Shown in pieces: positions 1 to 64,000 of a DNA stretch of 64,000 nucleotides. Both the position numbers and the translations under genes were made by a program. The DNA comes from a virus. Positions within the stretch are counted from its first letter, which is position 1. Each line of letters opens with the position of its first letter. The notes beneath the pieces are model-generated. The model saw only the letters and a program-made list of their open reading frames with translations, searched no databases and was not told where the DNA came from. The stretch covers positions 62,001 through 126,000 of IMG/VR virus record IMGVR_UViG_3300022926_001804, one strand, 5' to 3'.

Positions 1-427
1 TATCATCCGATTCAGTATGATAGCTAACTGTTACATGTTGTATATTTTCGATAACTGCTTCAGCCATTTTTTCACTCATAGCCCCGTTAGTAGTTAATCC
101 TATATTGGCATCCCATTTATGAGAATACTTTTTATAATATTCGTCATTTAAATATTTTACAAAAGGAATAAAATTAGGATTTACTGTAGGTTCGCCGCCT
201 GTAAAACTAATACTTGCTAATTTATTATTTCTATACTGCATATAGGTATCAATATATTCAAACAAAAAGTCAGTATTAGATTTAAGATCGTCTAATGATG
301 CGTGAGGACTAAAATTGTCATGCCTATGAGCAGGGCAATAACTACAATCATAATTGCAACGTCGGCCTAAATCCCAAGTAATTTGGAAAATATTTCCTGA
401 TAATAAATCTATAGTGTCAAAACTCAT
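1..427 (-). CDS. Radical SAM protein, N-terminal part (runs off the window)
   Basis: The visible 142 residues start at an ATG whose bases overlap the stop of the upstream gene (ATGA overlap), indicating translational coupling. The motif CNYDCSYC (C-x3-C-x2-C, about residues 28-35) binds the 4Fe-4S cluster of radical SAM enzymes, and a following SFTGGEP segment matches the GGE SAM-binding motif of the family. The C-terminal half lies outside the window, so a SPASM or twitch domain cannot be assessed. It is the most distal visible gene of the minus-strand radical SAM/glycosyltransferase operon. The family assignment is firm; the substrate is unknown. Confidence 0.85.
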   Translation of the reverse strand, partial: MSFDTIDLLSGNIFQITWDLGRRCNYDCSYCPAHRHDNFSPHASLDDLKSNTDFLFEYIDTYMQYRNNKLASISFTGGEPTVNPNFIPFVKYLNDEYYKKYSHKWDANIGLTTNGAMSEKMAEAVIENIQHVTVSYHTESDD

Positions 428-1062
428 ACTAATTCTTTCTCAGTTAATTTTTTAAAAAGCCATTGTGCTTCCCATTTATGACCATCATCTCCAAAATGTC
501 TTCCATCGTCTTTGATATATTTTTGATATTTTTCTTTTCCTAAAATTTTTCTAATGCAAGGAAACTTGGTTTCGTCATGATGTGAGTATACAAAATCAAA
601 ATTATTTTCTGCATAACCTAAGCTAACAGTATATTCAAAGTCTAATTGCTTCCATTCTAAGTTAAGAAAATATAAAGTTGCTAATGGGTCAGCAGTTTCT
701 TGGCGAAGATTATGTACATTAAACTTTTTTCTAGGCACTTGTTGGTAATGATAATTTGATGTTATTTCTTTAGGAGATTCAAAATGATGATCGTCTAGTA
801 CTTTCCACGATGTTAATCTGCCCGGAGTAGTACACTTTAAAATATACACATCATCTAAAGTATTGTAAAATTGTTTAACTTTTGATGAAAGATATAGATG
901 ATAATTTATACTTGTACCAGATACACCCCAATTATAAATTTTTAAATTAGGTGCAAGTAACGACAGATATTCAGGAAAATTAGATCTGCCAGTCAAACAT
1001 TCAGTTTCTCTAATTTGTCCTTCAACAAAACTGCAACCAAAAATGTGTATACGTTTAGACAT
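424..1062 (-). CDS. SGNH/GDSL hydrolase-like protein
   Basis: A 212-residue protein of unknown substrate. The N-terminal IFGCSFVEG segment carries a possible nucleophile Ser at about residue 11. A mid-N-terminal NWGVSG segment resembles the Gly-containing oxyanion block, and the C-terminal DDGH (about 192-195) fits the D-x-x-H catalytic pair of SGNH esterases. No signal peptide or membrane segment is visible. The start overlaps the end of the upstream radical SAM gene and the stop overlaps the next start, so it sits inside a coupled operon. SGNH enzymes often add or remove acyl groups on glycans, which would fit the glycosyltransferases nearby; that role is inference from motifs and context. 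Confidence 0.6.
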   Translation of the reverse strand: MSKRIHIFGCSFVEGQIRETECLTGRSNFPEYLSLLAPNLKIYNWGVSGTSINYHLYLSSKVKQFYNTLDDVYILKCTTPGRLTSWKVLDDHHFESPKEITSNYHYQQVPRKKFNVHNLRQETADPLATLYFLNLEWKQLDFEYTVSLGYAENNFDFVYSHHDETKFPCIRKILGKEKYQKYIKDDGRHFGDDGHKWEAQWLFKKLTEKELV

Positions 1063-2467
1063 CTTTAAATATGTCCTTCATTTCTGGAAAAGTTTCATCG
1101 AATGAAATTCCACGCTGTTTATCACACAGTCCTAAGAATTCTTTCATTTCAGGTAGACGTTGACTCCAGTCTTCGCTTTCCATAAATTGTAACATACCGT
1201 CAAGACGTTTAATACCATATTCTGCTTCTCGCCACTGGTCATATGTAACTTTACCTTTATGCCAACTAGGAATACATAATTCCCAATTAGCTTCTAACCA
1301 CGGATAAAATTCTTCATATTTTTTACGGCACTGTTCTTTAAACCATTTAGGCAAAGATCTAACGTTAAGATGTGCCGGCCAATATACAAAATGAAAGTTT
1401 ACTGTACCCGCTCCAAATGGATACATGTTAATCTTTTTAAATCCTTCTTGTAATTTCCATTTGATAAAATCAGGAAGATAATAAATGTTTAATGCTTGTA
1501 CTGCACAAGCAATTGTAACTTCAACATTATCTGTAGTTTCTTTATCTAAAATATGAAACACTTCTTTTGTTCTATCCCATTTACTAGGATAACGAATGTA
1601 TTCATTCATTTGCTCAATGCTGTCTACGCTGTAATGGAATCTAACAAGTTTAAAATGACTCCATAATTCAAATAAATCGTCACGCCATTCAACACCATTT
1701 GAATTATAACGTAGTTCTAATTCTGGTGCAAGTCCTTGGCGTATTGCTTCCTCAAGTATTTCGTAGTGTTCTTCGATAATAAGACTTTCGCCGCCGGCAA
1801 AATAAATTTGCTTCATGTGTTTCATCTGTTCATAGAACTGTTCCCAAAATACAGGATTTTGCTTATGCCAGTTATAACTACTACCATTGGTACTACCTTT
1901 GTTATCCCATTGCATAATCTCTTTAAGTGATTCATTTTTAACTTCTGGAAAAATTGCTTTGTAATCTTTAATCCAACCCGAACTATCATGCGGACTACAC
2001 ATAACACATGCTAACTGACACTTGGTTCCAAAACGCAAATCAATGTATGCCAATTGCGGAGGAACACTACCATCCGGTTGTGTTTCTTGTAAAATTTGAT
2101 CTAGATCAACACGCTGACTCCAATATGCTGTTTCCCATTGACGCTTACTTCTATGTCCATTTTCTTCTTCTCGGAAACATTTCATACAGCTAGGAGGCTT
2201 TTCACCTGCAAGCATTTGTTTACGTACATTCTTCATATACGTACTATTCCATGCTGTATTAAGGTCAGTAACATTTAAATTATTAGGACGACCTTCTTCA
2301 TCTTTAAGTATACCTACTTGTCCGCCATATTCTTTATCATTCGTTGGACCAACGCTACTTGCATTTGCTGTACAACATACACGCATACTGCCGTCGGGTC
2401 TTGTGCTTAGATGCACCCATGGTAATAAACAAAATGTTTCTGATGGATACTTAGGTTTTTCTGTCAT
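1055..2467 (-). CDS. Radical SAM protein with N-terminal twitch/SPASM-like cysteines
   Basis: A 470-residue protein. The core motif KCQLACVMC (Cys150, Cys154, Cys157) binds the SAM-coordinating 4Fe-4S cluster, and FAGGES downstream is the GGE-type SAM contact. Ahead of the core lies a second cysteine set: FCLLPW (Cys13), a CC pair (31-32) and CMKC (94, 97). This order matches the twitch-domain radical SAM proteins known from marine phages, where the extra cysteines hold an auxiliary cluster. It resembles the protein at 7309-8655 in layout. It overlaps both neighbours by 4-8 bases. The substrate cannot be read from sequence; peptide or sugar modification are possibilities. Confidence 0.85.
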   Translation of the reverse strand: MTEKPKYPSETFCLLPWVHLSTRPDGSMRVCCTANASSVGPTNDKEYGGQVGILKDEEGRPNNLNVTDLNTAWNSTYMKNVRKQMLAGEKPPSCMKCFREEENGHRSKRQWETAYWSQRVDLDQILQETQPDGSVPPQLAYIDLRFGTKCQLACVMCSPHDSSGWIKDYKAIFPEVKNESLKEIMQWDNKGSTNGSSYNWHKQNPVFWEQFYEQMKHMKQIYFAGGESLIIEEHYEILEEAIRQGLAPELELRYNSNGVEWRDDLFELWSHFKLVRFHYSVDSIEQMNEYIRYPSKWDRTKEVFHILDKETTDNVEVTIACAVQALNIYYLPDFIKWKLQEGFKKINMYPFGAGTVNFHFVYWPAHLNVRSLPKWFKEQCRKKYEEFYPWLEANWELCIPSWHKGKVTYDQWREAEYGIKRLDGMLQFMESEDWSQRLPEMKEFLGLCDKQRGISFDETFPEMKDIFKDV

Positions 2468-3465
2468 TTTAATGCCTCAAATCGTTGCGTTGCAACTTTG
2501 TTTTGTTTACAGTTTTCTATACACTTTGGAAAAATACCGTTTTTAATTCCTGTATATAAATTAGTATACCATTCACTATCAAAAATATCCTGTATACTAT
2601 TATGTCCATTTAGTCTATGATGTTCAGTTCCGTGATCTTTACTGTAATGTTGCCATAGACCTCTAAATCCACTCTTAGTTCCCCACCAGCAACACGGAAC
2701 AACATATCCATGATGTGTAACATATAGTCCTTGATCTTCTATTTTAGAACTAATACATCTTGGAATAACTGTTGGAACTTCTTGTTTTTTCTCAACTTTA
2801 GGGTCACTTTTATGCTGAGAGTTTTTACCTAAGTCTGCTCTTGGGCTTCCGATAAATTTTACTCTACTAAATCCTTCTTTGGCTGCAATATCTTCTATAA
2901 GATGAGCTTGATGTTCGTTATGCGAAAAATATATGAATTGCCATACAGCGTCGCCGCCGGCAGCAATATAATTTCTAAAATTTCTTTGTACTTTTTGCCA
3001 ATCAACATTTACTCTATAAATATGGTTAGTATCTTCTAATCCATCTAATCCCCAATTTACTCTAACACGACCATTTGACTCTTTTGAAATTTCTCCCAAC
3101 GTTGTCCAAAACTCATCATTACGTGTTCCGCCGTTAGTAGCAATAGAAATCTTAGGTTTGCTAGTAAACAATTCATCATTAGATAAAATCCATTTAACAA
3201 TTTCAATTAAATCAGGATTAGTAGTTGCTTCGTCGTAGTTACCACACATATGGATTAGGCGCAAATCAGTCCATTTATCTTTAGATACCCAACTTTTAAA
3301 TTGTTCTAAACTTACATACATACTATTCACATCAAAGTGATAATCCATATCAATAAGTTTATCATTAATAAATGCACGAGCACAGGCAGGACATGCCGCG
3401 TTGCAATAATTTGACATTTCAATTTGCAGTTTAGTTTGTCTTTCTACTGGTACTTGCCAACTCAT
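2464..3465 (-). CDS. Radical SAM/SPASM-like protein (tandem paralogue 1)
   Basis: A 333-residue protein with the radical SAM motif CNAACPAC at residues 21-28. A C-terminal SPASM-like cysteine set follows: an RCISSK segment, a VPCCWWG pair and a terminal CIENC. The layout is the same as the next two genes upstream (3462-4529 and 4541-5608), all with Cys near residue 18-28, an (N/T)HIYR segment and a late P-C-C-W/F motif, so the three are tandem paralogues. It overlaps the upstream gene by 4 bases. SPASM proteins usually act on ribosomal peptides or proteins, but the target here is not evident. Confidence 0.85.
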   Translation of the reverse strand: MSWQVPVERQTKLQIEMSNYCNAACPACARAFINDKLIDMDYHFDVNSMYVSLEQFKSWVSKDKWTDLRLIHMCGNYDEATTNPDLIEIVKWILSNDELFTSKPKISIATNGGTRNDEFWTTLGEISKESNGRVRVNWGLDGLEDTNHIYRVNVDWQKVQRNFRNYIAAGGDAVWQFIYFSHNEHQAHLIEDIAAKEGFSRVKFIGSPRADLGKNSQHKSDPKVEKKQEVPTVIPRCISSKIEDQGLYVTHHGYVVPCCWWGTKSGFRGLWQHYSKDHGTEHHRLNGHNSIQDIFDSEWYTNLYTGIKNGIFPKCIENCKQNKVATQRFEALK

Positions 3466-4529
3466 TCTTGTTCCACCATAACATTTTGATAGGCTTTATT
3501 AAAGCCACAACTAGCAACACACCGTTTCATATGTTTATTGTGTGACGGATTCCAGCTTTCTTCTAAAACCTTAGTATACCAAGGATGTTTCATAACTTCT
3601 TCAATGCTATGTTTTTTTAAACTATTCCATCCTGTAGAATATTCAGATAATTTTTCTAAAATGTTTTCTTTGTTCTTAAACGCACTATCCCACAAAAAAC
3701 AACAAGGCCACATCTCTTGGTTTGCATTAATAAAAATTTCGCCTTCATGAACATACTTACAAACAATAGATTTTACAACTTCTTCATCTACTTGATTAGT
3801 TTGAATTTTATTCATCAACTCTAATACTTCGTCTTTACGTGCATGTTCTTTGCTACCAGTAGTAGTAATAGTTTTTACTTCTTTAGTAACGTTTCCGCGG
3901 CCTTCTTTTTTTGCAATTTGGGCAGTCCATTGATTTAAGCTATTACGCATGCCTGTTCTAATTACAAATTTTAGTCCCAAACTTTTAGCATGTGCTTTAG
4001 CAACTTCAATTTCGTGTTCGTTATGATCAAATACAATAAAAACCCACTTAGATCTTGTATCATCACCTTTATAAGAATTTTCTGCGAACGCTTCGATATT
4101 ACGTTTTACTATATCAAACTTTGTGTTTACACGATAAATGTGATTAGTTTCTCGATGTCCGTCAATACAGAACATCATAATTAAGTCTCTTCCGTATTGT
4201 TTGCTTAGTTCACCTAGTCTATACCAACTTGCTTTAGGTGCAACGCCGCCATTAGTACTAATTGTAACATATGCGCCGCCTTCTAATAAGTATTCTACAA
4301 TTTCAACAAACTGTGGGTGAATTGCAGGATCTCCTAGTACGCCGCATAGCCTAATATCTTTATCTTTTAAATGTGCCTCGTCTGGTAATATTCTTTTTAA
4401 GTCATCAAGTGAAAAACTTGTTACTTCTAAGATGTCTCGGTTAAGTGTTCTTGCACAACCTGGGCATGCGGCATTACAATCACTTGTAATTTCCAGTTCG
4501 ATTTTGTGTATGTCATTTATGTTTATCAT
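3462..4529 (-). CDS. Radical SAM/SPASM-like protein (tandem paralogue 2)
   Basis: A 355-residue protein. CNAACPGC at residues 18-25 is the radical SAM cluster motif. The C-terminal region has the auxiliary-cluster pattern seen in its neighbours: a CKYVHEG segment, a WPCCF pair and a final CVASC. A central ETNHIYRVN segment is nearly identical to that of the neighbouring paralogues. The stop overlaps the next start by 4 bases, so it is translated in the same operon. Divergence among the three copies is large apart from the motifs, which suggests old duplication with different substrates or roles rather than recent copying. Confidence 0.85.
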   Translation of the reverse strand: MININDIHKIELEITSDCNAACPGCARTLNRDILEVTSFSLDDLKRILPDEAHLKDKDIRLCGVLGDPAIHPQFVEIVEYLLEGGAYVTISTNGGVAPKASWYRLGELSKQYGRDLIMMFCIDGHRETNHIYRVNTKFDIVKRNIEAFAENSYKGDDTRSKWVFIVFDHNEHEIEVAKAHAKSLGLKFVIRTGMRNSLNQWTAQIAKKEGRGNVTKEVKTITTTGSKEHARKDEVLELMNKIQTNQVDEEVVKSIVCKYVHEGEIFINANQEMWPCCFLWDSAFKNKENILEKLSEYSTGWNSLKKHSIEEVMKHPWYTKVLEESWNPSHNKHMKRCVASCGFNKAYQNVMVEQE

Positions 4530-4540
4530 TATATATGTAC

Positions 4541-5608
4541 TTATTTAAACTGTTCAGTGAAAGGATCAAACTCGGCGCCGCACTTTGTAGCACATACTTT
4601 TAGTTTGCCGGCATCACAACTAGGTTTATTCCAACTATCTTGTATTTCATCAAATATACCTGTAGCAAAAACTTTATCAAGACCATTACGTGCGTCTAGT
4701 GCATTTTTATCAGGAATAAAATCCCATATCTGTTCTACTTTAGGATCTTTGTGCCACCATTTATACATACGACCAGCAGTCCAGCAACAAGGCAATGCTA
4801 GTCCTTCTGCTGTAATAAAGAGGCTACCTTCTTTTTTAACTTTACATACGATAGGAGCCGCGTTAAAATAAGCATCCATACTGCCATATTTCTTGATAAT
4901 GGCTTCTTGTTTTGTAAGAGCTTTGTTTTGGTATTGTGCGTCCGGCTTTTTGAGCTCTGCTGTATCTTTGCCTTTACGGTCTTTGGCCTGATGCTTTTCT
5001 TTTTTGTTTGTCTTTGCATCTACAAATCTTCCTGTTTTCTTTTTTATAAACTTCTCACATCCCCATGCATTAGCTAACTGTTCAGCTTCTTCGACTTGAT
5101 GCTGATTGTGTTCAAATATAAGAAAGTCCCAACGTGCTCTACCGCCAGCATCGATAAACGCTCGCATGTTGCGTTCTACGTTGTCCCAATTTACCCCTTG
5201 TCTGTAAATATGATTCGTATCGCGAAGACCATCGACACTAAAAATAACAGCCCCCATTCTTCCAAAGACATAGGCCAATTCATTCCACCATTCAACATTT
5301 TTTGCTCCTGCATTTGTATTCATGCTTAACCACATCGTTGGGTTATGTTCACGAAAGTATTTGAATATTTCTAATGTGTCACGAGCAACAATAGGATCAC
5401 CTAAGTTACCACACATATACATAGTATTAAGCTGTGCAATAAACTCTGGGGAGAATATTTTTTTACAATCTTCTAATGTAAGTTCATCTAGATTAATATG
5501 AGGATTAATTCCTTCGCCATTCATATTACGGTCACACATAGGACAACTGGCTTGACAGTTTTGTGTAACTTCTAAATGAATTGATCGTATGTCGCTATAA
5601 TTATACAT
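4541..5608 (-). CDS. Radical SAM/SPASM-like protein (tandem paralogue 3)
   Basis: A 355-residue protein. The radical SAM motif CQASCPMC lies at residues 18-25. The C-terminal auxiliary-cluster pattern is VCKVKKEG, then LPCCWTAG, then CATKC. A Lys-rich linker near residues 195-235 (KKEKHQ, KDRKGKD) is specific to this copy and may bind an acidic or nucleic-acid partner; that is inference. The start is 8 bases inside the end of the upstream 83-codon ORF, so a small protein is made just ahead of it. It is related to the two genes downstream. Confidence 0.85.
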   Translation of the reverse strand: MYNYSDIRSIHLEVTQNCQASCPMCDRNMNGEGINPHINLDELTLEDCKKIFSPEFIAQLNTMYMCGNLGDPIVARDTLEIFKYFREHNPTMWLSMNTNAGAKNVEWWNELAYVFGRMGAVIFSVDGLRDTNHIYRQGVNWDNVERNMRAFIDAGGRARWDFLIFEHNQHQVEEAEQLANAWGCEKFIKKKTGRFVDAKTNKKEKHQAKDRKGKDTAELKKPDAQYQNKALTKQEAIIKKYGSMDAYFNAAPIVCKVKKEGSLFITAEGLALPCCWTAGRMYKWWHKDPKVEQIWDFIPDKNALDARNGLDKVFATGIFDEIQDSWNKPSCDAGKLKVCATKCGAEFDPFTEQFK

Positions 5609-5852
5609 CTATTACCAACTTTATATCTTTACCCGGTCCAACTTTACTAGGCAAGTCACCGTATTGATCTACATACCACTTAATAACTGCACGATACCAG
5701 TTTTGACTATCGTGGTGTGCTTGTTTATTAAACTGCCAAATATTGTTGTTAGTTGCTTGCATTGTACTTAATGCTCTAGCACTTTCAGTTTGCAGTTGTC
5801 TAAGTGATAAATTACTTGTATCCAATGCGCATATACCTCGTATATTTTTCAA
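5601..5852 (-). CDS. Small unknown protein between methyltransferase and radical SAM genes
   Basis: An 83-codon ORF of unknown function, overlapping the upstream methyltransferase-like gene by 41 bases and the downstream radical SAM gene by 8. The best start is TTG at 5852, nine bases after a strong AAGGAG ribosome-binding sequence that lies inside the upstream gene. An internal ATG at codon 31 (5762) is an alternative. The sequence is polar (QNWYRAVIKWYVDQ), has one Cys (residue 8), and has no obvious leader/core division. Its place directly before a SPASM-type enzyme makes it a possible substrate or partner, which is speculation from position. Confidence 0.6.
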   Translation of the reverse strand: MKNIRGICALDTSNLSLRQLQTESARALSTMQATNNNIWQFNKQAHHDSQNWYRAVIKWYVDQYGDLPSKVGPGKDIKLVIDV

Positions 5853-6648
5853 GATCTAATTCTCCTTCATACAATAATGTTGTCATAGGAGCCATTCTAG
5901 CAAAATCGTGCATGCTAGTAGTACAGTTAACGTGTTCTTCAACTTCATAGAAATCGTTACTTTGTAATACAACTAATCTTCCTGCTGGAATTAAATCATA
6001 CCACTCACTAAAATTTTTAATGTGTTCACAACTTGTATTAATAATAGTATTAGGAATATCTCCTAAATCAACGGTTGTTCCATTAGCACGTAATACTGTG
6101 TATATTGCATTTTCGTAATTTATCTCTTTAATATCTTTAGTACATGATTTAAATTTCCAGCCGTCTAGCACCCAGTTTTTATTAAATGCTTCTGCTACTT
6201 CTCTGCAAGTATCATCGATGTCAAAACTTCTAAATTTTTCAATTTTTAAATTGTTTTCAAACATCATAGTAGCAAGTGTAGCATACCAACCAGCACATAA
6301 AAATACAACACCTAGATCAAGATTTAATTTTTTTAGTTCTGATACTAGCCACTGTTTACTTTTTATCTGACCTCGACTAATACAGTCTGGATCAAAGTTT
6401 TCGTTTTTTTGTAATTTACGGATCCCTTCAATAAAAGGTGTATCTTTCATCTGTTTAATTGCACGAAATAAACTCCATACGTTATCCTGTAACAATGCTT
6501 TACGTAAATCATCTTTATTGTCATCTGTAACAATTCTAAAAATACTATTAAGATCTTTGTCAATATATGCTCTACGTAGATCTGATAGTTTGCTACTAGT
6601 GGGATATAATAGTTCTAATCTATCTAAAATTTCATGAGTTTGCATCAA
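5812..6648 (-). CDS. SAM-dependent methyltransferase-like protein
   Basis: A 278-residue protein. The central region has a Rossmann-like pattern: strand LGVVFLCAGWYAT (motif I position, with Gly), then RSFDIDDTCREVAEAF (acidic end of strand 2, usual ribose contact), then YTVLRANG and NTIINTSCEHI (later strands). This matches class I methyltransferase order, although the glycine loop is atypical (CAGWYAT). The N-terminal 80 residues are helical. The start overlaps the end of the upstream glycosyltransferase-like gene. Target unknown; glycan or protein methylation would fit the operon. The family assignment is moderately sure. Confidence 0.6.
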   Translation of the reverse strand: MMQTHEILDRLELLYPTSSKLSDLRRAYIDKDLNSIFRIVTDDNKDDLRKALLQDNVWSLFRAIKQMKDTPFIEGIRKLQKNENFDPDCISRGQIKSKQWLVSELKKLNLDLGVVFLCAGWYATLATMMFENNLKIEKFRSFDIDDTCREVAEAFNKNWVLDGWKFKSCTKDIKEINYENAIYTVLRANGTTVDLGDIPNTIINTSCEHIKNFSEWYDLIPAGRLVVLQSNDFYEVEEHVNCTTSMHDFARMAPMTTLLYEGELDLEKYTRYMRIGYK

Positions 6649-7330
6649 ATTGCTCCTTTAACCAATCAAAGTCGTTTATTAATTTAATATCATTGCTGTT
6701 AGAAAGGCCAAACTGCATACCAGCCCTAGCACCTCCCAACGCATACTCACCAAACTCTCTATCGTGTCCCAAGGTTGTCCAAGTTTTGAGTCTTTCATTT
6801 GTTTCATCCTCATGTTGTCTATCAATTGTTTTACTTGCTAATTTAGCACATTCTCTAAAAGCACTTTTCCATGTGTTAAACGGATCTGTATTAAATGCTG
6901 TAATATTAGATATCTCATTAATTACTTTAAATTTATCACTAATACTAGTTGTCATATCTGTTGTACTTGTATCCATTTGCTTAGTTAATTCAGTTGGAAA
7001 TAACTTTACGCCGCCATACCCATAAATTAAATTATTAATAGGATTCATGCTTCTATAAACATGCACTGTATCAGATTCGGTTGTATAGTAATTAAAATCA
7101 AATTCATCAACAATTACTGCGTCGCCGTCTACAACAAAAAAGTAATTAGTAGTTGATAACTTAGCCGCTTCAATATGAGCATTGTGGATCCCTTTTACAT
7201 TACTAACTCGCTTTACTCTGTCATCACCAAAGATTCCAACTGTATTAAATCTACTATATAAATCGTCAAAATTTTGTTCTGCATTTGGTTCATGATAACT
7301 TATAAACACTATGTCGTACATTGTTTGCAC
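6632..7330 (-). CDS. GT-A glycosyltransferase-like protein
   Basis: A 232-residue protein. The N-terminus has a DIVFISYHEPNAEQN segment also found, slightly changed, in the gene at 8657-9577, so the two are paralogues. FFVVDGDAVI (about residues 65-74) carries a D-x-D motif of the kind that binds metal and sugar nucleotide in GT-A transferases. No membrane segment is seen. It overlaps its upstream radical SAM gene by 22 bases and the downstream methyltransferase-like gene by 17. A cytoplasmic sugar transferase is the likeliest role. Donor and acceptor are unknown. Confidence 0.65.
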   Translation of the reverse strand: MQTMYDIVFISYHEPNAEQNFDDLYSRFNTVGIFGDDRVKRVSNVKGIHNAHIEAAKLSTTNYFFVVDGDAVIVDEFDFNYYTTESDTVHVYRSMNPINNLIYGYGGVKLFPTELTKQMDTSTTDMTTSISDKFKVINEISNITAFNTDPFNTWKSAFRECAKLASKTIDRQHEDETNERLKTWTTLGHDREFGEYALGGARAGMQFGLSNSNDIKLINDFDWLKEQFDANS

Positions 7331-8655
7331 TCCTTGTAAAAATTCTTTAATTCAGGAAATACAGTTAAGAAATCGGTGCCTCGGCGTTTGTCAAACTGAG
7401 TAATAAATTCATAAAACATAAATCTACGTTCTTTAGCAAGACTGCCAAACTCTTCTGGATTTTTAAATCGTTTATCTAAATCTTGCACAATTCTTTTTAA
7501 ATCATTTGTTTCATGCTCGTCAAAATTTTCTTCCATAAACTTTATACAAGGAATTAAATATGTTTCAATCATGTCTTCAGTTGCAATCATTGCATCAAGA
7601 AATCCAGGATTTCTTACATATGGAATTGCAATTCTCACTCTGTTTTTAAAACTATTACGTAGTCTTAACACAATTCCAAGAAACGGTCTAAATGTAGGAA
7701 AACTTAAAATATTAAATGCTGACATAAAACTTAGTTTTCCGTTAGTATTTTTTAGATACAATAATACATTATCATAGAATTGTTGCCAATTCATTCCTGT
7801 TCTACTATACTCTGCTTGCGCTCCTTTACTTTCAGCACTTACATGTAAGGTAAATCCTTTAATACAATTATTATTTTCAAGATGCTGTATTTTTTTAATA
7901 AACTTATTCCATAGCTTTCCTGGGGGACATGCATTTGTATTAATAGAAAATTCTAACTGAGGTTGAGGATTATCTATTAAATGTTGCAATACTTTATCAG
8001 TATGTTTACTTAAAAGAGGTTCACCTCCTGTAATACGAAAAGTGTGCATATGTTTAACTGCTTCAGGAAACCATTTCCAAAATGCGTTAATATACGGGTT
8101 ATCTTCTCTTTCAGGAATTTGCTTTTGATATTCATCTAGTTGATTGTAAAACCAATTGATCGTACTAAACTTATAATGACCGTGTTCTTTAATTTCTTCA
8201 GTCCATTTACTACTAAATGCTGGTCCACAATAACTACACTTAAAATTGCATACATTAGAAAAACTTACTTCAACATATCTAGGATAAAAATCATCATATG
8301 CGTTAGAATTTACAATTTTGTGATAATCTGGCCAACTCCAATAATTTCTACTTTTCCATATTCTATCACTATAATGATCCGTGTTATCTTCAATGCGCCA
8401 ACAGTAATCACATTCACTAGGTCTTTCACCGCTTTTCATCTGTTGGCGTGTATTCTTTTTAAACATTGTATTATGTAGTAATTGCGGATTTTCTTCAACT
8501 TCGTTAATTGGAATTGTATGTGCCTTTACATGATGACAACTATGATTTAATCCTGATCCTAAGTGTATAGTAACCTGTGTCCATTTAGCCAAACAGAATC
8601 CGCATCCTACTTGATTTAACTTTTCTTTAACTTTTTTAGGATCTGTTAATTCCAT
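7309..8655 (-). CDS. Radical SAM protein with N-terminal twitch/SPASM-like cysteines
   Basis: A 448-residue protein. Auxiliary cysteines come first (CGFC at 18-21, Cys40, CDYC at 82-85), then the radical SAM motif CNFKCSYC (136-143) and a GGEP SAM-binding motif (RITGGEPLLS). This is the same domain order as 1055-2467, so the operon holds two of this type and three of the short SPASM-like type. It lies between the two paralogous glycosyltransferase-like genes, one base from the upstream one, so radical chemistry and glycosyl transfer are probably coupled. Substrate unknown. Confidence 0.85.
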   Translation of the reverse strand: MELTDPKKVKEKLNQVGCGFCLAKWTQVTIHLGSGLNHSCHHVKAHTIPINEVEENPQLLHNTMFKKNTRQQMKSGERPSECDYCWRIEDNTDHYSDRIWKSRNYWSWPDYHKIVNSNAYDDFYPRYVEVSFSNVCNFKCSYCGPAFSSKWTEEIKEHGHYKFSTINWFYNQLDEYQKQIPEREDNPYINAFWKWFPEAVKHMHTFRITGGEPLLSKHTDKVLQHLIDNPQPQLEFSINTNACPPGKLWNKFIKKIQHLENNNCIKGFTLHVSAESKGAQAEYSRTGMNWQQFYDNVLLYLKNTNGKLSFMSAFNILSFPTFRPFLGIVLRLRNSFKNRVRIAIPYVRNPGFLDAMIATEDMIETYLIPCIKFMEENFDEHETNDLKRIVQDLDKRFKNPEEFGSLAKERRFMFYEFITQFDKRRGTDFLTVFPELKNFYKECKQCTT

Positions 8656-8656
8656 T

Positions 8657-9577
8657 TTATTCCTTGTCTATAATAAACTGCTGGGCACTATTTCTACTAG
8701 GATTTTGATAAACTGTTTTAAAAAAAGCACTTTGTTCTTCAGTAAATGGCTGAATAGCAATTGGACATTCTAGTTCATTTACTAGGCGTGCGCCATGTAT
8801 AAAAATTTCGTCATGTAATACTTCTAGTGGCAACGCATCTCGGCCGGCCCATAGATCGTTTAAATATTTAAAATCTCTTACATTTACATAATCCCAATCA
8901 TCTAACATTGTAGCAACTAGACCTTCACGTGCTCCATAAATTGCCCAGTTTCCATTTGGAGTATCAGAACCAACCATTAACCAAATCCACAGTCTGTGTA
9001 AATTTTTCCAATGGCCAGAAAGGAAATTTTCTTTAGTAGGTTTAACACCTCGGTCTAATGCCATCTTTACACCTTCACGAAATCCAGCTCGCCATGCTTG
9101 ATGTGGCGTGGCGTTATTATACACATCACTATAGCAACTGTTCTGTTGAATGTATTGCAAGTCCCAACAAAAATCTACTTGGGCAGACTTATTATCTGGA
9201 TCGGCGTTTTCGTGTGTACGCATATTAAGCACATACTCTTTAGGCCAACATTTTAAACCGCCGTTGCCGTACATAAGTCCATTAATAGCATTTTTACCAC
9301 ACCAGCTAATAACACTATTTTCTAAATCTGTATGTTCGTCAAAGTCTAATACTTGATTAATAAAATCTGGACGAATTTTATTATCGCCATCAACTGTAAT
9401 AAATCGATCCGTTTCACTTAATTCAGCACATGCTTTATGTGCGGCATCACTACCTTCTACGCCATGCACACGTTTAGCCCAAGGTGCCTTAGTAAGCAAG
9501 TCAGCATAATTTTCTTCTGCATTAGGTTCATCATAACTCAAATATATAATATCTTGTTCTGCAATCTTTAACTTCAT
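8657..9577 (-). CDS. GT-A glycosyltransferase-like protein
   Basis: A 306-residue protein, paralogous to 6632-7330: both begin with a DI(V/I)-x-x-SY-x-EPNAE segment. The metal-binding D-x-D is in FITVDGDNKIRPDF (about residues 60-73). Further conserved blocks are GLMYGNGGLKCWP and TPHQAWRAGFREGVKMAL, the latter also recognisable in the paralogue. It overlaps the downstream end of the 9574-10095 gene by 4 bases. Likely a soluble sugar transferase of the same operon; donor and acceptor are unknown. Confidence 0.65.
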   Translation of the reverse strand: MKLKIAEQDIIYLSYDEPNAEENYADLLTKAPWAKRVHGVEGSDAAHKACAELSETDRFITVDGDNKIRPDFINQVLDFDEHTDLENSVISWCGKNAINGLMYGNGGLKCWPKEYVLNMRTHENADPDNKSAQVDFCWDLQYIQQNSCYSDVYNNATPHQAWRAGFREGVKMALDRGVKPTKENFLSGHWKNLHRLWIWLMVGSDTPNGNWAIYGAREGLVATMLDDWDYVNVRDFKYLNDLWAGRDALPLEVLHDEIFIHGARLVNELECPIAIQPFTEEQSAFFKTVYQNPSRNSAQQFIIDKE

Positions 9578-10095
9578 TTCTTTTCCTCATACACGCATCT
9601 AGTTATTTTGCTATTTGAATAAATGCTGTATTCATCTGGTACGTTTAAATCTACATGTTGTGTGTCACTTAAATTGAACTTAACTGACTTATACAAAAAA
9701 TGCGGATCTTCTTTTTTTGTTACACTAAACAGTATTTCTTCTTCTAACTTAGAGTCTACAAGACTCTGATTTGTACTAATATAACATAAATTATGTTGCT
9801 TGTCAACTGTAAATATTAGATCATGCAAACTATCATCAGATATATGCAATACTTTATTGAAAACAAATTTATCATTTATAGATATGTTCTTTTTTAACTT
9901 ATAAGTTTTAGTTATAATGTCAAACAGAACTCTGTAATCTTCCATTTTATCTTCATAGGACTGTATTGGTGCTATTTCTCTTTCGGTAACTTCAATATAT
10001 TCGTAGCCATCTTCAATGGAAGCCCCTACACTAAACAGTTCGCCTGTTTCTTTAACAAAACATGCATACTGTTTTCTATCCCAATTAGCATACAT
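9574..10095 (-). CDS. Unknown protein in glycosyltransferase operon
   Basis: A 173-residue protein when started at ATG 10095, which overlaps the stop of the upstream gene by 11 bases. A longer reading frame to 10149 exists but would overlap the neighbour more, and the inner start has the local context of a coupled gene. No family is recognised. The protein is polar and mixed alpha/beta, with no signal peptide or membrane segment. Its position between two glycosyltransferase-like genes suggests a role in the same modification pathway or as a structural acceptor; this is inference only. Confidence 0.6.
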   Translation of the reverse strand: MYANWDRKQYACFVKETGELFSVGASIEDGYEYIEVTEREIAPIQSYEDKMEDYRVLFDIITKTYKLKKNISINDKFVFNKVLHISDDSLHDLIFTVDKQHNLCYISTNQSLVDSKLEEEILFSVTKKEDPHFLYKSVKFNLSDTQHVDLNVPDEYSIYSNSKITRCVYEEKK

Positions 10096-10885
10096 TGTAT
10101 TTCTCCATAATTTGATTACAAAATTTATCTTCTGTATAATGAAATACACCTAACTGACTATAATTTCCTATTTTTAAGTTACATTCATCATCCATATAAT
10201 ACGGAATGTCATCTAACCAATTATCACTTGGATTACTCCAGTCTTGTACTTTTGATTTCATGTGAGTAAATGATAATAAGTTGCAAGAGTATTTTTCTAA
10301 ATTAGTATTTAAAACTGCTATTGCATGATTGATATCCATACTACTTAACCTAGGCTTTAATTTCTTTAAGTAAATATTGTAAAATTCCTCATGATTTTTA
10401 CAAACTAATTCTAGATGTTTATAATATTGTAATCCAATATCGTTCTTTTTAAAATAATGAAATGCACAATACACGTTTGGTAAGTTATTTTTTATAAATG
10501 CTTGTCTATAATAATTATCTTTAACTATAGTACCTTTATATGTTTGAACATTTGTAGTAAAGCATACGTCATATTTTTCTAAATAGGTCCAAACATGGTC
10601 TATATTAGATAAAAATATCATGTCAGTATCTAAAACAATAGTTTCTGTATAGGGAGTTACATGAAAGATTTTCCAACGATCTTCAGTACGATAAAAGTCG
10701 GTGCCAGATTGCCAAGGTATAGCAATTACATTATCAAATACATTACGATACTCATCTGGAAGTTTATCATTAGTAATAATAGAAACACTATTAATTTCTT
10801 GTGTTTTCTTAATACTCAATGCGCAAAGATATGCCTGTTTCACATAATCTTTGCCTGAAGCCATCATTACATATCCTTTAGACAT
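10085..10885 (-). CDS. GT8-like glycosyltransferase
   Basis: A 266-residue protein. The N-terminal DYVKQAYLCALSIKK segment and VLDTDMIFLSN (D-x-D at about residues 88-90) follow the pattern of GT8-type and related GT-A retaining glycosyltransferases. It is paralogous to its upstream neighbour 10878-11708: both begin MSKG, have DYVKQA, an FDNVI segment and L-D-T-D. It overlaps that neighbour by 8 bases. No membrane segment. The likely reaction is transfer of a sugar from a nucleotide-sugar; the acceptor is not known. Confidence 0.65.
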   Translation of the reverse strand: MSKGYVMMASGKDYVKQAYLCALSIKKTQEINSVSIITNDKLPDEYRNVFDNVIAIPWQSGTDFYRTEDRWKIFHVTPYTETIVLDTDMIFLSNIDHVWTYLEKYDVCFTTNVQTYKGTIVKDNYYRQAFIKNNLPNVYCAFHYFKKNDIGLQYYKHLELVCKNHEEFYNIYLKKLKPRLSSMDINHAIAVLNTNLEKYSCNLLSFTHMKSKVQDWSNPSDNWLDDIPYYMDDECNLKIGNYSQLGVFHYTEDKFCNQIMEKYNVC

Positions 10886-11708
10886 TTATTAACTTATCCA
10901 AACTAAATTTATTCATTACGTGTACATTCATATTATTTGTTGATGCTAATGTATACTCGCCATGAATATTCTCCTTTTCAAGAAGAAATGTTAATTGTTC
11001 ATCGTGTAGCTTATGTAAAATATCTCTATCTAGAGAATAATATAACTTTCCAGGCAACGATTTAGCCCAGTCTAAATCTTTAAATCCGTTCAGTATGTGT
11101 ATTGCAATACTAAACGCATGATCATTTCTAAAGTTACGAGATCCTAGATCATAAACATATTGATAATGTTCCCAATTGTTTACTACATAATTTAATATAG
11201 TAAAGAATGTTTTAATTTCTGGCGTTTTTTTAAAATAAAATATTGAAGCCCAATAAAATGGAATACCCTTATCATTAATATAATCAAATTCTTTATGCTT
11301 GCGCCATGATGCTACATCAATACATTCTTTATAGATTTGAAATTCATGGATGCTATCAAATGCGTGTTTCAATGTATCATTACAAATAATAATATCAGTG
11401 TCTAATACTAAGGTCTGATTATAAGGAGTTAACTCATAACTGTTAGACCTACCAAAATTTTTAAAATATAAAGTTTTATAAGTTTCTTGGCCGTTTCGAT
11501 ATCGTTTAAAATTATTATCTGAGTCGCTGATAGTAATAACGTTATCAAATATTTTTCTATAACTGCTATTAATTGCATCTGGAGTTGAAGTTACAACCGT
11601 AGTGGGCAAGTTTAAATGCTTGCGAATTCGATTAGCAAGCAAAACTGCTTGCTTTACATAATCAATTTCACCATTATTATTTGCAAAGCATAATACACCT
11701 TTACTCAT
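10878..11708 (-). CDS. GT8-like glycosyltransferase (tandem paralogue)
   Basis: A 276-residue protein paralogous to 10085-10885. Shared elements are MSKG at the start, IDYVKQAVLLANRIRK, KIFDNVITI and LVLDTDIIICND with the D-x-D motif at about residues 100-102. A FRNDHAFSIAIH segment near residue 190 fits the later conserved Asn-Asp/His block of these enzymes. It overlaps the upstream 115-residue gene by 8 bases. A soluble sugar transferase is likely. The duplication suggests two successive sugars or two acceptors. Confidence 0.65.
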   Translation of the reverse strand: MSKGVLCFANNNGEIDYVKQAVLLANRIRKHLNLPTTVVTSTPDAINSSYRKIFDNVITISDSDNNFKRYRNGQETYKTLYFKNFGRSNSYELTPYNQTLVLDTDIIICNDTLKHAFDSIHEFQIYKECIDVASWRKHKEFDYINDKGIPFYWASIFYFKKTPEIKTFFTILNYVVNNWEHYQYVYDLGSRNFRNDHAFSIAIHILNGFKDLDWAKSLPGKLYYSLDRDILHKLHDEQLTFLLEKENIHGEYTLASTNNMNVHVMNKFSLDKLINV

Positions 11709-12048
11709 TAACTAAGCCTTCAACATTTCTTTTAGCTGTAAGGATTGTGTATTCAGAATAGTATCTATTAGATGCTGTAACATATTGCTGTTTTGCTAAA
11801 TTAACAAACTGTTTTAGATCTTCGACTAATACTGGGGTGTCGTTATCATCTGTAATTACTGTTTTCTTAACATCGAGCATTAGTAGATTAGAAACAAAAG
11901 AAAATAACTCTTTTGAAACAGTGAATCTTCCGCCTAAGTGATACAGTACTAAGTCTTCTTGATATTTTTGTTGCAATAGTCGCTTTTGTGTACTAAGTGT
12001 CGCAGAAAAATTAGCAAACTCTAATGCTTTCTTTAGATCGTTATCCAT
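11701..12048 (-). CDS. Unknown 115-residue protein, first gene of the accessory operon
   Basis: A helical, charged 115-residue protein (LKKALEFANFSATLSTQKRLLQQKY at the N-terminus is coiled-coil-like; quoted only as position about 5-29). A good AGGAG ribosome-binding sequence lies seven bases before the ATG, and an ATTAAATAG element, a weak relative of the late promoter motif, lies at 12074-12082. It starts the chain of overlapping genes running to the left window edge. No family is recognised. It might be a fibre-associated chaperone or small virion protein given that fibre genes lie just upstream; this is a guess from position. Confidence 0.6.
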   Translation of the reverse strand: MDNDLKKALEFANFSATLSTQKRLLQQKYQEDLVLYHLGGRFTVSKELFSFVSNLLMLDVKKTVITDDNDTPVLVEDLKQFVNLAKQQYVTASNRYYSEYTILTAKRNVEGLVNE

Positions 12049-12083
12049 AGTTATACTCCTAGTTAAGTATAAACTATTTAATC

Positions 12084-12998
12084 TTAGAGGTTGTCAGTTG
12101 TATTGAAAGTTGGCGCTGGAACGTTAACACTACTTGCGTTATTTGGTCTTCTTTGTTGTATTGTACTTGTTGTTGTAGCCGTTACTGCTTCGTCAAAGTT
12201 GGGATTAGGGCCTTTATCTTCATTGAATGTAACACGGAACGTTAGTACTGCACCATTTTTCTGTGCTTCAACTAAGTAATCATTGGCTCCGTACGCACTT
12301 GCTGTCTTGTTAAACACTGCTGTATAAGAGCCAGGTAAGTTTGAATATCCATAATTAGTGCCAGTTGAACCGTTGCTTGTTGTACTTCTGCCAAATACTA
12401 CAGTTCCTACGCTAGTCATCAAATTTCTCCAGTCGTTGTTAATTGGAGTATTTCCTGAACCAATAGTACCACTTAGGTTAATAGTTCCGCCTGCGTTAAA
12501 AAATACACGCATATGTTCTGCACCACTAATTGTAGTTGTAGAACCGTCGCCGTTTGTTACAGCATAACCGGGGAACGTTACTGTAAATATGTGGTTAATA
12601 TCAGTTGACCAACTTGCAGTTCTTTGACTTGATGTTCCTGCCTGCAATCCTGTTTGGTTTGCATTAACATTGAGTCTTGCGCCTTGACATGTAATACTCA
12701 AGGATTCGTACTGTACATATCCTTCTTTTGATATAGTATTGCTTTCCTCAACAGTATCGCCTACTGATGGTTGTGCAATTTCTGTAGGTACTGCACCAGT
12801 TTGGTGTAGTCTAATTCTATACATGTCATTGTAAAGTTTGACCATGTCGGCAGCTTGCACTGTTGCGCCTGAAGAAATTGTAGCACTTTCAACTGCTTGT
12901 CCGTATCCTTCGTCTCCGGAACCGAGCCCTAAGACTGCGGCAATTCTTGCTCGAATAATGTTGTACCTTGCCGCGGTAATTGTATCGCCTACTGCCAT
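12084..12998 (-). CDS. Putative virion/fibre structural protein
   Basis: A 304-residue protein. The N-terminal 60 residues (TITAARYNIIRARIAAVLG) are helical and the rest is rich in Gly, Ser, Thr and Asn with strand-like repeats, as in phage appendage proteins. There is a GAGGAAAC ribosome-binding sequence before the ATG. It follows the fibre genes 13020-18450 in the same direction. No catalytic motif is visible. I recognise it only as the kind of protein found beside fibre genes in marine T4-like phages; the exact role is unknown. Confidence 0.6.
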   Translation of the reverse strand: MAVGDTITAARYNIIRARIAAVLGLGSGDEGYGQAVESATISSGATVQAADMVKLYNDMYRIRLHQTGAVPTEIAQPSVGDTVEESNTISKEGYVQYESLSITCQGARLNVNANQTGLQAGTSSQRTASWSTDINHIFTVTFPGYAVTNGDGSTTTISGAEHMRVFFNAGGTINLSGTIGSGNTPINNDWRNLMTSVGTVVFGRSTTSNGSTGTNYGYSNLPGSYTAVFNKTASAYGANDYLVEAQKNGAVLTFRVTFNEDKGPNPNFDEAVTATTTSTIQQRRPNNASSVNVPAPTFNTTDNL

Positions 12999-13019
12999 AA
13001 TATGTTTCCTCTTCTATAC

Positions 13020-14498
13020 TTATACTTTAAGTACGCACTCAACTAATTTTTCTGACTCTTCAGTGTTTGATTCCAATGCAATACCAACTAAATTTCCGCC
13101 ATTGATTACTGTATTTGCTGTACCGTTGTCTCCAACATATACTGCCTGTCCTTTTTTAACTGAACCTGTTACTCTTACAGGAACACGACCTTTTAGTGCA
13201 ATGTACTGTCCGTCTGCTTCTGAATTCATCATAAATGCAGGATCAGTCGATACAACACCAATTGCTATATCACCTACTTTTGTAGGTTCTACTTCGTGAT
13301 CAGGATGATCGCAAACTGCTACTACTGTACCAAATGGTAATTCTTCGTTTGTTGAATATTTTTCTGCTAAGTCAGCATATCTAGCACTAGTTGAAATACC
13401 ATTAAACACATTAGCAGATAAGTTACCTGAACTATCTCTAACTGCTACAGTATTATTTGTTGCGTTTACATCACCTGTTCTAAAGTTTGCACCAACTTGT
13501 AGGTTAGTTGCATTTGTAGCAAGACCGTTAAATGTAGTTGCGTACATGTTTCTAAACTTAAAGTTTGAAGTGCCAACGTCGTATGTTGTCGTAGATGTTG
13601 GAATTAGTCCAACAGCCGAAACATGGAATGGTTCAGTTGTTACGCCTCCAACAGATTTAACTCTAAACCTAATCTTTTGTCCAGTAGTATTCTCAATAAC
13701 ACCTTCGTCACCAGTTCCTGCTTGGTCAATATATACTGCTAAGTCGTTTGCCGCGCCGACTGTAAATCCAACATCGCCAAATCTAACAACACTAGTAAAA
13801 TTTGCGTTACCTGAAAGTGCATATGCCGAAGCTAGTTGACCGTTTAATCGGTCTGAATCAGTTGCAGTTCCCCAAAATCTATGAGTACTTGATGTAACAC
13901 CTGTTGATCCTGTGTTTCGTAAGGTAACACCTTGTCTAATTACATCAAAACCTGTAATTACATTCGAAGGATCTGTTTGGTCAATAGTAAATTCGGCATT
14001 ACTAATAATAAATTGTACGCCGTCTTCGACTGTACCTTTAATAATAGTTCTATTTGTTAGGGTAGTATCTCTTACTTGCGAAGTAACCATAGCTGTTACT
14101 GTATCACCAATAGATTGTGGACCAATTAGGACAAATCCACCGTCGCTATTTTGTGCATACAGTTGGTTATTTGATGTATCCCACCAAAAATCACCAGTAG
14201 TTAATCCAACTGGTTGTGTGCCGGATACTTCAGCTCCGCCTGTTGTTCTAAATTTTGTGCCGTCATAAAACTTGAGCTTCTTTAAGCTACTATCAAACCA
14301 AATCTGACCGCTTAATGGGTTAGCAGGTGAATTGCCGCTAGAGAAGTTTTCAAGTAAATGTACAAAGTTTTCGTTTTGAATTTCACCATAACCGGCATAG
14401 TTTTTACCTACTAACTTAATAGTAGTACTTTGGTCAATGGTTCCGTCCTCGACAGTGGCTAACTGTTGTCCATTTGTTAAATTAATTATATATGCCAT
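13020..14498 (-). CDS. Tail-fibre-like protein, short paralogue
   Basis: A 492-residue protein. Residues 1-90 form a module (start MAYIIN, then HLLENF and PLSGQIWFD) shared with the two upstream genes and likely for attachment to the virion. The middle is beta-rich with CONSTANT short Gly/Thr/Asn repeats. The C-terminal 120 residues, beginning SARYADLAEKY and containing GVVSTDPAFMMN, look like a folded head domain reminiscent of the G2-type autoproteolytic/chaperone domain of some appendages; that likeness is weak. A TATAAATA late promoter lies 29 bases upstream of the start. Confidence 0.75.
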   Translation of the reverse strand: MAYIINLTNGQQLATVEDGTIDQSTTIKLVGKNYAGYGEIQNENFVHLLENFSSGNSPANPLSGQIWFDSSLKKLKFYDGTKFRTTGGAEVSGTQPVGLTTGDFWWDTSNNQLYAQNSDGGFVLIGPQSIGDTVTAMVTSQVRDTTLTNRTIIKGTVEDGVQFIISNAEFTIDQTDPSNVITGFDVIRQGVTLRNTGSTGVTSSTHRFWGTATDSDRLNGQLASAYALSGNANFTSVVRFGDVGFTVGAANDLAVYIDQAGTGDEGVIENTTGQKIRFRVKSVGGVTTEPFHVSAVGLIPTSTTTYDVGTSNFKFRNMYATTFNGLATNATNLQVGANFRTGDVNATNNTVAVRDSSGNLSANVFNGISTSARYADLAEKYSTNEELPFGTVVAVCDHPDHEVEPTKVGDIAIGVVSTDPAFMMNSEADGQYIALKGRVPVRVTGSVKKGQAVYVGDNGTANTVINGGNLVGIALESNTEESEKLVECVLKV

Positions 14499-14526
14499 TT
14501 ACTAATACCCCTAATTGTGTTATATG

Positions 14527-14534
14527 TATTTATA
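14527..14534 (-). promoter_or_regulatory. T4-type late promoter TATAAATA
   Basis: Exact TATAAATA on the minus strand, 29 bases before the start of the 13020-14498 fibre gene; the stop codon of the upstream fibre gene lies within it. Confidence 0.75.
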
Positions 14535-16365
14535 CTAAAACGCCCGGAGTTAGGTCTTGCACATATGTCCATACTCCTCCTACTACTCTATACAGTTTTA
14601 ACGAACGTTGTACGGTTGAACTAATCGAACCAGTAGCGTTATTAAATGTAGCACTGTTAATTACACTTACAGATCCGTTGTCATTACCGCTGATATCTAA
14701 TGCTTGTACAATAGTTGTTGATTCATTAAACGCAGTGTCTAGTGCAGAACCTGTTAGCGTAGCTGTAGCACCTGTTGTAGTTGTGCAATGTATTCTTGCT
14801 TCTGTATTATCTTGTTTATTTCCTGATGGAACAATGTCATTTAAAATAATGCCAACATTAGTATTAAGTTGTGCGCCGGTTCCTAACCCTGTAACATCAA
14901 GAGTTAAAGGAATTACTTCTAAATTAATCTGACTGTCAACATAATTTTTTGTAGCAACATCTTGAGGAGCAACTGGATCTAATACATTTCTAATTTTTCT
15001 ACTAGTAACAAAATTTAAATCACCAGCAAGTGTTGCATTTAATCCGTTGCCGCTTCCGTCAACAGCATTAGTAACAACAGAAATACCGCCTGGAAAACTA
15101 ATATTGCCAATAGCTGCCGATGTCAGTGTACCTAACTGTGTAATACCACTTGCATTAGAGCCTGTAATAATATCAACCCCATTGAATTTAAGTGATCCTG
15201 ATCCTGTAATATTAATGCTTGTATTTGATGTCCACGCATTAGTTACATTTCGCCATAAAAATTCTTTGTTGCCGTTTGCCGACTTAACAATAATACCAGA
15301 TTCATCAACTTGTGCATCTGTTAATAATGTACTATCTCCTGCATCAGCAAGAGTAATACTTTTATCTTTAACAACAAGTTCTTCAGTTCCAATAGTAACA
15401 GTATCACCATCTACTATAAGACTTCCTGTAACTCTTAAATCGCCGCCAACATCTAATGTGTATGATGGATTATCATTATAAATTCCAACACGGCTATTCT
15501 GCGATTTAATACTTAGTGCATTTTGAATACCAGAACTATTACGCATTTGAATAGTATAATTTTGATTTGAAATTTCGTTTAGAGCAACAACGCCTTGACT
15601 AGTTACTTTTAAAACATGGTTCTCAGATAATCCTACTGTAAGTCCGCCGTTGTTTCTAACAATTAATGCACCAGTAGTTGTATCGTCACTATCACTTGCT
15701 AGGAACTGTCCGGCTCCTCGCTCTACTCCAGCATCATCAACTAGCTTTCTAGTATTGTTTGCTGTTCCAGCAAAAATAAAATCACTGTCAACAACGTTAA
15801 ATCCTTTAACTACATCTCCAGTAAAACCTGGAATTGTATCTACATTCTGTGGAGTGAATCCAATTTTACTCCATAAGCCAACTAAAGAGCCGCCAACCCA
15901 ATACTTAACAATAGTTCTACTTGTACCTGTACTATCAAGCACAGTAATAACTTGTGGGCCCGAGCGTCCTTGGAACGCATTATAAATAGGTCCTGCTAAT
16001 TCTAAATCAGTGCCGTCAAAAAAGTAAAGTTGATTAGAATCGTTGTTAATCCAAAGATCACCTGCAACCATTACTGGCTGTGTAGGTTGCACAATTGGGC
16101 CTCCGCCAGTTGTCCAGTTAGTTCCAGTGTAAACTTTTAATCTTGATACTGATGAATCCCACCAAATTTGCCCTGATAAAGGATTAGCTGGTGCTGATGA
16201 ACCTGAAAAGTTTTCTAGCAGTCTTATAAAGTTTTCGTTAAATGCTTCACCAAAACCCGAATATCCTTTTCCTACTAGTGTAATATCAGTAGTTGAAGCG
16301 TCAATTTGTCCATCTGCGAGATTAACTAATAATGCTCCGTTTGTTTTATTAATTTGATATGCCAT
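14530..16365 (-). CDS. Tail-fibre-like protein with shared N-terminal and central modules
   Basis: A 611-residue protein. The N-terminal module (MAYQIN, RLLENF, PLSGQIWWD) is the one shared with 13020-14498 and 16369-18450. A central block around residues 300-375 (VDGDTVTIGTEEL then VKDKSITLADAG) recurs in the fibre gene starting at 63103, some 47 kb away. The rest is beta-rich. KNYVDSQI near residue 475 is a short motif common in phage fibres. No cleavage or enzymatic motif is seen. Likely a trimeric receptor-binding or whisker-like component; which one is unknown. Confidence 0.75.
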   Translation of the reverse strand: MAYQINKTNGALLVNLADGQIDASTTDITLVGKGYSGFGEAFNENFIRLLENFSGSSAPANPLSGQIWWDSSVSRLKVYTGTNWTTGGGPIVQPTQPVMVAGDLWINNDSNQLYFFDGTDLELAGPIYNAFQGRSGPQVITVLDSTGTSRTIVKYWVGGSLVGLWSKIGFTPQNVDTIPGFTGDVVKGFNVVDSDFIFAGTANNTRKLVDDAGVERGAGQFLASDSDDTTTGALIVRNNGGLTVGLSENHVLKVTSQGVVALNEISNQNYTIQMRNSSGIQNALSIKSQNSRVGIYNDNPSYTLDVGGDLRVTGSLIVDGDTVTIGTEELVVKDKSITLADAGDSTLLTDAQVDESGIIVKSANGNKEFLWRNVTNAWTSNTSINITGSGSLKFNGVDIITGSNASGITQLGTLTSAAIGNISFPGGISVVTNAVDGSGNGLNATLAGDLNFVTSRKIRNVLDPVAPQDVATKNYVDSQINLEVIPLTLDVTGLGTGAQLNTNVGIILNDIVPSGNKQDNTEARIHCTTTTGATATLTGSALDTAFNESTTIVQALDISGNDNGSVSVINSATFNNATGSISSTVQRSLKLYRVVGGVWTYVQDLTPGVLV

Positions 16366-16368
16366 TTA

Positions 16369-18450
16369 TTAGCCCCCAACTCCTGTATAGATAATATATT
16401 TGACTGTTAAGAACGGGTTCATAACATTGTATGGCGTACCTAACTCAGTAACATCAAATGTCTCGTATTCTTCAAGTCCTGTATTTGCATTATAAGTAAT
16501 ATTTCTTCTATTTAGAACTCCGCCTGAACTTGTACGTGCTTGTCCTGCTCCTGAACCTGTTGGAGCATCATATGGAATAGTATCAGCATCTTGCTGTACA
16601 CCACTATCGTCAAGTATTACATAGAATTGAGCACCTTTTGGTGATCTTAAATCGTGTTCGTGTTCTGGCAAGTTTTTAACGTCAATTGCTCTACTTTCAA
16701 CACCCGAACCAAGACCAACTGTATCAGCGTTAACATCTGAAACTCTATTAGCACTTGTACCGCCCATATTGTCAGCACCTAGTGGGAATCTACCTCTTAG
16801 ATCAGGTACACCAAAGAAACCTGATTGTACCTGGCTTTGGTCTTTAAACTGATATAAAATTGTGTTATACAATGTAAGATAATCTGAAATTCTATATTCT
16901 GTACCGTCACATAACAACCATCCTGGAGGAATATTAATACCTGCATAAGGTATAATAGTAGCAATAGGAATAACTGGAACACTACTTACAAGTGCTTGTT
17001 GACTAATTTTAAACACGCCGGTATTGTCGCCGGAGATTCTGTTAATAATAATTTCGTCATCATTATTTGGTACTGTTGTTAATTGTTTGTTAGCAATAAA
17101 TGTGTTACTAATTGATGTTGTAAATGTCTTAGATGTTCCACCTACTTGTCCGTCAAAGGTAATTTGGTTTGAACTAACATCGCCGGAAATTTGGAAGGTT
17201 GTCGCACTGGTTAACTTGTTTGCGTTTGTAGCACCACCTGTTACTGTACCGGTAATGTTACCAATTAAGTTTCCTCTAAATTCAACAGCATTTACAGTTG
17301 CCCAACGTTTTTCGGAACTACCTAGTGAATATGTTTGTGTTGCATTAGGTAAAATTGATCCTGTTGTGCTATTACCGGCAACATTTAAGTCTGTTCCAAC
17401 AAATAGTTTCTTAGCAATACCAACGCCGCCGCTAATCTTAACAGCGCCTGTTCCAATACTAGCACTGTCAGTAGTACCTTGCACAATTAAGTTTGCGCTT
17501 GTTTGAATTGAGCCTAATACGTCTAATGCTTCTGCTGGACTTAGTGTGTTAATACCTACTTTTTCTGTAGAGTCAATTCTAATTACGTTTTTTTGCAATC
17601 CTAAGTTATTAACTTTAAAGTCAATTGGTGCTCCTGAGGTTAAGTTAGTAATAACGCCCGAAGTTCCTTGAACGTCGAATGTTACACTTGCAGTTTGTCC
17701 AACTTGTAGTCCTTTGTTGTTACTAATAATAATCTGTTGATCGGAAGTACTTGTTTTGTCACTTCTTAAAAATTTAGTAGCACTAACTATTTCACCGCTT
17801 ACAATAAGATTTTCAGCTTTTTCACTTGTACCTAAATATTTGCTAATACCGCTACCACCAATATTTGCAGTTGAAAGATTAAGTCCTGGTTGAATAATTG
17901 TAAATCCTGCAATTGTACTCTTTGGCTGGAATGTTTTAGTACTGTAAATTGCTACAGGTTGTCCTGCTACTTCAATTTGCAAGATGGTATATAGTACTTC
18001 GTCTTTACCCGTTACTACTACTGGCTTTGCACCTGTTAGCAAACCGTCACTATATTCTGGTCCAACTAGTGTCCATCCTGAACCTGTAAAAATGTAAAGC
18101 TGATTGTTATCAGTATCTGACCATAAGTCGCCAGTTAATGCATTTGCAACATCTGGAGCAGTATTTCCTTTTTTCAAACCACTTGCATTAACCCATCCAG
18201 TACCATCATAAATTTTAAGGGTATCAATACCCACTGAAGTGTCGTACCATAGCTGTCCTTGAATTGGACTTCTTGGCTCGTTTGCATTTGCAAAGTTTTC
18301 TAGTAGTTTTAAAAAGTTTTCTGAAATAACAGAACCGTAGCTAGTTGTATTACGTCCTGGAAGATCTAAACTAGTTTGCTGATTAATTGTACTATCTTCA
18401 ATTGAAATAGTACCTTTGTTGCTGTCTGAATAGTTAATTGTATATGCCAT
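16369..18450 (-). CDS. Tail-fibre protein with phage tail collar domain
   Basis: A 693-residue protein. It has the shared N-terminal module (MAYTIN, KLLENF, PIQGQLWYD), a repetitive beta-rich middle, and from about residue 500 a phage tail collar domain (PYAGINIPPGWLLCDG, then FGVPDLRGRFPLGAD). The collar domain is known from T4 gp12 and many fibres and lies near the receptor-binding end. A His-rich EHEHDL segment follows, similar to metal-binding His-x-His of short tail fibres. Its start overlaps the stop of the upstream gene in a TAATG, so they are coupled. The best candidate in the window for the main receptor-binding fibre. Confidence 0.85.
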   Translation of the reverse strand: MAYTINYSDSNKGTISIEDSTINQQTSLDLPGRNTTSYGSVISENFLKLLENFANANEPRSPIQGQLWYDTSVGIDTLKIYDGTGWVNASGLKKGNTAPDVANALTGDLWSDTDNNQLYIFTGSGWTLVGPEYSDGLLTGAKPVVVTGKDEVLYTILQIEVAGQPVAIYSTKTFQPKSTIAGFTIIQPGLNLSTANIGGSGISKYLGTSEKAENLIVSGEIVSATKFLRSDKTSTSDQQIIISNNKGLQVGQTASVTFDVQGTSGVITNLTSGAPIDFKVNNLGLQKNVIRIDSTEKVGINTLSPAEALDVLGSIQTSANLIVQGTTDSASIGTGAVKISGGVGIAKKLFVGTDLNVAGNSTTGSILPNATQTYSLGSSEKRWATVNAVEFRGNLIGNITGTVTGGATNANKLTSATTFQISGDVSSNQITFDGQVGGTSKTFTTSISNTFIANKQLTTVPNNDDEIIINRISGDNTGVFKISQQALVSSVPVIPIATIIPYAGINIPPGWLLCDGTEYRISDYLTLYNTILYQFKDQSQVQSGFFGVPDLRGRFPLGADNMGGTSANRVSDVNADTVGLGSGVESRAIDVKNLPEHEHDLRSPKGAQFYVILDDSGVQQDADTIPYDAPTGSGAGQARTSSGGVLNRRNITYNANTGLEEYETFDVTELGTPYNVMNPFLTVKYIIYTGVGG

Positions 18451-19061
18451 TATTCATTAAACCCCGATAAACTTTGTACACGCACAGTGTAATCGATTTG
18501 AATAAGTCTATTCAAACTTTTTTGTACTGGGTGGAAAATAACATGTGTTAATAGTCTACCTTGACCTGAAGGACTATAACTTACTAATCCTAATTCGTCA
18601 AATACATATAAACTATCTGCATTAGTAGCGTTGTCTACAGCATCTTGGCCACTTGGTTCACCATAGTCAAGTAAACAAGTTACAAGAATATCTGTATAAT
18701 TTGTACCACTAACGTGTCTTGATTCAATTTTGTTACGAGCAGGGTCGGTGTTGTTTACACTTCTATCGTCAACTACTTTAATAAATGTTTGGTTATAAAG
18801 ACTAGCATTAGTACCCGTACTGTTAGGTGTAAGGTATGTAATAATTCCAGTTGGGTCAATGCTTGTGCCTCCATTACCAAATGCCATTTGATATATAAAG
18901 CCTTGTCCTGCGTTAGCTAAACTTTCTGCAAGTGAGATACTCATGTTCTCGTAATGTATTGCATTACGTTTATCTACAATAACTTCGCCCGTTTCTGGAT
19001 TAGAAATTTTAATGTGTCCTTGGAGCATAACTCCGTTTTCTTCTTTTATGTTATCCATCAT
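18450..19061 (-). CDS. Putative virion protein next to giant baseplate gene
   Basis: A 203-residue protein. It begins with two ATGs (19061 and 19058); an AAAGG sequence sits close before them, favouring the second. The N-terminal half has GHIKISNPETGEVIVDKRNAIHYENM and a Gly-rich FGNGG segment that look like a beta-structured virion component. The C-terminal part ends with QIDYTVRVQ. It lies between the giant protein and the fibres, so it may connect fibre to baseplate; this is positional inference. An AATAAATA late-promoter-like element is at 19079-19086. Confidence 0.65.
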   Translation of the reverse strand: MMDNIKEENGVMLQGHIKISNPETGEVIVDKRNAIHYENMSISLAESLANAGQGFIYQMAFGNGGTSIDPTGIITYLTPNSTGTNASLYNQTFIKVVDDRSVNNTDPARNKIESRHVSGTNYTDILVTCLLDYGEPSGQDAVDNATNADSLYVFDELGLVSYSPSGQGRLLTHVIFHPVQKSLNRLIQIDYTVRVQSLSGFNE

Positions 19062-19078
19062 ACCTTTTTCCTATACTG

Positions 19079-19086
19079 TATTTATT
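19079..19086 (-). promoter_or_regulatory. Late-promoter-like element before 18450-19061
   Basis: AATAAATA on the minus strand, about 18 bases before the start. It overlaps the last codons of the giant gene. Confidence 0.5.
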
Positions 19087-22000
19087 TGGGTAGCTCCACC
19101 TTTTCTGCCTTAAAGAAACGTGCTACTAAAGTTTCCGAATCAAATAGTGTAATTCCTGGTGTTTCTGTCCAAAGAGTACCTTGACGTCTTACAATTTGAA
19201 TTTTAATTCCTTCTGCTGGTGTATTTAACAGACTTACGAATGGTGTTGTACCGTCTACACTAAATTCTGCCGCTAATGTAACATCTGCTTCTGGACTATC
19301 TTGATTAAGTGTATAATCAAAACTCTGTATTGCATTCTTACGTAGTCTGCGGCCGCCTACAAATACTTCAAACTCGTTAATGCTTATTGGCGTAAATCCA
19401 AGTTCAAACACACTAGATGTACCGTCTGCTACAATTTCATCAACAATAGTTTTATCAGCATACGGTGCTGTTTGCATCTGATTTGCATTGTATACATCAC
19501 TACCTATTAAGTGTTCTGTTGGAACTCCTGTACCTAATGTACCTCTTTGAATTTGTTTTAATGTATTGCCATCCTTGATTAGATATTCAATTCGTTCTCC
19601 GTTAACAAAAATAATTCCTGGAGTCTTGCTATTCTTATCCGGTGAACTTAATCCATTTGCATTATCTAATACAATTTGTTTATCAAATGTATATAACGGC
19701 TCTGCAAGTTTATAAGGTTGAACATCGCCTAGACGCTTATAGATGTTTCTATTAAGAATATCTTTAAACTGACTAAATCCAAACTTAGGTGTAATCTGTC
19801 CAACAGCACTAAACTGTATTATCTCAACAACATCGTTGTCTACAAAACTTTGTTTATATCTTAGATACTGTTTATCTGTAGTTAATGTATAATCAACACT
19901 AGGTGTTTGTAAAACTCCGTTTACTGTTAACCAAACATACTGCACTTCTACAGCAGGATATCTAAGTTTAATTAATCCATTTTTAATATGGTTAAATTGA
20001 ATATAGTCTTCAGTACCAACAACCAATGTTTCTCTTGCAACAATATCGTAATTAATTCTTTCAAATCCCATACTATCGTGCTTGTTAAATGTATAAACTG
20101 TTAGTGTTTCTCCTATCTCAGGAGCAACTTTAAGCTGTAATGTTTTACCACTGTCAACCCAAGTATTTTGATTGTTGATTTGTTGGATGCTTCCGAACGC
20201 ATAATCACCGTCAGTGACAATATATGCTTCTAAAATATCGCCGTCTTTGCCAATACCTGGTTCTAGGATAACGCTACTATTTGAAGGTCTAATATTATAT
20301 TCAACTGCAATTGTTAATTCTTTGCCGTTTAAAACAAATAATACATCTGACGCATCAAAGCTACCAACTGGAGTTTGCCATATTTCTAAGAAATATTCTC
20401 TTTGTGCAGTAGTTACATCAAATTGCTGGTTATAACCAGGATTTAACAAACGGTTTCCTTGTTTGACAATAACATTATGACTATTCGGAATAGCACTGTA
20501 AGGAGTTTTTGTTAAATCAAACAACTTAGTACTTCCATCACCTACAAATTCTTCAACTTCAATCTTACTAAACGCATCTGTTTTACTATAAACAAAATAA
20601 CTAACAAGACTTTGATCTTTTGGTGGAGAGCCAAAAAGTATTTGCGCCTTTTCGTTATCATCAACAAGTACAGCTTCTACTTCTCCGCCGTCAACTGTTA
20701 CATAAAAATCTAATTCTTTAGAATATTTTGCTTTAGTAGTAAATGCACTAGTACTTCCGTCTGCAACATACTGACCTTCTTCTAGTAAATCTTGTCCGTT
20801 TCCGCTAATACTTACAATGTTTATTAGTGTTCCACTCGCAGGTACAGTTTTAAATGTAACTGTTTTATTTTTGTAATTTACATCGTAAACAGTTGAAGGT
20901 TGTATTACAGAATCAAGTTTTACAATTAAACCTTTATCATTTTGAGGTTGAATTCCAAATTCAAATACAATTTCAGTTCCGTTAGCTCTGTAAGAATTAC
21001 TAGTTAGAATACTGCCGCCGGCTTCTGGTCTATGGAATACTCTAATATCAACTGCATCTAAAATTTGTCCTGGAACTTGCTCTTCCGGTCCTTTAGATGT
21101 AGTCGGTGTTACAAATCCGTCGCCGTCTACTATAATCTCTTCTGGATTAAATCCTCTTGCAGTATTAAACTGTAAGTCACCACCGCTTAAAATAGTATCA
21201 TAAGATCTAGGATCTGGTAAGAAACTTCCGTCGGAAGTTGTTTTTCTAAATACTAAAATGTCGCCCGAACTTAACGGTATAATATCTTCGTCAAACACAA
21301 TAATAGTATCTTCTACTATATCTCCGTCATCTGTTATAGCAATTCCTGTTTGTCCTGCTCCAGTAACACTAGCAATTAATGCATTTGGATTAGTTGGATT
21401 ATCTGGATAATTAGGATCATCAATTCTTACACCATTTCTATAGATGTTATAAATTGCTCCTACTTCTAGAGGAGATCCAAAAGTTAATATTCTTGTACTG
21501 TCGTCTCCAAATTGGAAAATTTCATCTTCGAATGTTGTATCAAATGTATCGTATGTTGAAGTAAACCACCCGTCACTATCCCAGCCAGAGCCGCCGCCAA
21601 AGTCAAAGCTAGTTACTTCGACTCCGCCGTAATCAATTCCATCTAAAAGTTGTCCTAGATCATTTCCATACATTCCTGTGTTTGGATTGTAATATAAATT
21701 AATTCTATCTTGTGCTTGCAATAAGTCAGGTGCTTTATTATATGTTACAATTACTTCTTTATTAGCATCTAGTGCATTTGTAAATGAAATTCTACCAAAG
21801 TATCTTGTATATCCTTTTGTAGTATCCTTAACATTAGAGAAAGTATATTCACTACGCAACGATTCAAGACCATCAATAGTAACTGTAACTTGTGTAGTTT
21901 TTAATTGCATTGGCCATTTTAAATCAATTTCTAATTGATCTAATGTTGTCGCAAATGTTTCTATTTCGCTCAGTGTTTGGAATAGATATGTTTTTGTTAC

Positions 22001-25000
22001 TCTGTCAAATTTGCATCTAATATGTGTAGATCTTGCTTTACCGTTTCCTAGTACCGGACTTAGTCTTGCTTCTGTGCCGCCGTCCTCTAATGATCCAATT
22101 ATATCAATTGTCGGTTGAGACAAGTATCCACTGCCTGAATTAGTTACTAGCACACTTGTAATTTGTCCGTTACCAACAAATGCTTGAGCAGTTGCACCTG
22201 TGCCGCCGCCGCCACTAATTACTAGTTTAGGAGCACTTGTATAACCACTGCCAGCATCAGCAATGTTAATTTGTGTTAATTCAAATCCAACATTATCTAA
22301 CCAATGTTTGCTAGGATATGTTGTAGTATTAGCAACACCTGCAATAATTTCATTATTAACAACTTGAACACTCTGCGGAATAATTCTTCCTTCTTGTTCA
22401 TTATACACTGGTGCTAGATCAAAATCAGTAACTACATTATTAGCCGGATCAATTTTTTCATATGATGAAATGTATTCTCTAATTTTAGTTTTATAAGGTT
22501 TCATTTCTTCTACATAATCTTCATAACTAGATAAGTTATCATTTTGGAAAGTAACTTTTTGTTCTAGTTCACCGATGTTATGTTTAGCCTTAACAAAACT
22601 TGTTTTAAATGCCCAATCGACATTTGGTTGTTCTGAGAATACATATCTTAATCCTGCAAAGAACATCTCATTCCAGTGAAGCTGTAATTGATCAATAAAA
22701 ATGTTATCTCTAAGGATAGTAATTATTTTTCTAAATTCAGCAACGGGTTCTGTATCATAAAATATTTTATCAAAACTTGCGCCATCATATGCAACATTGT
22801 CACTTGTTACATCGTATAGAGAATCAAGTAATTCAATTGTACCGCTTTCTCTACCAATAGTTTTATAGTTAACACTATAATCAACAGTATCTTCGTTAGC
22901 TATTTTTTCTAATAGTAACCAACCGCCAGATCCAACGTTACTAATTTTAATTACATCACCTATATTATCTGCAAGACCATAAATTTGGTAACTGCCTTCA
23001 AGTGTATAATTGATTAATGTAAATTGATTATAACCTGTATCATACCAGTCTTTGTATTTCCAGTAAAGATTTACATCATAGCTTTGAGTAAGAACTCTTT
23101 GCCATTCACCTAATACATATTGATATACACTCCACTTACCGTTAATGGACTCATCGCTCTTAACCAATACTGCAAATTTTCTAATAGAAATTTTAACATT
23201 ATTTGTATAGTTTTTACCAGAATTAATAATCCTAACACTGTTAATTCCTCCGTTGGCGTTTAGGGTAAACTCTAACTCGCCTTCAGATCCTAGTGTATCT
23301 GTAATAATGTATGTTGGTGGGTTGATATATCCTTGTCCCGGGTCTGTAATTAAAACATTAATGATAACACCGTTTTCAATTTCAAGTTGTAAGGTAGCAG
23401 GTCTAACTTTTGCAATACTTACAAATCTTAGTTCTGCATATGAATCTGAAGTTGTATCAAATATACCTGTTGCGATAGTTGGTAAAGGATCGCTATCTGT
23501 TAATTTTGTTAAATCAAACTCGTCAACAATTAGATTGTTTGCTAATATTTTATTTGCACGTTCAACAAATTGTTTTCTTGCTTCAGTTTTATTAATAAAC
23601 CAACTCTGTCTAGGTTCGTTAAGAGATCCGTATTTTTGTTTAATTGGAAGATTAATATCAGGCACCGGTCTATCATTAGTGTCAAATCCTACTAAACTAT
23701 CAATCCATTTTTGTTCAATTGTACTATTTGGACGACTAGTTTCCAATCCGTCACTGATTAACTGATACTGAATATGTGTATTTTGCTGTTGGTTATCTAT
23801 TGTCCACCAGTTAAAACTGATCGCTATATCTTTATCTTTAATTAAAGATTCGCAGTTATAAATTGCGAATCTATTATTACTTAAGATTGCAACAAACTTA
23901 ATATTTGAATTTTCTGGATTACTAATTATCCTTGAAACAGACAATGCTGATAACTTTCTAGTTTCAATTGCCGGGATTGTTGCTTTATTCTTAACCCAGT
24001 AATAGTAATAAGTTGTAAATGTTTGTGATGCACTATTATACTTGCGTCTAACAGAATATGCACTATCACCGTATTTTGATGTACCACTAATACCTTTAGC
24101 AAGTCCTGCTTCTGTTTCTGATTGTGTATCCCATTCACTAGGTCTTAATTTGCTCTCAACCCACTCATATACATCGACTGTAGTACCAGGGTACAACTTA
24201 TTAAAGTTTGCAGTTGATTCTGTAATATCTCCCTGATGATGATTGATAAATCTAGCACTATCAATATCCCACCATAATTTACCAACCCATTTTGTACTTG
24301 TGTAATCTAATGGTTGCGGTGTTACACCTGTAGCAGTTGATATTGTATATCTTGCAGGATCGTAACTAGTTTTAAAAGATATTTCTTGTTCAGCTACACC
24401 TGCAATTTTTCCTTGGATAGGATCAATATAGTCGAGATATGCAACTTGTGCATTATTTGTTTTGTTATAAAGATACACACCTTTAAACTTGCTAAGATCT
24501 GCAGGTAGTACAGGCGATGTTACAATTGACCAACTCGTTGAGTTCAGTGGCTTTCTAAATTCTGCAACTACACCTTTATCAACAGTATTGTTTGTTGTAA
24601 CTGTTTGATCTGGTAATCCTAAATATATGTGATTATTTTTAACTTTGATAATATTTCCAAAGTTTTCAGTATCTCTATCATATGAAAAGTCTTGTCCGTA
24701 AAGTAGTGTGTCATTTATTGTTTCGTATATTGACACTAGTCCACTATCATTGTCAACAGTATTAAGTTTAGTTGCATCGCCGTCGAATGTTGTTAACTCA
24801 ACATCAAATGTAGTATACTTAATAATATCGCCACCTTTAGAAGTAATAGCAAGAGTATTGCCATCGAAGTCTAATTTAAATCCAAATTGTGTATTATCTG
24901 TTAAATCTTTAGGACGAAGTGTTTGAGTAAATGTATATACTCCGTCTTTTAAAATATAAACGTATACTGCTCCGCCATTAAGTGAAATATCACTATTATA

Positions 25001-28000
25001 AGGGGCGCCGACTGCAATTTTTTTACCATCGTTAGAAACTGCAATTGAACTTCCGTAATTTTCGCTTAAATTAAATGGTTCTAGTAATTGACTATAAACA
25101 TATTGATCATTTACTAACTTATAAACTACAACTTTTCTGTTAGGAACACTACTATCATCAGGATTTGTATATCTAGCAGTTAATACTAAGACTTCTCCTA
25201 GTGAGCTAGTATCAAACTCTTCGCCAATCTCTTCTAAGAATTGCTGTTCTAATGTACTTTCTGTAATAGAATAGTTTGTATCATTAGGAACATACCCTAG
25301 TAAGTCTACTCCTGAATTAATTTCTGCCCATTCTGCTAAATTAAATGCGCCAGGTGTTATATTAGTTTTTGCTTCGTAGATAGAATCTCCGAATCTTACA
25401 TACTCGCCGTCAAAGTAAGTAGCGTTTACACTATGCATACCTCTATACAACGGTTCAATACCTAAATTCCAATCTTCTGTTTCGTTTTTATCAAAGAAGT
25501 AAATTCTACCTTGATTTTCTTCGGTATTATTTCCTTTAGCAAGAACAAACAAGCGGTAAGATGTTGAAGATTTCTGTACAAACTTACAACTTGCTCCTAA
25601 TTTTCTAAAATTATCAGAGTTGGGAACAGTATAATAGTTAACAAGTTGATATATAGATCCTGTCTTTTTATAAATTGCAAATGTGCCTTCAGAATCGTTT
25701 CCACTTTCATAACCTGATGTTGTTACAGGAATATTGTAAACTCTTGTCCAGTCTAAGTTTAATGAAGACGGTGTTTCTGCTGTTTCTAAAATACCGTCAA
25801 TTGTGTTTGAACTGTAGTGCCAGTACTCTAAATCTCTTAGATATGTTTGATTAGGTGGAACTGGAATGTTAGTATTAGTGTCAATAACAATTAATCCACC
25901 ACTAATATCATTTTCAAGATGACATGAATTAATAGGACCAATTGTTCTTAGTGTTGAATCGTTTTCTACAAACTGTGCTGTAGAGTTTTGTCCGTAGTCG
26001 CTACCAAACGCCCACTGTCCTGATTTATTTTTTAAATAAATTTTTGCTACGCCAAACGCTCGTTCAATCCATGCAACTTCTGCGGTTTCACCAGTTGCAC
26101 TATCAATAAGTTGTGTTCCAATAGAAGGAATAAATGGGTTACCTGATAAGTCAAAGTTTGTTAATCTAACTTCAAGCCAACCGTTCCACTTATCAGCTAC
26201 GGTATGGATTGAGTTATTAAGATAATCAAAACTTAATCCTAATACAGGTTGCGGATCTTGTACGTTACCGTTTACTCTAATTTGATTTAACCAAAAACTA
26301 ACTTCGTCATTAACTGATGTATCAGTATAATGTTGTGTAGATGTTCTAAACCACCAACGGCCATCAATTATAACCGTTCCTGTTTGTCCTTGTCTATGAG
26401 ACAGTATGCCAAATTCTGAAGGAAATGTAGGAGTAGTAGTGTTTGCTAATCTCTTAATATCTAAAATATTCGTAAAGAGTGAGTTAGATCTTATTTCATT
26501 TTCTAATTTAATATCAGTTACTACTAAGTTAGCATTTGTTTCTACAAGTTCAGTTGTACTAAATTCTGAACCTACATTAATGTGCCACCATCCTGCATGA
26601 TAATTGTCTGTAATTTTTAATTGTCTTTCATAATCACCAACTAACACACCGTTTTGGTAAATTGACCCTGTATCTAAAAATGCTCCGTTTAGATTGTTTA
26701 GATAGATAGTCATTTGATTTTCATCGTTTACATAACGATAAGCAATAGTTGCTTTTGCAGTATCAGTAGTAATATCACTTCCAGACTCAGGTATTGATAA
26801 TGCACTTTGAATATGTACAATAGCTTCTACTTTATGAACAATTTCATGACTACCGTTAATAAATGTTTCATTTAAAACTGAGTCTCCGTTAAACGGTGCA
26901 ATTCCTGCTGATGTTGTAGTTGTATATCTATTCCATTTTAGCTCAAGTACATCTCCGGGCTTAGTTCCTTCAAATTGTTCAGTTTGCGCTCTAATTAAAA
27001 TATGATCAGCAGGCGCATCATTAATAGTATAATTTCCTCTAACCATATATTCAACATCAGGATAAGATTGATCATCGCTATCATATTCGTCAATCTTACT
27101 TTGTTGGTTTGATGCATGACTTAAGAATTGTTGTATTGAGTCAGCATCTTGAACTTTTCTAGATTTCCACAACTGTGATCTGTACAATACAATATCATTA
27201 ATGTTATAAGCTACTGTGTTTTTATAATCGCCTCTAAATTTACTCTTAACATTAGATGCATTAGGAGAACCTATAGCAAGATATTCTCCGTCTGGTGAAA
27301 TTGAAACACTTGATCCAAATCCGCCACCGGATTCAAATATTCCTGTAAATTCATCAATTTGTTGTCTAAGGCCAAATTCAGTATTGTCGCTAGGTCTAGC
27401 AAACACATAAACACTACCATTTAAGTCTTTAGGTGCCGAAACTGCTATTGTATTGTTATTTTCTGTAACACTGATATCAGAACCAAAATCTTTGTCTGTA
27501 CTATCTAACAAACCTGCTGTAACATTTTTAATGTCTGGTTTTAATTCGTATACTTGTTTATTTTTTAATACAATCCATTTTCCTGTATCGTCGTCATCTA
27601 CCCAAATAGTGTCAGTGATAGATGTATCACCGCTTAATGAGAACGTAGTAGGTGCATCGATAATAGCATTTGCGTCTGATAATCTCGACAATCTAACTGG
27701 CTTAAAGTAAGTAACATATCCTTTAATATCATCTAACTCGGTTGATTCACCGGTTGTTGATAATGTAATCTTATTAAGATTAATCTCTGCAATTTTATAA
27801 AATCCGTCTGTGGTTTCATTAGTATCAACAACTCCAATAATGTCACCAACAATAAAGTTTGTTTTGCGATTTAGAGTAATAGTAAAAGTGCCATTTGATG
27901 TTGCTGTTACACTTTTAATTACATAATCGGTTGTAGCGTGTTTGTATACACTCCATGTTTGTTGACTTTTATTATTAGCTGTCCAAACAAACTCACCTGT

Positions 28001-31000
28001 GTTTATTGCTGAAATAGATTGATCTAATATATCATCATAGTTTAGTAATGATAATTTTACATCATTTGTGTTTACATATCCTGCTGTTTTTGTATAACTG
28101 TTATCATCATTAAAGTATTTTACAGGGAACGGCTTATGGTCATAATTTTGAGATTTTACATAGACATTATTTCTAGTTAATCTATAAACAAGACTTGTAT
28201 CCTGCGGATCGATTTCATTGACAAGCTCTACAGTTTGTGGTTCCATTCTGTATCTAGCTTCATCAAAAACTATATCAAACTGATCGTCACCTGTTGTTGC
28301 TCCGTATCGTCCAATTCTTACTGCCCATTCTTCAAAAAATTCTAAGCTATCTTTATTTGCACTACCTAGTTTATCAAACAACTTAGTAAGTACATTTTTT
28401 GTTCCTTTATCTTGAATTGCGCCTTGGAAGAATTTATACTGACTTACATCATCATTAATAATATTTTCTAAATATCTACGTTTCTGATATCCAATTAAAT
28501 GCTGTGCTAAACGCTGTTGCTCTGTGTCAAAGTTATCTGAATCAAGATCATAAAAATCAGTAAACTGTTTTGCTTTATAGTCCCAGTTAGGTAATAGTTT
28601 CTGTTCTGGTTTTTCATTTAATCTAACAAAACTTCTTTCGTTGAATGTTTCTGTACCAACAACATTAACTTTTGCAACATAATAGTATTGCTTGTACTTT
28701 ACCAATGCACCAATAGAATAGTCTTGCCAAGATGCCCAGTCTTCAATTTTAGCATCATCGAATATAAATCCAGGAATATTATAAGATCCGTTCCATTCGT
28801 CTGAACGATAACCTTTAACTTTAATTCTTTCTTGTCTATATCCTTGTGCTCTATTATAGATAACATCATTAAAGACTGTTTTGTTATCTATAATAACTGC
28901 ATGTTCGTGTTGTACAACAGGAACTTTTAGATGGAATATTCCATCTTCAGTATTTTTAACATAGATACCAAAAGAGTTAGTAGTATCTCTTTCTGTAGTT
29001 GCAAAGTCAGCAAGTAATCTTTTGCCGTCAGCTTTTAATAAACTATAATCATAAAAATTATTATAAATGTCGTCAACAACAGTATATGCCTCTGCGAACA
29101 TAACCTGTCTTGCACTTGGACTTAGTGTAATAACAGTACCGGTATCCCAGTTTTGTGTAGTCCAAAACATAAATTCTTTTGCAGATAATGTCCAGTTTTC
29201 AATTTCTTCAATATTTTGGTTGAAAAGTTCAAACTTAAATCCGTTACTATCTAAGAATTTTTGATATCCAAGAATAATATCAACTACTCCTTGAATATCG
29301 CTTACTAGTGTTCCGTAAGGAATTTCAACAACTTCTCTAGTGTCAAAATTCTTAGAGAAAAATGCCTGTGCGCCGCCTTCTTCCGGAAGTTCGGCTAATT
29401 TTTGGAAGTTGTCTAAATTAAATGAGGTTCCAGAAGTATGACCAATTTTTACTCGATAATATACATTATTATTTTCTACAATTTGTCCAACTTCATAAAA
29501 CTTACCGGTGTCCCAATTTAAGAAAGATTCACTCACTCCGCCGACACGAACTAATCTATCGTTATTTTTTCTTATGACAGAATATGTTTTAAAGATTGGT
29601 AAATCTCTATCATATCCTCTAATTATATAACCTTGCGGAACAATTTCTATGATCATTCCACTATATGAATATACATTAATTGGTATACTTTTTGTTAACT
29701 GAATTTTATAGTTTTCGTCCGGTACAAAAACATTACCTTCATTAGTAGGAGTTCTTGCATCAAGAATTAATCTAAATTTAGACTTCTGAGTAAAGCCACC
29801 AATTTTAGATGCCAATTTATTTTGTAAAGAAGTTAGTTCTTGTTGATATGTTGAAAATTTTAATGTTTCATTTTGTGCCAAGTAACCTTGAATATAATTT
29901 ATTATACCTGCTGTAAATACTCTTGAACTATCAGAAGCACTATTTGGAAATTTTAATTTATCTAATCTAATTCTTTTACTAGTTTCAGTATAAACTAATT
30001 CTCCGGCTCCGTTACGCTTAATTCTACTTACATCAAATGCAATACCAAAAAACTGTGCTGGATTATTAATTGCCCAAGATGCCATTAATGCAAATGGATA
30101 ATGTGAACTACGGCGCCATGCTGTTTCAACAGGTCCTTCATCACCGAATACATATCCGTCGCTATAACTTGAATCAAGTCCAGACAATGCTATTCCTGAT
30201 AAATTAGGAGGTAACAAGTTTCCTTGATCATCTGTTGGAATGTATTTAGAAATTAGAGTATTTTTAAATTTGTTTCTATAAACAATTTTTTCATTTGGTG
30301 CTCTAACAATACCACTAGCCATGTCTTTCCATAACAACAGATTATTTCTTGTATATGGTGCTGTTCCGTACTCTGTATCAAACCAATCAGGTTTTTCAGT
30401 TAGTCCTAAAATTTCCCAAGGATGGCTGTGCGGTCTATCTGTATTATAAAAGTCCTTATAAATTGCTCTCCAAAAACCTGGAAGAGAATTATTTTCAACA
30501 TCGGCCCATTTGTTGTAACTAAATGTAAAACCGTTAGTTCTATCAAATCGGGTGTTTGCAGAATAGTCAGGAGTTCCAACTGTTTCTAACCATCTATTAA
30601 ATTCAGAAATTAATGTTCTAGCAGTGCCATAACGTGTGAAGCCTGTTTTACGTGTTCTTGTTTCGACAAAATCAGCAATATCAAACACATTTTCGTTGTA
30701 CTGCTGTTTTAGGTTATCATAAATTCTTCTTTCAAAGTCTAATAGCAGTCTATCTCTGTAATCACCATAACATTTCCATAATGACCCATCATGTCCTTGT
30801 AGCATTGGTTGTGCGCCTGGCCATGATTCAAACGAATTAATATCGATTGTTGCATGATTTGCAGAGCTCGAAGGCATAAAAAATAGCTGATTACAACCTG
30901 CAAATACATGATCGTGTGCAACTCCGGCGCCGCCGTTGGCAGTATCGTAATCAATTGCATCTGCTTCAGATGTAAACAGTGGATAGAACCAACCAACTTT

Positions 31001-34000
31001 ACCTTTAAAACTTTGTGTAGTAGTTTCGTCTCGTCCGTATACTTTATAAGGACCAGTAACTTCGGTTACAACATTAATGTAAGTGTCGTCTAAAAATATT
31101 TCAGGTGTATATTTAGGATACAATCCTAACTTAGTAGGAGTTGGAGGTACCCAGCAACCATCTGTTGATTCAAATTCATATACATCTAAAATGTCGTTAT
31201 TAGTAACTGTTATATTAAGTGTTAAGAAGCCGTCAACAGTTATAGTATAATCTCTATCTTTAACTAGCAAACTTCCGTTAAAATACGGAAGAACTGCATA
31301 CTGATTTAATTTTGTAAAATCAATACCACGCTTTAAAGAAAATACAGTTTGTGATTGATCTTCAATTACATGTCTAGTTAACGTGTCACTACCAAACGGA
31401 ACCATATCACTAAAATAAAATGGATCTTTATTAGTTTGTACTTCAGTAATAGATTGCAAAATCTTATCAACGTGTACTTTAGTTTCTCCTTCGAAACCTA
31501 ACTCATTTGCTACACGCAAAAATTCTCTTTTAAACTTAATGTACTCTAATCCAGAATAACGAATAGCTCTAATTGCATCAAAATCTTTATTTGTAATATT
31601 ATACAGTGCAAGGTTAATTGGGCCACTATGTTGTACAAATCTTAATCCTAACGGAGTAACATCTCCTAGATCTTTTAAATTACTCGATCCTGGAAATATT
31701 CCATTAAAATCTTTTGCATTATCAACAATACTACCTACATGATCTAAAACTTCACCTAATGTAAATGATTCAACATTTTCGTTTAGTGGATTCTTTTCTA
31801 AGTTAGTCGGAAACTCGTAATATCCTCTAGTATTCTTTGGAGTCTTAGTATAAGTTTTAATAACTAACTTGTCGCCTACAGTAAGATCATTATTGAAATT
31901 AATATAACAGTATCCATTAAACCTATCAATTAGATAATCAGTATTTTCTTTTTTGCGATTATTATTGACGTAAACTTTAATTTCTAAATCAGCAATAGTA
32001 GCACTATTATCATAAACATCGATAATAAAGTTATTTGTTCTAGTATCAACTGTTGGTTGTTGAATAACTGGCTGTACTGATTTTGTAGCCGCTTTGGTCC
32101 AACCTGACAAACTGCTATAAGTTGTTCTGTCAGTATATTTTCTTAATAGTCCTGTATCAGTGCTTACGTTAAATACGTCAGTTAAAACATCATACTGGTA
32201 AGTGTCTGATAATAAATTAAAATCAAATACAATATCGCCACTATTTTCAATAGTTCTATATGACAGTGGGAATCCTAATTCAGTATCATTAGTTCCTGTT
32301 CCTACCTTATAACTAAAAATTTTGTTACCAGCAAAAGAACTTCCGTCTAATGTAGATAGCGCAATTCCTTGATCATTATATAAATCAAACAAAGGTTGCT
32401 GATTTACAGATGTTTTATCTTGTGCTTGTTTCCAAACTGTTCCTGTATAGTAGAAAACTTTACCTTTAAATTTTTCACCAGATTTAACTAGTACTGTTTC
32501 ATTTTCTAATGGTGTAGTATCAGTAGTTTCTATTAATGTAATTTGTCTGCTACCATTATGAGAAATAAATTTAACTTCATAAATCTTGCCGCTAACTAAT
32601 GAATCTGGATCTGCGGTAAACAATACTCTCATACCGTTTACAAGTTCAATGCCGTCGACAAAATAACCTACTTGTCCTTCAATATCTGAAAATACGTCTG
32701 TTGTTACAGTATCAACTAGGTCAACAGCACCTTTTGCTTCAGTACCATAATTAAAAAGTTTTAAACCTGGTTCAAACTCAATAATAGGTCTTGTAGCTCT
32801 GTAGGTTTGATCAAGTTCTGCCGGTACATTATTAATTAATGCAGTAGTTTCAATAACAGTTTTATGTGTCCATTTATTATAACGAGACCATTGATTTCTA
32901 TCTTTGGCTGCTCTGTTAATAACAATATAATCTTTGAGAGTAGCATACGAAATTGCTTCATCAAATGGTAGATCAGCAAAACCTTGCATATCATATTCAA
33001 CGCCTTGATCTAATAGATAGTCAGCTGTAATAACAAGATCTGATTCTGAAATTAATTTAATACTATTTCCAACTCCTTCAACATACCATGTTCCAGTTGC
33101 ATAAATTTCAGGAGTTACTTTTCCGTAAAAGTTAACTCTCATGCCGTTAGATAGTTCATATCCATTCTGCATGGTGTATGTTTTTTTGCCTAAAATTTCA
33201 GCAGTAATATTAATTTCAGTAGCATCAATAATATTTTTAATAATAATTAAACCCGATGCTTCGATATCATTGTCGTTTGTATAATACAGATAATCAGGAG
33301 ATTCAAGATCTACAACAAATGTAAATTGTCCGGTTTCTACGCTTTGCTGACTTACTCCAACATTATAGAGATTAGAATCGTCTTTAACTGATCTGCTTGT
33401 TCTAATTGACAACGGCATATCAACTGTGTTAATATCAAATGTATATGTTTGTCCTCTATACAATGTTAGTGTAGGATTACTAGTCGGAACATCTGGATTA
33501 AATGTATATGCAAAATTATCAGTATTGTCTTGCTTTCCTACTGTAAAGGTACTAACAATTTCTGTTGAACTTCCGTATACAGGAATAGAACTAGGACCTG
33601 CTGGTAGCCAATAATATTCACGAAAGTTTACAAATTTATCCCAATCAATATGAGGACTCCAAGCATAGTATTCTTGACTGTTTAGTAAGCTATGATTATC
33701 TACTTCGCCGTTTCTAATTTTACTAGCATTTACATAGTCTCTATAATCTCTATAAAAAGTAGTATTTCCAAGTGTATCTTCAACCAATGCAACTGGTTCT
33801 AATTGATAGTTACGTCTATCACCTGCTAGTTCTGCAATATAATTGTCGCCTGTCTTAAAGGCTTTTGCATTTTTTCTTCCGATAAATCCGTCAGTCTTTT
33901 GTACAACACCTGGTTGCATTAACTGATCTAAAGTACTACTTAAAAACTTTTTATTTGCTGTTGTTCTAAAATAGCGAGGCAACATATCAGCGGTGCGTCT

Positions 34001-34045
34001 TTTAGAATCATCATCAATTGGAATACCATTTTCATCTTGCGCCAT
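19082..34045 (-). CDS. Giant 4987-residue baseplate/virion structural protein
   Basis: One uninterrupted frame of 4987 codons, coupled by TAATG to gp6 upstream. It occupies the position of gp7 in the T4 order (after gp6), but no clear gp7 identity is visible. The N-terminus (LPRYFRTTANKKFLSSTLDQ) resembles large structural proteins of marine T4-like phages. About residues 2180-2260 and near 2990 hold FG-GAP/beta-propeller-like repeats (FGSDISVTENNNTIAVSAP; FGSSVSISPDGEYLAIGSP; YGSSIAVSNDGKKIAVGAP). Near residues 3570 and 3930 lie G-x-GY-x-x-P repeats with Gly-rich turns (GSGYTSAPKL, GGGGTGATA, GSGYLSQP). The last 700 residues have repeated beta domains with V-DG-S-x-x-F motifs. Likely a baseplate-periphery or fibre-network protein. 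Certain as a gene, tentative in role. Confidence 0.8.
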   Translation of the reverse strand: MAQDENGIPIDDDSKRRTADMLPRYFRTTANKKFLSSTLDQLMQPGVVQKTDGFIGRKNAKAFKTGDNYIAELAGDRRNYQLEPVALVEDTLGNTTFYRDYRDYVNASKIRNGEVDNHSLLNSQEYYAWSPHIDWDKFVNFREYYWLPAGPSSIPVYGSSTEIVSTFTVGKQDNTDNFAYTFNPDVPTSNPTLTLYRGQTYTFDINTVDMPLSIRTSRSVKDDSNLYNVGVSQQSVETGQFTFVVDLESPDYLYYTNDNDIEASGLIIIKNIIDATEINITAEILGKKTYTMQNGYELSNGMRVNFYGKVTPEIYATGTWYVEGVGNSIKLISESDLVITADYLLDQGVEYDMQGFADLPFDEAISYATLKDYIVINRAAKDRNQWSRYNKWTHKTVIETTALINNVPAELDQTYRATRPIIEFEPGLKLFNYGTEAKGAVDLVDTVTTDVFSDIEGQVGYFVDGIELVNGMRVLFTADPDSLVSGKIYEVKFISHNGSRQITLIETTDTTPLENETVLVKSGEKFKGKVFYYTGTVWKQAQDKTSVNQQPLFDLYNDQGIALSTLDGSSFAGNKIFSYKVGTGTNDTELGFPLSYRTIENSGDIVFDFNLLSDTYQYDVLTDVFNVSTDTGLLRKYTDRTTYSSLSGWTKAATKSVQPVIQQPTVDTRTNNFIIDVYDNSATIADLEIKVYVNNNRKKENTDYLIDRFNGYCYINFNNDLTVGDKLVIKTYTKTPKNTRGYYEFPTNLEKNPLNENVESFTLGEVLDHVGSIVDNAKDFNGIFPGSSNLKDLGDVTPLGLRFVQHSGPINLALYNITNKDFDAIRAIRYSGLEYIKFKREFLRVANELGFEGETKVHVDKILQSITEVQTNKDPFYFSDMVPFGSDTLTRHVIEDQSQTVFSLKRGIDFTKLNQYAVLPYFNGSLLVKDRDYTITVDGFLTLNITVTNNDILDVYEFESTDGCWVPPTPTKLGLYPKYTPEIFLDDTYINVVTEVTGPYKVYGRDETTTQSFKGKVGWFYPLFTSEADAIDYDTANGGAGVAHDHVFAGCNQLFFMPSSSANHATIDINSFESWPGAQPMLQGHDGSLWKCYGDYRDRLLLDFERRIYDNLKQQYNENVFDIADFVETRTRKTGFTRYGTARTLISEFNRWLETVGTPDYSANTRFDRTNGFTFSYNKWADVENNSLPGFWRAIYKDFYNTDRPHSHPWEILGLTEKPDWFDTEYGTAPYTRNNLLLWKDMASGIVRAPNEKIVYRNKFKNTLISKYIPTDDQGNLLPPNLSGIALSGLDSSYSDGYVFGDEGPVETAWRRSSHYPFALMASWAINNPAQFFGIAFDVSRIKRNGAGELVYTETSKRIRLDKLKFPNSASDSSRVFTAGIINYIQGYLAQNETLKFSTYQQELTSLQNKLASKIGGFTQKSKFRLILDARTPTNEGNVFVPDENYKIQLTKSIPINVYSYSGMIIEIVPQGYIIRGYDRDLPIFKTYSVIRKNNDRLVRVGGVSESFLNWDTGKFYEVGQIVENNNVYYRVKIGHTSGTSFNLDNFQKLAELPEEGGAQAFFSKNFDTREVVEIPYGTLVSDIQGVVDIILGYQKFLDSNGFKFELFNQNIEEIENWTLSAKEFMFWTTQNWDTGTVITLSPSARQVMFAEAYTVVDDIYNNFYDYSLLKADGKRLLADFATTERDTTNSFGIYVKNTEDGIFHLKVPVVQHEHAVIIDNKTVFNDVIYNRAQGYRQERIKVKGYRSDEWNGSYNIPGFIFDDAKIEDWASWQDYSIGALVKYKQYYYVAKVNVVGTETFNERSFVRLNEKPEQKLLPNWDYKAKQFTDFYDLDSDNFDTEQQRLAQHLIGYQKRRYLENIINDDVSQYKFFQGAIQDKGTKNVLTKLFDKLGSANKDSLEFFEEWAVRIGRYGATTGDDQFDIVFDEARYRMEPQTVELVNEIDPQDTSLVYRLTRNNVYVKSQNYDHKPFPVKYFNDDNSYTKTAGYVNTNDVKLSLLNYDDILDQSISAINTGEFVWTANNKSQQTWSVYKHATTDYVIKSVTATSNGTFTITLNRKTNFIVGDIIGVVDTNETTDGFYKIAEINLNKITLSTTGESTELDDIKGYVTYFKPVRLSRLSDANAIIDAPTTFSLSGDTSITDTIWVDDDDTGKWIVLKNKQVYELKPDIKNVTAGLLDSTDKDFGSDISVTENNNTIAVSAPKDLNGSVYVFARPSDNTEFGLRQQIDEFTGIFESGGGFGSSVSISPDGEYLAIGSPNASNVKSKFRGDYKNTVAYNINDIVLYRSQLWKSRKVQDADSIQQFLSHASNQQSKIDEYDSDDQSYPDVEYMVRGNYTINDAPADHILIRAQTEQFEGTKPGDVLELKWNRYTTTTSAGIAPFNGDSVLNETFINGSHEIVHKVEAIVHIQSALSIPESGSDITTDTAKATIAYRYVNDENQMTIYLNNLNGAFLDTGSIYQNGVLVGDYERQLKITDNYHAGWWHINVGSEFSTTELVETNANLVVTDIKLENEIRSNSLFTNILDIKRLANTTTPTFPSEFGILSHRQGQTGTVIIDGRWWFRTSTQHYTDTSVNDEVSFWLNQIRVNGNVQDPQPVLGLSFDYLNNSIHTVADKWNGWLEVRLTNFDLSGNPFIPSIGTQLIDSATGETAEVAWIERAFGVAKIYLKNKSGQWAFGSDYGQNSTAQFVENDSTLRTIGPINSCHLENDISGGLIVIDTNTNIPVPPNQTYLRDLEYWHYSSNTIDGILETAETPSSLNLDWTRVYNIPVTTSGYESGNDSEGTFAIYKKTGSIYQLVNYYTVPNSDNFRKLGASCKFVQKSSTSYRLFVLAKGNNTEENQGRIYFFDKNETEDWNLGIEPLYRGMHSVNATYFDGEYVRFGDSIYEAKTNITPGAFNLAEWAEINSGVDLLGYVPNDTNYSITESTLEQQFLEEIGEEFDTSSLGEVLVLTARYTNPDDSSVPNRKVVVYKLVNDQYVYSQLLEPFNLSENYGSSIAVSNDGKKIAVGAPYNSDISLNGGAVYVYILKDGVYTFTQTLRPKDLTDNTQFGFKLDFDGNTLAITSKGGDIIKYTTFDVELTTFDGDATKLNTVDNDSGLVSIYETINDTLLYGQDFSYDRDTENFGNIIKVKNNHIYLGLPDQTVTTNNTVDKGVVAEFRKPLNSTSWSIVTSPVLPADLSKFKGVYLYNKTNNAQVAYLDYIDPIQGKIAGVAEQEISFKTSYDPARYTISTATGVTPQPLDYTSTKWVGKLWWDIDSARFINHHQGDITESTANFNKLYPGTTVDVYEWVESKLRPSEWDTQSETEAGLAKGISGTSKYGDSAYSVRRKYNSASQTFTTYYYYWVKNKATIPAIETRKLSALSVSRIISNPENSNIKFVAILSNNRFAIYNCESLIKDKDIAISFNWWTIDNQQQNTHIQYQLISDGLETSRPNSTIEQKWIDSLVGFDTNDRPVPDINLPIKQKYGSLNEPRQSWFINKTEARKQFVERANKILANNLIVDEFDLTKLTDSDPLPTIATGIFDTTSDSYAELRFVSIAKVRPATLQLEIENGVIINVLITDPGQGYINPPTYIITDTLGSEGELEFTLNANGGINSVRIINSGKNYTNNVKISIRKFAVLVKSDESINGKWSVYQYVLGEWQRVLTQSYDVNLYWKYKDWYDTGYNQFTLINYTLEGSYQIYGLADNIGDVIKISNVGSGGWLLLEKIANEDTVDYSVNYKTIGRESGTIELLDSLYDVTSDNVAYDGASFDKIFYDTEPVAEFRKIITILRDNIFIDQLQLHWNEMFFAGLRYVFSEQPNVDWAFKTSFVKAKHNIGELEQKVTFQNDNLSSYEDYVEEMKPYKTKIREYISSYEKIDPANNVVTDFDLAPVYNEQEGRIIPQSVQVVNNEIIAGVANTTTYPSKHWLDNVGFELTQINIADAGSGYTSAPKLVISGGGGTGATAQAFVGNGQITSVLVTNSGSGYLSQPTIDIIGSLEDGGTEARLSPVLGNGKARSTHIRCKFDRVTKTYLFQTLSEIETFATTLDQLEIDLKWPMQLKTTQVTVTIDGLESLRSEYTFSNVKDTTKGYTRYFGRISFTNALDANKEVIVTYNKAPDLLQAQDRINLYYNPNTGMYGNDLGQLLDGIDYGGVEVTSFDFGGGSGWDSDGWFTSTYDTFDTTFEDEIFQFGDDSTRILTFGSPLEVGAIYNIYRNGVRIDDPNYPDNPTNPNALIASVTGAGQTGIAITDDGDIVEDTIIVFDEDIIPLSSGDILVFRKTTSDGSFLPDPRSYDTILSGGDLQFNTARGFNPEEIIVDGDGFVTPTTSKGPEEQVPGQILDAVDIRVFHRPEAGGSILTSNSYRANGTEIVFEFGIQPQNDKGLIVKLDSVIQPSTVYDVNYKNKTVTFKTVPASGTLINIVSISGNGQDLLEEGQYVADGSTSAFTTKAKYSKELDFYVTVDGGEVEAVLVDDNEKAQILFGSPPKDQSLVSYFVYSKTDAFSKIEVEEFVGDGSTKLFDLTKTPYSAIPNSHNVIVKQGNRLLNPGYNQQFDVTTAQREYFLEIWQTPVGSFDASDVLFVLNGKELTIAVEYNIRPSNSSVILEPGIGKDGDILEAYIVTDGDYAFGSIQQINNQNTWVDSGKTLQLKVAPEIGETLTVYTFNKHDSMGFERINYDIVARETLVVGTEDYIQFNHIKNGLIKLRYPAVEVQYVWLTVNGVLQTPSVDYTLTTDKQYLRYKQSFVDNDVVEIIQFSAVGQITPKFGFSQFKDILNRNIYKRLGDVQPYKLAEPLYTFDKQIVLDNANGLSSPDKNSKTPGIIFVNGERIEYLIKDGNTLKQIQRGTLGTGVPTEHLIGSDVYNANQMQTAPYADKTIVDEIVADGTSSVFELGFTPISINEFEVFVGGRRLRKNAIQSFDYTLNQDSPEADVTLAAEFSVDGTTPFVSLLNTPAEGIKIQIVRRQGTLWTETPGITLFDSETLVARFFKAEKVELPK

Positions 34046-37000
34046 TAGTAACTACTGCCTCCACTGCTGTTAGTATCGCTTGAGCTAGTTGAGCTCGAAT
34101 TGTTTGTTGCTGTGCTTGTTAACGGTTGACTTTGTATTCCAACATTGTTTGTACCGGTACTAGTAACAACTGCACCACTTGCTTGAATTTTAGATGCTGT
34201 AACTGAATCAATTATTTCTATATCATCTACGGTTGCATCACTTACAAATAATTCATCATTTTCGCATTTAATTTCGTATAGACTACCAAACGCTTGGGAT
34301 CCTTGTTTAGGAACAATTAGCATGTTTGAAATATCTGGCGCATTTTGATTCATTACATAAGTTACTAACTCGGAAAAATGAAATGTTTCTCCAAAGTCCC
34401 AATTAGACAATGCAAAAAATTTATTAATTGATGCAATAATTCTTGATTTTAAATCGTTATCGTTTACCACTTCACTTGTGTTTTTTACAATTTTAAATGT
34501 TGCTTGCAAGGATGGTTGAGCATGAGAGCCAAATAACGGCTTGTATCTAACTGGATGATAAATTACTTCATCGCTAATTGATTTGTACTGATTAATCAAT
34601 ACTCCATAATTTTGATATAGTTCATCTGAGCTAGGTGGCAAAGGTTGTTCCTCAAGTGTTCCTGCAAGATATTGTCTATAAAGATTATCATATGATCTAG
34701 TTAACATATGTACATCAATAATATTTGAAACACTAGGATCAATTCTATTACTTTCATCTGCACTATGAACATATTGGAATTTTAGATCATCTCTACCTGT
34801 ATATGCTTGATAGTCTGACGTTAATGTTAATATACCATTTGTTAAAACTTTAAAGTTTTTTGTGTTTACGATATAAAACACTTTTCCTTCGGGATAATCT
34901 ACAAAAGAACCAATTTCAATTTCTGTGTTAACTACATCAATATTGCCGCCGTCGGCATAGTAATTGTATTTGTAAAAACCTTGATCTGTTTCAACACGTT
35001 TTAAGAAAATATATTTTGTAAGAGGTAATACTTGTGGTGCAACAACATTATCAAAAATGTCTGGATCGTCTACACTTCCGTCTTCGTTTACATCAAAGAA
35101 ACTTACTTCAACTTTTTTACTGTTAACGTACCCGTCTTGATTTCTATATTCGCTTACAATTTCCCAAGGAATGTCACTATTAAAAGCATTTAATGAATCA
35201 GGTTTTGTATTATAGTTAAGAATTGAAACTTTGTCTTTAACTAGCTGGCCTGTTGCAGAATCATAAATTTTGTTTTGTCCGTCAAAATAGAAAGATAATT
35301 CTTTGTCGCTTTCAAATATGTATTTTAATCCTCTATTAGTAATTGTATATTTTTCGCCGTTGGTTTGAAAAAGGATAATCCAACTAGCATCTAATTGGTT
35401 ATTAGTAACGTCACCGGTCTTACCGTTGCTAAATGTAGATGCAACATTTAAGTTTTCATTAATAATAACACGCCAAATTCTATTAACTTGATCGTATCTT
35501 AAACCGAACGTTTTATAAGCAAATACTTGATCAATAATTTGTGACCTAACATCGCTTGTAATATCTTTTACTAGTTTTGGTTTTACTTCTTCAAGAACAC
35601 TGTTAGCTGGAAGTATTTCATTAAACACAATTGGTCCAACTCCTGTAACACTGTCAACCGATGTTCCTGCGCCATTAACACTAATAACTTTTACCCACTT
35701 GTAAGTGCTTGCACCTTTTGCATTGGCATTACTGGTTAGTCCATCTCCTAAAAAGTAAAAGCCTGCAGGTGGCTTAAATTTAAGTAATGCCCCTGCTTCT
35801 AAATACTTTAATGAACCGCCGGTAAATGTACCTGTTTGATAAGGAATATCAGAAGTATTAACAAGATATCCTGTACTAATATTTGTACCTTTAGTTGATT
35901 GAACCCATGTAGCATTCAAATCACTAACAATAATTTTTGCATAGTTTGAAAAATAGAAATTACTAATCGATCTGCTTTTAATAATAGGTAAAATTAAATT
36001 TTCAATAGTACCTTCAATATCTGTTTGATTACTAAATGTAAAGGATTGCTTGTCTTCAAATTCTTCTCTATAAATAATACCGTCTGATGCAAATAAATTT
36101 GTACTAGAATATTTTCCGGTTACATCTTTTAAATCAAAGTAGCGACTAATACCGCTACTAATTCTGTTAGTTGATTTAACTTTAACAATTTCTTGATTAA
36201 TAGTTAGTGGAATGATATTATAGTCTTCACCGGTGACCATTCTATTTTGTGTATAATATGTCTGTGGTGCGTTTTGTCTAATAGATGGTGTACTTTCACT
36301 AGTAGTAGCGTTAGTAACATTTTCTTTAAGTTCAAGTCCGATAGTTAATGTTTCAATAGTTCCTGCTTTTGAAATATAATCTAAACTAATATTAATACTT
36401 GTAAGCTCTTCGGGCTTAATTTTCATTGATCTATTTGCACTAGTTCTGTAGAATATTCTAAAGTTTCCACCTGGAAGACTTCCAAAAGTACCGTCAGCAA
36501 ATATTAAACTAATTTCATCATTAGCACGAGTTTGTACAACATAAAAGTTTCTAGTGCCTTTAGAAACGCTGTTATAAATTGCATTGTTTCCTTCAATAGA
36601 GCTAACCTTTGTCCAAAGTGATGTTGGAACTCCGCTTGAGTTAACTTGATACAACCAAATATCACTGTTATTAATATTTTCAGCTTCAATTGCTATTTTT
36701 TGATTAGCACTTGGATTGTCAACTGTAAATTGTGACGAGCTTAATGATCCTTGTCTAAAATGTAGGAAATAGCCAGTGTTTGAACTTGCTGTTCCTCTAC
36801 CATCTTCTCTATAGAGAAATGCCAAACTATTTCCAGGAATAGGAGGCTCTTCAACTAATTTACTATTAATTAAATCGATATCAGTAGAAACCACTTCAAA
36901 TTGTGTAGTTAATCCATTAACTGCTTTACTAAACCCATATACAGGTACATCTACATTGTTAGATTTAAATCTATATTGCTGAGTTAATACACTATTAATG

Positions 37001-37533
37001 CTTGCAGTTTTAGTAGGTTTTCCGATTGTATTGTTTTGCGGTAAGGCCGCATTAAGAACTCTTCTAAATTGTTCTGGCCAGTTTGAGTTACTCGGATCAT
37101 TCCATATAACAGTTTGATCTGCTAAATTAAATCCATTACTATCAAAAATTTCTTCAGTAGTTGATACTGTATCAAATTTAATTAATCCATTTGCCGCCTG
37201 GTTTCTTTTAGGATTATAAGATAACATACGTGCAAGACGTAATACACTATCGCGACGCTCTGCTAGTTCTAAGAAATTTTCACGTGCATTTAAATCAACG
37301 CGATAACTAATATTTTGACCTAAAAATGCAATAGTATCAATTAGTGCAAGATATTCTGAAGTATCAATATAATCATTAAAATCTTCTGGATAATTTGTTC
37401 TTAGATAGTTAATCATAGAACGTCTTAAAGTATCAAAGTCGTAGCTACGGAACTCCGCATTGCGATAACTTTGATATACTTTTTTCCAATCTTCTGAAAG
37501 AAGTAGTCTATTTTGGCGGTCGGTTGATGACAT
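34045..37533 (-). CDS. 6: Baseplate wedge protein gp6
   Basis: An 1162-residue protein, longer than T4 gp6 (about 660). The N-terminus (RSMINYLRTNYPEDFNDYID then LIDTIAFLGQNISYRVDLNA) is the characteristic gp6 opening. gp6 forms the ring of wedge dimers that holds the baseplate together. The gene follows gp25, as in T4-like phages, and is coupled by TAATG to the giant gene downstream. An AATAAATA late promoter lies 27 bases upstream. Oddities are a calcium-binding-like loop DVNEDGSVDDPD (coded at 35059-35094) and a Ser/Thr-rich C-terminal tail of about 40 residues. Confidence 0.92.
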   Translation of the reverse strand: MSSTDRQNRLLLSEDWKKVYQSYRNAEFRSYDFDTLRRSMINYLRTNYPEDFNDYIDTSEYLALIDTIAFLGQNISYRVDLNARENFLELAERRDSVLRLARMLSYNPKRNQAANGLIKFDTVSTTEEIFDSNGFNLADQTVIWNDPSNSNWPEQFRRVLNAALPQNNTIGKPTKTASINSVLTQQYRFKSNNVDVPVYGFSKAVNGLTTQFEVVSTDIDLINSKLVEEPPIPGNSLAFLYREDGRGTASSNTGYFLHFRQGSLSSSQFTVDNPSANQKIAIEAENINNSDIWLYQVNSSGVPTSLWTKVSSIEGNNAIYNSVSKGTRNFYVVQTRANDEISLIFADGTFGSLPGGNFRIFYRTSANRSMKIKPEELTSINISLDYISKAGTIETLTIGLELKENVTNATTSESTPSIRQNAPQTYYTQNRMVTGEDYNIIPLTINQEIVKVKSTNRISSGISRYFDLKDVTGKYSSTNLFASDGIIYREEFEDKQSFTFSNQTDIEGTIENLILPIIKSRSISNFYFSNYAKIIVSDLNATWVQSTKGTNISTGYLVNTSDIPYQTGTFTGGSLKYLEAGALLKFKPPAGFYFLGDGLTSNANAKGASTYKWVKVISVNGAGTSVDSVTGVGPIVFNEILPANSVLEEVKPKLVKDITSDVRSQIIDQVFAYKTFGLRYDQVNRIWRVIINENLNVASTFSNGKTGDVTNNQLDASWIILFQTNGEKYTITNRGLKYIFESDKELSFYFDGQNKIYDSATGQLVKDKVSILNYNTKPDSLNAFNSDIPWEIVSEYRNQDGYVNSKKVEVSFFDVNEDGSVDDPDIFDNVVAPQVLPLTKYIFLKRVETDQGFYKYNYYADGGNIDVVNTEIEIGSFVDYPEGKVFYIVNTKNFKVLTNGILTLTSDYQAYTGRDDLKFQYVHSADESNRIDPSVSNIIDVHMLTRSYDNLYRQYLAGTLEEQPLPPSSDELYQNYGVLINQYKSISDEVIYHPVRYKPLFGSHAQPSLQATFKIVKNTSEVVNDNDLKSRIIASINKFFALSNWDFGETFHFSELVTYVMNQNAPDISNMLIVPKQGSQAFGSLYEIKCENDELFVSDATVDDIEIIDSVTASKIQASGAVVTSTGTNNVGIQSQPLTSTATNNSSSTSSSDTNSSGGSSY

Positions 37534-37559
37534 CGGCGTTCCTCAATTCTTTGTTACAG

Positions 37560-37567
37560 TATTTATT
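37560..37567 (-). promoter_or_regulatory. Late-promoter-like element of gp6
   Basis: AATAAATA on the minus strand, 27 bases before gp6, in the 63-base gap after gp25. It would drive gp6 and the giant gene. Confidence 0.6.
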
Positions 37568-37596
37568 ATATTGGGTTATAGCGGTACTTAATTGTG

Positions 37597-38028
37597 TCAC
37601 AGAAGTCCAATATTTTTATCAAACTGTAATCTTAAATTTTCGCTAATATTATATTGTAAGTAAGATATTGTACATTCGATTTGCAATCCTTGTTCGTACT
37701 CTGAAACTTGTACAGCTTCTGCTGAAGTTCTTGGATCATAGTTTACAATATTAGTAACATTTGCGGTAATGGCTTCTTTTAATTCTTCTGTTAGAGGCTC
37801 ATATAATGCATCCCATATAATACAACCAAACGTAGGATTAGAAATTTTTTCACCTTGTCTAATATTAAAATGATTAATTAAGTCTTGCTTAATCAACTCA
37901 AAATCGTAAAGCTGAAACGTATTTGCTTCAGGATTTACTGTACTAAATCCCCTATATGCCTTTTGTTTTACAGGCGATTTTGGGGCTTTTTGCGATTTAA
38001 TTTTAATTTGTTTGTATAAGTCTGCCAT
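37597..38028 (-). CDS. 25: Baseplate wedge protein gp25-like
   Basis: A 143-residue protein when started at ATG 38028. A longer frame to 38085 would overlap the PAAR gene, and the inner start (MADLYKQ) gives the family length. The RQGEKISNPTFGCIIWDALYEP segment (about residues 76-97) is the signature of the gp25/gpW baseplate family, which nucleates sheath polymerisation. It lies between the spike gene and gp6, the conserved order gp5, PAAR, gp25, gp6. The downstream 60 bases to gp6 hold the gp6 late promoter. Assignment is firm. Confidence 0.9.
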   Translation of the reverse strand: MADLYKQIKIKSQKAPKSPVKQKAYRGFSTVNPEANTFQLYDFELIKQDLINHFNIRQGEKISNPTFGCIIWDALYEPLTEELKEAITANVTNIVNYDPRTSAEAVQVSEYEQGLQIECTISYLQYNISENLRLQFDKNIGLL

Positions 38029-38042
38029 GCTAGTATTTACCT

Positions 38043-39014
38043 TTAATAAGGATACCCGTTTGCGCGAAGTGTTTCTAACGCCCACGGATAATTTGGCAAT
38101 GTAGTTCTACTACCATTGCTTCCCCAAGCAACTTTTGCTCCGCGGATATCTATGTGTGTAAAAGTATTATAAACGCCAATTGCAGTAAATCCATTGTCAA
38201 TTGCCGCTTGTATAAATTCTTGTCGTTGTGCGTTCGATAAACCAGTTTGTACAACATCTACTGCATTACCTTGCATATGTTGACTACTTTTTGCTCCGCC
38301 GACACTTTCATTATATGCTGGCGAACGATATCCGCTAGTAATTTGTAATTGGTATCCTACTTGTTGAGATACTCCTTCTAAATTTGCAACTACTTGTGGC
38401 TTTACTCTAGTGTCAACATGCGACAACCATTGAATGTATTGACCGTTTTCATTGCTAGGTTGCGGACTTGGTGTTTGTTCGTTTACTACTTGTGCATCTT
38501 GTGGACCTGAAACATTATTGACAGGACTTGTATTACTGTAGCGGTTAGCATCGCCTCCGGATTGCGTAGCAATTCCGCCATCACCATATTCTGTTGCTTC
38601 ATTTTGATCAGGATCAACACCATTAGCTTCTTCAACAGCTCTGCCTTCTAATATGTCAAGTGCTTCTTCTTCTGGTCTACTAAAATTAGTTGCTCCAATT
38701 GCTATAGCAACTGCGTCAGCGGCGTCACCTACGATAACTGTAGATTCCCCTTGTGCAGTTTCAGGTGCACAATGAGCACCTCCTAATGGAATACATAATG
38801 CGTCAGCGGCAGCACCGTCTGGAGAATGATTTACTACTGCTCTACCATTTATAAACACTCCGTTGCTACCTGCTGAAAGTGCGCCATCGCCATGGCTGTT
38901 AGGATCACCGTCAACTGAAACTAATTCGCCTACAACATATACATCGCTCTGTCCGGAAACAACTGTAGTTGCTCCACAACTTCTAGTATGTCCGTTTATG
39001 TGTATAGCTGGCAT
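38043..39014 (-). CDS. PAAR spike-tip protein fused to an M15-type peptidase domain
   Basis: A 323-residue protein. Residues 1-95 are a PAAR domain (MPAIHINGHTRSCG, then HGDGALSAGSNGVFINGR and an HC pair near residue 84), the sharp tip that caps the gp5 spike; T4 gp5.4 is the 97-residue equivalent. After a linker of about 100 residues, residues 200-323 resemble D-Ala-D-Ala/L-Ala-D-Glu peptidases of the M15 family: SSQHMQGNAVDV fits the S-x-H-x-x-G-x-A-x-D zinc motif and THIDIRG the last zinc His. It would cut peptidoglycan peptides during injection. It is three bases from the gp5-like gene. Confidence 0.85.
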   Translation of the reverse strand: MPAIHINGHTRSCGATTVVSGQSDVYVVGELVSVDGDPNSHGDGALSAGSNGVFINGRAVVNHSPDGAAADALCIPLGGAHCAPETAQGESTVIVGDAADAVAIAIGATNFSRPEEEALDILEGRAVEEANGVDPDQNEATEYGDGGIATQSGGDANRYSNTSPVNNVSGPQDAQVVNEQTPSPQPSNENGQYIQWLSHVDTRVKPQVVANLEGVSQQVGYQLQITSGYRSPAYNESVGGAKSSQHMQGNAVDVVQTGLSNAQRQEFIQAAIDNGFTAIGVYNTFTHIDIRGAKVAWGSNGSRTTLPNYPWALETLRANGYPY

Positions 39015-39016
39015 GT

Positions 39017-41557
39017 TTACGTCCTTGTATCAACTACTGTTGATTGGCCCGATTCTATAGGTACAGTCGGTGTTAATGATGCTAATGGAACTATATCTCC
39101 GTTTCTCAATCTAGAGAAAAAGCCTCTTGCACTTGCAATACGTTGAGGTGTTTCTGCACTTTCATTACCGTATCCAACTGCATCTTCAAATGCCTGGCCT
39201 AATTGATTAAAATTATACATGTTCCAATTGCCGCCGCCTCTTTGAGGGAAGGTTTCTTTTAAGTACGCAACTGCAACTGCTGTAGCAATTTCTGGATCGT
39301 TTAAAAGATCAGGATTTTCGACAATTTCAGGATGTCTTGCCGCGCCGCCAAAATGTCTGTAATTATCTTTAAATGTAAGCTGAATAAGTCCTCTACCGCG
39401 ATATTTGTAACCTTCGTCTTCTGCGTTACCGTTACGGCCGCCATATAATGTGTTACCAATAGCTGCCGGTCCTGCGGCAGCAAGTTGTTGTGCAAATTCA
39501 TCGCTTCGAACACGACTTGGAAATACTTGTCTTAAACGTCCAGCACTATAATTTAAATTTTCGCTATGTGGTTCAAAGGTGCATTCTCTTTGAATCTGTG
39601 CCATTGCTGATGCAATTGCTTCGGCATTTCCTGGTGTTTGGCCAACAGCAAGTAATTCTGGATTTGCAGGATTAAGGCAAGTAGCCGGATCTAATCCAAT
39701 TTCTTGTATTAATACATGTAAGAAATAACGTTGCATATCGTTAACATCTACAGGTTCTGCAGGTTGTTGTCCTATTGGTCCTGCTTGACCTGGAATTACT
39801 GTTTGTGGTGCAGGTACTCGTTGTCCTGTTTCAGGATCAATAACTGTTGACTGGTTAGCAACATTAGGTCCCGAAGTTGAAGTATACTGTGGTTGGTTTG
39901 CAGGACTATCAATTAGTGATTGAGCATCTCTACCTTGTCTCGATGGCGGAAGTCTAGCTTGACTTAGCCCAGGAGTGTGTCCTTCCGGATTTAAATTCTC
40001 ATGTCCGTCCCAAGGTTCTCTCTGCGGAACGCGAACTGGTTGGGCGGCAGATGCGGCAGTACTTGCAGTACTTGCACTGGTCGCTTCGTCAGCCTGCGTA
40101 GCAGGATTCGCGGCAGTGTTCATGTGAATTGCTGGAGCCGATTCTCTATGTTCGCTACCACTTAAAATACTTGTATTAAAGCCTGCGGTAAAGTTTGAAT
40201 TACCCACTGATGCCATGTGTAAACTAGATTGTTTAAATTTCGCTGACGATCCAGTTAATACATCAAGTGTGGTTTGACTTGTAATGCTGTGTGCCCCTGC
40301 CACATTAATGTGTCCGTCTGCACCAACAAATATTTTAGATGTTGCACCAACATAGAGGTCAAAGTTTGCACCAATATCTATTTTTCCATTTGTTCCTGCT
40401 TTAAGATCAAAATGATTGCCTGCGGTTGTTTTCCAGTCTCTACCAGCAGTAATGTTTACATCTCGCATTGCTTTCATGTTGATATCTCTATCTGCATGTA
40501 TGTTTACATCATTGGCAGTACGTAAGCTAATACTATCATCTGCATAAACATCAATTTTTCCGTTTGCAGTTAGTTCTATCCATGCACTGCCTTGAGCATT
40601 AGCAATATAAATTAGATCTTCTGTATTATGTAATAATATCTGATGACCGGTTCTAGTTCTTAATCTAATATGTTCATTGTACGGTAAAGTTTGGTTTGCT
40701 TGAGAAACATTTTCTGGAACAGCATTAATATCATAATACGTTGCTCCAACTGATTTTGCAAATCCAGCACGTAAAACTGTAGGATCACCATCATCCATTA
40801 CAATACTACTTCCGCCTAATCTACTGCGGAAATACTCAATCTGTTCCCCTGATGGTCCGTATCGGCCTTTAGGTGCGCCATCTCTTTTGTCTAAAGGTCC
40901 TGGGGTGTTAATTCCAAATACCATACTAGGAACTTCTCGACGTGCTGTAGAGGACGTTAATCCTCTAGCTATATCATCAACAAGACCTTGCCTTGACAAC
41001 ACTTCTAACATCATTGGATTGTGTGGTTTTAAAAATTGTTCAGGATCATTTCCTTGATTGCCGTGAATTGCTTTATTATACTCACCTGTCGGTAACGGTC
41101 TGTTTTTAAATTCGTCTGTTAAATTAGCTTGAACAACTTTGTCTGACTTAGTTGTAGGAGTTCCACTTGGAACCATATAATTCATATATGGGTCTTGTAC
41201 ACATCCAATCCAATATCCTTGATTAGATTGTCCTTCTGCAAAGATAACTAAGACTTTAGTACCTGGATCAGGTGGAACTGCCCAGAATCCGTAACTTTGT
41301 TGAGTACTGTAATAAGTGTCATTGCGCCTGTTACTAGTAACATCATTTACTCCATAAAACGGCATACAATAATCTACGGTATAAAGTTGCCCTGATTCGT
41401 TATCGGCATCTTGCCCCGAAGTTGTATTTGTAAGTAGTTGTACTTGTAATGCTCCACTTCTTTTAGGATCAAGATGACTAATTACTTTGGCTAAAAATGG
41501 GCCTGGCGGCATTGCTCTAGGTGGTGCGCCGCTCGTTCGTCTATGTTTATTAGTCAT
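39017..41557 (-). CDS. 5: Baseplate hub/spike gp5-like with C-terminal GH19 lysozyme/chitinase-type domain
   Basis: An 846-residue protein. Residues 15-130 form the gp5/VgrG-type OB-fold (FLAKVISHLDPKRSGALQV, GYWIGCVQDP). About 330-420 carry the repeating short strands of the spike needle (DVNIHADRDINMKAMRDVNI). Residues 605-825 are a GH19 family glycosidase: QRECTF carries the likely catalytic Glu, and SAGRLRQVFPSR and YRGRGLIQLT are family blocks. T4 gp5 has a GH24-type lysozyme in the middle instead, so here the enzyme differs in family and position. It is coupled by TAATG to the hub gene upstream. Confidence 0.88.
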   Translation of the reverse strand: MTNKHRRTSGAPPRAMPPGPFLAKVISHLDPKRSGALQVQLLTNTTSGQDADNESGQLYTVDYCMPFYGVNDVTSNRRNDTYYSTQQSYGFWAVPPDPGTKVLVIFAEGQSNQGYWIGCVQDPYMNYMVPSGTPTTKSDKVVQANLTDEFKNRPLPTGEYNKAIHGNQGNDPEQFLKPHNPMMLEVLSRQGLVDDIARGLTSSTARREVPSMVFGINTPGPLDKRDGAPKGRYGPSGEQIEYFRSRLGGSSIVMDDGDPTVLRAGFAKSVGATYYDINAVPENVSQANQTLPYNEHIRLRTRTGHQILLHNTEDLIYIANAQGSAWIELTANGKIDVYADDSISLRTANDVNIHADRDINMKAMRDVNITAGRDWKTTAGNHFDLKAGTNGKIDIGANFDLYVGATSKIFVGADGHINVAGAHSITSQTTLDVLTGSSAKFKQSSLHMASVGNSNFTAGFNTSILSGSEHRESAPAIHMNTAANPATQADEATSASTASTAASAAQPVRVPQREPWDGHENLNPEGHTPGLSQARLPPSRQGRDAQSLIDSPANQPQYTSTSGPNVANQSTVIDPETGQRVPAPQTVIPGQAGPIGQQPAEPVDVNDMQRYFLHVLIQEIGLDPATCLNPANPELLAVGQTPGNAEAIASAMAQIQRECTFEPHSENLNYSAGRLRQVFPSRVRSDEFAQQLAAAGPAAIGNTLYGGRNGNAEDEGYKYRGRGLIQLTFKDNYRHFGGAARHPEIVENPDLLNDPEIATAVAVAYLKETFPQRGGGNWNMYNFNQLGQAFEDAVGYGNESAETPQRIASARGFFSRLRNGDIVPLASLTPTVPIESGQSTVVDTRT

Positions 41558-44500
41558 TATAAACCGCCTCTAATTCTTCCTGATTGATCAACATCATTTA
41601 CATTTATATTACGTTCTGGAACTGTTGTTTCGCTACTCTGTGTTGGCGAAGCATCTACTCCTTGACTATTGGCAGGCGAATTTGAAGTTCTAGAATTAGA
41701 AGAATAATCAAAATAAACATCAAGTGGACTAAAGACTCCAGGTTGTACTGTAACTGGAGGAGGAGGCGATGCTGGTTGATCTGTAGTGCTAGTAGTACCG
41801 TCGCCGGTTGTGGTCGTTGTTGTAGGTGTAGTACCTGCTGTGCTACCTGCTGTTGGATTATTAGATCCTGACGGTGTAGTACCTGCTGTTGGATTATTAG
41901 CAGGTCGTCTATTTTCATTTCTAGCAGTAGTAATCCTAGTAGCTTCGTCTAAGTTAGGAACTTCCCAATATTGGAGTACTCCGTCGCCGTTAACGTCTGC
42001 TCTAGCAAATGCAACTTCTTCCGGAGTTCCGTTGAGTTCTGCCTCTGCAATTCTTAATTCATGACGCTTTTCTTCTTCTAACATTGGATCAGTTACTTGT
42101 GCTCCAGATTTTGAATTTTGTTGATTTCTTCTTCGAACTGCTTGAATAGTTTGTGTAAACACATTACCGCTAAATCTATTTGTTACTTCAATAATTTTAT
42201 ATAATCCACTATAATCTTGTAATCCAATTGATGCACCGTCCATTAAATATCCGCCATTGTCAGGATCTAAATCAATTGGTGTTCTAAAGTTAATTATGAT
42301 ATCTACTTCACCGTTTTGGTAATTCATGGTTCCATCACTGTTAACATTAAAATTTGGTGATGCTGTCGAATTATAGTTACCGGTTCCGCTATCTGCAATA
42401 TAGAAAGGATCTCCTAAAACCTCTAATTCAATAGATATCAAATCGCCGCCACTGTTTACTATTGCTTCGTTAAATGATCGTGCTAATCTTAATTGCGGGT
42501 CTTCAACTGTTGCGCCGCCAGTAGTAGTGTTCATGTTTTGAGGTTCTTCAACTACTGTAGTACCATCACCTTGTGGTGTTCTTGAATTTCCTTGCAATGC
42601 AAGATTTGGTGGTGTAGATGTATTAGATTGTTCGCTTGGTTGATTTGATCCACTTCTATTACCTCTATCAAGTGAAATTGACTCATAAAATGCATTATCA
42701 AATTTGATATCAAAATTTAGTACGTCAGTATTTTGACCTGTAAACATATAATTATATACTTTAGGTGCTTGAGCATAAAGTTTATCGTATCCAGGAGGTA
42801 CATCATTTGGCATTTGAAATGCACTTCGGTGAACCTGATATGGAACAACTCTATACAAATAAATTCTAGGCATTCTTCCCATTACTCGTTCGGCAGCAGA
42901 ATCATTAACTAGATATACTTGAGCTTCTATTTTAAACCAATCAATCATTCCGTCAGGACGATTAAGTTGCCGTGACACTGATTTTCCAAATTCGCTTAAA
43001 AGGACAAGTTCCTCTAGTATTTTTTGTAATTTTGTACCTGCTCTAAATGTAATAGTTCTAAGTTTAGGATCAATAGTTACACTGCCTCGTTTTAATAATC
43101 CGGACTCTGGGTCCCATGCAAAGTTTGCAATACCAAACGGTGCTCTTCCCGAACCTAGTGGACCTGTTGTCAAAATAGGTGCAAATCCAATTCTATTAGG
43201 TGAGACATCACGACCAGCAACTGTTGCTTTAATACTTTCACTTAATCTGCCTCGTCTTACTGAAAATCCTAATCTATCGTCAACAAACGCTCGTTGTTGT
43301 TCAATGATCCTAGCACCAAAATCTGAATTATCTTGCTGGTAACCTGCGGCAGATGCTTCTGAGTCAATAGTTGCAATTGCTTCATTAATTGCATCATCGT
43401 CAAATTCTATCCTCTCTAATTCGCCGGTGGTTGCGGCACCAGCAATTAGTCTTCCGCTTGAAATTAAAGAGTCTAGTCTTGCGCTACTGCCGTCGCCTGG
43501 AAAGGCAATAATATATTCGTCAACTTCAGTTTTTTCTCTAGTTTCATTTCTTCTATTAAGAAGATGTGTATTCCAATGGGTAGCAATACTGTTTAATCCT
43601 GTTTGACATATTTCTTGCAAGGTTGATCCTGATACTGTCATATTAACAGGAATACTTTGATTGGCATCTAAAAATGCATCATCGTTAAAAACTGAACATG
43701 TAATGTCATATTTGCTGCCTTCGCCGTTAACAGTAAAATTACAAGTTACAAGTTTTAAAGGGAACATTCTTCTTATCGGTTTACTGGGACTAACTTGATT
43801 TCCATCGTTGTCCCATCCTACAAAATCAAGTGTTAGCAAATAAGGAGCTTCTAGATAATTAGCGTATCCTGCATTTTTTGCGGCTAATTGCAATGTTTGT
43901 AAAAACTGTCCCATACTGTATGGTTCATATACTTGGAATGATAACCCATAAAAATTAGTCGATCTACTTCTTGGATTTGGAGCGACTGTAGTGTCGATAT
44001 TAACTTCGTCAATATAATAGGCGCCGTTTACTTTATGATATTTTTCAGCATATGTTTGTGGTTTTCCTAAAGGTGTTTTTCCAGACTTTAATACTACCTG
44101 TCCATTGTTTACGATTCCAGATCGTCTATATGTTTTGTCAGGAAAATTTAATTCTTGTGGACTGATGCAACCTAAACCAAAAATACAATTCATAGATGCA
44201 AACTGCTCTAATTCATTTGTCATAGGTAAACTATGCGAACTGTAAAGTCCGCTACCAAATATGGCACCGAGTGCTTTACTCTTTGCAATATTTTTTACTG
44301 TTCCTATTACTGCTGAAGGATCAGTTGGTAATCCGTCGCCTAAATCATCTAGTGCATGCATATTAACTGCATCTCCTATAGAGGCAGCAATTTGCCGAGG
44401 TTGTGAAATTCCTTCAGGAAGTGCAGTTACGTTAGAACTAGTTTGTCCTACACTTTGATATTGATCAATTAGATTAGCTAAGCCAGGCATACCTAACATG

Positions 44501-44643
44501 TTAGCAATTTCTTTAGCTTGTTCTGGATCGCCTTCTACTTGTGGAGCAAGTGATTCTTGTCCTGGTGGTGTATATACTCCACCTAGTAACTCTCCGTTTG
44601 GTCCTGTTTTTATTGGCTGTCCTGACGGAAAAGTATATGGCAT
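41557..44643 (-). CDS. Large baseplate hub protein (gp27 position)
   Basis: A 1028-residue protein between gp53 and the gp5-like gene. Its place suggests the hub that carries the gp5 spike (gp27 in T4), but no sequence likeness to gp27 is evident to me. The central part (residues 150-750) is folded and beta-rich (YEPYSMGQFLQTLQLAAKNA; PLKLVTCNFTVNGEGS). The C-terminal 200 residues are low complexity, rich in Thr, Pro, Ser and Asn. A canonical EF-hand loop, DVNGDGVLQYWE, is coded at 41962-41997. It is coupled by TAATG to the gp5-like gene. Confidence 0.7.
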   Translation of the reverse strand: MPYTFPSGQPIKTGPNGELLGGVYTPPGQESLAPQVEGDPEQAKEIANMLGMPGLANLIDQYQSVGQTSSNVTALPEGISQPRQIAASIGDAVNMHALDDLGDGLPTDPSAVIGTVKNIAKSKALGAIFGSGLYSSHSLPMTNELEQFASMNCIFGLGCISPQELNFPDKTYRRSGIVNNGQVVLKSGKTPLGKPQTYAEKYHKVNGAYYIDEVNIDTTVAPNPRSRSTNFYGLSFQVYEPYSMGQFLQTLQLAAKNAGYANYLEAPYLLTLDFVGWDNDGNQVSPSKPIRRMFPLKLVTCNFTVNGEGSKYDITCSVFNDDAFLDANQSIPVNMTVSGSTLQEICQTGLNSIATHWNTHLLNRRNETREKTEVDEYIIAFPGDGSSARLDSLISSGRLIAGAATTGELERIEFDDDAINEAIATIDSEASAAGYQQDNSDFGARIIEQQRAFVDDRLGFSVRRGRLSESIKATVAGRDVSPNRIGFAPILTTGPLGSGRAPFGIANFAWDPESGLLKRGSVTIDPKLRTITFRAGTKLQKILEELVLLSEFGKSVSRQLNRPDGMIDWFKIEAQVYLVNDSAAERVMGRMPRIYLYRVVPYQVHRSAFQMPNDVPPGYDKLYAQAPKVYNYMFTGQNTDVLNFDIKFDNAFYESISLDRGNRSGSNQPSEQSNTSTPPNLALQGNSRTPQGDGTTVVEEPQNMNTTTGGATVEDPQLRLARSFNEAIVNSGGDLISIELEVLGDPFYIADSGTGNYNSTASPNFNVNSDGTMNYQNGEVDIIINFRTPIDLDPDNGGYLMDGASIGLQDYSGLYKIIEVTNRFSGNVFTQTIQAVRRRNQQNSKSGAQVTDPMLEEEKRHELRIAEAELNGTPEEVAFARADVNGDGVLQYWEVPNLDEATRITTARNENRRPANNPTAGTTPSGSNNPTAGSTAGTTPTTTTTTGDGTTSTTDQPASPPPPVTVQPGVFSPLDVYFDYSSNSRTSNSPANSQGVDASPTQSSETTVPERNINVNDVDQSGRIRGGL
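41962..41997 (-). other. EF-hand calcium-binding loop in hub protein
   Basis: Codes for DVNGDGVLQYWE, with Asp1, Asn3, Asp5, Gly6, Leu8 and Glu12 in the canonical EF-hand positions. Confidence 0.7.
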
Positions 44644-44646
44644 TGT

Positions 44647-44937
44647 TTATGCTCCTAATGTTTCTTTAACGTGTTGCGGTGATGGTAGATATATTTGTAC
44701 ACCGGCTTTTAAATCATAAATTGGATCTTCGAGGACATTTAGATTACGTTGTGTAAAAATCCACCATAACGAATAATCTCCGTATAGATCATGTGCTAAT
44801 AAATCTGGGCGGTTGTTATATTGAGGTTCAACTGTATACAATACATCGTCTGTGTATGCAGGAACAGGTCTGATATTCCAAATTCCAAGTGTTCCGTCAG
44901 GACCAATTGGAGTATCTTGATATGGATGGTTTGCCAT
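44647..44937 (-). CDS. 53: Baseplate wedge protein gp53-like
   Basis: A 96-residue protein. RPDLLAHDLYGDYSLWWIF then NVLEDPIYDLKAGVQIYLP is the conserved core of the gp53/LysM-like baseplate wedge family; T4 gp53 is about twice as long. It joins wedges to the hub during assembly. The start overlaps the stop of the upstream gene (TAATG), and it ends four bases before the hub gene. Assignment is good for the family. Confidence 0.85.
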   Translation of the reverse strand: MANHPYQDTPIGPDGTLGIWNIRPVPAYTDDVLYTVEPQYNNRPDLLAHDLYGDYSLWWIFTQRNLNVLEDPIYDLKAGVQIYLPSPQHVKETLGA

Positions 44938-45854
44938 TAAATATATCCTCTTCCGATATCGTGGCCGCCAACGAACATATTATAATTAAATTGTGTTTGT
45001 TTTTGTCTGCTGTAAATTGGTTGGCATGACACACTAAACTGTGATTCTGCTGGCGCCCAGCTTATTTCTTGGGCGGCGCTTAATGATTGGCCTTTTAATC
45101 CTGTTGCAATGTAATCTACTTCAGGAGGCATATCAACAGAAAATGTTGTAATAACTACTGGAACATTATTAAAGACATAGTCTCCGTATCCGTTTAGTTT
45201 TACAATTGGAGGTGGGCCGCCGGTTTCTGCAAATGTACCGTAATCCATTTTTGTTACTGATCTTAAATAATGCAAACACGCCATCCAGTACTGTGCTTCT
45301 AATTCATTTTGTACATAAAATTGTCCGGTTACAACAATCTCGTTCACACTTGAATTTCTATATGCATAAGCGGGATAATTAGTATGTACAGGTTCAACAT
45401 TACTATAGTTTGCACTATGTTGCAAAAGTATTGTTGGCGTAAACGGAAAGACCATACTATTTTTAGTAGATCTTAATAATTGAAACATTGGAGACTTAGA
45501 AAAAGCACTTGGAGTATTTGGTAACGATAACGAAACTCTCCAGTCTTTTTCTTCAACATTTCCACCTGTAGTAAACGATGCTTGGCCGCCTAAATTGCCG
45601 GCAGCATTACCAAGGGTAGAAGTTGGAATATTTTTAGAACGTAAAGCACTCATGAAATTTAAAGAACTTCCTAGGCTGCCGCTGAATAATTGTTGTCCAA
45701 TATCACGGACTTGGCCTACGAATCCATTGATTGATGTAGGAATACTACCAGTAAATGGATTTTGTCCTGGAGCATTTGTTCCTGTTGGAGGTACATTGAC
45801 ACCCATGTTTTTACCGTCTTTAGATATGATGCCGTCTTTGAAAAATGTTGCCAT
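44937..45854 (-). CDS. Baseplate/tail-tube-end protein (gp48- or gp54-like by position)
   Basis: A 305-residue protein, first gene of the baseplate block. A Gly/Asn/Pro-rich N-terminal 90 residues precede a folded domain with SSVNEIVVTGQFYVQNELEAQ and YVFNNVPVVITTFSVDMP, a pattern of tail-tube-like and tube-initiator proteins. In marine T4-like phages the gene beside gp53 is usually called the tail tube cap gp48; I cannot confirm this from sequence alone. A CTAAATAA late-promoter-like element lies about 24 bases upstream, back to back with the gp55 promoter. Confidence 0.65.
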   Translation of the reverse strand: MATFFKDGIISKDGKNMGVNVPPTGTNAPGQNPFTGSIPTSINGFVGQVRDIGQQLFSGSLGSSLNFMSALRSKNIPTSTLGNAAGNLGGQASFTTGGNVEEKDWRVSLSLPNTPSAFSKSPMFQLLRSTKNSMVFPFTPTILLQHSANYSNVEPVHTNYPAYAYRNSSVNEIVVTGQFYVQNELEAQYWMACLHYLRSVTKMDYGTFAETGGPPPIVKLNGYGDYVFNNVPVVITTFSVDMPPEVDYIATGLKGQSLSAAQEISWAPAESQFSVSCQPIYSRQKQTQFNYNMFVGGHDIGRGYI

Positions 45855-45877
45855 ATTAATTGTCTCCTATATGCATT

Positions 45878-45912
45878 ATTTAGTTGACAAAGTTATGTAC
45901 ATAGTTTATAAT
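45878..45912 (+). promoter_or_regulatory. Sigma70-type promoter of gp55, beside a minus-strand late element
   Basis: TTGACA at 45884-45889, 17 bases, TATAAT at 45907-45912: a perfect consensus host-type promoter facing gp55 (start 45936). It directly abuts a minus-strand CTAAATAA element (about 45877-45883) facing the baseplate operon, so early rightward and late leftward transcription start from the same 35 bases. Confidence 0.85.
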
Positions 45913-45935
45913 ATGACTAACAATCAGGAGAGTTC

Positions 45936-46766
45936 ATGAATAAAAGAGTAAATTACCTCAACAATAAAGATATTTTAAAAGAAATACACAAATCAAAGAG
46001 TACATTCTGTAGTTTTACTGCACCCGAATACTCTCAATATGATGTTATTTTACCTAGTGTAGATAAGATTAATATTCGTACTATTGCCGAAGCTAAAAGA
46101 GCACAAGCAAAAAGACTACAACAAGAAAATTTTGAAAAAGCTAAAGAAGCTGGACAAAAAAGAAAACTAGCTGAATTTGAAATCGATTATAAAAAGATAA
46201 AGAAAGAAGAACTTATTTTTCGTATTATGACGTTTGATCACATTCCGGAAGAACCAGGTCGTAAAAAGAATCCTAAAACTGTAGCAGACACTAAAGTTAA
46301 ACTTAACTTTCCTCCGTTCCAACATTACAAATTTAACGAAAATGACGAACTAGTTTGTGTAGGAAAAAGTCACTGGGTTGGCGGAATGGAAAATGGTTAC
46401 TTTGATAAAGATAGCGGTAAAGCAACAAATAAACTAGCATTAATGTGGATGAAATTATGTGATCGTTATGCTACTCGTGGTAATGTGCGCGGATATACCT
46501 ATAACGACGAAATGCGTGGACAAGCTATCTTGCAATTAGCACAGATTGGCTTACAGTTTGATGAGTCAAAATCAAACAATCCATTTGCCTACTATACAGC
46601 CGCAGTAACTAACTCATTTGTACGTGTTATCAACATTGAAAAGCGCAATCAAAACATTCGAGACGATATTCTTGAAATGAATGATATGAGTCCATCGTAT
46701 ACTAGACAATCACAAGGCGAATGGGAGAGAAACTTAGAAAGATCAAAAAATGATGCATCAAAGTAA
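45936..46766 (+). CDS. 55: Late-transcription sigma factor gp55
   Basis: A 276-residue protein; T4 gp55 has 185. The C-terminal half contains the conserved gp55 region (MRGQAILQLAQIG, then FAYYTAAVTNSFVRVINIEKR, then IRDDILEMND), related to sigma region 2, which melts the late promoter TATAAATA. The first 110 residues are Lys/Glu-rich and poorly conserved. It is read from its own near-perfect sigma70 promoter and has an AGGAG ribosome-binding sequence, so it would be made early by host polymerase. TATAAATA-type elements found before morphogenesis genes here are its expected targets. Confidence 0.93.
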   Translation: MNKRVNYLNNKDILKEIHKSKSTFCSFTAPEYSQYDVILPSVDKINIRTIAEAKRAQAKRLQQENFEKAKEAGQKRKLAEFEIDYKKIKKEELIFRIMTFDHIPEEPGRKKNPKTVADTKVKLNFPPFQHYKFNENDELVCVGKSHWVGGMENGYFDKDSGKATNKLALMWMKLCDRYATRGNVRGYTYNDEMRGQAILQLAQIGLQFDESKSNNPFAYYTAAVTNSFVRVINIEKRNQNIRDDILEMNDMSPSYTRQSQGEWERNLERSKNDASK

Positions 46767-46775
46767 AAATATCGG

Positions 46776-46804
46776 TTGACCTTGTTACAAAACTCAGTTA
46801 TAAT
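46776..46804 (+). promoter_or_regulatory. Sigma70-type promoter of gp47
   Basis: TTGACC at 46776-46781, 17 bases, TATAAT at 46799-46804, followed by an AGAGGA ribosome-binding sequence and the TTG start of gp47 at 46825. It has the same spacing as the gp55 promoter and one mismatch in the -35 box. Confidence 0.8.
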
Positions 46805-46824
46805 AACGAGAAGAGGATTAAAAT

Positions 46825-47835
46825 TTGTTTAAAAAAGCGGCAGTCTTTACTGACATACATTTCGGCTTGAAAGGTAACAGCAAGGTTCACAACGACGATT
46901 GTGAAGAATTTGTAGATTGGTTTATCGAACAAGCAAAAGCTAACGGTTGTGAAACTGGCATTTTCTGCGGAGATTGGCATCATAATCGAAATAGCCTTAA
47001 TCTAACAACTATGGATGCTACTATTCGCAGTTTAGAAAAACTAGGGGCGGCATTTGATAAATTTTATATGTTTGTAGGCAATCACGATTTGTATTACAAA
47101 GATAAACGAGATGTAAGTTCTACAATCTTTGGTAGACACATTCCAGGCGTTACATTAGTTGATGAGATTACTGAGTTTGATGATGTTGCACTTGTTCCTT
47201 GGCTAGTTGGCGAAGAATGGAAGAAGATTGAAAATATTAAATCTAAGTATATGTTTGGTCACTTTGAACTTCCTAGTTTTTATATGAATGCTATGGTGCA
47301 GATGCCTGATCATGGCGACTTGCGGCCAAGTCACTTTCAACATCAAGAATATGTGTTCAGTGGACATTTTCACAAACGTCAAGTACAAGGCAAAATTCAT
47401 TACATAGGTAATGCATTTCCGCACAATTATGCTGATGCTGGCGATGACGAGCGAGGCATGATGATTCTTGATCGTGAAAACAACAAAGAACCCGAATATA
47501 TCAATTGGTGGAATTGTCCTAAGTATCGCACAACTACACTAAGCAAACTATTAGATCCTAATTCAAATATTATTAAACCTAAAATGTATTTGAGAGTTAC
47601 TATTGATTTACCTATTAGTTACGAAGAAGCACAGTTTATTAAAGAAACGTATATTTCACAACATGGTTGTAGAGAAATTACTCTTATTCCGCAAAAACAA
47701 ATTGAAGAAATTACTACAGACTTAGATATTTCAACGTTTGAAACTGTTGACGAAATTGTATCTAAAGAAATTGCAGAATTAGACACTGAAAATTTTAACA
47801 AAAAGATGTTGTTAGACATCTATAACGAGCTATAA
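46825..47835 (+). CDS. 47: Recombination endonuclease subunit gp47 (Mre11/SbcD-like)
   Basis: A 336-residue protein with the calcineurin-like phosphoesterase motifs of Mre11/SbcD nucleases: TDIHFG (about 9-14), GDWHH, GNHD (about 89-92) and SGHFHKR. With gp46 it processes DNA ends for recombination-dependent replication and host DNA breakdown. The start is TTG: the first motif begins eight codons later, the next Met is past residue 60, and AGAGGA lies eight bases upstream, so no ATG start is possible. One base separates its stop from gp46. Confidence 0.93.
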   Translation: MFKKAAVFTDIHFGLKGNSKVHNDDCEEFVDWFIEQAKANGCETGIFCGDWHHNRNSLNLTTMDATIRSLEKLGAAFDKFYMFVGNHDLYYKDKRDVSSTIFGRHIPGVTLVDEITEFDDVALVPWLVGEEWKKIENIKSKYMFGHFELPSFYMNAMVQMPDHGDLRPSHFQHQEYVFSGHFHKRQVQGKIHYIGNAFPHNYADAGDDERGMMILDRENNKEPEYINWWNCPKYRTTTLSKLLDPNSNIIKPKMYLRVTIDLPISYEEAQFIKETYISQHGCREITLIPQKQIEEITTDLDISTFETVDEIVSKEIAELDTENFNKKMLLDIYNEL

Positions 47836-47836
47836 A

Positions 47837-49609
47837 ATGATCCGTATTAAAGACCTTACAGTTAAAAACTTTATGAGTGTGGGGAATCAGACTCAAGCAA
47901 TTGATTTCAGCAAAGAAAAGTTAACATTAGTTCTTGGAGAGAACCTAGATCAAGGCGGAGACGACGCTGGTAGTAGAAACGGAACTGGTAAAACTACTAT
48001 TATTAACGCCCTCTCTTATGCTTTGTATGGAACTGCATTAACTAACATCAAACGCAATAACCTTATCAATAAAACAAACTCTAAAGGTATGGTTGTTTCT
48101 CTTGACTTTGAAAAGGACGGGGTTAATTATAAAATTGAAAGAGGTCGTAGTCCTACATTCTTAAAGTTTTATATTAACAGTCAAGAGCAAGAAGTAGAAG
48201 ATGAATCGCAAGGCGACAGTCGTAAAACACAAGAATTTATTAATGACATGCTTGGCATGTCGCACGACATGTTTAAGCATATTGTAGCACTTAATACATA
48301 TTCAGAACCATTCCTTGCAATGCGTCAAAACGATCAACGTGCTATCATTGAACAATTATTAGGTATTACTATTCTGTCTGAAAAGGCAGACGCTCTTAAG
48401 GAGCAAGTTAGACAGACTAAAGAAGAAATTACAACTGAAACTCTTAAAATTGATGCTGTTCAATCTGCAAACGAAAAGATTAGTTCAACAATTGAAAGTT
48501 TACAAAAAACGCAACGTGCTTGGCTTGCTAAAAAAGAACAAGACTGTACAAGACTACAACAAGGTATTACAGAATTAGAACATTTAGATGTGGAAGCAGA
48601 ATTAGAAGCACACGAAAATCTATCTAATTGGAACGAACATAACAACGCCATTTTGGCTCTTAAAAAAGAATTAAGCACGTTAGAGCCAGCACTGTTACGT
48701 GCTGACAAAAGTGTAGAAAAAGCAGAAAAAGACATCGAAAATCTTGAAGATGCAACTTGTTATACTTGTGGACAAGCATTACACGAAGATAAAAAAGAAG
48801 AAATTGCACAGCGCAAGAACAAAGAACTTGCGGATGCAATTGCTTATCAATCAGAGATTAATGTTAAGGTTAAAGACGTAATGCTTGCACTTAAAGAAAT
48901 AGGTAACATTAACGGTAAACCTACTACATTTTACGAAACAGTCAAAGAAGCATACGAGCATAGACAAAACGTTGATAGTTTAAAACAAACACTTGATAAT
49001 AAGAGACAAGAAGTTGATCCGTATCAAACACAAATCGATGAATTGAACAATAGTGCTATTCAACAAATTGACTGGACTCCTATTAATGAGCTTACTGGTT
49101 ATAAGGAACACCAAGAATTCTTGTTAAAATTGCTTACTAACAAAGACAGTTTTATTCGTAAGAAAATTATTGAACAAAACTTAGCATATCTAAACAACAG
49201 ACTAACATATTATCTTGACCGTTTAGGGTTGCCGCATCAAGTTGTATTCCAAAACGATTTGAATGTTGAGATTACACAACTAGGACAGGACTTAGACTTT
49301 GATAACTTGTCACGAGGCGAGCGCAATAGACTTATCTTAGGTATGAGTTTTGCATTCCGTGATGTTTGGGAAAGTCTGTATCAAAATATTAACTTGTTGT
49401 TTATTGACGAGTTAATTGATAGCGGTATGGATACCGCTGGCGTAGAAGGATCACTAGCAGTTCTTAAGAAAATTGCACGTGAAAGAGAAAAAAATATTTT
49501 CTTAATTTCACACAAAGACGAATTAGTAGGAAGAGTAAACACTATTCTTAAAGTTGTAAAAGAAAATGGCTTTACAAGTTACGAGAATGATGTTGAAGTT
49601 GTAGAATGA
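47837..49609 (+). CDS. 46: Recombination endonuclease subunit gp46 (Rad50/SbcC-like ATPase)
   Basis: A 590-residue SMC-like ATPase. Walker A is GSRNGTGKTT (45-54), followed by a long coiled coil of about 350 residues broken by a CYTCG zinc-hook (C-x-x-C near residue 310). The ABC signature is LSRGERNR (about 490), Walker B is LLFIDEL, and the H-loop is LISHKDEL. It pairs with gp47 to form the end-processing nuclease. Length and domain order match T4 gp46 (560). It overlaps the next gene by 4 bases. Confidence 0.95.
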   Translation: MIRIKDLTVKNFMSVGNQTQAIDFSKEKLTLVLGENLDQGGDDAGSRNGTGKTTIINALSYALYGTALTNIKRNNLINKTNSKGMVVSLDFEKDGVNYKIERGRSPTFLKFYINSQEQEVEDESQGDSRKTQEFINDMLGMSHDMFKHIVALNTYSEPFLAMRQNDQRAIIEQLLGITILSEKADALKEQVRQTKEEITTETLKIDAVQSANEKISSTIESLQKTQRAWLAKKEQDCTRLQQGITELEHLDVEAELEAHENLSNWNEHNNAILALKKELSTLEPALLRADKSVEKAEKDIENLEDATCYTCGQALHEDKKEEIAQRKNKELADAIAYQSEINVKVKDVMLALKEIGNINGKPTTFYETVKEAYEHRQNVDSLKQTLDNKRQEVDPYQTQIDELNNSAIQQIDWTPINELTGYKEHQEFLLKLLTNKDSFIRKKIIEQNLAYLNNRLTYYLDRLGLPHQVVFQNDLNVEITQLGQDLDFDNLSRGERNRLILGMSFAFRDVWESLYQNINLLFIDELIDSGMDTAGVEGSLAVLKKIAREREKNIFLISHKDELVGRVNTILKVVKENGFTSYENDVEVVE

Positions 49610-49803
49610 ATGACGACACACACGATTTATTAACTAAAGCATATATGGCTTACTTTAAGGCTAACGAAAAATTTGAGGCTAGAAATTCTGTGCGAACACA
49701 TAGAGAAGCAAGAAGATGGTTAAGAGAGATACGTCTTTTAGCTAAAACTCGTATGGACGAAATACACAATAAGCATAATTCCAAAAAAGAGGCAGACGAA
49801 TAG
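49606..49803 (+). CDS. Small basic protein after gp46
   Basis: A 65-residue, helical, charged protein (YMAYFKANEKFEARNS; ARRWLREIRLLAK) of unknown function, coupled to gp46 by ATGA. Small charged ORFs at this place occur in related marine phages, but I cannot name the family. It might bind DNA or the gp46/47 complex, by position only. Confidence 0.65.
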   Translation: MNDDTHDLLTKAYMAYFKANEKFEARNSVRTHREARRWLREIRLLAKTRMDEIHNKHNSKKEADE

Positions 49804-49824
49804 GCACACAATGTAAGTATACTC

Positions 49825-50274
49825 ATGCAGTGGACTTACAAAGGACAAACAATTGACACGATACCAGACGAGTATGAAGGCTTTGTTTATCTTATCACAA
49901 ATACCACTACAGGCCAGAAATACATAGGCAAAAAACTAGCAAGATTTAAAACTACTAAGCCACCCTTAAAAGGCAAGAAAAATAAACGCAGAGGCAGTAA
50001 AGAATCAGACTGGCGAGACTATTGGGGATCATCAGACAGATTAAATGCAGACGTACAGGCACTAGGCCCAGAAAACTTCACAAGAGAAATATTATACCTA
50101 TGTAAAGGTAGGGGCGAAATGTCCTACATAGAGGCAAGAGAACAGTTTGATCGTAGAGTACTCGAAACAGATGAATACTATAATGGTATTATTAATGTTA
50201 GAGTCGGCGGATCAGACAAACTCAAACAGGCATTGCTAGAACATCACATCCAGGCAAAACAATCCAACACTTAA
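49825..50274 (+). CDS. GIY-YIG-like endonuclease domain protein
   Basis: A 149-residue protein. GFVYLITNTTTGQKYIGKK (about residues 19-37) has the paired aromatic-Gly elements of the GIY-YIG nuclease domain (VYLI then KYIGKK). YWGSSDRLNADVQALG follows, and a late Glu/Asn region (IEAREQF, YNGIINVRVGG) may supply the metal-binding Glu. No DNA-binding module is fused on, so it is a minimal domain. Homing-type activity is possible since it lies directly before a gene-free, structured segment, but a repair or resolution role is as likely. Confidence 0.7.
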   Translation: MQWTYKGQTIDTIPDEYEGFVYLITNTTTGQKYIGKKLARFKTTKPPLKGKKNKRRGSKESDWRDYWGSSDRLNADVQALGPENFTREILYLCKGRGEMSYIEAREQFDRRVLETDEYYNGIINVRVGGSDKLKQALLEHHIQAKQSNT

Positions 50275-50592
50275 GGTTGGCGGGCCAGTTTGAAAATACC
50301 GCTGAGAAAAAGGTCCCCTGAGAAGGACACTCGTACACGTTGATCGACCACCACTGTGAGGAAGCCATCAAAAGAATTGGGCTCACTGGTTGACGTAGAT
50401 AGATTGTTGGCTGTCAAAAAACACAAACACAGTACATAAAAACTCTTTAGCAATAGGAACGAAGCGAGAGGTAGTTGGAAACAACGATGTCGACGTAGGT
50501 TGGGAAAGGTCAGAGCCCATTGTACTTTGTGTATAAACAATTACCTACTTCCAAGTCTCGGCTGTGACGAACTCACATGAAGTTTTGAGATT

Positions 50593-50618
50593 AGATGGAA
50601 CCGTAACAGGTTCCGTCT
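50593..50618 (+). other. 10-bp RNA hairpin
   Basis: AGATGGAACC pairs with GGTTCCGTCT around a six-base GTAACA loop, with one G-U pair; two more outer pairs are possible. No T-run follows, so it is not a terminator and may be part of the structured RNA. Confidence 0.6.
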
Positions 50619-50646
50619 GACTGAAACAATCTACATGAAGCAATTA

Positions 50647-50668
50647 CATTATTGCTATCGCAATAATG
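50647..50668 (+). other. 9-bp perfect hairpin
   Basis: CATTATTGC and GCAATAATG are perfect inverted repeats around a TATC loop. It is followed by a mixed A/T stretch, so a weak terminator role cannot be excluded. Confidence 0.55.
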
Positions 50669-50734
50669 CTTTAATTCATATCTATTACTTCTATCAACAA
50701 ACGAAGTGTTATAGTTTGAGCGTTAGCGAAAACA

Positions 50735-50754
50735 AAATGAGCGTTAGCTCATTT
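50735..50754. terminator. Probable bidirectional terminator
   Basis: AAATGAGC and GCTCATTT form an 8-bp stem with a GTTA loop, flanked by A's on one side and T's on the other, between the plus-strand RNA region and the minus-strand ORF ending at 50767. The 11-base TGAGCGTTAGC of its left arm also occurs 21 bases upstream at 50717-50727. Confidence 0.5.
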
Positions 50755-50766
50755 CAATCATATAGA

Positions 50767-50952
50767 TTAATGTAAATCAGGATCTCTTCCAAAACCTGGC
50801 TTTACTAAACTAATCTTGACTTCCTGATATGACAAAACTACTTCGGGTATTACAGATAGCATATGACAAATATATTCATTTGCTTCATCTAATGAGTTGA
50901 CAGTTTCGTATATGTGATCATTTTGATCAACAATATTATATCTTGTAATCAT
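50767..50952 (-). CDS. Small unknown protein
   Basis: A 61-residue ORF (TRYNIVDQNDHIYETVNSLDE at the start, given only as context near residues 2-20) with a plausible globular composition. No strong ribosome-binding sequence is seen before the ATG. It lies downstream of the 2OG oxygenase-like gene on the same strand, behind a weak hairpin. No family recognised; moderate doubt that it is expressed. Confidence 0.45.
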   Translation of the reverse strand: MITRYNIVDQNDHIYETVNSLDEANEYICHMLSVIPEVVLSYQEVKISLVKPGFGRDPDLH

Positions 50953-50975
50953 AGTTGATTATTTAATATCATATA

Positions 50976-50997
50976 AAGTTTGAAAAAATACAAACTT
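50976..50997 (-). terminator. Weak hairpin after the oxygenase-like gene
   Basis: AAGTTTG and CAAACTT form a 7-bp stem with an eight-base A/T loop. The stop codon of the 50996-51613 gene lies in the stem and TTTAT-like bases follow on the minus strand. A low-strength terminator is possible. Confidence 0.3.
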
Positions 50998-51613
50998 AAT
51001 GATTAATGAAATCTCCAGTTTTTATTCTTTGTACACATTGATCATAATCGTCATAGATACTAAACTGTAATTGTACTCTTATATCATCTGTGTCATTTCT
51101 AACACCATGGGGAACTTCTGTGTTTGTAATTGTAGGATGCTTTAAAGAATAAAAATGTGATCCTAAATAAAGATTTTCATTATGATCAGCATCATTGCCG
51201 TGGATATCTAGACCTTCTAAAATTTTATTTTCGTAAAAATCAATAGGAGCATCTTTACCTGCTGGGTGAATAGGAAACATAATACAAGCCTTACGAGAAA
51301 AGTCGATATGCGGCCTAAAAACAAATCCTGGTTTGTATACAACTATTGCAATATTTCCGCTTCCAATTTTTTTAGTAATTGGGTTAAACATTTTTACTAA
51401 TTTTTTAATAACAGGATAGGTTAGATAGTTATCTGACTTAATTGAACTAAACAGTCCGTGCGTGGCACGATCACGTATTGTACTATAATCAACTTCTTGA
51501 TCCTTAATTTCGCTATAGAGTTGTTGTAATTCTTGTAAAGGATATTCGATATCTGTAATAGTATATGCGTATTTTTCTACGTTAGATGTTAGTTCTCTTC
51601 TATCAGTGAACAT
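50996..51613 (-). CDS. 2OG-Fe(II) oxygenase-like protein
   Basis: A 205-residue protein when started at ATG 51613, which is preceded by GGAGAG at proper spacing; the open frame runs on upstream to 51805 but without a ribosome-binding sequence and into the divergent gene's promoter. FRPHIDFS has the H-x-D iron ligands and VPHGVRND supplies the distal His, with Arg further on (IRVQLQFS) as the oxoglutarate contact. This is the order of 2-oxoglutarate-dependent hydroxylases, close to the aspartyl/asparaginyl type. Such enzymes recur in marine phage genomes; the substrate is unknown. An AATAAATA element at 51640-51647 is its likely late promoter. Confidence 0.7.
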   Translation of the reverse strand: MFTDRRELTSNVEKYAYTITDIEYPLQELQQLYSEIKDQEVDYSTIRDRATHGLFSSIKSDNYLTYPVIKKLVKMFNPITKKIGSGNIAIVVYKPGFVFRPHIDFSRKACIMFPIHPAGKDAPIDFYENKILEGLDIHGNDADHNENLYLGSHFYSLKHPTITNTEVPHGVRNDTDDIRVQLQFSIYDDYDQCVQRIKTGDFINH

Positions 51614-51639
51614 CTTCTCTCCAATCATCATTATATAGG

Positions 51640-51647
51640 TATTTATT
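51640..51647 (-). promoter_or_regulatory. Late-promoter-like element of the oxygenase-like gene
   Basis: AATAAATA on the minus strand, one mismatch from TATAAATA, 27 bases before the ATG at 51613. Confidence 0.5.
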
Positions 51648-51678
51648 AAGAGGTAAATAAGTAAAATTGTTTTAAGAG

Positions 51679-51686
51679 TATAAATA
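51679..51686 (+). promoter_or_regulatory. T4-type late promoter TATAAATA
   Basis: Exact TATAAATA on the plus strand, 22 bases before the ATG of 51708-52475, with AGGAG at 51696-51700 between. Confidence 0.75.
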
Positions 51687-51707
51687 TTACTGACAGGAGT
51701 ATACAAT

Positions 51708-52475
51708 ATGAAAGTATTTGACATTTTAACAGAATCTAAGCAAGTTGATGAAGGTCCTATTAGATTTTTAAAGAGAACATTAGGAAAAAACACAGCTATG
51801 GGCAAAGCGGCTCAGCTTGATGTAGAAATTGAACAAGAAGCTAAAAATATCTTTAAAGATTTTTACGCTGTTGCTAAAAATTCTCCTAATGGTACAATGA
51901 CAGCTAAAGGTTTAGCTGATTATCTAGTTGCTAAAGGATTTGTAAGCAAGCCTAGTGCAGTAATGTCTTATATTAATGCTGATCCTAGTATGGGTCGCAA
52001 AGTTGCTAAAGGTGCTAAAGCAGTTAATAAAGCAGTTAAAACCGGAGCAGACAAAGTAGGACAAGCGGCTAGAAGCATTAAGAAAAAACTTTCTCCTGAA
52101 CCAACAAAACTTACTCCAGATCCTCGTCAGGCTGAATTAGATCTACAAAGTATGTACAATGAAATGACCGAATCTCAACTAATGGAAGTTGATGCACAAA
52201 TTAATAAAGCAACTGCAATGAAAGCTATCAAAAAATTCGTGCAACAAGGTATGGCCGCTGGTGTTAAGTCTGGCAGAACACCAACTCAAAAGAGTAGATT
52301 TGGTGATGCACCTACAACTTCTCCTGATCCAAAAGATAAAAAAACTAAAACTAAATCTTCAGGCGGTAATAAACTAGCAGATATGGGTGTTACCGTAGAA
52401 ATTCAACAAGCTGTTGATGTTTTACGTAAAGCAGGATATGAAGTTATTGCACCAAAAGAAAAAGTAAACAGATAA
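51708..52475 (+). CDS. Lys-rich putative internal head protein
   Basis: A 255-residue, Lys-rich protein of unknown family. It begins MKVFDILTESKQVDE. T4 internal head proteins carry an N-terminal capsid-targeting sequence (start MKTYQEF) that is cut by gp21 at (L/I)-x-E, and ILTE here fits that rule. The rest is basic, with repeated Lys/Ala helices (AKAVNKAVKTGADKVGQAAR) and a low-complexity PDPKDKKTKTK stretch, as expected of a protein packed with DNA. It has an exact late promoter and strong ribosome-binding sequence, so it is probably made in quantity late. The function is inference. Confidence 0.6.
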   Translation: MKVFDILTESKQVDEGPIRFLKRTLGKNTAMGKAAQLDVEIEQEAKNIFKDFYAVAKNSPNGTMTAKGLADYLVAKGFVSKPSAVMSYINADPSMGRKVAKGAKAVNKAVKTGADKVGQAARSIKKKLSPEPTKLTPDPRQAELDLQSMYNEMTESQLMEVDAQINKATAMKAIKKFVQQGMAAGVKSGRTPTQKSRFGDAPTTSPDPKDKKTKTKSSGGNKLADMGVTVEIQQAVDVLRKAGYEVIAPKEKVNR

Positions 52476-52481
52476 ACGCTT

Positions 52482-53590
52482 TTACCAAAAATCTTTTCCA
52501 GTTTTTTTAGATTGTTCTAAGTTGTCTTTGATAACGTTGTTAATAATCTGACGATCTTCAACAGTTAATTCGTATGCTTCGATAAGAGAAACTGCTCCTC
52601 GCATCCACCAGCAAGTTTTTACTAGCTCAGTTTTAATTTCCGTTACCTGTTTTTCTAGGATTTTAACCTCGGTTTGGATTTTATCGAGGTCCCACGTTAA
52701 AATCCTTAGCCGAAAAAATTGCTTTGGTCAAACGTAACCGGAATTGAATATACTTTAGGTGCACCGGCAGCAATTTCTTCTTCGGTCGCTTCAACATCAA
52801 CAGGTGCTTGTGTAAACTTTGCTCTTTGATCTTTAATATGTTCTTGAATTTGATTAAAAGTTTTTGCTTCACAGTTTGATAAGAATTCAGTTAAATGTAT
52901 TCTGTTAGTTACTGCAACGTCATCCCCGTCGGGCTGTATTGCTGTAACACTTTCAATCATAACATTAAGATTAATATCTGTTAGTTTTCTAAAACTATCT
53001 TGAAATTGTTTAAGTTTTTGCCCGTCATCAAGTGAATTATCATTAACAATATTAAAAATTCTTTGTTGTTCAAATGCTTTAATACTTTGTTCAGTAGATG
53101 TTTTATATGATACTGGTTTAATTTCTACAGCAAACCCTTCAATTTGAAATGTATCTTCAAAAGTAGTATTTGTATATTTGTCATAAAGATTTTGCAGATT
53201 AAATTGAAAATCTTTAGTAATTTCAGTATTAGGAATCTGCGTAGTCATATCAATAGTTTCGCCAAAGCTAGCCATTCTGATTGCAATTAATATTGTATCT
53301 AAATCAATTGACGGTGTTTGCCATGCATCTTTAATAGCAGGAACACAACTCTGAATAACATCAACAGTTGCTTGACCGTTTAACAACGCATCAGGCGTTT
53401 TAAATGCAATTTCATCTCTTGCGGTCATTGCGTATACAGCAAACTCTCCTGATTCAGGAATTTCAATAGAGCCAACTGGCCAATATTTTCCTTTACTTGG
53501 AAGTCTGATGTAAATTTTTGGTTGTCTTAAGTGTTTTGCTAGTGGATTTCCACCAACGATCCCCGGTTTAGGGATATTATTATCTACCAT
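52482..53590 (-). CDS. -1 frameshift fusion: gp26-family protein plus 76-codon extension
   Basis: If ribosomes slip back one base at 52718-52712, the gp26-family frame continues past its stop for 76 codons to TAA at 52484-52482, giving about 369 residues. The added part opens RLRILTWDLDKIQTEV and ends GKDFW. It is amphipathic, with a coiled-coil-like first half (KILEKQVTEIKTEL). It has no ATG, GTG or TTG before a Met at extension residue 36, so it lacks a start of its own. It fills the space up to the convergent gene, leaving six bases. The arrangement resembles G/G-T tail chaperones. Confidence 0.65.
52658..52718 (-). promoter_or_regulatory. -1 programmed frameshift signal
   Basis: On the minus strand: slippery heptamer T-TTT-TTC at 52718-52712 in the gp26-family frame; a 6-base spacer GGCTAA containing the stop; then GGATTTTA (52705-52698). 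That arm can pair with TAAAATCC at 52683-52676, and ACCTCG in its loop (52690-52685) can pair with CGAGGT (52671-52666), an H-type pseudoknot. Alternatively the arm pairs with a second TAAAATCC at 52665-52658, enclosing the same 6-bp helix in a long hairpin. Confidence 0.7.
52706..53590 (-). CDS. 26: gp26-family baseplate hub/tail assembly protein
   Basis: A 294-residue protein. RLPSKGKYWPVG (about 29-40) and YAMTARDEIAFKTPDALLNG (about 53-72) match the T4 baseplate hub family that includes gp26, whose members start with L-P-S-x-G-K and M-T-A-R-D-E. The C-terminus is acidic. T4 gp26 is a hub component that works with gp51 and gp28 in hub assembly with the tape measure gp29. Here the gene is divergent from, and 76 bases away from, the tape-measure gene. 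CATAAATA at 53632-53639 is its likely late promoter. The last codons form a frameshift site. Confidence 0.75.
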   Translation of the reverse strand: MVDNNIPKPGIVGGNPLAKHLRQPKIYIRLPSKGKYWPVGSIEIPESGEFAVYAMTARDEIAFKTPDALLNGQATVDVIQSCVPAIKDAWQTPSIDLDTILIAIRMASFGETIDMTTQIPNTEITKDFQFNLQNLYDKYTNTTFEDTFQIEGFAVEIKPVSYKTSTEQSIKAFEQQRIFNIVNDNSLDDGQKLKQFQDSFRKLTDINLNVMIESVTAIQPDGDDVAVTNRIHLTEFLSNCEAKTFNQIQEHIKDQRAKFTQAPVDVEATEEEIAAGAPKVYSIPVTFDQSNFFG

Positions 53591-53631
53591 GTTTATTACT
53601 CCTGCTAAATAATGTTATAGCCATGTTAAAC

Positions 53632-53639
53632 TATTTATG
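53632..53639 (-). promoter_or_regulatory. Late-promoter-like element of gp26-family gene
   Basis: CATAAATA on the minus strand, one mismatch from TATAAATA, 42 bases before the start. A CTAAATAA on the plus strand at 53605-53612 may serve the tape measure. Confidence 0.45.
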
Positions 53640-53666
53640 GCTTCTTATTATGTGAGTACTTAATAT

Positions 53667-55970
53667 ATGGCAGTAAAAATTGATATCCCCGGAGTAGGCG
53701 AAGTTACAGCAGAAAATGCGGCTTCAGAAGCTACTTTACGTGAAATACTTAAAACATTAGGTGGGAAATCTTACGGCATGGACGGTGGTGGCGGCATGTC
53801 TGGTACTGGCACTAATGCAGAAGAAGCTGCCAAACAAGTTAAAAAACACGGTGACGCTAGTGAAGAAGCTGGTGTTCAAGTAGAAGGCTTTGGAGCAAAA
53901 TTAGACGGATTTGTAGGAGGTATATGGAATACTTTTACAGCCGCAATTGGCGCCGTTGTTGGTTCTACTGTAGGATTAGGCTTTGAATTATTAAAAGGCG
54001 GAAATCAACTTAGTGATTTTGCTCAACATTTACCTATTCCAGGATTAACAGCATTTTCTGGATTAATCGACGGACAAATAAATTTATTTAGAGAGTTATC
54101 TCAGTCAGGTGCAAGTTTTGGCAACAATATGTTTGAAATTACACGCATCGCAGGTAATGCGGCAATACCACAAGAAGAATTTGCTGAATTATTGCGAACA
54201 CAATCATCAAGTTTAAGACTTTTTGGAAATAGTGTTAATGATGGTGCTCGAAATTTTGCTTCTATGTCAAAAGAAATGCGTCAAGGCGGAATTGGTCCTC
54301 GCTTAATGGCAATGGGATTTACCTCGCAAGAATTAAATGAAAACTTTATTGCATACAATGAAATGATGACAGTTTCTGGGCGTCGCCAGTTTATGACTAA
54401 TGCCCAGCTTATTGAAGGATCACAGAACTATTCATTAGAACTAGATAAAATATCCAAACTTACTGGTAAATCTAGAGAGCAACTTCAAGAAGAAATGCGT
54501 CAAAAGAATATGGACATTAGACGCCAAATGGCAATTGCAAAATATGGAGAAGAATATGCTCTTAGATTACAACAAGCGGCTGAAGTAGGCGGCCCAGCGT
54601 TTGAAGCAGCCATTCTTGATATGGCTGACGGTGTTGAAAACGATCCTTTGACACGACAGTTGATGGCAAACAACGAAGCATTTCGAAATGGCATTAATGA
54701 CGTTCAGAATATGACTGCTGAAGAGTTTACTAACTTTGCCGCTAGTGTTAGACAATCAGGTATGGACTATGCCAATAGTATGGGCGAGAACGCAGTCCAA
54801 GCTTCTATTGCAAACGGAACTGCGGTTGGAGAACTATTTCAGTTAACAGGTGCACTTGGTAGAGCAACTGGAACAGTTGAAGGAGGAGTATCAGCTGAAC
54901 AGCAAGCACGAGACGATGCTACTGCGGCTGTTGCAACTTTTGCTGAAACTATTAACGATGTAAGAGGAAGACTTCAAGTTGATCTATTAGACAGTAATAT
55001 CTTCCAAGATCTTAAAAACGGCCTAGCAAGTATAATTCCTTCTATCGGCGAAGCTAACAGTATGTATGATGATATGAAGGGCTTTTTTATGTCTAATATT
55101 TTTCCTGCACTAGACGATATGTGGACTTGGCTTAAAACTGACGGCCTAAATATGTTACAAGAGAGTATGGAATCAGCATGGAACTGGTTAAAGACTGACG
55201 GCGTTGAACTAATGGACAGTGCATTTACTAAAATGACAGAAGCATGGAATTGGTTAAGTTCAGGCGAAGGTTATACTATGATGCAAAATGCCATAACTGG
55301 ATTAACAGAGCTATGGGATTCGTGGAAGCCATCGATTATGGGATTCTTTGAAAACTTAACAAGTGCTGAAGGTAGAGCAGAAATATGGCAAAGTATTGTT
55401 GATGGTGCAAAAAGTGCCCTTTCGGCAATATTTACAGGCGTTGTATCTATGTTAGGATGGGATCAAATTGGACCTACTTATGAAGATTTAAAACAATCAG
55501 TTATTGATACTTTAGTTGATTGGAAAAACAAGTTTGTAGAAATGTTTACTTGGGAAAATATACGAAGTACATTTACTATTGAAAACATTGGTACAGCATT
55601 AGGAAATGCTGTTAGAGGTGTTTATAACTGGATTACAGGGTTGTTTGATTTTGATTTTGGTGGAATGATAAGTTCTGTAATACCAGACTGGGCAAAACGT
55701 TGGTTACCAGACAGCTGGTTTGGTGGGCCTTCTTCTAATCCTAGTGGATCACCCTCACCTAGTCCTAGTAGTGCAATACCAGAAGCTGACACATCGTCAA
55801 GTTCTGCTCCTTCACCAACTAATGATCCAGCAATGCGAACTGCTACCAATGCCACATCTCCATCTAATAATCCTGTAAGTGACTTAAATACTAATACTGC
55901 AAGGATGGTAGCATTATTAGAACAGCAAAATAGACTATTGCAGAGAATGGACGGTAACTTATATGGTTAA
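53667..55970 (+). CDS. Tape measure protein (gp29 role)
   Basis: A 767-residue protein. The N-terminal 60 residues are followed by a Gly/Ala hydrophobic region (about 85-115: IWNTFTAAIGAVVGSTVGLG) and a long helical body, the usual pattern of tape measures. Residues about 485-560 carry three or four tandem repeats of a Trp-rich unit (W-x-WLKTDG, then EAWNWL). Residues 690-740 are a Pro/Ser/Asn linker and the end (LLEQQNRLLQRMDGNL) is a short coiled coil. It lies beside the gp26-family gene and ahead of the portal. No clear likeness to T4 gp29 sequence; the role is from architecture and context. Confidence 0.75.
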   Translation: MAVKIDIPGVGEVTAENAASEATLREILKTLGGKSYGMDGGGGMSGTGTNAEEAAKQVKKHGDASEEAGVQVEGFGAKLDGFVGGIWNTFTAAIGAVVGSTVGLGFELLKGGNQLSDFAQHLPIPGLTAFSGLIDGQINLFRELSQSGASFGNNMFEITRIAGNAAIPQEEFAELLRTQSSSLRLFGNSVNDGARNFASMSKEMRQGGIGPRLMAMGFTSQELNENFIAYNEMMTVSGRRQFMTNAQLIEGSQNYSLELDKISKLTGKSREQLQEEMRQKNMDIRRQMAIAKYGEEYALRLQQAAEVGGPAFEAAILDMADGVENDPLTRQLMANNEAFRNGINDVQNMTAEEFTNFAASVRQSGMDYANSMGENAVQASIANGTAVGELFQLTGALGRATGTVEGGVSAEQQARDDATAAVATFAETINDVRGRLQVDLLDSNIFQDLKNGLASIIPSIGEANSMYDDMKGFFMSNIFPALDDMWTWLKTDGLNMLQESMESAWNWLKTDGVELMDSAFTKMTEAWNWLSSGEGYTMMQNAITGLTELWDSWKPSIMGFFENLTSAEGRAEIWQSIVDGAKSALSAIFTGVVSMLGWDQIGPTYEDLKQSVIDTLVDWKNKFVEMFTWENIRSTFTIENIGTALGNAVRGVYNWITGLFDFDFGGMISSVIPDWAKRWLPDSWFGGPSSNPSGSPSPSPSSAIPEADTSSSSAPSPTNDPAMRTATNATSPSNNPVSDLNTNTARMVALLEQQNRLLQRMDGNLYG

Positions 55971-55982
55971 GGAAACAAATAA

Positions 55983-57698
55983 ATGAGTTGGAAAAGATAT
56001 TTTACACCGGTAGAAACTGGTAATGTAAGCCCATTCTCGTCAGCAAGTAGTGGACAGCCTGGACCGGCAAAATCAAATTATAGTAGTTTCCTTCCTGATG
56101 TCTATAGCGGAGCTCCAAATAGAGCAGAACGTTATGGACAATATAATGTTATGGATATGGATAGTGAAGTTAATGCGGCACTAGATATTCTTGCTGAATT
56201 TTGTACACAGCAAAATCCACAAAATAAAACCAGTTTTAGTTTAGACTTTAAACAAAAAGCTACTAATAGCGAAATTAAAGTACTCGAAAACTACTTGCAA
56301 CAATGGACTAGACTTAATAGTTTTAATACGAGAATGTTTCGTATTATTAGAAATGTGTTTAAATTTGGTGATGCATTTTTTATTAGAGATCCAGAAACTA
56401 AAAAATGGCATCACGTTGATCCTGCAAAAGTTTCAAGTATCATTGTTAACGAAAGCACAGGAAAAACTCCTGAGCAATATATTGTAAAAGACATTAACTT
56501 AAATTTTGTTGATAAAGTAGCAACTACACCTTATACAACTAACGGCAACGTAACTGGAGGCGGTGACGGCTATTTAACTGGCGGTGTTAGAGGAATGGTT
56601 GGTAACACATCAACACAGAGTTCAAGTTCAAGATTTGGTCACGATAAACAAAAAGAATTTGCTGTTGATGCTGAACATATGGTACATTTAAGTCTAAGTG
56701 AAGGCTTAGATAATAACGCTCCATTTGGTAACAGTCTATTAGAAACTATTTTTAAAGTTTATAAACAAAAAGAATTGCTTGAAGATGCGATTATTATCTA
56801 TCGCGTACAAAGAGCTCCAGAAAGAAGAGTATTTTATGTTGATGTGGGTAACATGCCTTCACACCTTGCTATGCAATTTGTGGAGCGTGTAAAAACGGAA
56901 ATCCATCAAAGAAGGATCCCATCGAAGACAGGAGGCGGAACTAATGTCATAGACTCAGCTTATAATCCTCTGTCAACCAACGAAGATTACTTCTTCCCAC
57001 AAACTGCTGAAGGTAGAGGATCTAAAGTTGATACACTACCAGGCGGTACAAACCTTGGTGAGATTGACGACTTAAAATACTTTACTAATAAACTTATTAG
57101 AGGTTTACGTATTCCAAGTTCATATTTGCCAAGTGCGGCACAAGATGAAGGACAAGGCCAATTTAACGATGGTAGAGTTGGAACAGCATATATTCAAGAA
57201 TTGCGTTTTAACAAATATTGCGAGCGTTTACAAAATTTAGTTACAGAAGTTTTTAATTTAGAATTTAAACGTTATCTAGTAGAAAAAGGAATTAACATTG
57301 ATGTTGCGATGTTTGACCTTGTGTTTCAACCACCACAAAACTTTGCAAGTTATAGACAATCAGAACTTGATAATCAAAGGATTGGTACGTTTGCACAAAT
57401 ACAAGCTATTCCGTTTATTAGTAATAGATATGCATTAAAGCGTTTCTTAGGAATGAGCGATGCAGAAGTTGCAGAAAACGAACGTTTATGGAAAGAAGAA
57501 AACGACGAATTAGTAGTTAGTCCAACAGATGCAAGTGCAGAAATGCGAGGAGCAGGAATTAGTGGAGCAGGTATTGAAGGTGATTTAGGAAGCGCAGTTG
57601 ATACAGCAGACGATGCAGAAGAACCTACAGTAACAGGTACCGACGAAGGTCCTGAAAGTGCTACTACACCAGCACCAGAACCTACGCCAGAGGCATAA
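55983..57698 (+). CDS. 20: Portal protein gp20
   Basis: A 571-residue protein matching T4 gp20 (524). Conserved segments are MDMDSEVNAALDILAEFCTQ, RNVFKFGDAFF, IYRVQRAPERRVFYVDVGNMP and LPGGTNLGEIDDLKYF. It forms the dodecameric ring at the prohead vertex through which DNA is packaged. The C-terminal 60 residues are Glu/Thr/Pro-rich. It leads the head gene group gp20, core, gp21, gp22, gp23 in T4 order. Assignment is firm. Confidence 0.96.
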   Translation: MSWKRYFTPVETGNVSPFSSASSGQPGPAKSNYSSFLPDVYSGAPNRAERYGQYNVMDMDSEVNAALDILAEFCTQQNPQNKTSFSLDFKQKATNSEIKVLENYLQQWTRLNSFNTRMFRIIRNVFKFGDAFFIRDPETKKWHHVDPAKVSSIIVNESTGKTPEQYIVKDINLNFVDKVATTPYTTNGNVTGGGDGYLTGGVRGMVGNTSTQSSSSRFGHDKQKEFAVDAEHMVHLSLSEGLDNNAPFGNSLLETIFKVYKQKELLEDAIIIYRVQRAPERRVFYVDVGNMPSHLAMQFVERVKTEIHQRRIPSKTGGGTNVIDSAYNPLSTNEDYFFPQTAEGRGSKVDTLPGGTNLGEIDDLKYFTNKLIRGLRIPSSYLPSAAQDEGQGQFNDGRVGTAYIQELRFNKYCERLQNLVTEVFNLEFKRYLVEKGINIDVAMFDLVFQPPQNFASYRQSELDNQRIGTFAQIQAIPFISNRYALKRFLGMSDAEVAENERLWKEENDELVVSPTDASAEMRGAGISGAGIEGDLGSAVDTADDAEEPTVTGTDEGPESATTPAPEPTPEA

Positions 57699-57706
57699 AT
57701 ACTATT

Positions 57707-57946
57707 ATGATATTACGTGAATTATTTTATTTTGACAAAGAAACTATTGAACCTGTTGAAGATAAAGGTTATGATGCTACGGATGACGATAGCATTGTAA
57801 AGCGCGACGACACACGTAAAACTCGACTTACGCTAAGACAAATTAACAAAGCCCGTAAAGCATCCGAACTTCATGTAGAAGAAACAGAAAAAGAATTAGG
57901 TTTCGTACGTCAAATGTACGGAATACAAGCACAACCTGAAATATAG
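57707..57946 (+). CDS. Unknown 79-residue protein after portal
   Basis: A charged 79-residue protein (LRELFYFDKETIEP at the start, LTLRQINKARKASE in the middle) eight bases after gp20, in the slot where T4 has the prohead core genes 67/68. Short proteins here occur in other marine T4-like phages. The start resembles those of head-targeted proteins (M-hydrophobic-x-E) but no cleavage site is obvious. A prohead role is possible by position only. Confidence 0.65.
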   Translation: MILRELFYFDKETIEPVEDKGYDATDDDSIVKRDDTRKTRLTLRQINKARKASELHVEETEKELGFVRQMYGIQAQPEI

Positions 57947-57958
57947 GACTTTTTGTTA

Positions 57959-58558
57959 ATGACGGTAGCATTCGTACTTGGCAACGGCGAAAGTCGTAGA
58001 GACATTGATATAAATTCATTAAAACAATACGGTAAAGTGTACGCATGTAATGCAGTCTTTAGAAAGCACGAACCTGACTATCTAGTTGCAGTTGATGTTA
58101 AAATGATCTTAGAGATTAATCAACAAAAATGGCAAATGAGTCACGAAGTTTGGACCAATCCTAATAAACAATTTCACGGAATGCAAGGATTTAATTTCTT
58201 TCAACCTAGTAAAGGATGGAGTAGTGGTCCAACAGCATTATGGCTTGCAAGTACACACGGACATGATACAATATACATATTAGGGTTTGATTTTCACGGA
58301 GCACCTGATAAGTATGGACAGCGTACAAAGGTAAATAATTTATACGCAGGAACACAGAATTATAAACGTGAAGGTGATCCTGCTACGTATTTTGGCAATT
58401 GGGAGAGACAAACATCATCGACATGTGACGCACATCAAGGTACACAATATATTAGAGTTAGAGAAGACAATGACGACTTTGTACCTAAACAATTAAAAAA
58501 ATGTAAGAATTTGTCACACATAAATTTAAGCGAATTTAAAAGATATTACGATTTTTAA
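57959..58558 (+). CDS. Unknown protein, DUF115/MptE-like fold suspected
   Basis: A 199-residue protein started at ATG 57959; a TTG at 57953 is in frame but less favoured. AFVLGNGESR near the N-terminus and GWSSGPTALWLASTHGHDTIYILGFDF in the middle (given as positions about 84-110) resemble the Gly-rich nucleotide-binding and central strands of DUF115/MptE-like and sialyltransferase-like folds. Its placement among head genes is odd for an enzyme. Related ORFs occur near portal genes in marine phages as hypothetical proteins. Function unknown. Confidence 0.6.
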   Translation: MTVAFVLGNGESRRDIDINSLKQYGKVYACNAVFRKHEPDYLVAVDVKMILEINQQKWQMSHEVWTNPNKQFHGMQGFNFFQPSKGWSSGPTALWLASTHGHDTIYILGFDFHGAPDKYGQRTKVNNLYAGTQNYKREGDPATYFGNWERQTSSTCDAHQGTQYIRVREDNDDFVPKQLKKCKNLSHINLSEFKRYYDF

Positions 58559-58668
58559 ACACTTTTTTTCAAAACGAGTCGTTTTGACACCATTTACCAC
58601 CGCTTTTTTAAGGTATGTGTAAATAATAGTAGACAGCCTTACCAATAAACTTATTATAGGAGAAAACA
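58559..58668 (+). promoter_or_regulatory. Leader of the prohead core gene, with late-promoter-like element
   Basis: A 110-base gap. It has a perfect 7-bp inverted repeat CAAAACG/CGTTTTG at 58570-58586, preceded rather than followed by T's, and GTAAATAA at 58619-58626, a weak late-promoter relative 43 bases before the start. An AGGAG sits before the ATG. Confidence 0.35.
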
Positions 58669-59580
58669 ATGGCAGACACAACAAAGCTAGAGCAAATGCT
58701 CGAAAAATTAGTTAACAACGATCGCGATGGAGCTGATCAGTTGTTTCATGAATTTGTGATTGAAAAATCACGTAGCATCTACGAAAAAATGATCGAATCT
58801 GATCTAGAAGATCTAGAAGTAGATGAAGCTACAGATGAAGAAGTAGATGAAGCTACAGATGAAGAAGTAGATGAAGCTACAGACGACGAAGATTTAGAAG
58901 AATCAGACGACGAAGAAGTCGATGAAAACTTTGACGAATTTACACCAGAAGCTGACCCAATGGGCGGCGAGCCAGGCCCAGACATGTTAAAAGACATTGA
59001 AGCCGATGGCGACGACGAAGACGGTGTAATGGATATGGGCGACGAAGGTGAAGAAGGCGAAGAAGAGCTAGAAGACCGTGTAGTTGACCTAGAAGATGCA
59101 CTTGATGACCTAAAGGCAGAATTTGAAAAAATGATGTCTGGAGAAGAAGGCGACATGGACGATGAAGGCGACGAAGATGGCGACGAAATGGACATGGACG
59201 ACGAAGGTGATGAAGAAGCAGAAGAAGAGTCATATGACCCTTCAACACTTGGCATGCCAGCTTATGAAGGTAAAAAATCACAAGCAGAGCAAATGAGAGA
59301 GTATGTTGAAAAAGTTGCCGCACCAAAAGGTGAAGACAACAAAGCAAAATCTCCAGTTGCTGGCAAAAACGACATGGGCGGAACTACTGCAAATATTGCT
59401 AAAGGTTCAGCTGAAGAAAAAGGTGGAAGCGTAAGTACTCCAAATGTAGAAGACTTTAATCAAGTTAATGTATCTGGTAACAAAAAAGCACCTGCAATGT
59501 CAAATGCCAAAGGCCACGGCGCAGAGAAAAAAGGCGCAGGCGAAACTGGAACAAATAGTAAAAGTACTATTGGTTCTTAA
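58669..59580 (+). CDS. Acidic prohead core protein (gp67-like)
   Basis: A 303-residue, extremely Asp/Glu-rich protein. The N-terminal 45 residues (KLVNNDRDGADQLFHEFVIEK) resemble the helical start of T4 gp67, itself an 80-residue acidic core protein, followed by acidic low-complexity sequence including three exact or near-exact VDEATDEE repeats (coded at 58819-58890). The C-terminal third is Lys/Gly/Ser-rich. It lies before gp21, where T4 has genes 67 and 68. Prohead core proteins are degraded by gp21 on maturation. The family is likely but not certain because of low complexity. Confidence 0.7.
   Translation: MADTTKLEQMLEKLVNNDRDGADQLFHEFVIEKSRSIYEKMIESDLEDLEVDEATDEEVDEATDEEVDEATDDEDLEESDDEEVDENFDEFTPEADPMGGEPGPDMLKDIEADGDDEDGVMDMGDEGEEGEEELEDRVVDLEDALDDLKAEFEKMMSGEEGDMDDEGDEDGDEMDMDDEGDEEAEEESYDPSTLGMPAYEGKKSQAEQMREYVEKVAAPKGEDNKAKSPVAGKNDMGGTTANIAKGSAEEKGGSVSTPNVEDFNQVNVSGNKKAPAMSNAKGHGAEKKGAGETGTNSKSTIGS
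58819..58890 (+). repeat. Three tandem 24-base repeats in the core protein gene
   Basis: Units at 58819-58842 and 58843-58866 are identical; the third, 58867-58890, differs at two bases. Each codes for VDEATDEE (last copy VDEATDDE). Confidence 0.9.
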
Positions 59581-59595
59581 TTGAGGATTATGGGG

Positions 59596-60228
59596 ATGCA
59601 TAACTTAACCGAAACACTATCATTCGACCAAGCTAAAATGGTCGTTGAGACTACTGAAAATAGTGCAGGTGGTAAGGACTTGTACTTAAAAGGTATCTGC
59701 ATTCAAGGTGGTGTTCGTAACGCAAACCAGCGTGTATATCCTGTAAGTGAGATCAGTAGGGCTGTCAACACGCTCAACGATCAAATTCAAGGCGGGTATA
59801 GTGTATTAGGCGAAGTTGATCATCCTGAAGGACTCAATATTAACTTAGATCGTGTAAGCCATATGATCACAGAAATGTGGATGGATGGTCCAAACGGTTA
59901 TGGAAAACTAAAAATTATTCCAACCCCGATGGGACAACTAGTTCAAACCATGATTCAAAATGGTGTAAAACTAGGTGTTTCATCAAGGGGATCGGGTAAT
60001 GTAAAAGATGATGGTAGCGGGGAAGTCAGCGAATTTGAAATAATCACTGTCGATGCCGTTGCCCAACCAAGTGCTCCTGGGGCTTATCCAACGCCTATTT
60101 ACGAGCACCTAATGAATACTCGTGGTGGGTATAAGGCATACAATTTGGCTCGCGAACTTAATGGCGATGAAAAGGCACAGAAGTATTTAAAGGAGTCGTT
60201 GATAAACATTATCAGCGGACTCAAATAG
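59596..60228 (+). CDS. 21: Prohead core protease gp21
   Basis: A 210-residue protein started at ATG 59596, with GAGG and GGGG upstream; in-frame TTG 59581 and ATG 59590 are alternatives. It has the herpesvirus-protease-like fold signatures of gp21: LGEVDHPEG (catalytic His) and GVSSRGSG (catalytic Ser). It cuts scaffold, internal and capsid proteins after x-x-Glu motifs during head maturation. It ends 14 bases before gp22, as in T4. Confidence 0.93.
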   Translation: MHNLTETLSFDQAKMVVETTENSAGGKDLYLKGICIQGGVRNANQRVYPVSEISRAVNTLNDQIQGGYSVLGEVDHPEGLNINLDRVSHMITEMWMDGPNGYGKLKIIPTPMGQLVQTMIQNGVKLGVSSRGSGNVKDDGSGEVSEFEIITVDAVAQPSAPGAYPTPIYEHLMNTRGGYKAYNLARELNGDEKAQKYLKESLINIISGLK

Positions 60229-60242
60229 ACTAGGAGAAACAA

Positions 60243-61343
60243 ATGTTAGATGCACTGAAAGCACTCTTTGAAAACAATGTAGTTTCAGAAGACATCAAAC
60301 TAGAGATCGAAGAAGCATGGAATGCAAAAATTCGCGAGAATAAGATGCAAGCTACAGCTGAACTTCGCGAAGAGTTTGCTCAAAAGTATGAGCACGACAA
60401 GCAAACAATGGTAGAAGCTATTGACGCAATGCTTGCCGATAAACTAAGCGAAGAAATTACTGAGTTCCAAGATGATCGCCAAAAATTAGCTGAAGCAAGA
60501 GCAAAATATGCCGTAGCAATGCGTGAAAACGCAAACCTAATGCAAAAATTTGTTGTACAGCAGTTAGGTAAAGAAATTGGCGAATTACACGAAGATCAGA
60601 AATTAATGGCTGACAAGTTCCATACATTGGAGAACTTTATTGTTGATGCACTTTCTAAAGAAATTGCAGAATTTTATGAAGATAAAAAAGATTTAGCTGA
60701 AACAAAGGTACGTTTAGTACGTGAAGCTAAAGATCATCTAGCCAAGGTTAAATCCAAGTTTATCCAAGACGCAACACATGTTGTCGCAGAAACCGTTGAC
60801 AAAGGTCTAAAGTCAGAAATTAGTCAATTAAAAGAAGACATTGATGCGGCTCGCAGAAATGACTTTGGTCGTAAGTTGTTTGAATCATTCGCTAGCGAAT
60901 ATCAATCAAGTTACTTAAATGAAAAGTCTGAGACTGCAAAACTATTAAAAGTAGTTGAGTTAAAAGATAAGCAATTAGCCGAAGCTAAAGCGCAGGCAGC
61001 AGAAAAAGCAAAACTAGTAGAAAGCAAAGACGCTGAAATTAAAGTTGCTAAAAATACTGCACAGCGTAAAGAAATTATGAATGAATTACTCGGTCCTTTA
61101 AACAAAGGTCAAAGAGAAATCATGTCAGACTTACTGGAATCTGTACAAACCGAAAAACTGCACAAGTCTTTCGATAAGTACATGCCAAGCGTTATCGCAG
61201 GGAACACACCAGTGAAGGAAACCAAGGCAACACTTACAGAAGGCACACATATTACAGGCAATAAGACAAATAATGACACTAATGCAAGCGTAGATTCAGC
61301 AAATAACGTTGTTGAACTCAAAAGACTTGCAGGATTGAAATAA
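60243..61343 (+). CDS. 22: Prohead scaffold core protein gp22
   Basis: A 366-residue, mostly coiled-coil protein (long Lys/Glu/Ala helices from residue 30 to 270), longer than T4 gp22 (269). The C-terminal region before residue 320 (NELLGPLNKGQREIMSDLLE) is the conserved scaffold block, with several L-x-E motifs for gp21 cleavage. It lies directly between gp21 and gp23. It has a strong AGGAG ribosome-binding sequence. Confidence 0.9.
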   Translation: MLDALKALFENNVVSEDIKLEIEEAWNAKIRENKMQATAELREEFAQKYEHDKQTMVEAIDAMLADKLSEEITEFQDDRQKLAEARAKYAVAMRENANLMQKFVVQQLGKEIGELHEDQKLMADKFHTLENFIVDALSKEIAEFYEDKKDLAETKVRLVREAKDHLAKVKSKFIQDATHVVAETVDKGLKSEISQLKEDIDAARRNDFGRKLFESFASEYQSSYLNEKSETAKLLKVVELKDKQLAEAKAQAAEKAKLVESKDAEIKVAKNTAQRKEIMNELLGPLNKGQREIMSDLLESVQTEKLHKSFDKYMPSVIAGNTPVKETKATLTEGTHITGNKTNNDTNASVDSANNVVELKRLAGLK

Positions 61344-61353
61344 GGAGAAAATA

Positions 61354-62517
61354 ATGTCAGAACTATTTGAGAGTCGCTGGCAGGATACCAAAAATGCACT
61401 TCTTGAAGGCCTTGAAGGCAACAAGAAAGCTGTAATGGGTGTTACTCTAGAAAATACTAAAAGGTATTTGGCAGAGAATGCGACAGCAGGTGCAACTTCT
61501 GCAGGTAATGTTGCTACACTAAACAGAGTTATCCTTCCGGTAATTAGACGAGTTATGCCAACTGTTATCGCCAACGAATTAGTTGGTGTACAGCCCATGA
61601 CAGGTCCAGTGGGTCAAATCCACACACTAAGAGTACGCTACGCAGATTCATTTGATGATGTAACTGCTGGTGAAGAAGCTCTATCACCATTCAAAATTGG
61701 TGTTGGCTACAGTGGCGGCGGTTCTACCGACAAAGCTGATGCAACAGCAACACTTGAAGGTGCCGCTGGTAAGAGAATGTCTATCCAGATCTTAAAGCAA
61801 ACAGTAGAAGCAAAAACCAGAAAGCTATCAGCTCGCTGGACTTTTGAATCTGCTCAAGATGCACAAGCCCAACAAGGCATTGACATCGAAGCTGAGATCA
61901 TGGCAGCTCTTGCACAGGAGATTACAGCTGAAATCGATCAAGAAGTACTTGCTTCTTTACGTTCACTAGCTGGAACTGCTGAATCAGACGTACAATACGA
62001 TCAGTCATCTGTAAGTGGTACTGCCACTTTCGTTGGCGATGAGCATGCGGCACTAGCTGTTATGATCAACCGTGTTGCAAACAAGATTGCCGCTCGTACA
62101 CGTCGTGGCGCAGGTAACTATGCAGTGGTTTCACCATATGCATTGACTATCCTACAGTCCGCAACAACTTCTGCGTTCGCAAGAACAACTGAAGGTACAT
62201 TCGAAGCACCAACTAACACTAAGATGGTTGGTACATTGAACGGCGCGATGAAAGTCTACGTTGATGCATACGCATCAGACGCAACTGACGTACTAGTTGG
62301 ATACAAAGGATCAAGCGAATCAGACGCACCAGCGTTCTACGCTCCTTACATTCCTCTAATGTCAAGTGGTGTTGTGTTAGACCCAGCATCATTCGAGCCT
62401 GTCGTATCATTTATGACACGTTACGGATATGTTGAGCTATCAAACGTTGCTTCTTCACTTGGTAATGCCGCTGACTACTTAGGTAGAATCAGTATTGCCA
62501 ATGTAAGCTTCAGCTAA
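61354..62517 (+). CDS. 23: Major capsid protein gp23
   Basis: A 387-residue protein, shorter than T4 gp23 (521) and most cyanophage forms, suggesting a lack of the insertion domain. Typical gp23 blocks are LPVIRRVMPTVIANELVGVQPMTGP (given as positions about 67-91), ARWTFESAQDAQA, IAARTRRGAGN and PYIPLMSSGVV. It is preceded by AAGGAG and followed by a strong terminator. The codon use is less AT-biased than in the fibre genes, as expected for the most abundant virion protein. Confidence 0.95.
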   Translation: MSELFESRWQDTKNALLEGLEGNKKAVMGVTLENTKRYLAENATAGATSAGNVATLNRVILPVIRRVMPTVIANELVGVQPMTGPVGQIHTLRVRYADSFDDVTAGEEALSPFKIGVGYSGGGSTDKADATATLEGAAGKRMSIQILKQTVEAKTRKLSARWTFESAQDAQAQQGIDIEAEIMAALAQEITAEIDQEVLASLRSLAGTAESDVQYDQSSVSGTATFVGDEHAALAVMINRVANKIAARTRRGAGNYAVVSPYALTILQSATTSAFARTTEGTFEAPTNTKMVGTLNGAMKVYVDAYASDATDVLVGYKGSSESDAPAFYAPYIPLMSSGVVLDPASFEPVVSFMTRYGYVELSNVASSLGNAADYLGRISIANVSFS

Positions 62518-62540
62518 GTTTAAAACTTACTAAAACGAAA

Positions 62541-62564
62541 AAAGGCCCTTCGGGGCCTTTTTTT
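62541..62564 (+). terminator. Strong intrinsic terminator after gp23
   Basis: AAAGGCCC and GGGCCTTT form a perfect 8-bp stem with a stable TTCG tetraloop, followed by four more T's (seven T's in total). Confidence 0.92.
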
Positions 62565-62582
62565 ATGACTTGAGTAAACTTT

Positions 62583-62590
62583 GATAAATA
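62583..62590 (+). promoter_or_regulatory. Late-promoter-like element after the gp23 terminator
   Basis: GATAAATA on the plus strand, one mismatch from TATAAATA, 90 bases before the next ATG. It restarts transcription past the gp23 terminator. Confidence 0.5.
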
Positions 62591-62679
62591 CTTGTGTCGT
62601 AAATCGTGCTATCAAATAGATAGACTTATGCAGAATTGACCCACTGCGTAGACCTAGAACGTTTTATAAGGAGAAACAA

Positions 62680-63054
62680 ATGGGACGTCCATTAAATAAA
62701 AGAAACTTTGGTGTATTAGCAGACGGTACTAACTTAACAATTAACTGTAAAGTTGGAGCAAACTCAGCTACAGAACAAGGTATGATCATTTCACAAAGAT
62801 CACAAAATAAATTTAAAGTTGATGATTCAAAACTTGGATCAGGTAACGAAGGTGTATGTACACTAGTTGCTAAAGCAAGCGGTTCATTAGCCGACAATGA
62901 AATGTCAATTAACGGCATCATTACAGCAGATGGTTCAAGTGTATGGGTTACTAAAATTTACAACAGAACTTGTAGAGATGAAAACAATAATCGTTACAAG
63001 TGGACTGTTGAAGATGATTCAACAGTGTCATACATGGCACTAGTTGCCATCTAA
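62680..63054 (+). CDS. Small structural protein candidate after gp23
   Basis: A 124-residue beta-rich protein (start MGRPLNKRNFG, then LTINCKVG, CTLVAKASG, VWVTKIYNRTC). Genes beginning MGRPLNK are frequent in marine T4-like phages beside structural genes, with no assigned function that I recognise. It has its own late promoter element and a strong AAGGAG. A head-decoration or other abundant virion role is plausible but inferred. Confidence 0.65.
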   Translation: MGRPLNKRNFGVLADGTNLTINCKVGANSATEQGMIISQRSQNKFKVDDSKLGSGNEGVCTLVAKASGSLADNEMSINGIITADGSSVWVTKIYNRTCRDENNNRYKWTVEDDSTVSYMALVAI

Positions 63055-63060
63055 GGATTA

Positions 63061-63084
63061 GTGTGGGGGAGAAATTCCCCACAC
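63061..63084 (+). other. GC-rich intergenic hairpin
   Basis: GTGTGGGG and CCCCACAC form a perfect 8-bp stem with an eight-base loop between two structural genes. No T-run follows, so it is more likely an mRNA-stability or processing element than a terminator. Confidence 0.55.
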
Positions 63085-63102
63085 ACATACAAGGAATTTT
63101 AG

Positions 63103-64000
63103 ATGTCAAAGACTTTAAATGTAAACAGCGGAAATTACACAGTACGAGTACCACAGGGTAATCGAATTACTCTTGATACTGGCGCAGAATTAGGAGAAGT
63201 TAGAATAACAGGAGACCTAGTTGTTGACGGTAATACTGTAACTGTTAATTCTGAAGATTTAAGTCTTAAAGATAATATTATTATACTTAATGCTGGAGAA
63301 GAAGGTTCTACAGGTATTACACTTGATCAGTCTGGTATACGAATTGAAAGAGGTACTAGTTCAAGTTATCCAGATGTATTTTTTGTATTTGATGAAAATA
63401 CAACACATAATGATCCAATTTCACAAACTGTTAAAGGCGGAACTTTTACTTTTAAAGACGAAAACAACGCACTGATTGGTATTAGAACTAATAGCATTTC
63501 AACCGGTGGCGGCGATTTATACTTAATTAATTCAGGTACAGGAGTTCTTAGTGTTAGCGGAACAAACAATTATGAAGCACAAGTTACCGATGATGACGAT
63601 GTACCTAATAAAAAATATGTAGACGATGCTATTACAACAGGTATTCAAACAATTACAATTCAGAGTATTCAAAGAGGTGACTCTGCGCTTAATCTTTTTG
63701 ATCAAAGTTTAGATCCAGGTGTTAGCGGATTTAAAGTTACAATTGACGGATACGAAGTAGCATTATTTAGACAAGACAGCACAGAGATTGAACAACTTAT
63801 TTTTAATGATGCAACAATTTCTACTACAGCAAGCGGCGACGATTTGACACTTAGTAGTAACGGATCACCTTTTGTAAAAATTGACAGTGTTTTAAGAATG
63901 CCTATACAGAGCGATGCAACTGTAATTGCTAGTAGTGCTAATGACATTGGAATTTATGCAAAGAATCCCGGCTTTGGTAATTCAGGAGTATGGTATAAAA
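63103..64000 (+). CDS. Tail-fibre/whisker-like structural protein, N-terminal part
   Basis: The visible 299 codons start at ATG 63103 after AAGGA and stay open to the window edge. The region VDGNTVTVNSEDLSLKDNIIIL (positions about 45-66), followed by a GITLDQSGIRIE segment, matches the central block of the fibre gene 14530-16365. PNKKYVDDAI near residue 170 is a fibre motif as well. Beta-rich throughout, with short Gly/Ser/Asn repeats. Likely an appendage or neck-whisker protein; the C-terminus is not visible. Confidence 0.7.
   Translation, partial: MSKTLNVNSGNYTVRVPQGNRITLDTGAELGEVRITGDLVVDGNTVTVNSEDLSLKDNIIILNAGEEGSTGITLDQSGIRIERGTSSSYPDVFFVFDENTTHNDPISQTVKGGTFTFKDENNALIGIRTNSISTGGGDLYLINSGTGVLSVSGTNNYEAQVTDDDDVPNKKYVDDAITTGIQTITIQSIQRGDSALNLFDQSLDPGVSGFKVTIDGYEVALFRQDSTEIEQLIFNDATISTTASGDDLTLSSNGSPFVKIDSVLRMPIQSDATVIASSANDIGIYAKNPGFGNSGVWYK

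Follow-up and report, generated by a model that had tools for sequence, protein, structure and literature searches.

In phage lambda, the tail assembly chaperones gpG and gpGT are related by a programmed -1 frameshift; they act on the tape measure protein and the tail tube subunits, and then leave. The tail assembly chaperone (TAC) genes of T4-like phages have reportedly been identified by Vladimirov, Gautam and Davidson (Virology 2022). The general scheme of a TAC-N and a TAC-NC connected by frameshifting is described in PMC12846349. The paper credits the poly-T slippery sequences in T4-like TAC-N genes to Vladimirov et al. 2022, and it presents TAC loci of the Vandenendeviridae and Andersonviridae with a conserved -1 extension and a poly-T slippery motif at the TAC-N end. 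According to PMC10885494, some T4-like phages possess a short gene together with a longer fused gene. With respect to T4 itself, gp26 and gp51 are listed as hub assembly chaperones in PMC3004832, which also refers to genetic studies that place gp26 in the hub and thereby disfavour the view of gp26 as a pure chaperone. The gp51 of cyanophages, as reported in PMC3037559, has a length of about 20% that of T4 gp51, whose first ~200 residues are missing from it. Since T4-like TACs and poly-T slippery sites are in print (PMC12846349 and PMC10885494), the kind of element dealt with here is already known, and a preliminary description of the present locus, which was aware of no such account for T4-like phages, has to be amended on this point. 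A frameshifted TAC in jumbo phages was not found described in the open-licence PMC papers that were searched.

The present locus lies in a stretch of viral DNA of 64,000 nucleotides, which was analysed as a whole and is referred to as the window. It consists of a gp26-family gene that ends on a slippery heptamer, and of a second open reading frame (ORF) that overlaps the first one in the -1 frame without having a usable start codon of its own (Table 1). The 0-frame protein was matched by PF12322 with 41.9 bits, which is above the curated threshold of 24.5 bits, and by phrog_150 ('baseplate hub') with an E-value of 5.3e-16. The window gp26 belongs to the same Pfam and PHROG family as T4 gp26. 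In BFVD, its AlphaFold model (mean pLDDT of 83.6) matched gp26 of Aeromonas phage 25 as well as hub assembly proteins of the T4-like kind, and Foldseek retrieved no relative from the PDB at an E-value of 0.001. The gp26 fold was also matched in BFVD by large uncharacterised phage proteins at E-values of 7e-6 to 2e-3, with sizes of 539 aa (Erwinia phage Special G), 507 aa (Ralstonia phage RSF1) and 548 aa (Ralstonia phage RP12); another such match was a protein of 686 aa from Erwinia phage phiEaH2. These proteins may represent unnamed tail assembly chaperones. As a separate observation, a CxxC-like cysteine pair near the gp26 end is present in most of the named jumbo relatives and absent from the window protein and several near relatives.

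Table 1. Features of the gp26-family locus in the window.
Feature	Position	Strand	Remarks
gp26-family gene, 0 frame, predicted short form (TAC-N)	52706..53590	-	294 codons and stop; ORF, PF12322, phrog_150, AlphaFold model
Slippery heptamer T_TTT_TTC, in frame	52712..52718	-	3 bases before the 0-frame stop; conserved; codon control
-1 extension, putative C-terminal part of the long form (TAC-NC), gp51-like	52485..52712	-	76 open codons; purifying selection in relatives; profile alignment
Extension stop codon	52482..52484	-	Six bases separate it from the stop codon of the convergent ORF (51708..52475)
Predicted hairpin, possible stimulator	52657..52706	-	11-bp stem with arms 52706..52696 and 52667..52657, 5 nt after the heptamer
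Divergent neighbour, 767 aa, possible tape measure	53667..55970	+	Conserved beside the pair in close relatives

At its 3′ end, the gp26-family gene reads AGC AAT TTT TTC GGC TAA. We could thus see, as in the preliminary description, the in-frame heptamer at the end of the 294-codon frame as well as the open -1 frame that closes just before the convergent stop. The early part of the extension was indeed devoid of start codons, although this part was counted at 36 codons instead of 35, the first ATG, GTG or TTG being the 37th codon. The chance occurrence of such an arrangement was checked by reading the window in all six frames: of the 54 ORFs with at least 100 codons, two combined a slippery heptamer within their final 15 codons with a long -1 extension. 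The second candidate, at 4506..4871, was rejected: it is antisense to a radical-SAM-like ORF of 355 aa (4541..5608) and was therefore taken as an artefact that mimics a frameshift pair. This ORF is one of two tandem genes on the minus strand (3462..4529 and 4541..5608), each encoding 355 aa with a CxxxCxxC motif near the N-terminus, which resembles that of radical SAM proteins.

The likeness to lambda G/GT is one of layout, since the window pair too has a conserved slippery heptamer and a -1 extension that would need no start codon of its own. The window TAC-N, however, belongs to the T4 gp26 family and no sequence relation to the lambda proteins is claimed; moreover, the window gene is divergent from its large neighbour instead of being in line with it. 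The TAC loci of the Vandenendeviridae and Andersonviridae differ in that they belong to other families and carry an invariant GTTTTT motif (PMC12846349). From the comparative data presented below, we conclude that the locus very probably encodes a lambda G/GT-like TAC-N/TAC-NC pair, in which a short and a long form would be produced by -1 frameshifting.

The expectation that relatives would share the heptamer and the extension was borne out down to 34% protein identity, and further. IMG/VR yielded 33 relatives, and with L006 left out, as it ends before the stop codon, the set comprised 32 loci. All 32 showed an in-frame T_TTT_TTC near the stop codon, followed by a -1 frame that stays open over a similar length; six of these loci match the window exactly, and the other 26 share 34-52% identity with it over the best segment. 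In parallel, a protein search of the phage collection resulted in 61 records, 16 of which were chosen as representatives. These included Agrobacterium phage Atu_ph07, Sinorhizobium phage Phosso, RaK2, 121Q, CBB and GAP32, as well as Pseudomonas phage 30-2, Vibrio phage 2.275 and Salicola phage SCTP-2. The heptamer and the -1 extension were present in 16 out of 16, in the form T_TTT_TTC in 14 phages and as T_TTT_TTT, with seven T, in XacN1 and CM1. What is added here to the known kind is that the element occurs in every jumbo-type relative examined (32 from IMG/VR and 16 named), and that the annotated records, of which there are 15 among the 16 named ones, do not mark a joined gene in any of the stretches examined. 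A group of 18 further loci (L148-L165) was counted apart and had the heptamer in 17 cases; the frame of the remaining one, L164, ends early. When the extension alone was used in a tblastn search, only four phage records were retrieved, and the extension therefore diverges fast. The arrangement of heptamer and extension is real and far beyond chance. L053, L054 and the T4-type records were kept outside the 131-row comparison table. In L054, a distant gp26 relative from an uncultured phage (LR756511, 595 kb), T_TTT_TTC is located 69 bases before the stop codon and the -1 frame is open over a gp51-like stretch, which suggests that the element reaches very large phages.

The codons of the heptamer were compared with those of other Phe-Phe pairs in the same genes. 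The terminal Phe-Phe was encoded by T_TTT_TTC (91) or T_TTT_TTT (2) in every one of the 93 distinct gp26 proteins, whereas the 64 internal Phe-Phe contexts contained T_TTT_TTC in no case and T_TTT_TTT in two. The residue preceding the terminal Phe-Phe varies (N, S, R, H, Y, D, A or L), yet its codon always ends in T. Calculated from the genes' own codon usage for 27 representatives with less than 60% identity, the chance of this terminal pattern was ∼10^-16.5, which is an order of magnitude at best since the genes share ancestry. The codon pattern indicates that the heptamer site is constrained at the base level. When the bases of these 27 extensions were shuffled, the chance of an open -1 run of the observed length was 0.0005 to 0.047. 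Furthermore, substitutions were inspected in 11 pairs of extensions, ten of which were of equal length; in nine of these ten, the third positions of the -1 frame were the substitution peak. Eight pairs gave usable rates, with dN values of 0.02-0.28 and dS values of 0.30-4.2, while one of the other pairs had two changes only and one was saturated. Together, these comparisons indicate that the extension evolves as a protein under purifying selection. The conservation of both elements supports the earlier proposal of a short and an extended gp26-type chaperone.

Cyanophage-type phages carry the same element. The same heptamer and the same Phe-Phe were found in 80 out of 80 cyanophage-type loci (the best 80 of 591), and their -1 ORF is the same as elsewhere, with the contig ending within it in two of the 80. 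In Synechococcus phage Sf-FS3, gp26 is followed by an ORF of 63 aa that is annotated as 'baseplate hub assembly catalyst', i.e. gp51. The cyanophage extension is annotated as a gene because an ATG usually lies just after the stop codon; in the window, by contrast, there is no ATG nearby. In T4 gp51, PF12322 covers residues 1-201 and phrog_634, the cyanophage gp51 family, covers residues 147-246. By these matches, T4 gp51 looks like an in-frame version of the long form, in which a gp26-like domain is followed at the C-terminus by a part akin to cyanophage gp51. Such a composition favours the view that the long form stands in for gp51. The extra C-terminal part is helical in the T4-type gp51 model (residues 206-248). 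In BFVD, the gp51-type model matched proteins resembling gp51 or gp26; there was also a weak match (E-value of 3.4e-3) to a protein of Citrobacter phage Moon that is labelled 'tape measure chaperone'. As for solved structures, the best of Foldseek's own matches to this model was an unrelated protein with a VIA-align Z of 4.8, and phmmer with T4 gp51 detected no solved chain.

Profile alignments of proteins that were fused in silico crossed the junction both for jumbo phages versus cyanophages (E-value of 7e-19) and for cyanophages versus T4 gp51 (E-value of 1.5e-17). When the fused jumbo profile was aligned directly to T4 gp51, the match extended over 37 columns of the gp26-like part only, with a probability of 60% and without covering the junction. 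The extension alone was matched with a probability of 48% to the cyanophage extensions and of 11% to the T4 gp51 end; the match was, in other words, moderate for cyanophage gp51 and weak for T4. Direct profile comparisons were thus insufficient to connect the jumbo extension to T4 gp51, and the cyanophage sequences were used as a bridge. Because the direct comparisons are weak, the link rests on this bridge and on the register, through which the jumbo extension would correspond to the T4 gp51 end. Attempts to name the extension by library searches had to be discarded, as the Pfam matches (SKA1) were below the cut-off and the PHROG matches near chance. In particular, phrog_634 was absent from the three PHROG matches of the window extension, all of them near chance, and from the 25 families listed, out of 37, for the 26 extensions of set A1. 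Nine of these 26 extensions matched phrog_18291, a family of unknown function into which the Rak2-like extensions fall. The record containing the window, with a length of 145,946 bases, has one PF12322 match and no phrog_634 match. Since this record may be a fragment, a separate gp51 could still be encoded elsewhere in the whole genome.

The T4-type search covered 1275 records, from which Stupor, Aeromonas 31, Cygsa01, IC12 and Sf-FS3 were examined besides T4. The gp26 homologues of T4, Stupor, Aeromonas 31 and Cygsa01 are without the heptamer. T4 gene 51 is located on the strand opposite gene 26. In contrast to the two genes of T4 on opposite strands, the window has one gene that would be read both ways at the slippery site. 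In the record of Acinetobacter phage Stupor, gp26, gp51 and gp28 are all named tape measure protein assembly chaperones. Pseudomonas phage Cygsa01 (L053, 2072..2982) has a gp51-like -1 ORF with an ATG that overlaps the gp26 stop codon, and may employ coupled translation instead of frameshifting as a third solution. We consider it probable that the gp26/gp51 -1 frameshift is the ancestral TAC route of the T4-related contractile-tail phages, including cyanophages and jumbo phages, and that the heptamer was lost in T4 and its nearest relatives, in which the task is divided between gene 26 and a long copy that is read in frame, gene 51.

Downstream of the heptamer, the window can form an 11-bp stem from the arms AGGATTTTAAC and GTTAAAATCCT. 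The pairing arms of the preliminary description were thus recovered, with a spacer of 5 nt instead of six. The z-score of this fold depends on the length considered, being -2.93 for 64 nt and -1.47 for 79 nt. Values below -2 were obtained for 16 of 47 relatives (12 of the cyanophage-type set folded), as compared to 22 of 128 control windows inside the genes. In the jumbo relatives, the place and strength of the downstream fold vary. Weak support for a helper structure comes from the cyanophage-type set, where a 9-bp hairpin recurs: 90% of its cells are paired among the 35 sequences, and in one pair both sides have changed. A pseudoknot or conserved hairpin was therefore rejected as a defining part of the element, the fold being inconsistent across the jumbo relatives. 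A stimulatory helper structure is nevertheless plausible in the window and in the cyanophages.

The gene had been placed beside the tape measure gene, and a large conserved neighbour is indeed present; that this neighbour is the tape measure gene is no more than suggested by the annotation of its RaK2 counterpart as similar to tape measure. In tblastn searches, the neighbour was found at 30 of 49 loci (L001-L050 without L036), namely at 30 of the 33 IMG/VR loci, seven of which are identical to the window, and at none of the 16 named phages. It had no match in the phage collection, and a weak pairwise match was to 121Q gp597 of family phrog_14121 ('virion structural protein'). An assignment as tape measure was unsupported by PHROGs and Pfam, and the tape measure of Atu_ph07 is reported to be encoded by a different gene, gp701 (PMC6102473). 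For the CBB virion, PMC5259590 has neither CBB_250 (gp26) nor CBB_249 (the extension ORF) among the 55 proteins detected, and it reports 29 virion peptides for the neighbour CBB_251. The non-detection of CBB_250 and CBB_249 is as expected for a chaperone, although it concerns one phage and is weak evidence by nature. The GenBank label of CBB_250 as 'structural protein' counts against a pure chaperone.

Conceivably, the extension could be a separate small gene, gp51, that is translated from its own start codon or by re-initiation coupled to the gp26 stop, in which case the heptamer would be incidental. The annotators of cyanophages and of several jumbo phages have treated the extension in this way. 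An ATG is present two bases past the stop codon in most cyanophage-type loci, and in Phosso and Atu_ph07 an ATG overlaps the TGA, so that some jumbo phages have a nearby start as well; the heptamer-less Cygsa01, with its ATG in the stop region, is in line with the same idea. However, the late first start codon of the window does not agree with a gene of its own, and the extension of Pseudomonas phage 30-2 contains no ATG, GTG or TTG at all. A usable start codon is lacking in several lineages. In 15 of the L148-L165 loci, the first start codon is located inside the conserved part of the extension, which makes a separate gene unlikely, and in L160 none is met before the contig end. Furthermore, the 0-frame stop of the named phages is found anywhere from 3 to 33 bases past the heptamer, meaning that the stop position drifts while the heptamer is fixed; in some Rak2-like phages the distance is 33 nt, which places the stop codon within the extension. 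As the fixed Phe-Phe codons would also be left unexplained, we regard translation of the extension as a separate gene as improbable.

The conserved element is a homopolymer run, with six T in general and seven in XacN1 and CM1, and the long form could accordingly be imagined to arise from mRNAs of altered length that result from transcriptional slippage. A run of six bases is short for known cases of transcriptional slippage. Moreover, the run is followed by a C in 91 of the 93 genes, and its register relative to the 0-frame codons does not change, as would fit tandem tRNA slippage, which requires such a register; slippage at the level of transcription is on these grounds very unlikely. It could also be argued that Phe-Phe is conserved as a protein motif which happens to yield the heptamer, the overlap being a relict without a fused product. 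Indeed, T4 gp26 has retained the motif (EFFELL), where it is coded TTC TTT. This shows, on the other hand, that the motif can exist without the heptamer, yet all 93 genes with a -1 extension have the heptamer or T_TTT_TTT. Since internal Phe-Phe pairs use other codons and the extension appears to be under purifying selection, we give hardly any credence to a mere protein motif.

Programmed -1 frameshifting at the heptamer, in the TAC gene of a jumbo-type T4-like phage, is therefore the explanation that we prefer; the slippage itself, its efficiency and the chaperone action of the products are inferred. Most ribosomes would stop at the TAA codon and release the short TAC-N of 294 aa as the major product. 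A minority would slip back by one base with tRNA-Phe on T_TTT_TTC, read TTT TTT, and continue through the 76 codons of the -1 frame to yield the long TAC-NC of 369 residues. The counterpart of its C-terminal part would be cyanophage gp51 and, by way of the cyanophage protein, the end of T4 gp51. The short and long forms would then coat the tape measure protein, recruit tail tube subunits and subsequently leave; such an action is proposed by analogy with the lambda-type TACs and because T4 gp26 and gp51 are both listed among the hub assembly chaperones.

A frameshifted pair of this kind would mean that the gene annotation of jumbo phages and cyanophages has to be corrected, since it either treats the second half of the chaperone as a separate gene or misses it. 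It would also provide a simple reading of why cyanophage gp51 is without the first 200 residues of T4 gp51. The heptamer may be used to search for tail chaperones in large environmental phage families, and pairs of phages with the element and known exceptions to it would offer natural tests of how phages balance the short tail chaperone against the long one. Finally, if the -1 frameshift is indeed the ancestral route, then the 'hub assembly catalyst' gp51 of T4 would be a frozen frameshift product.
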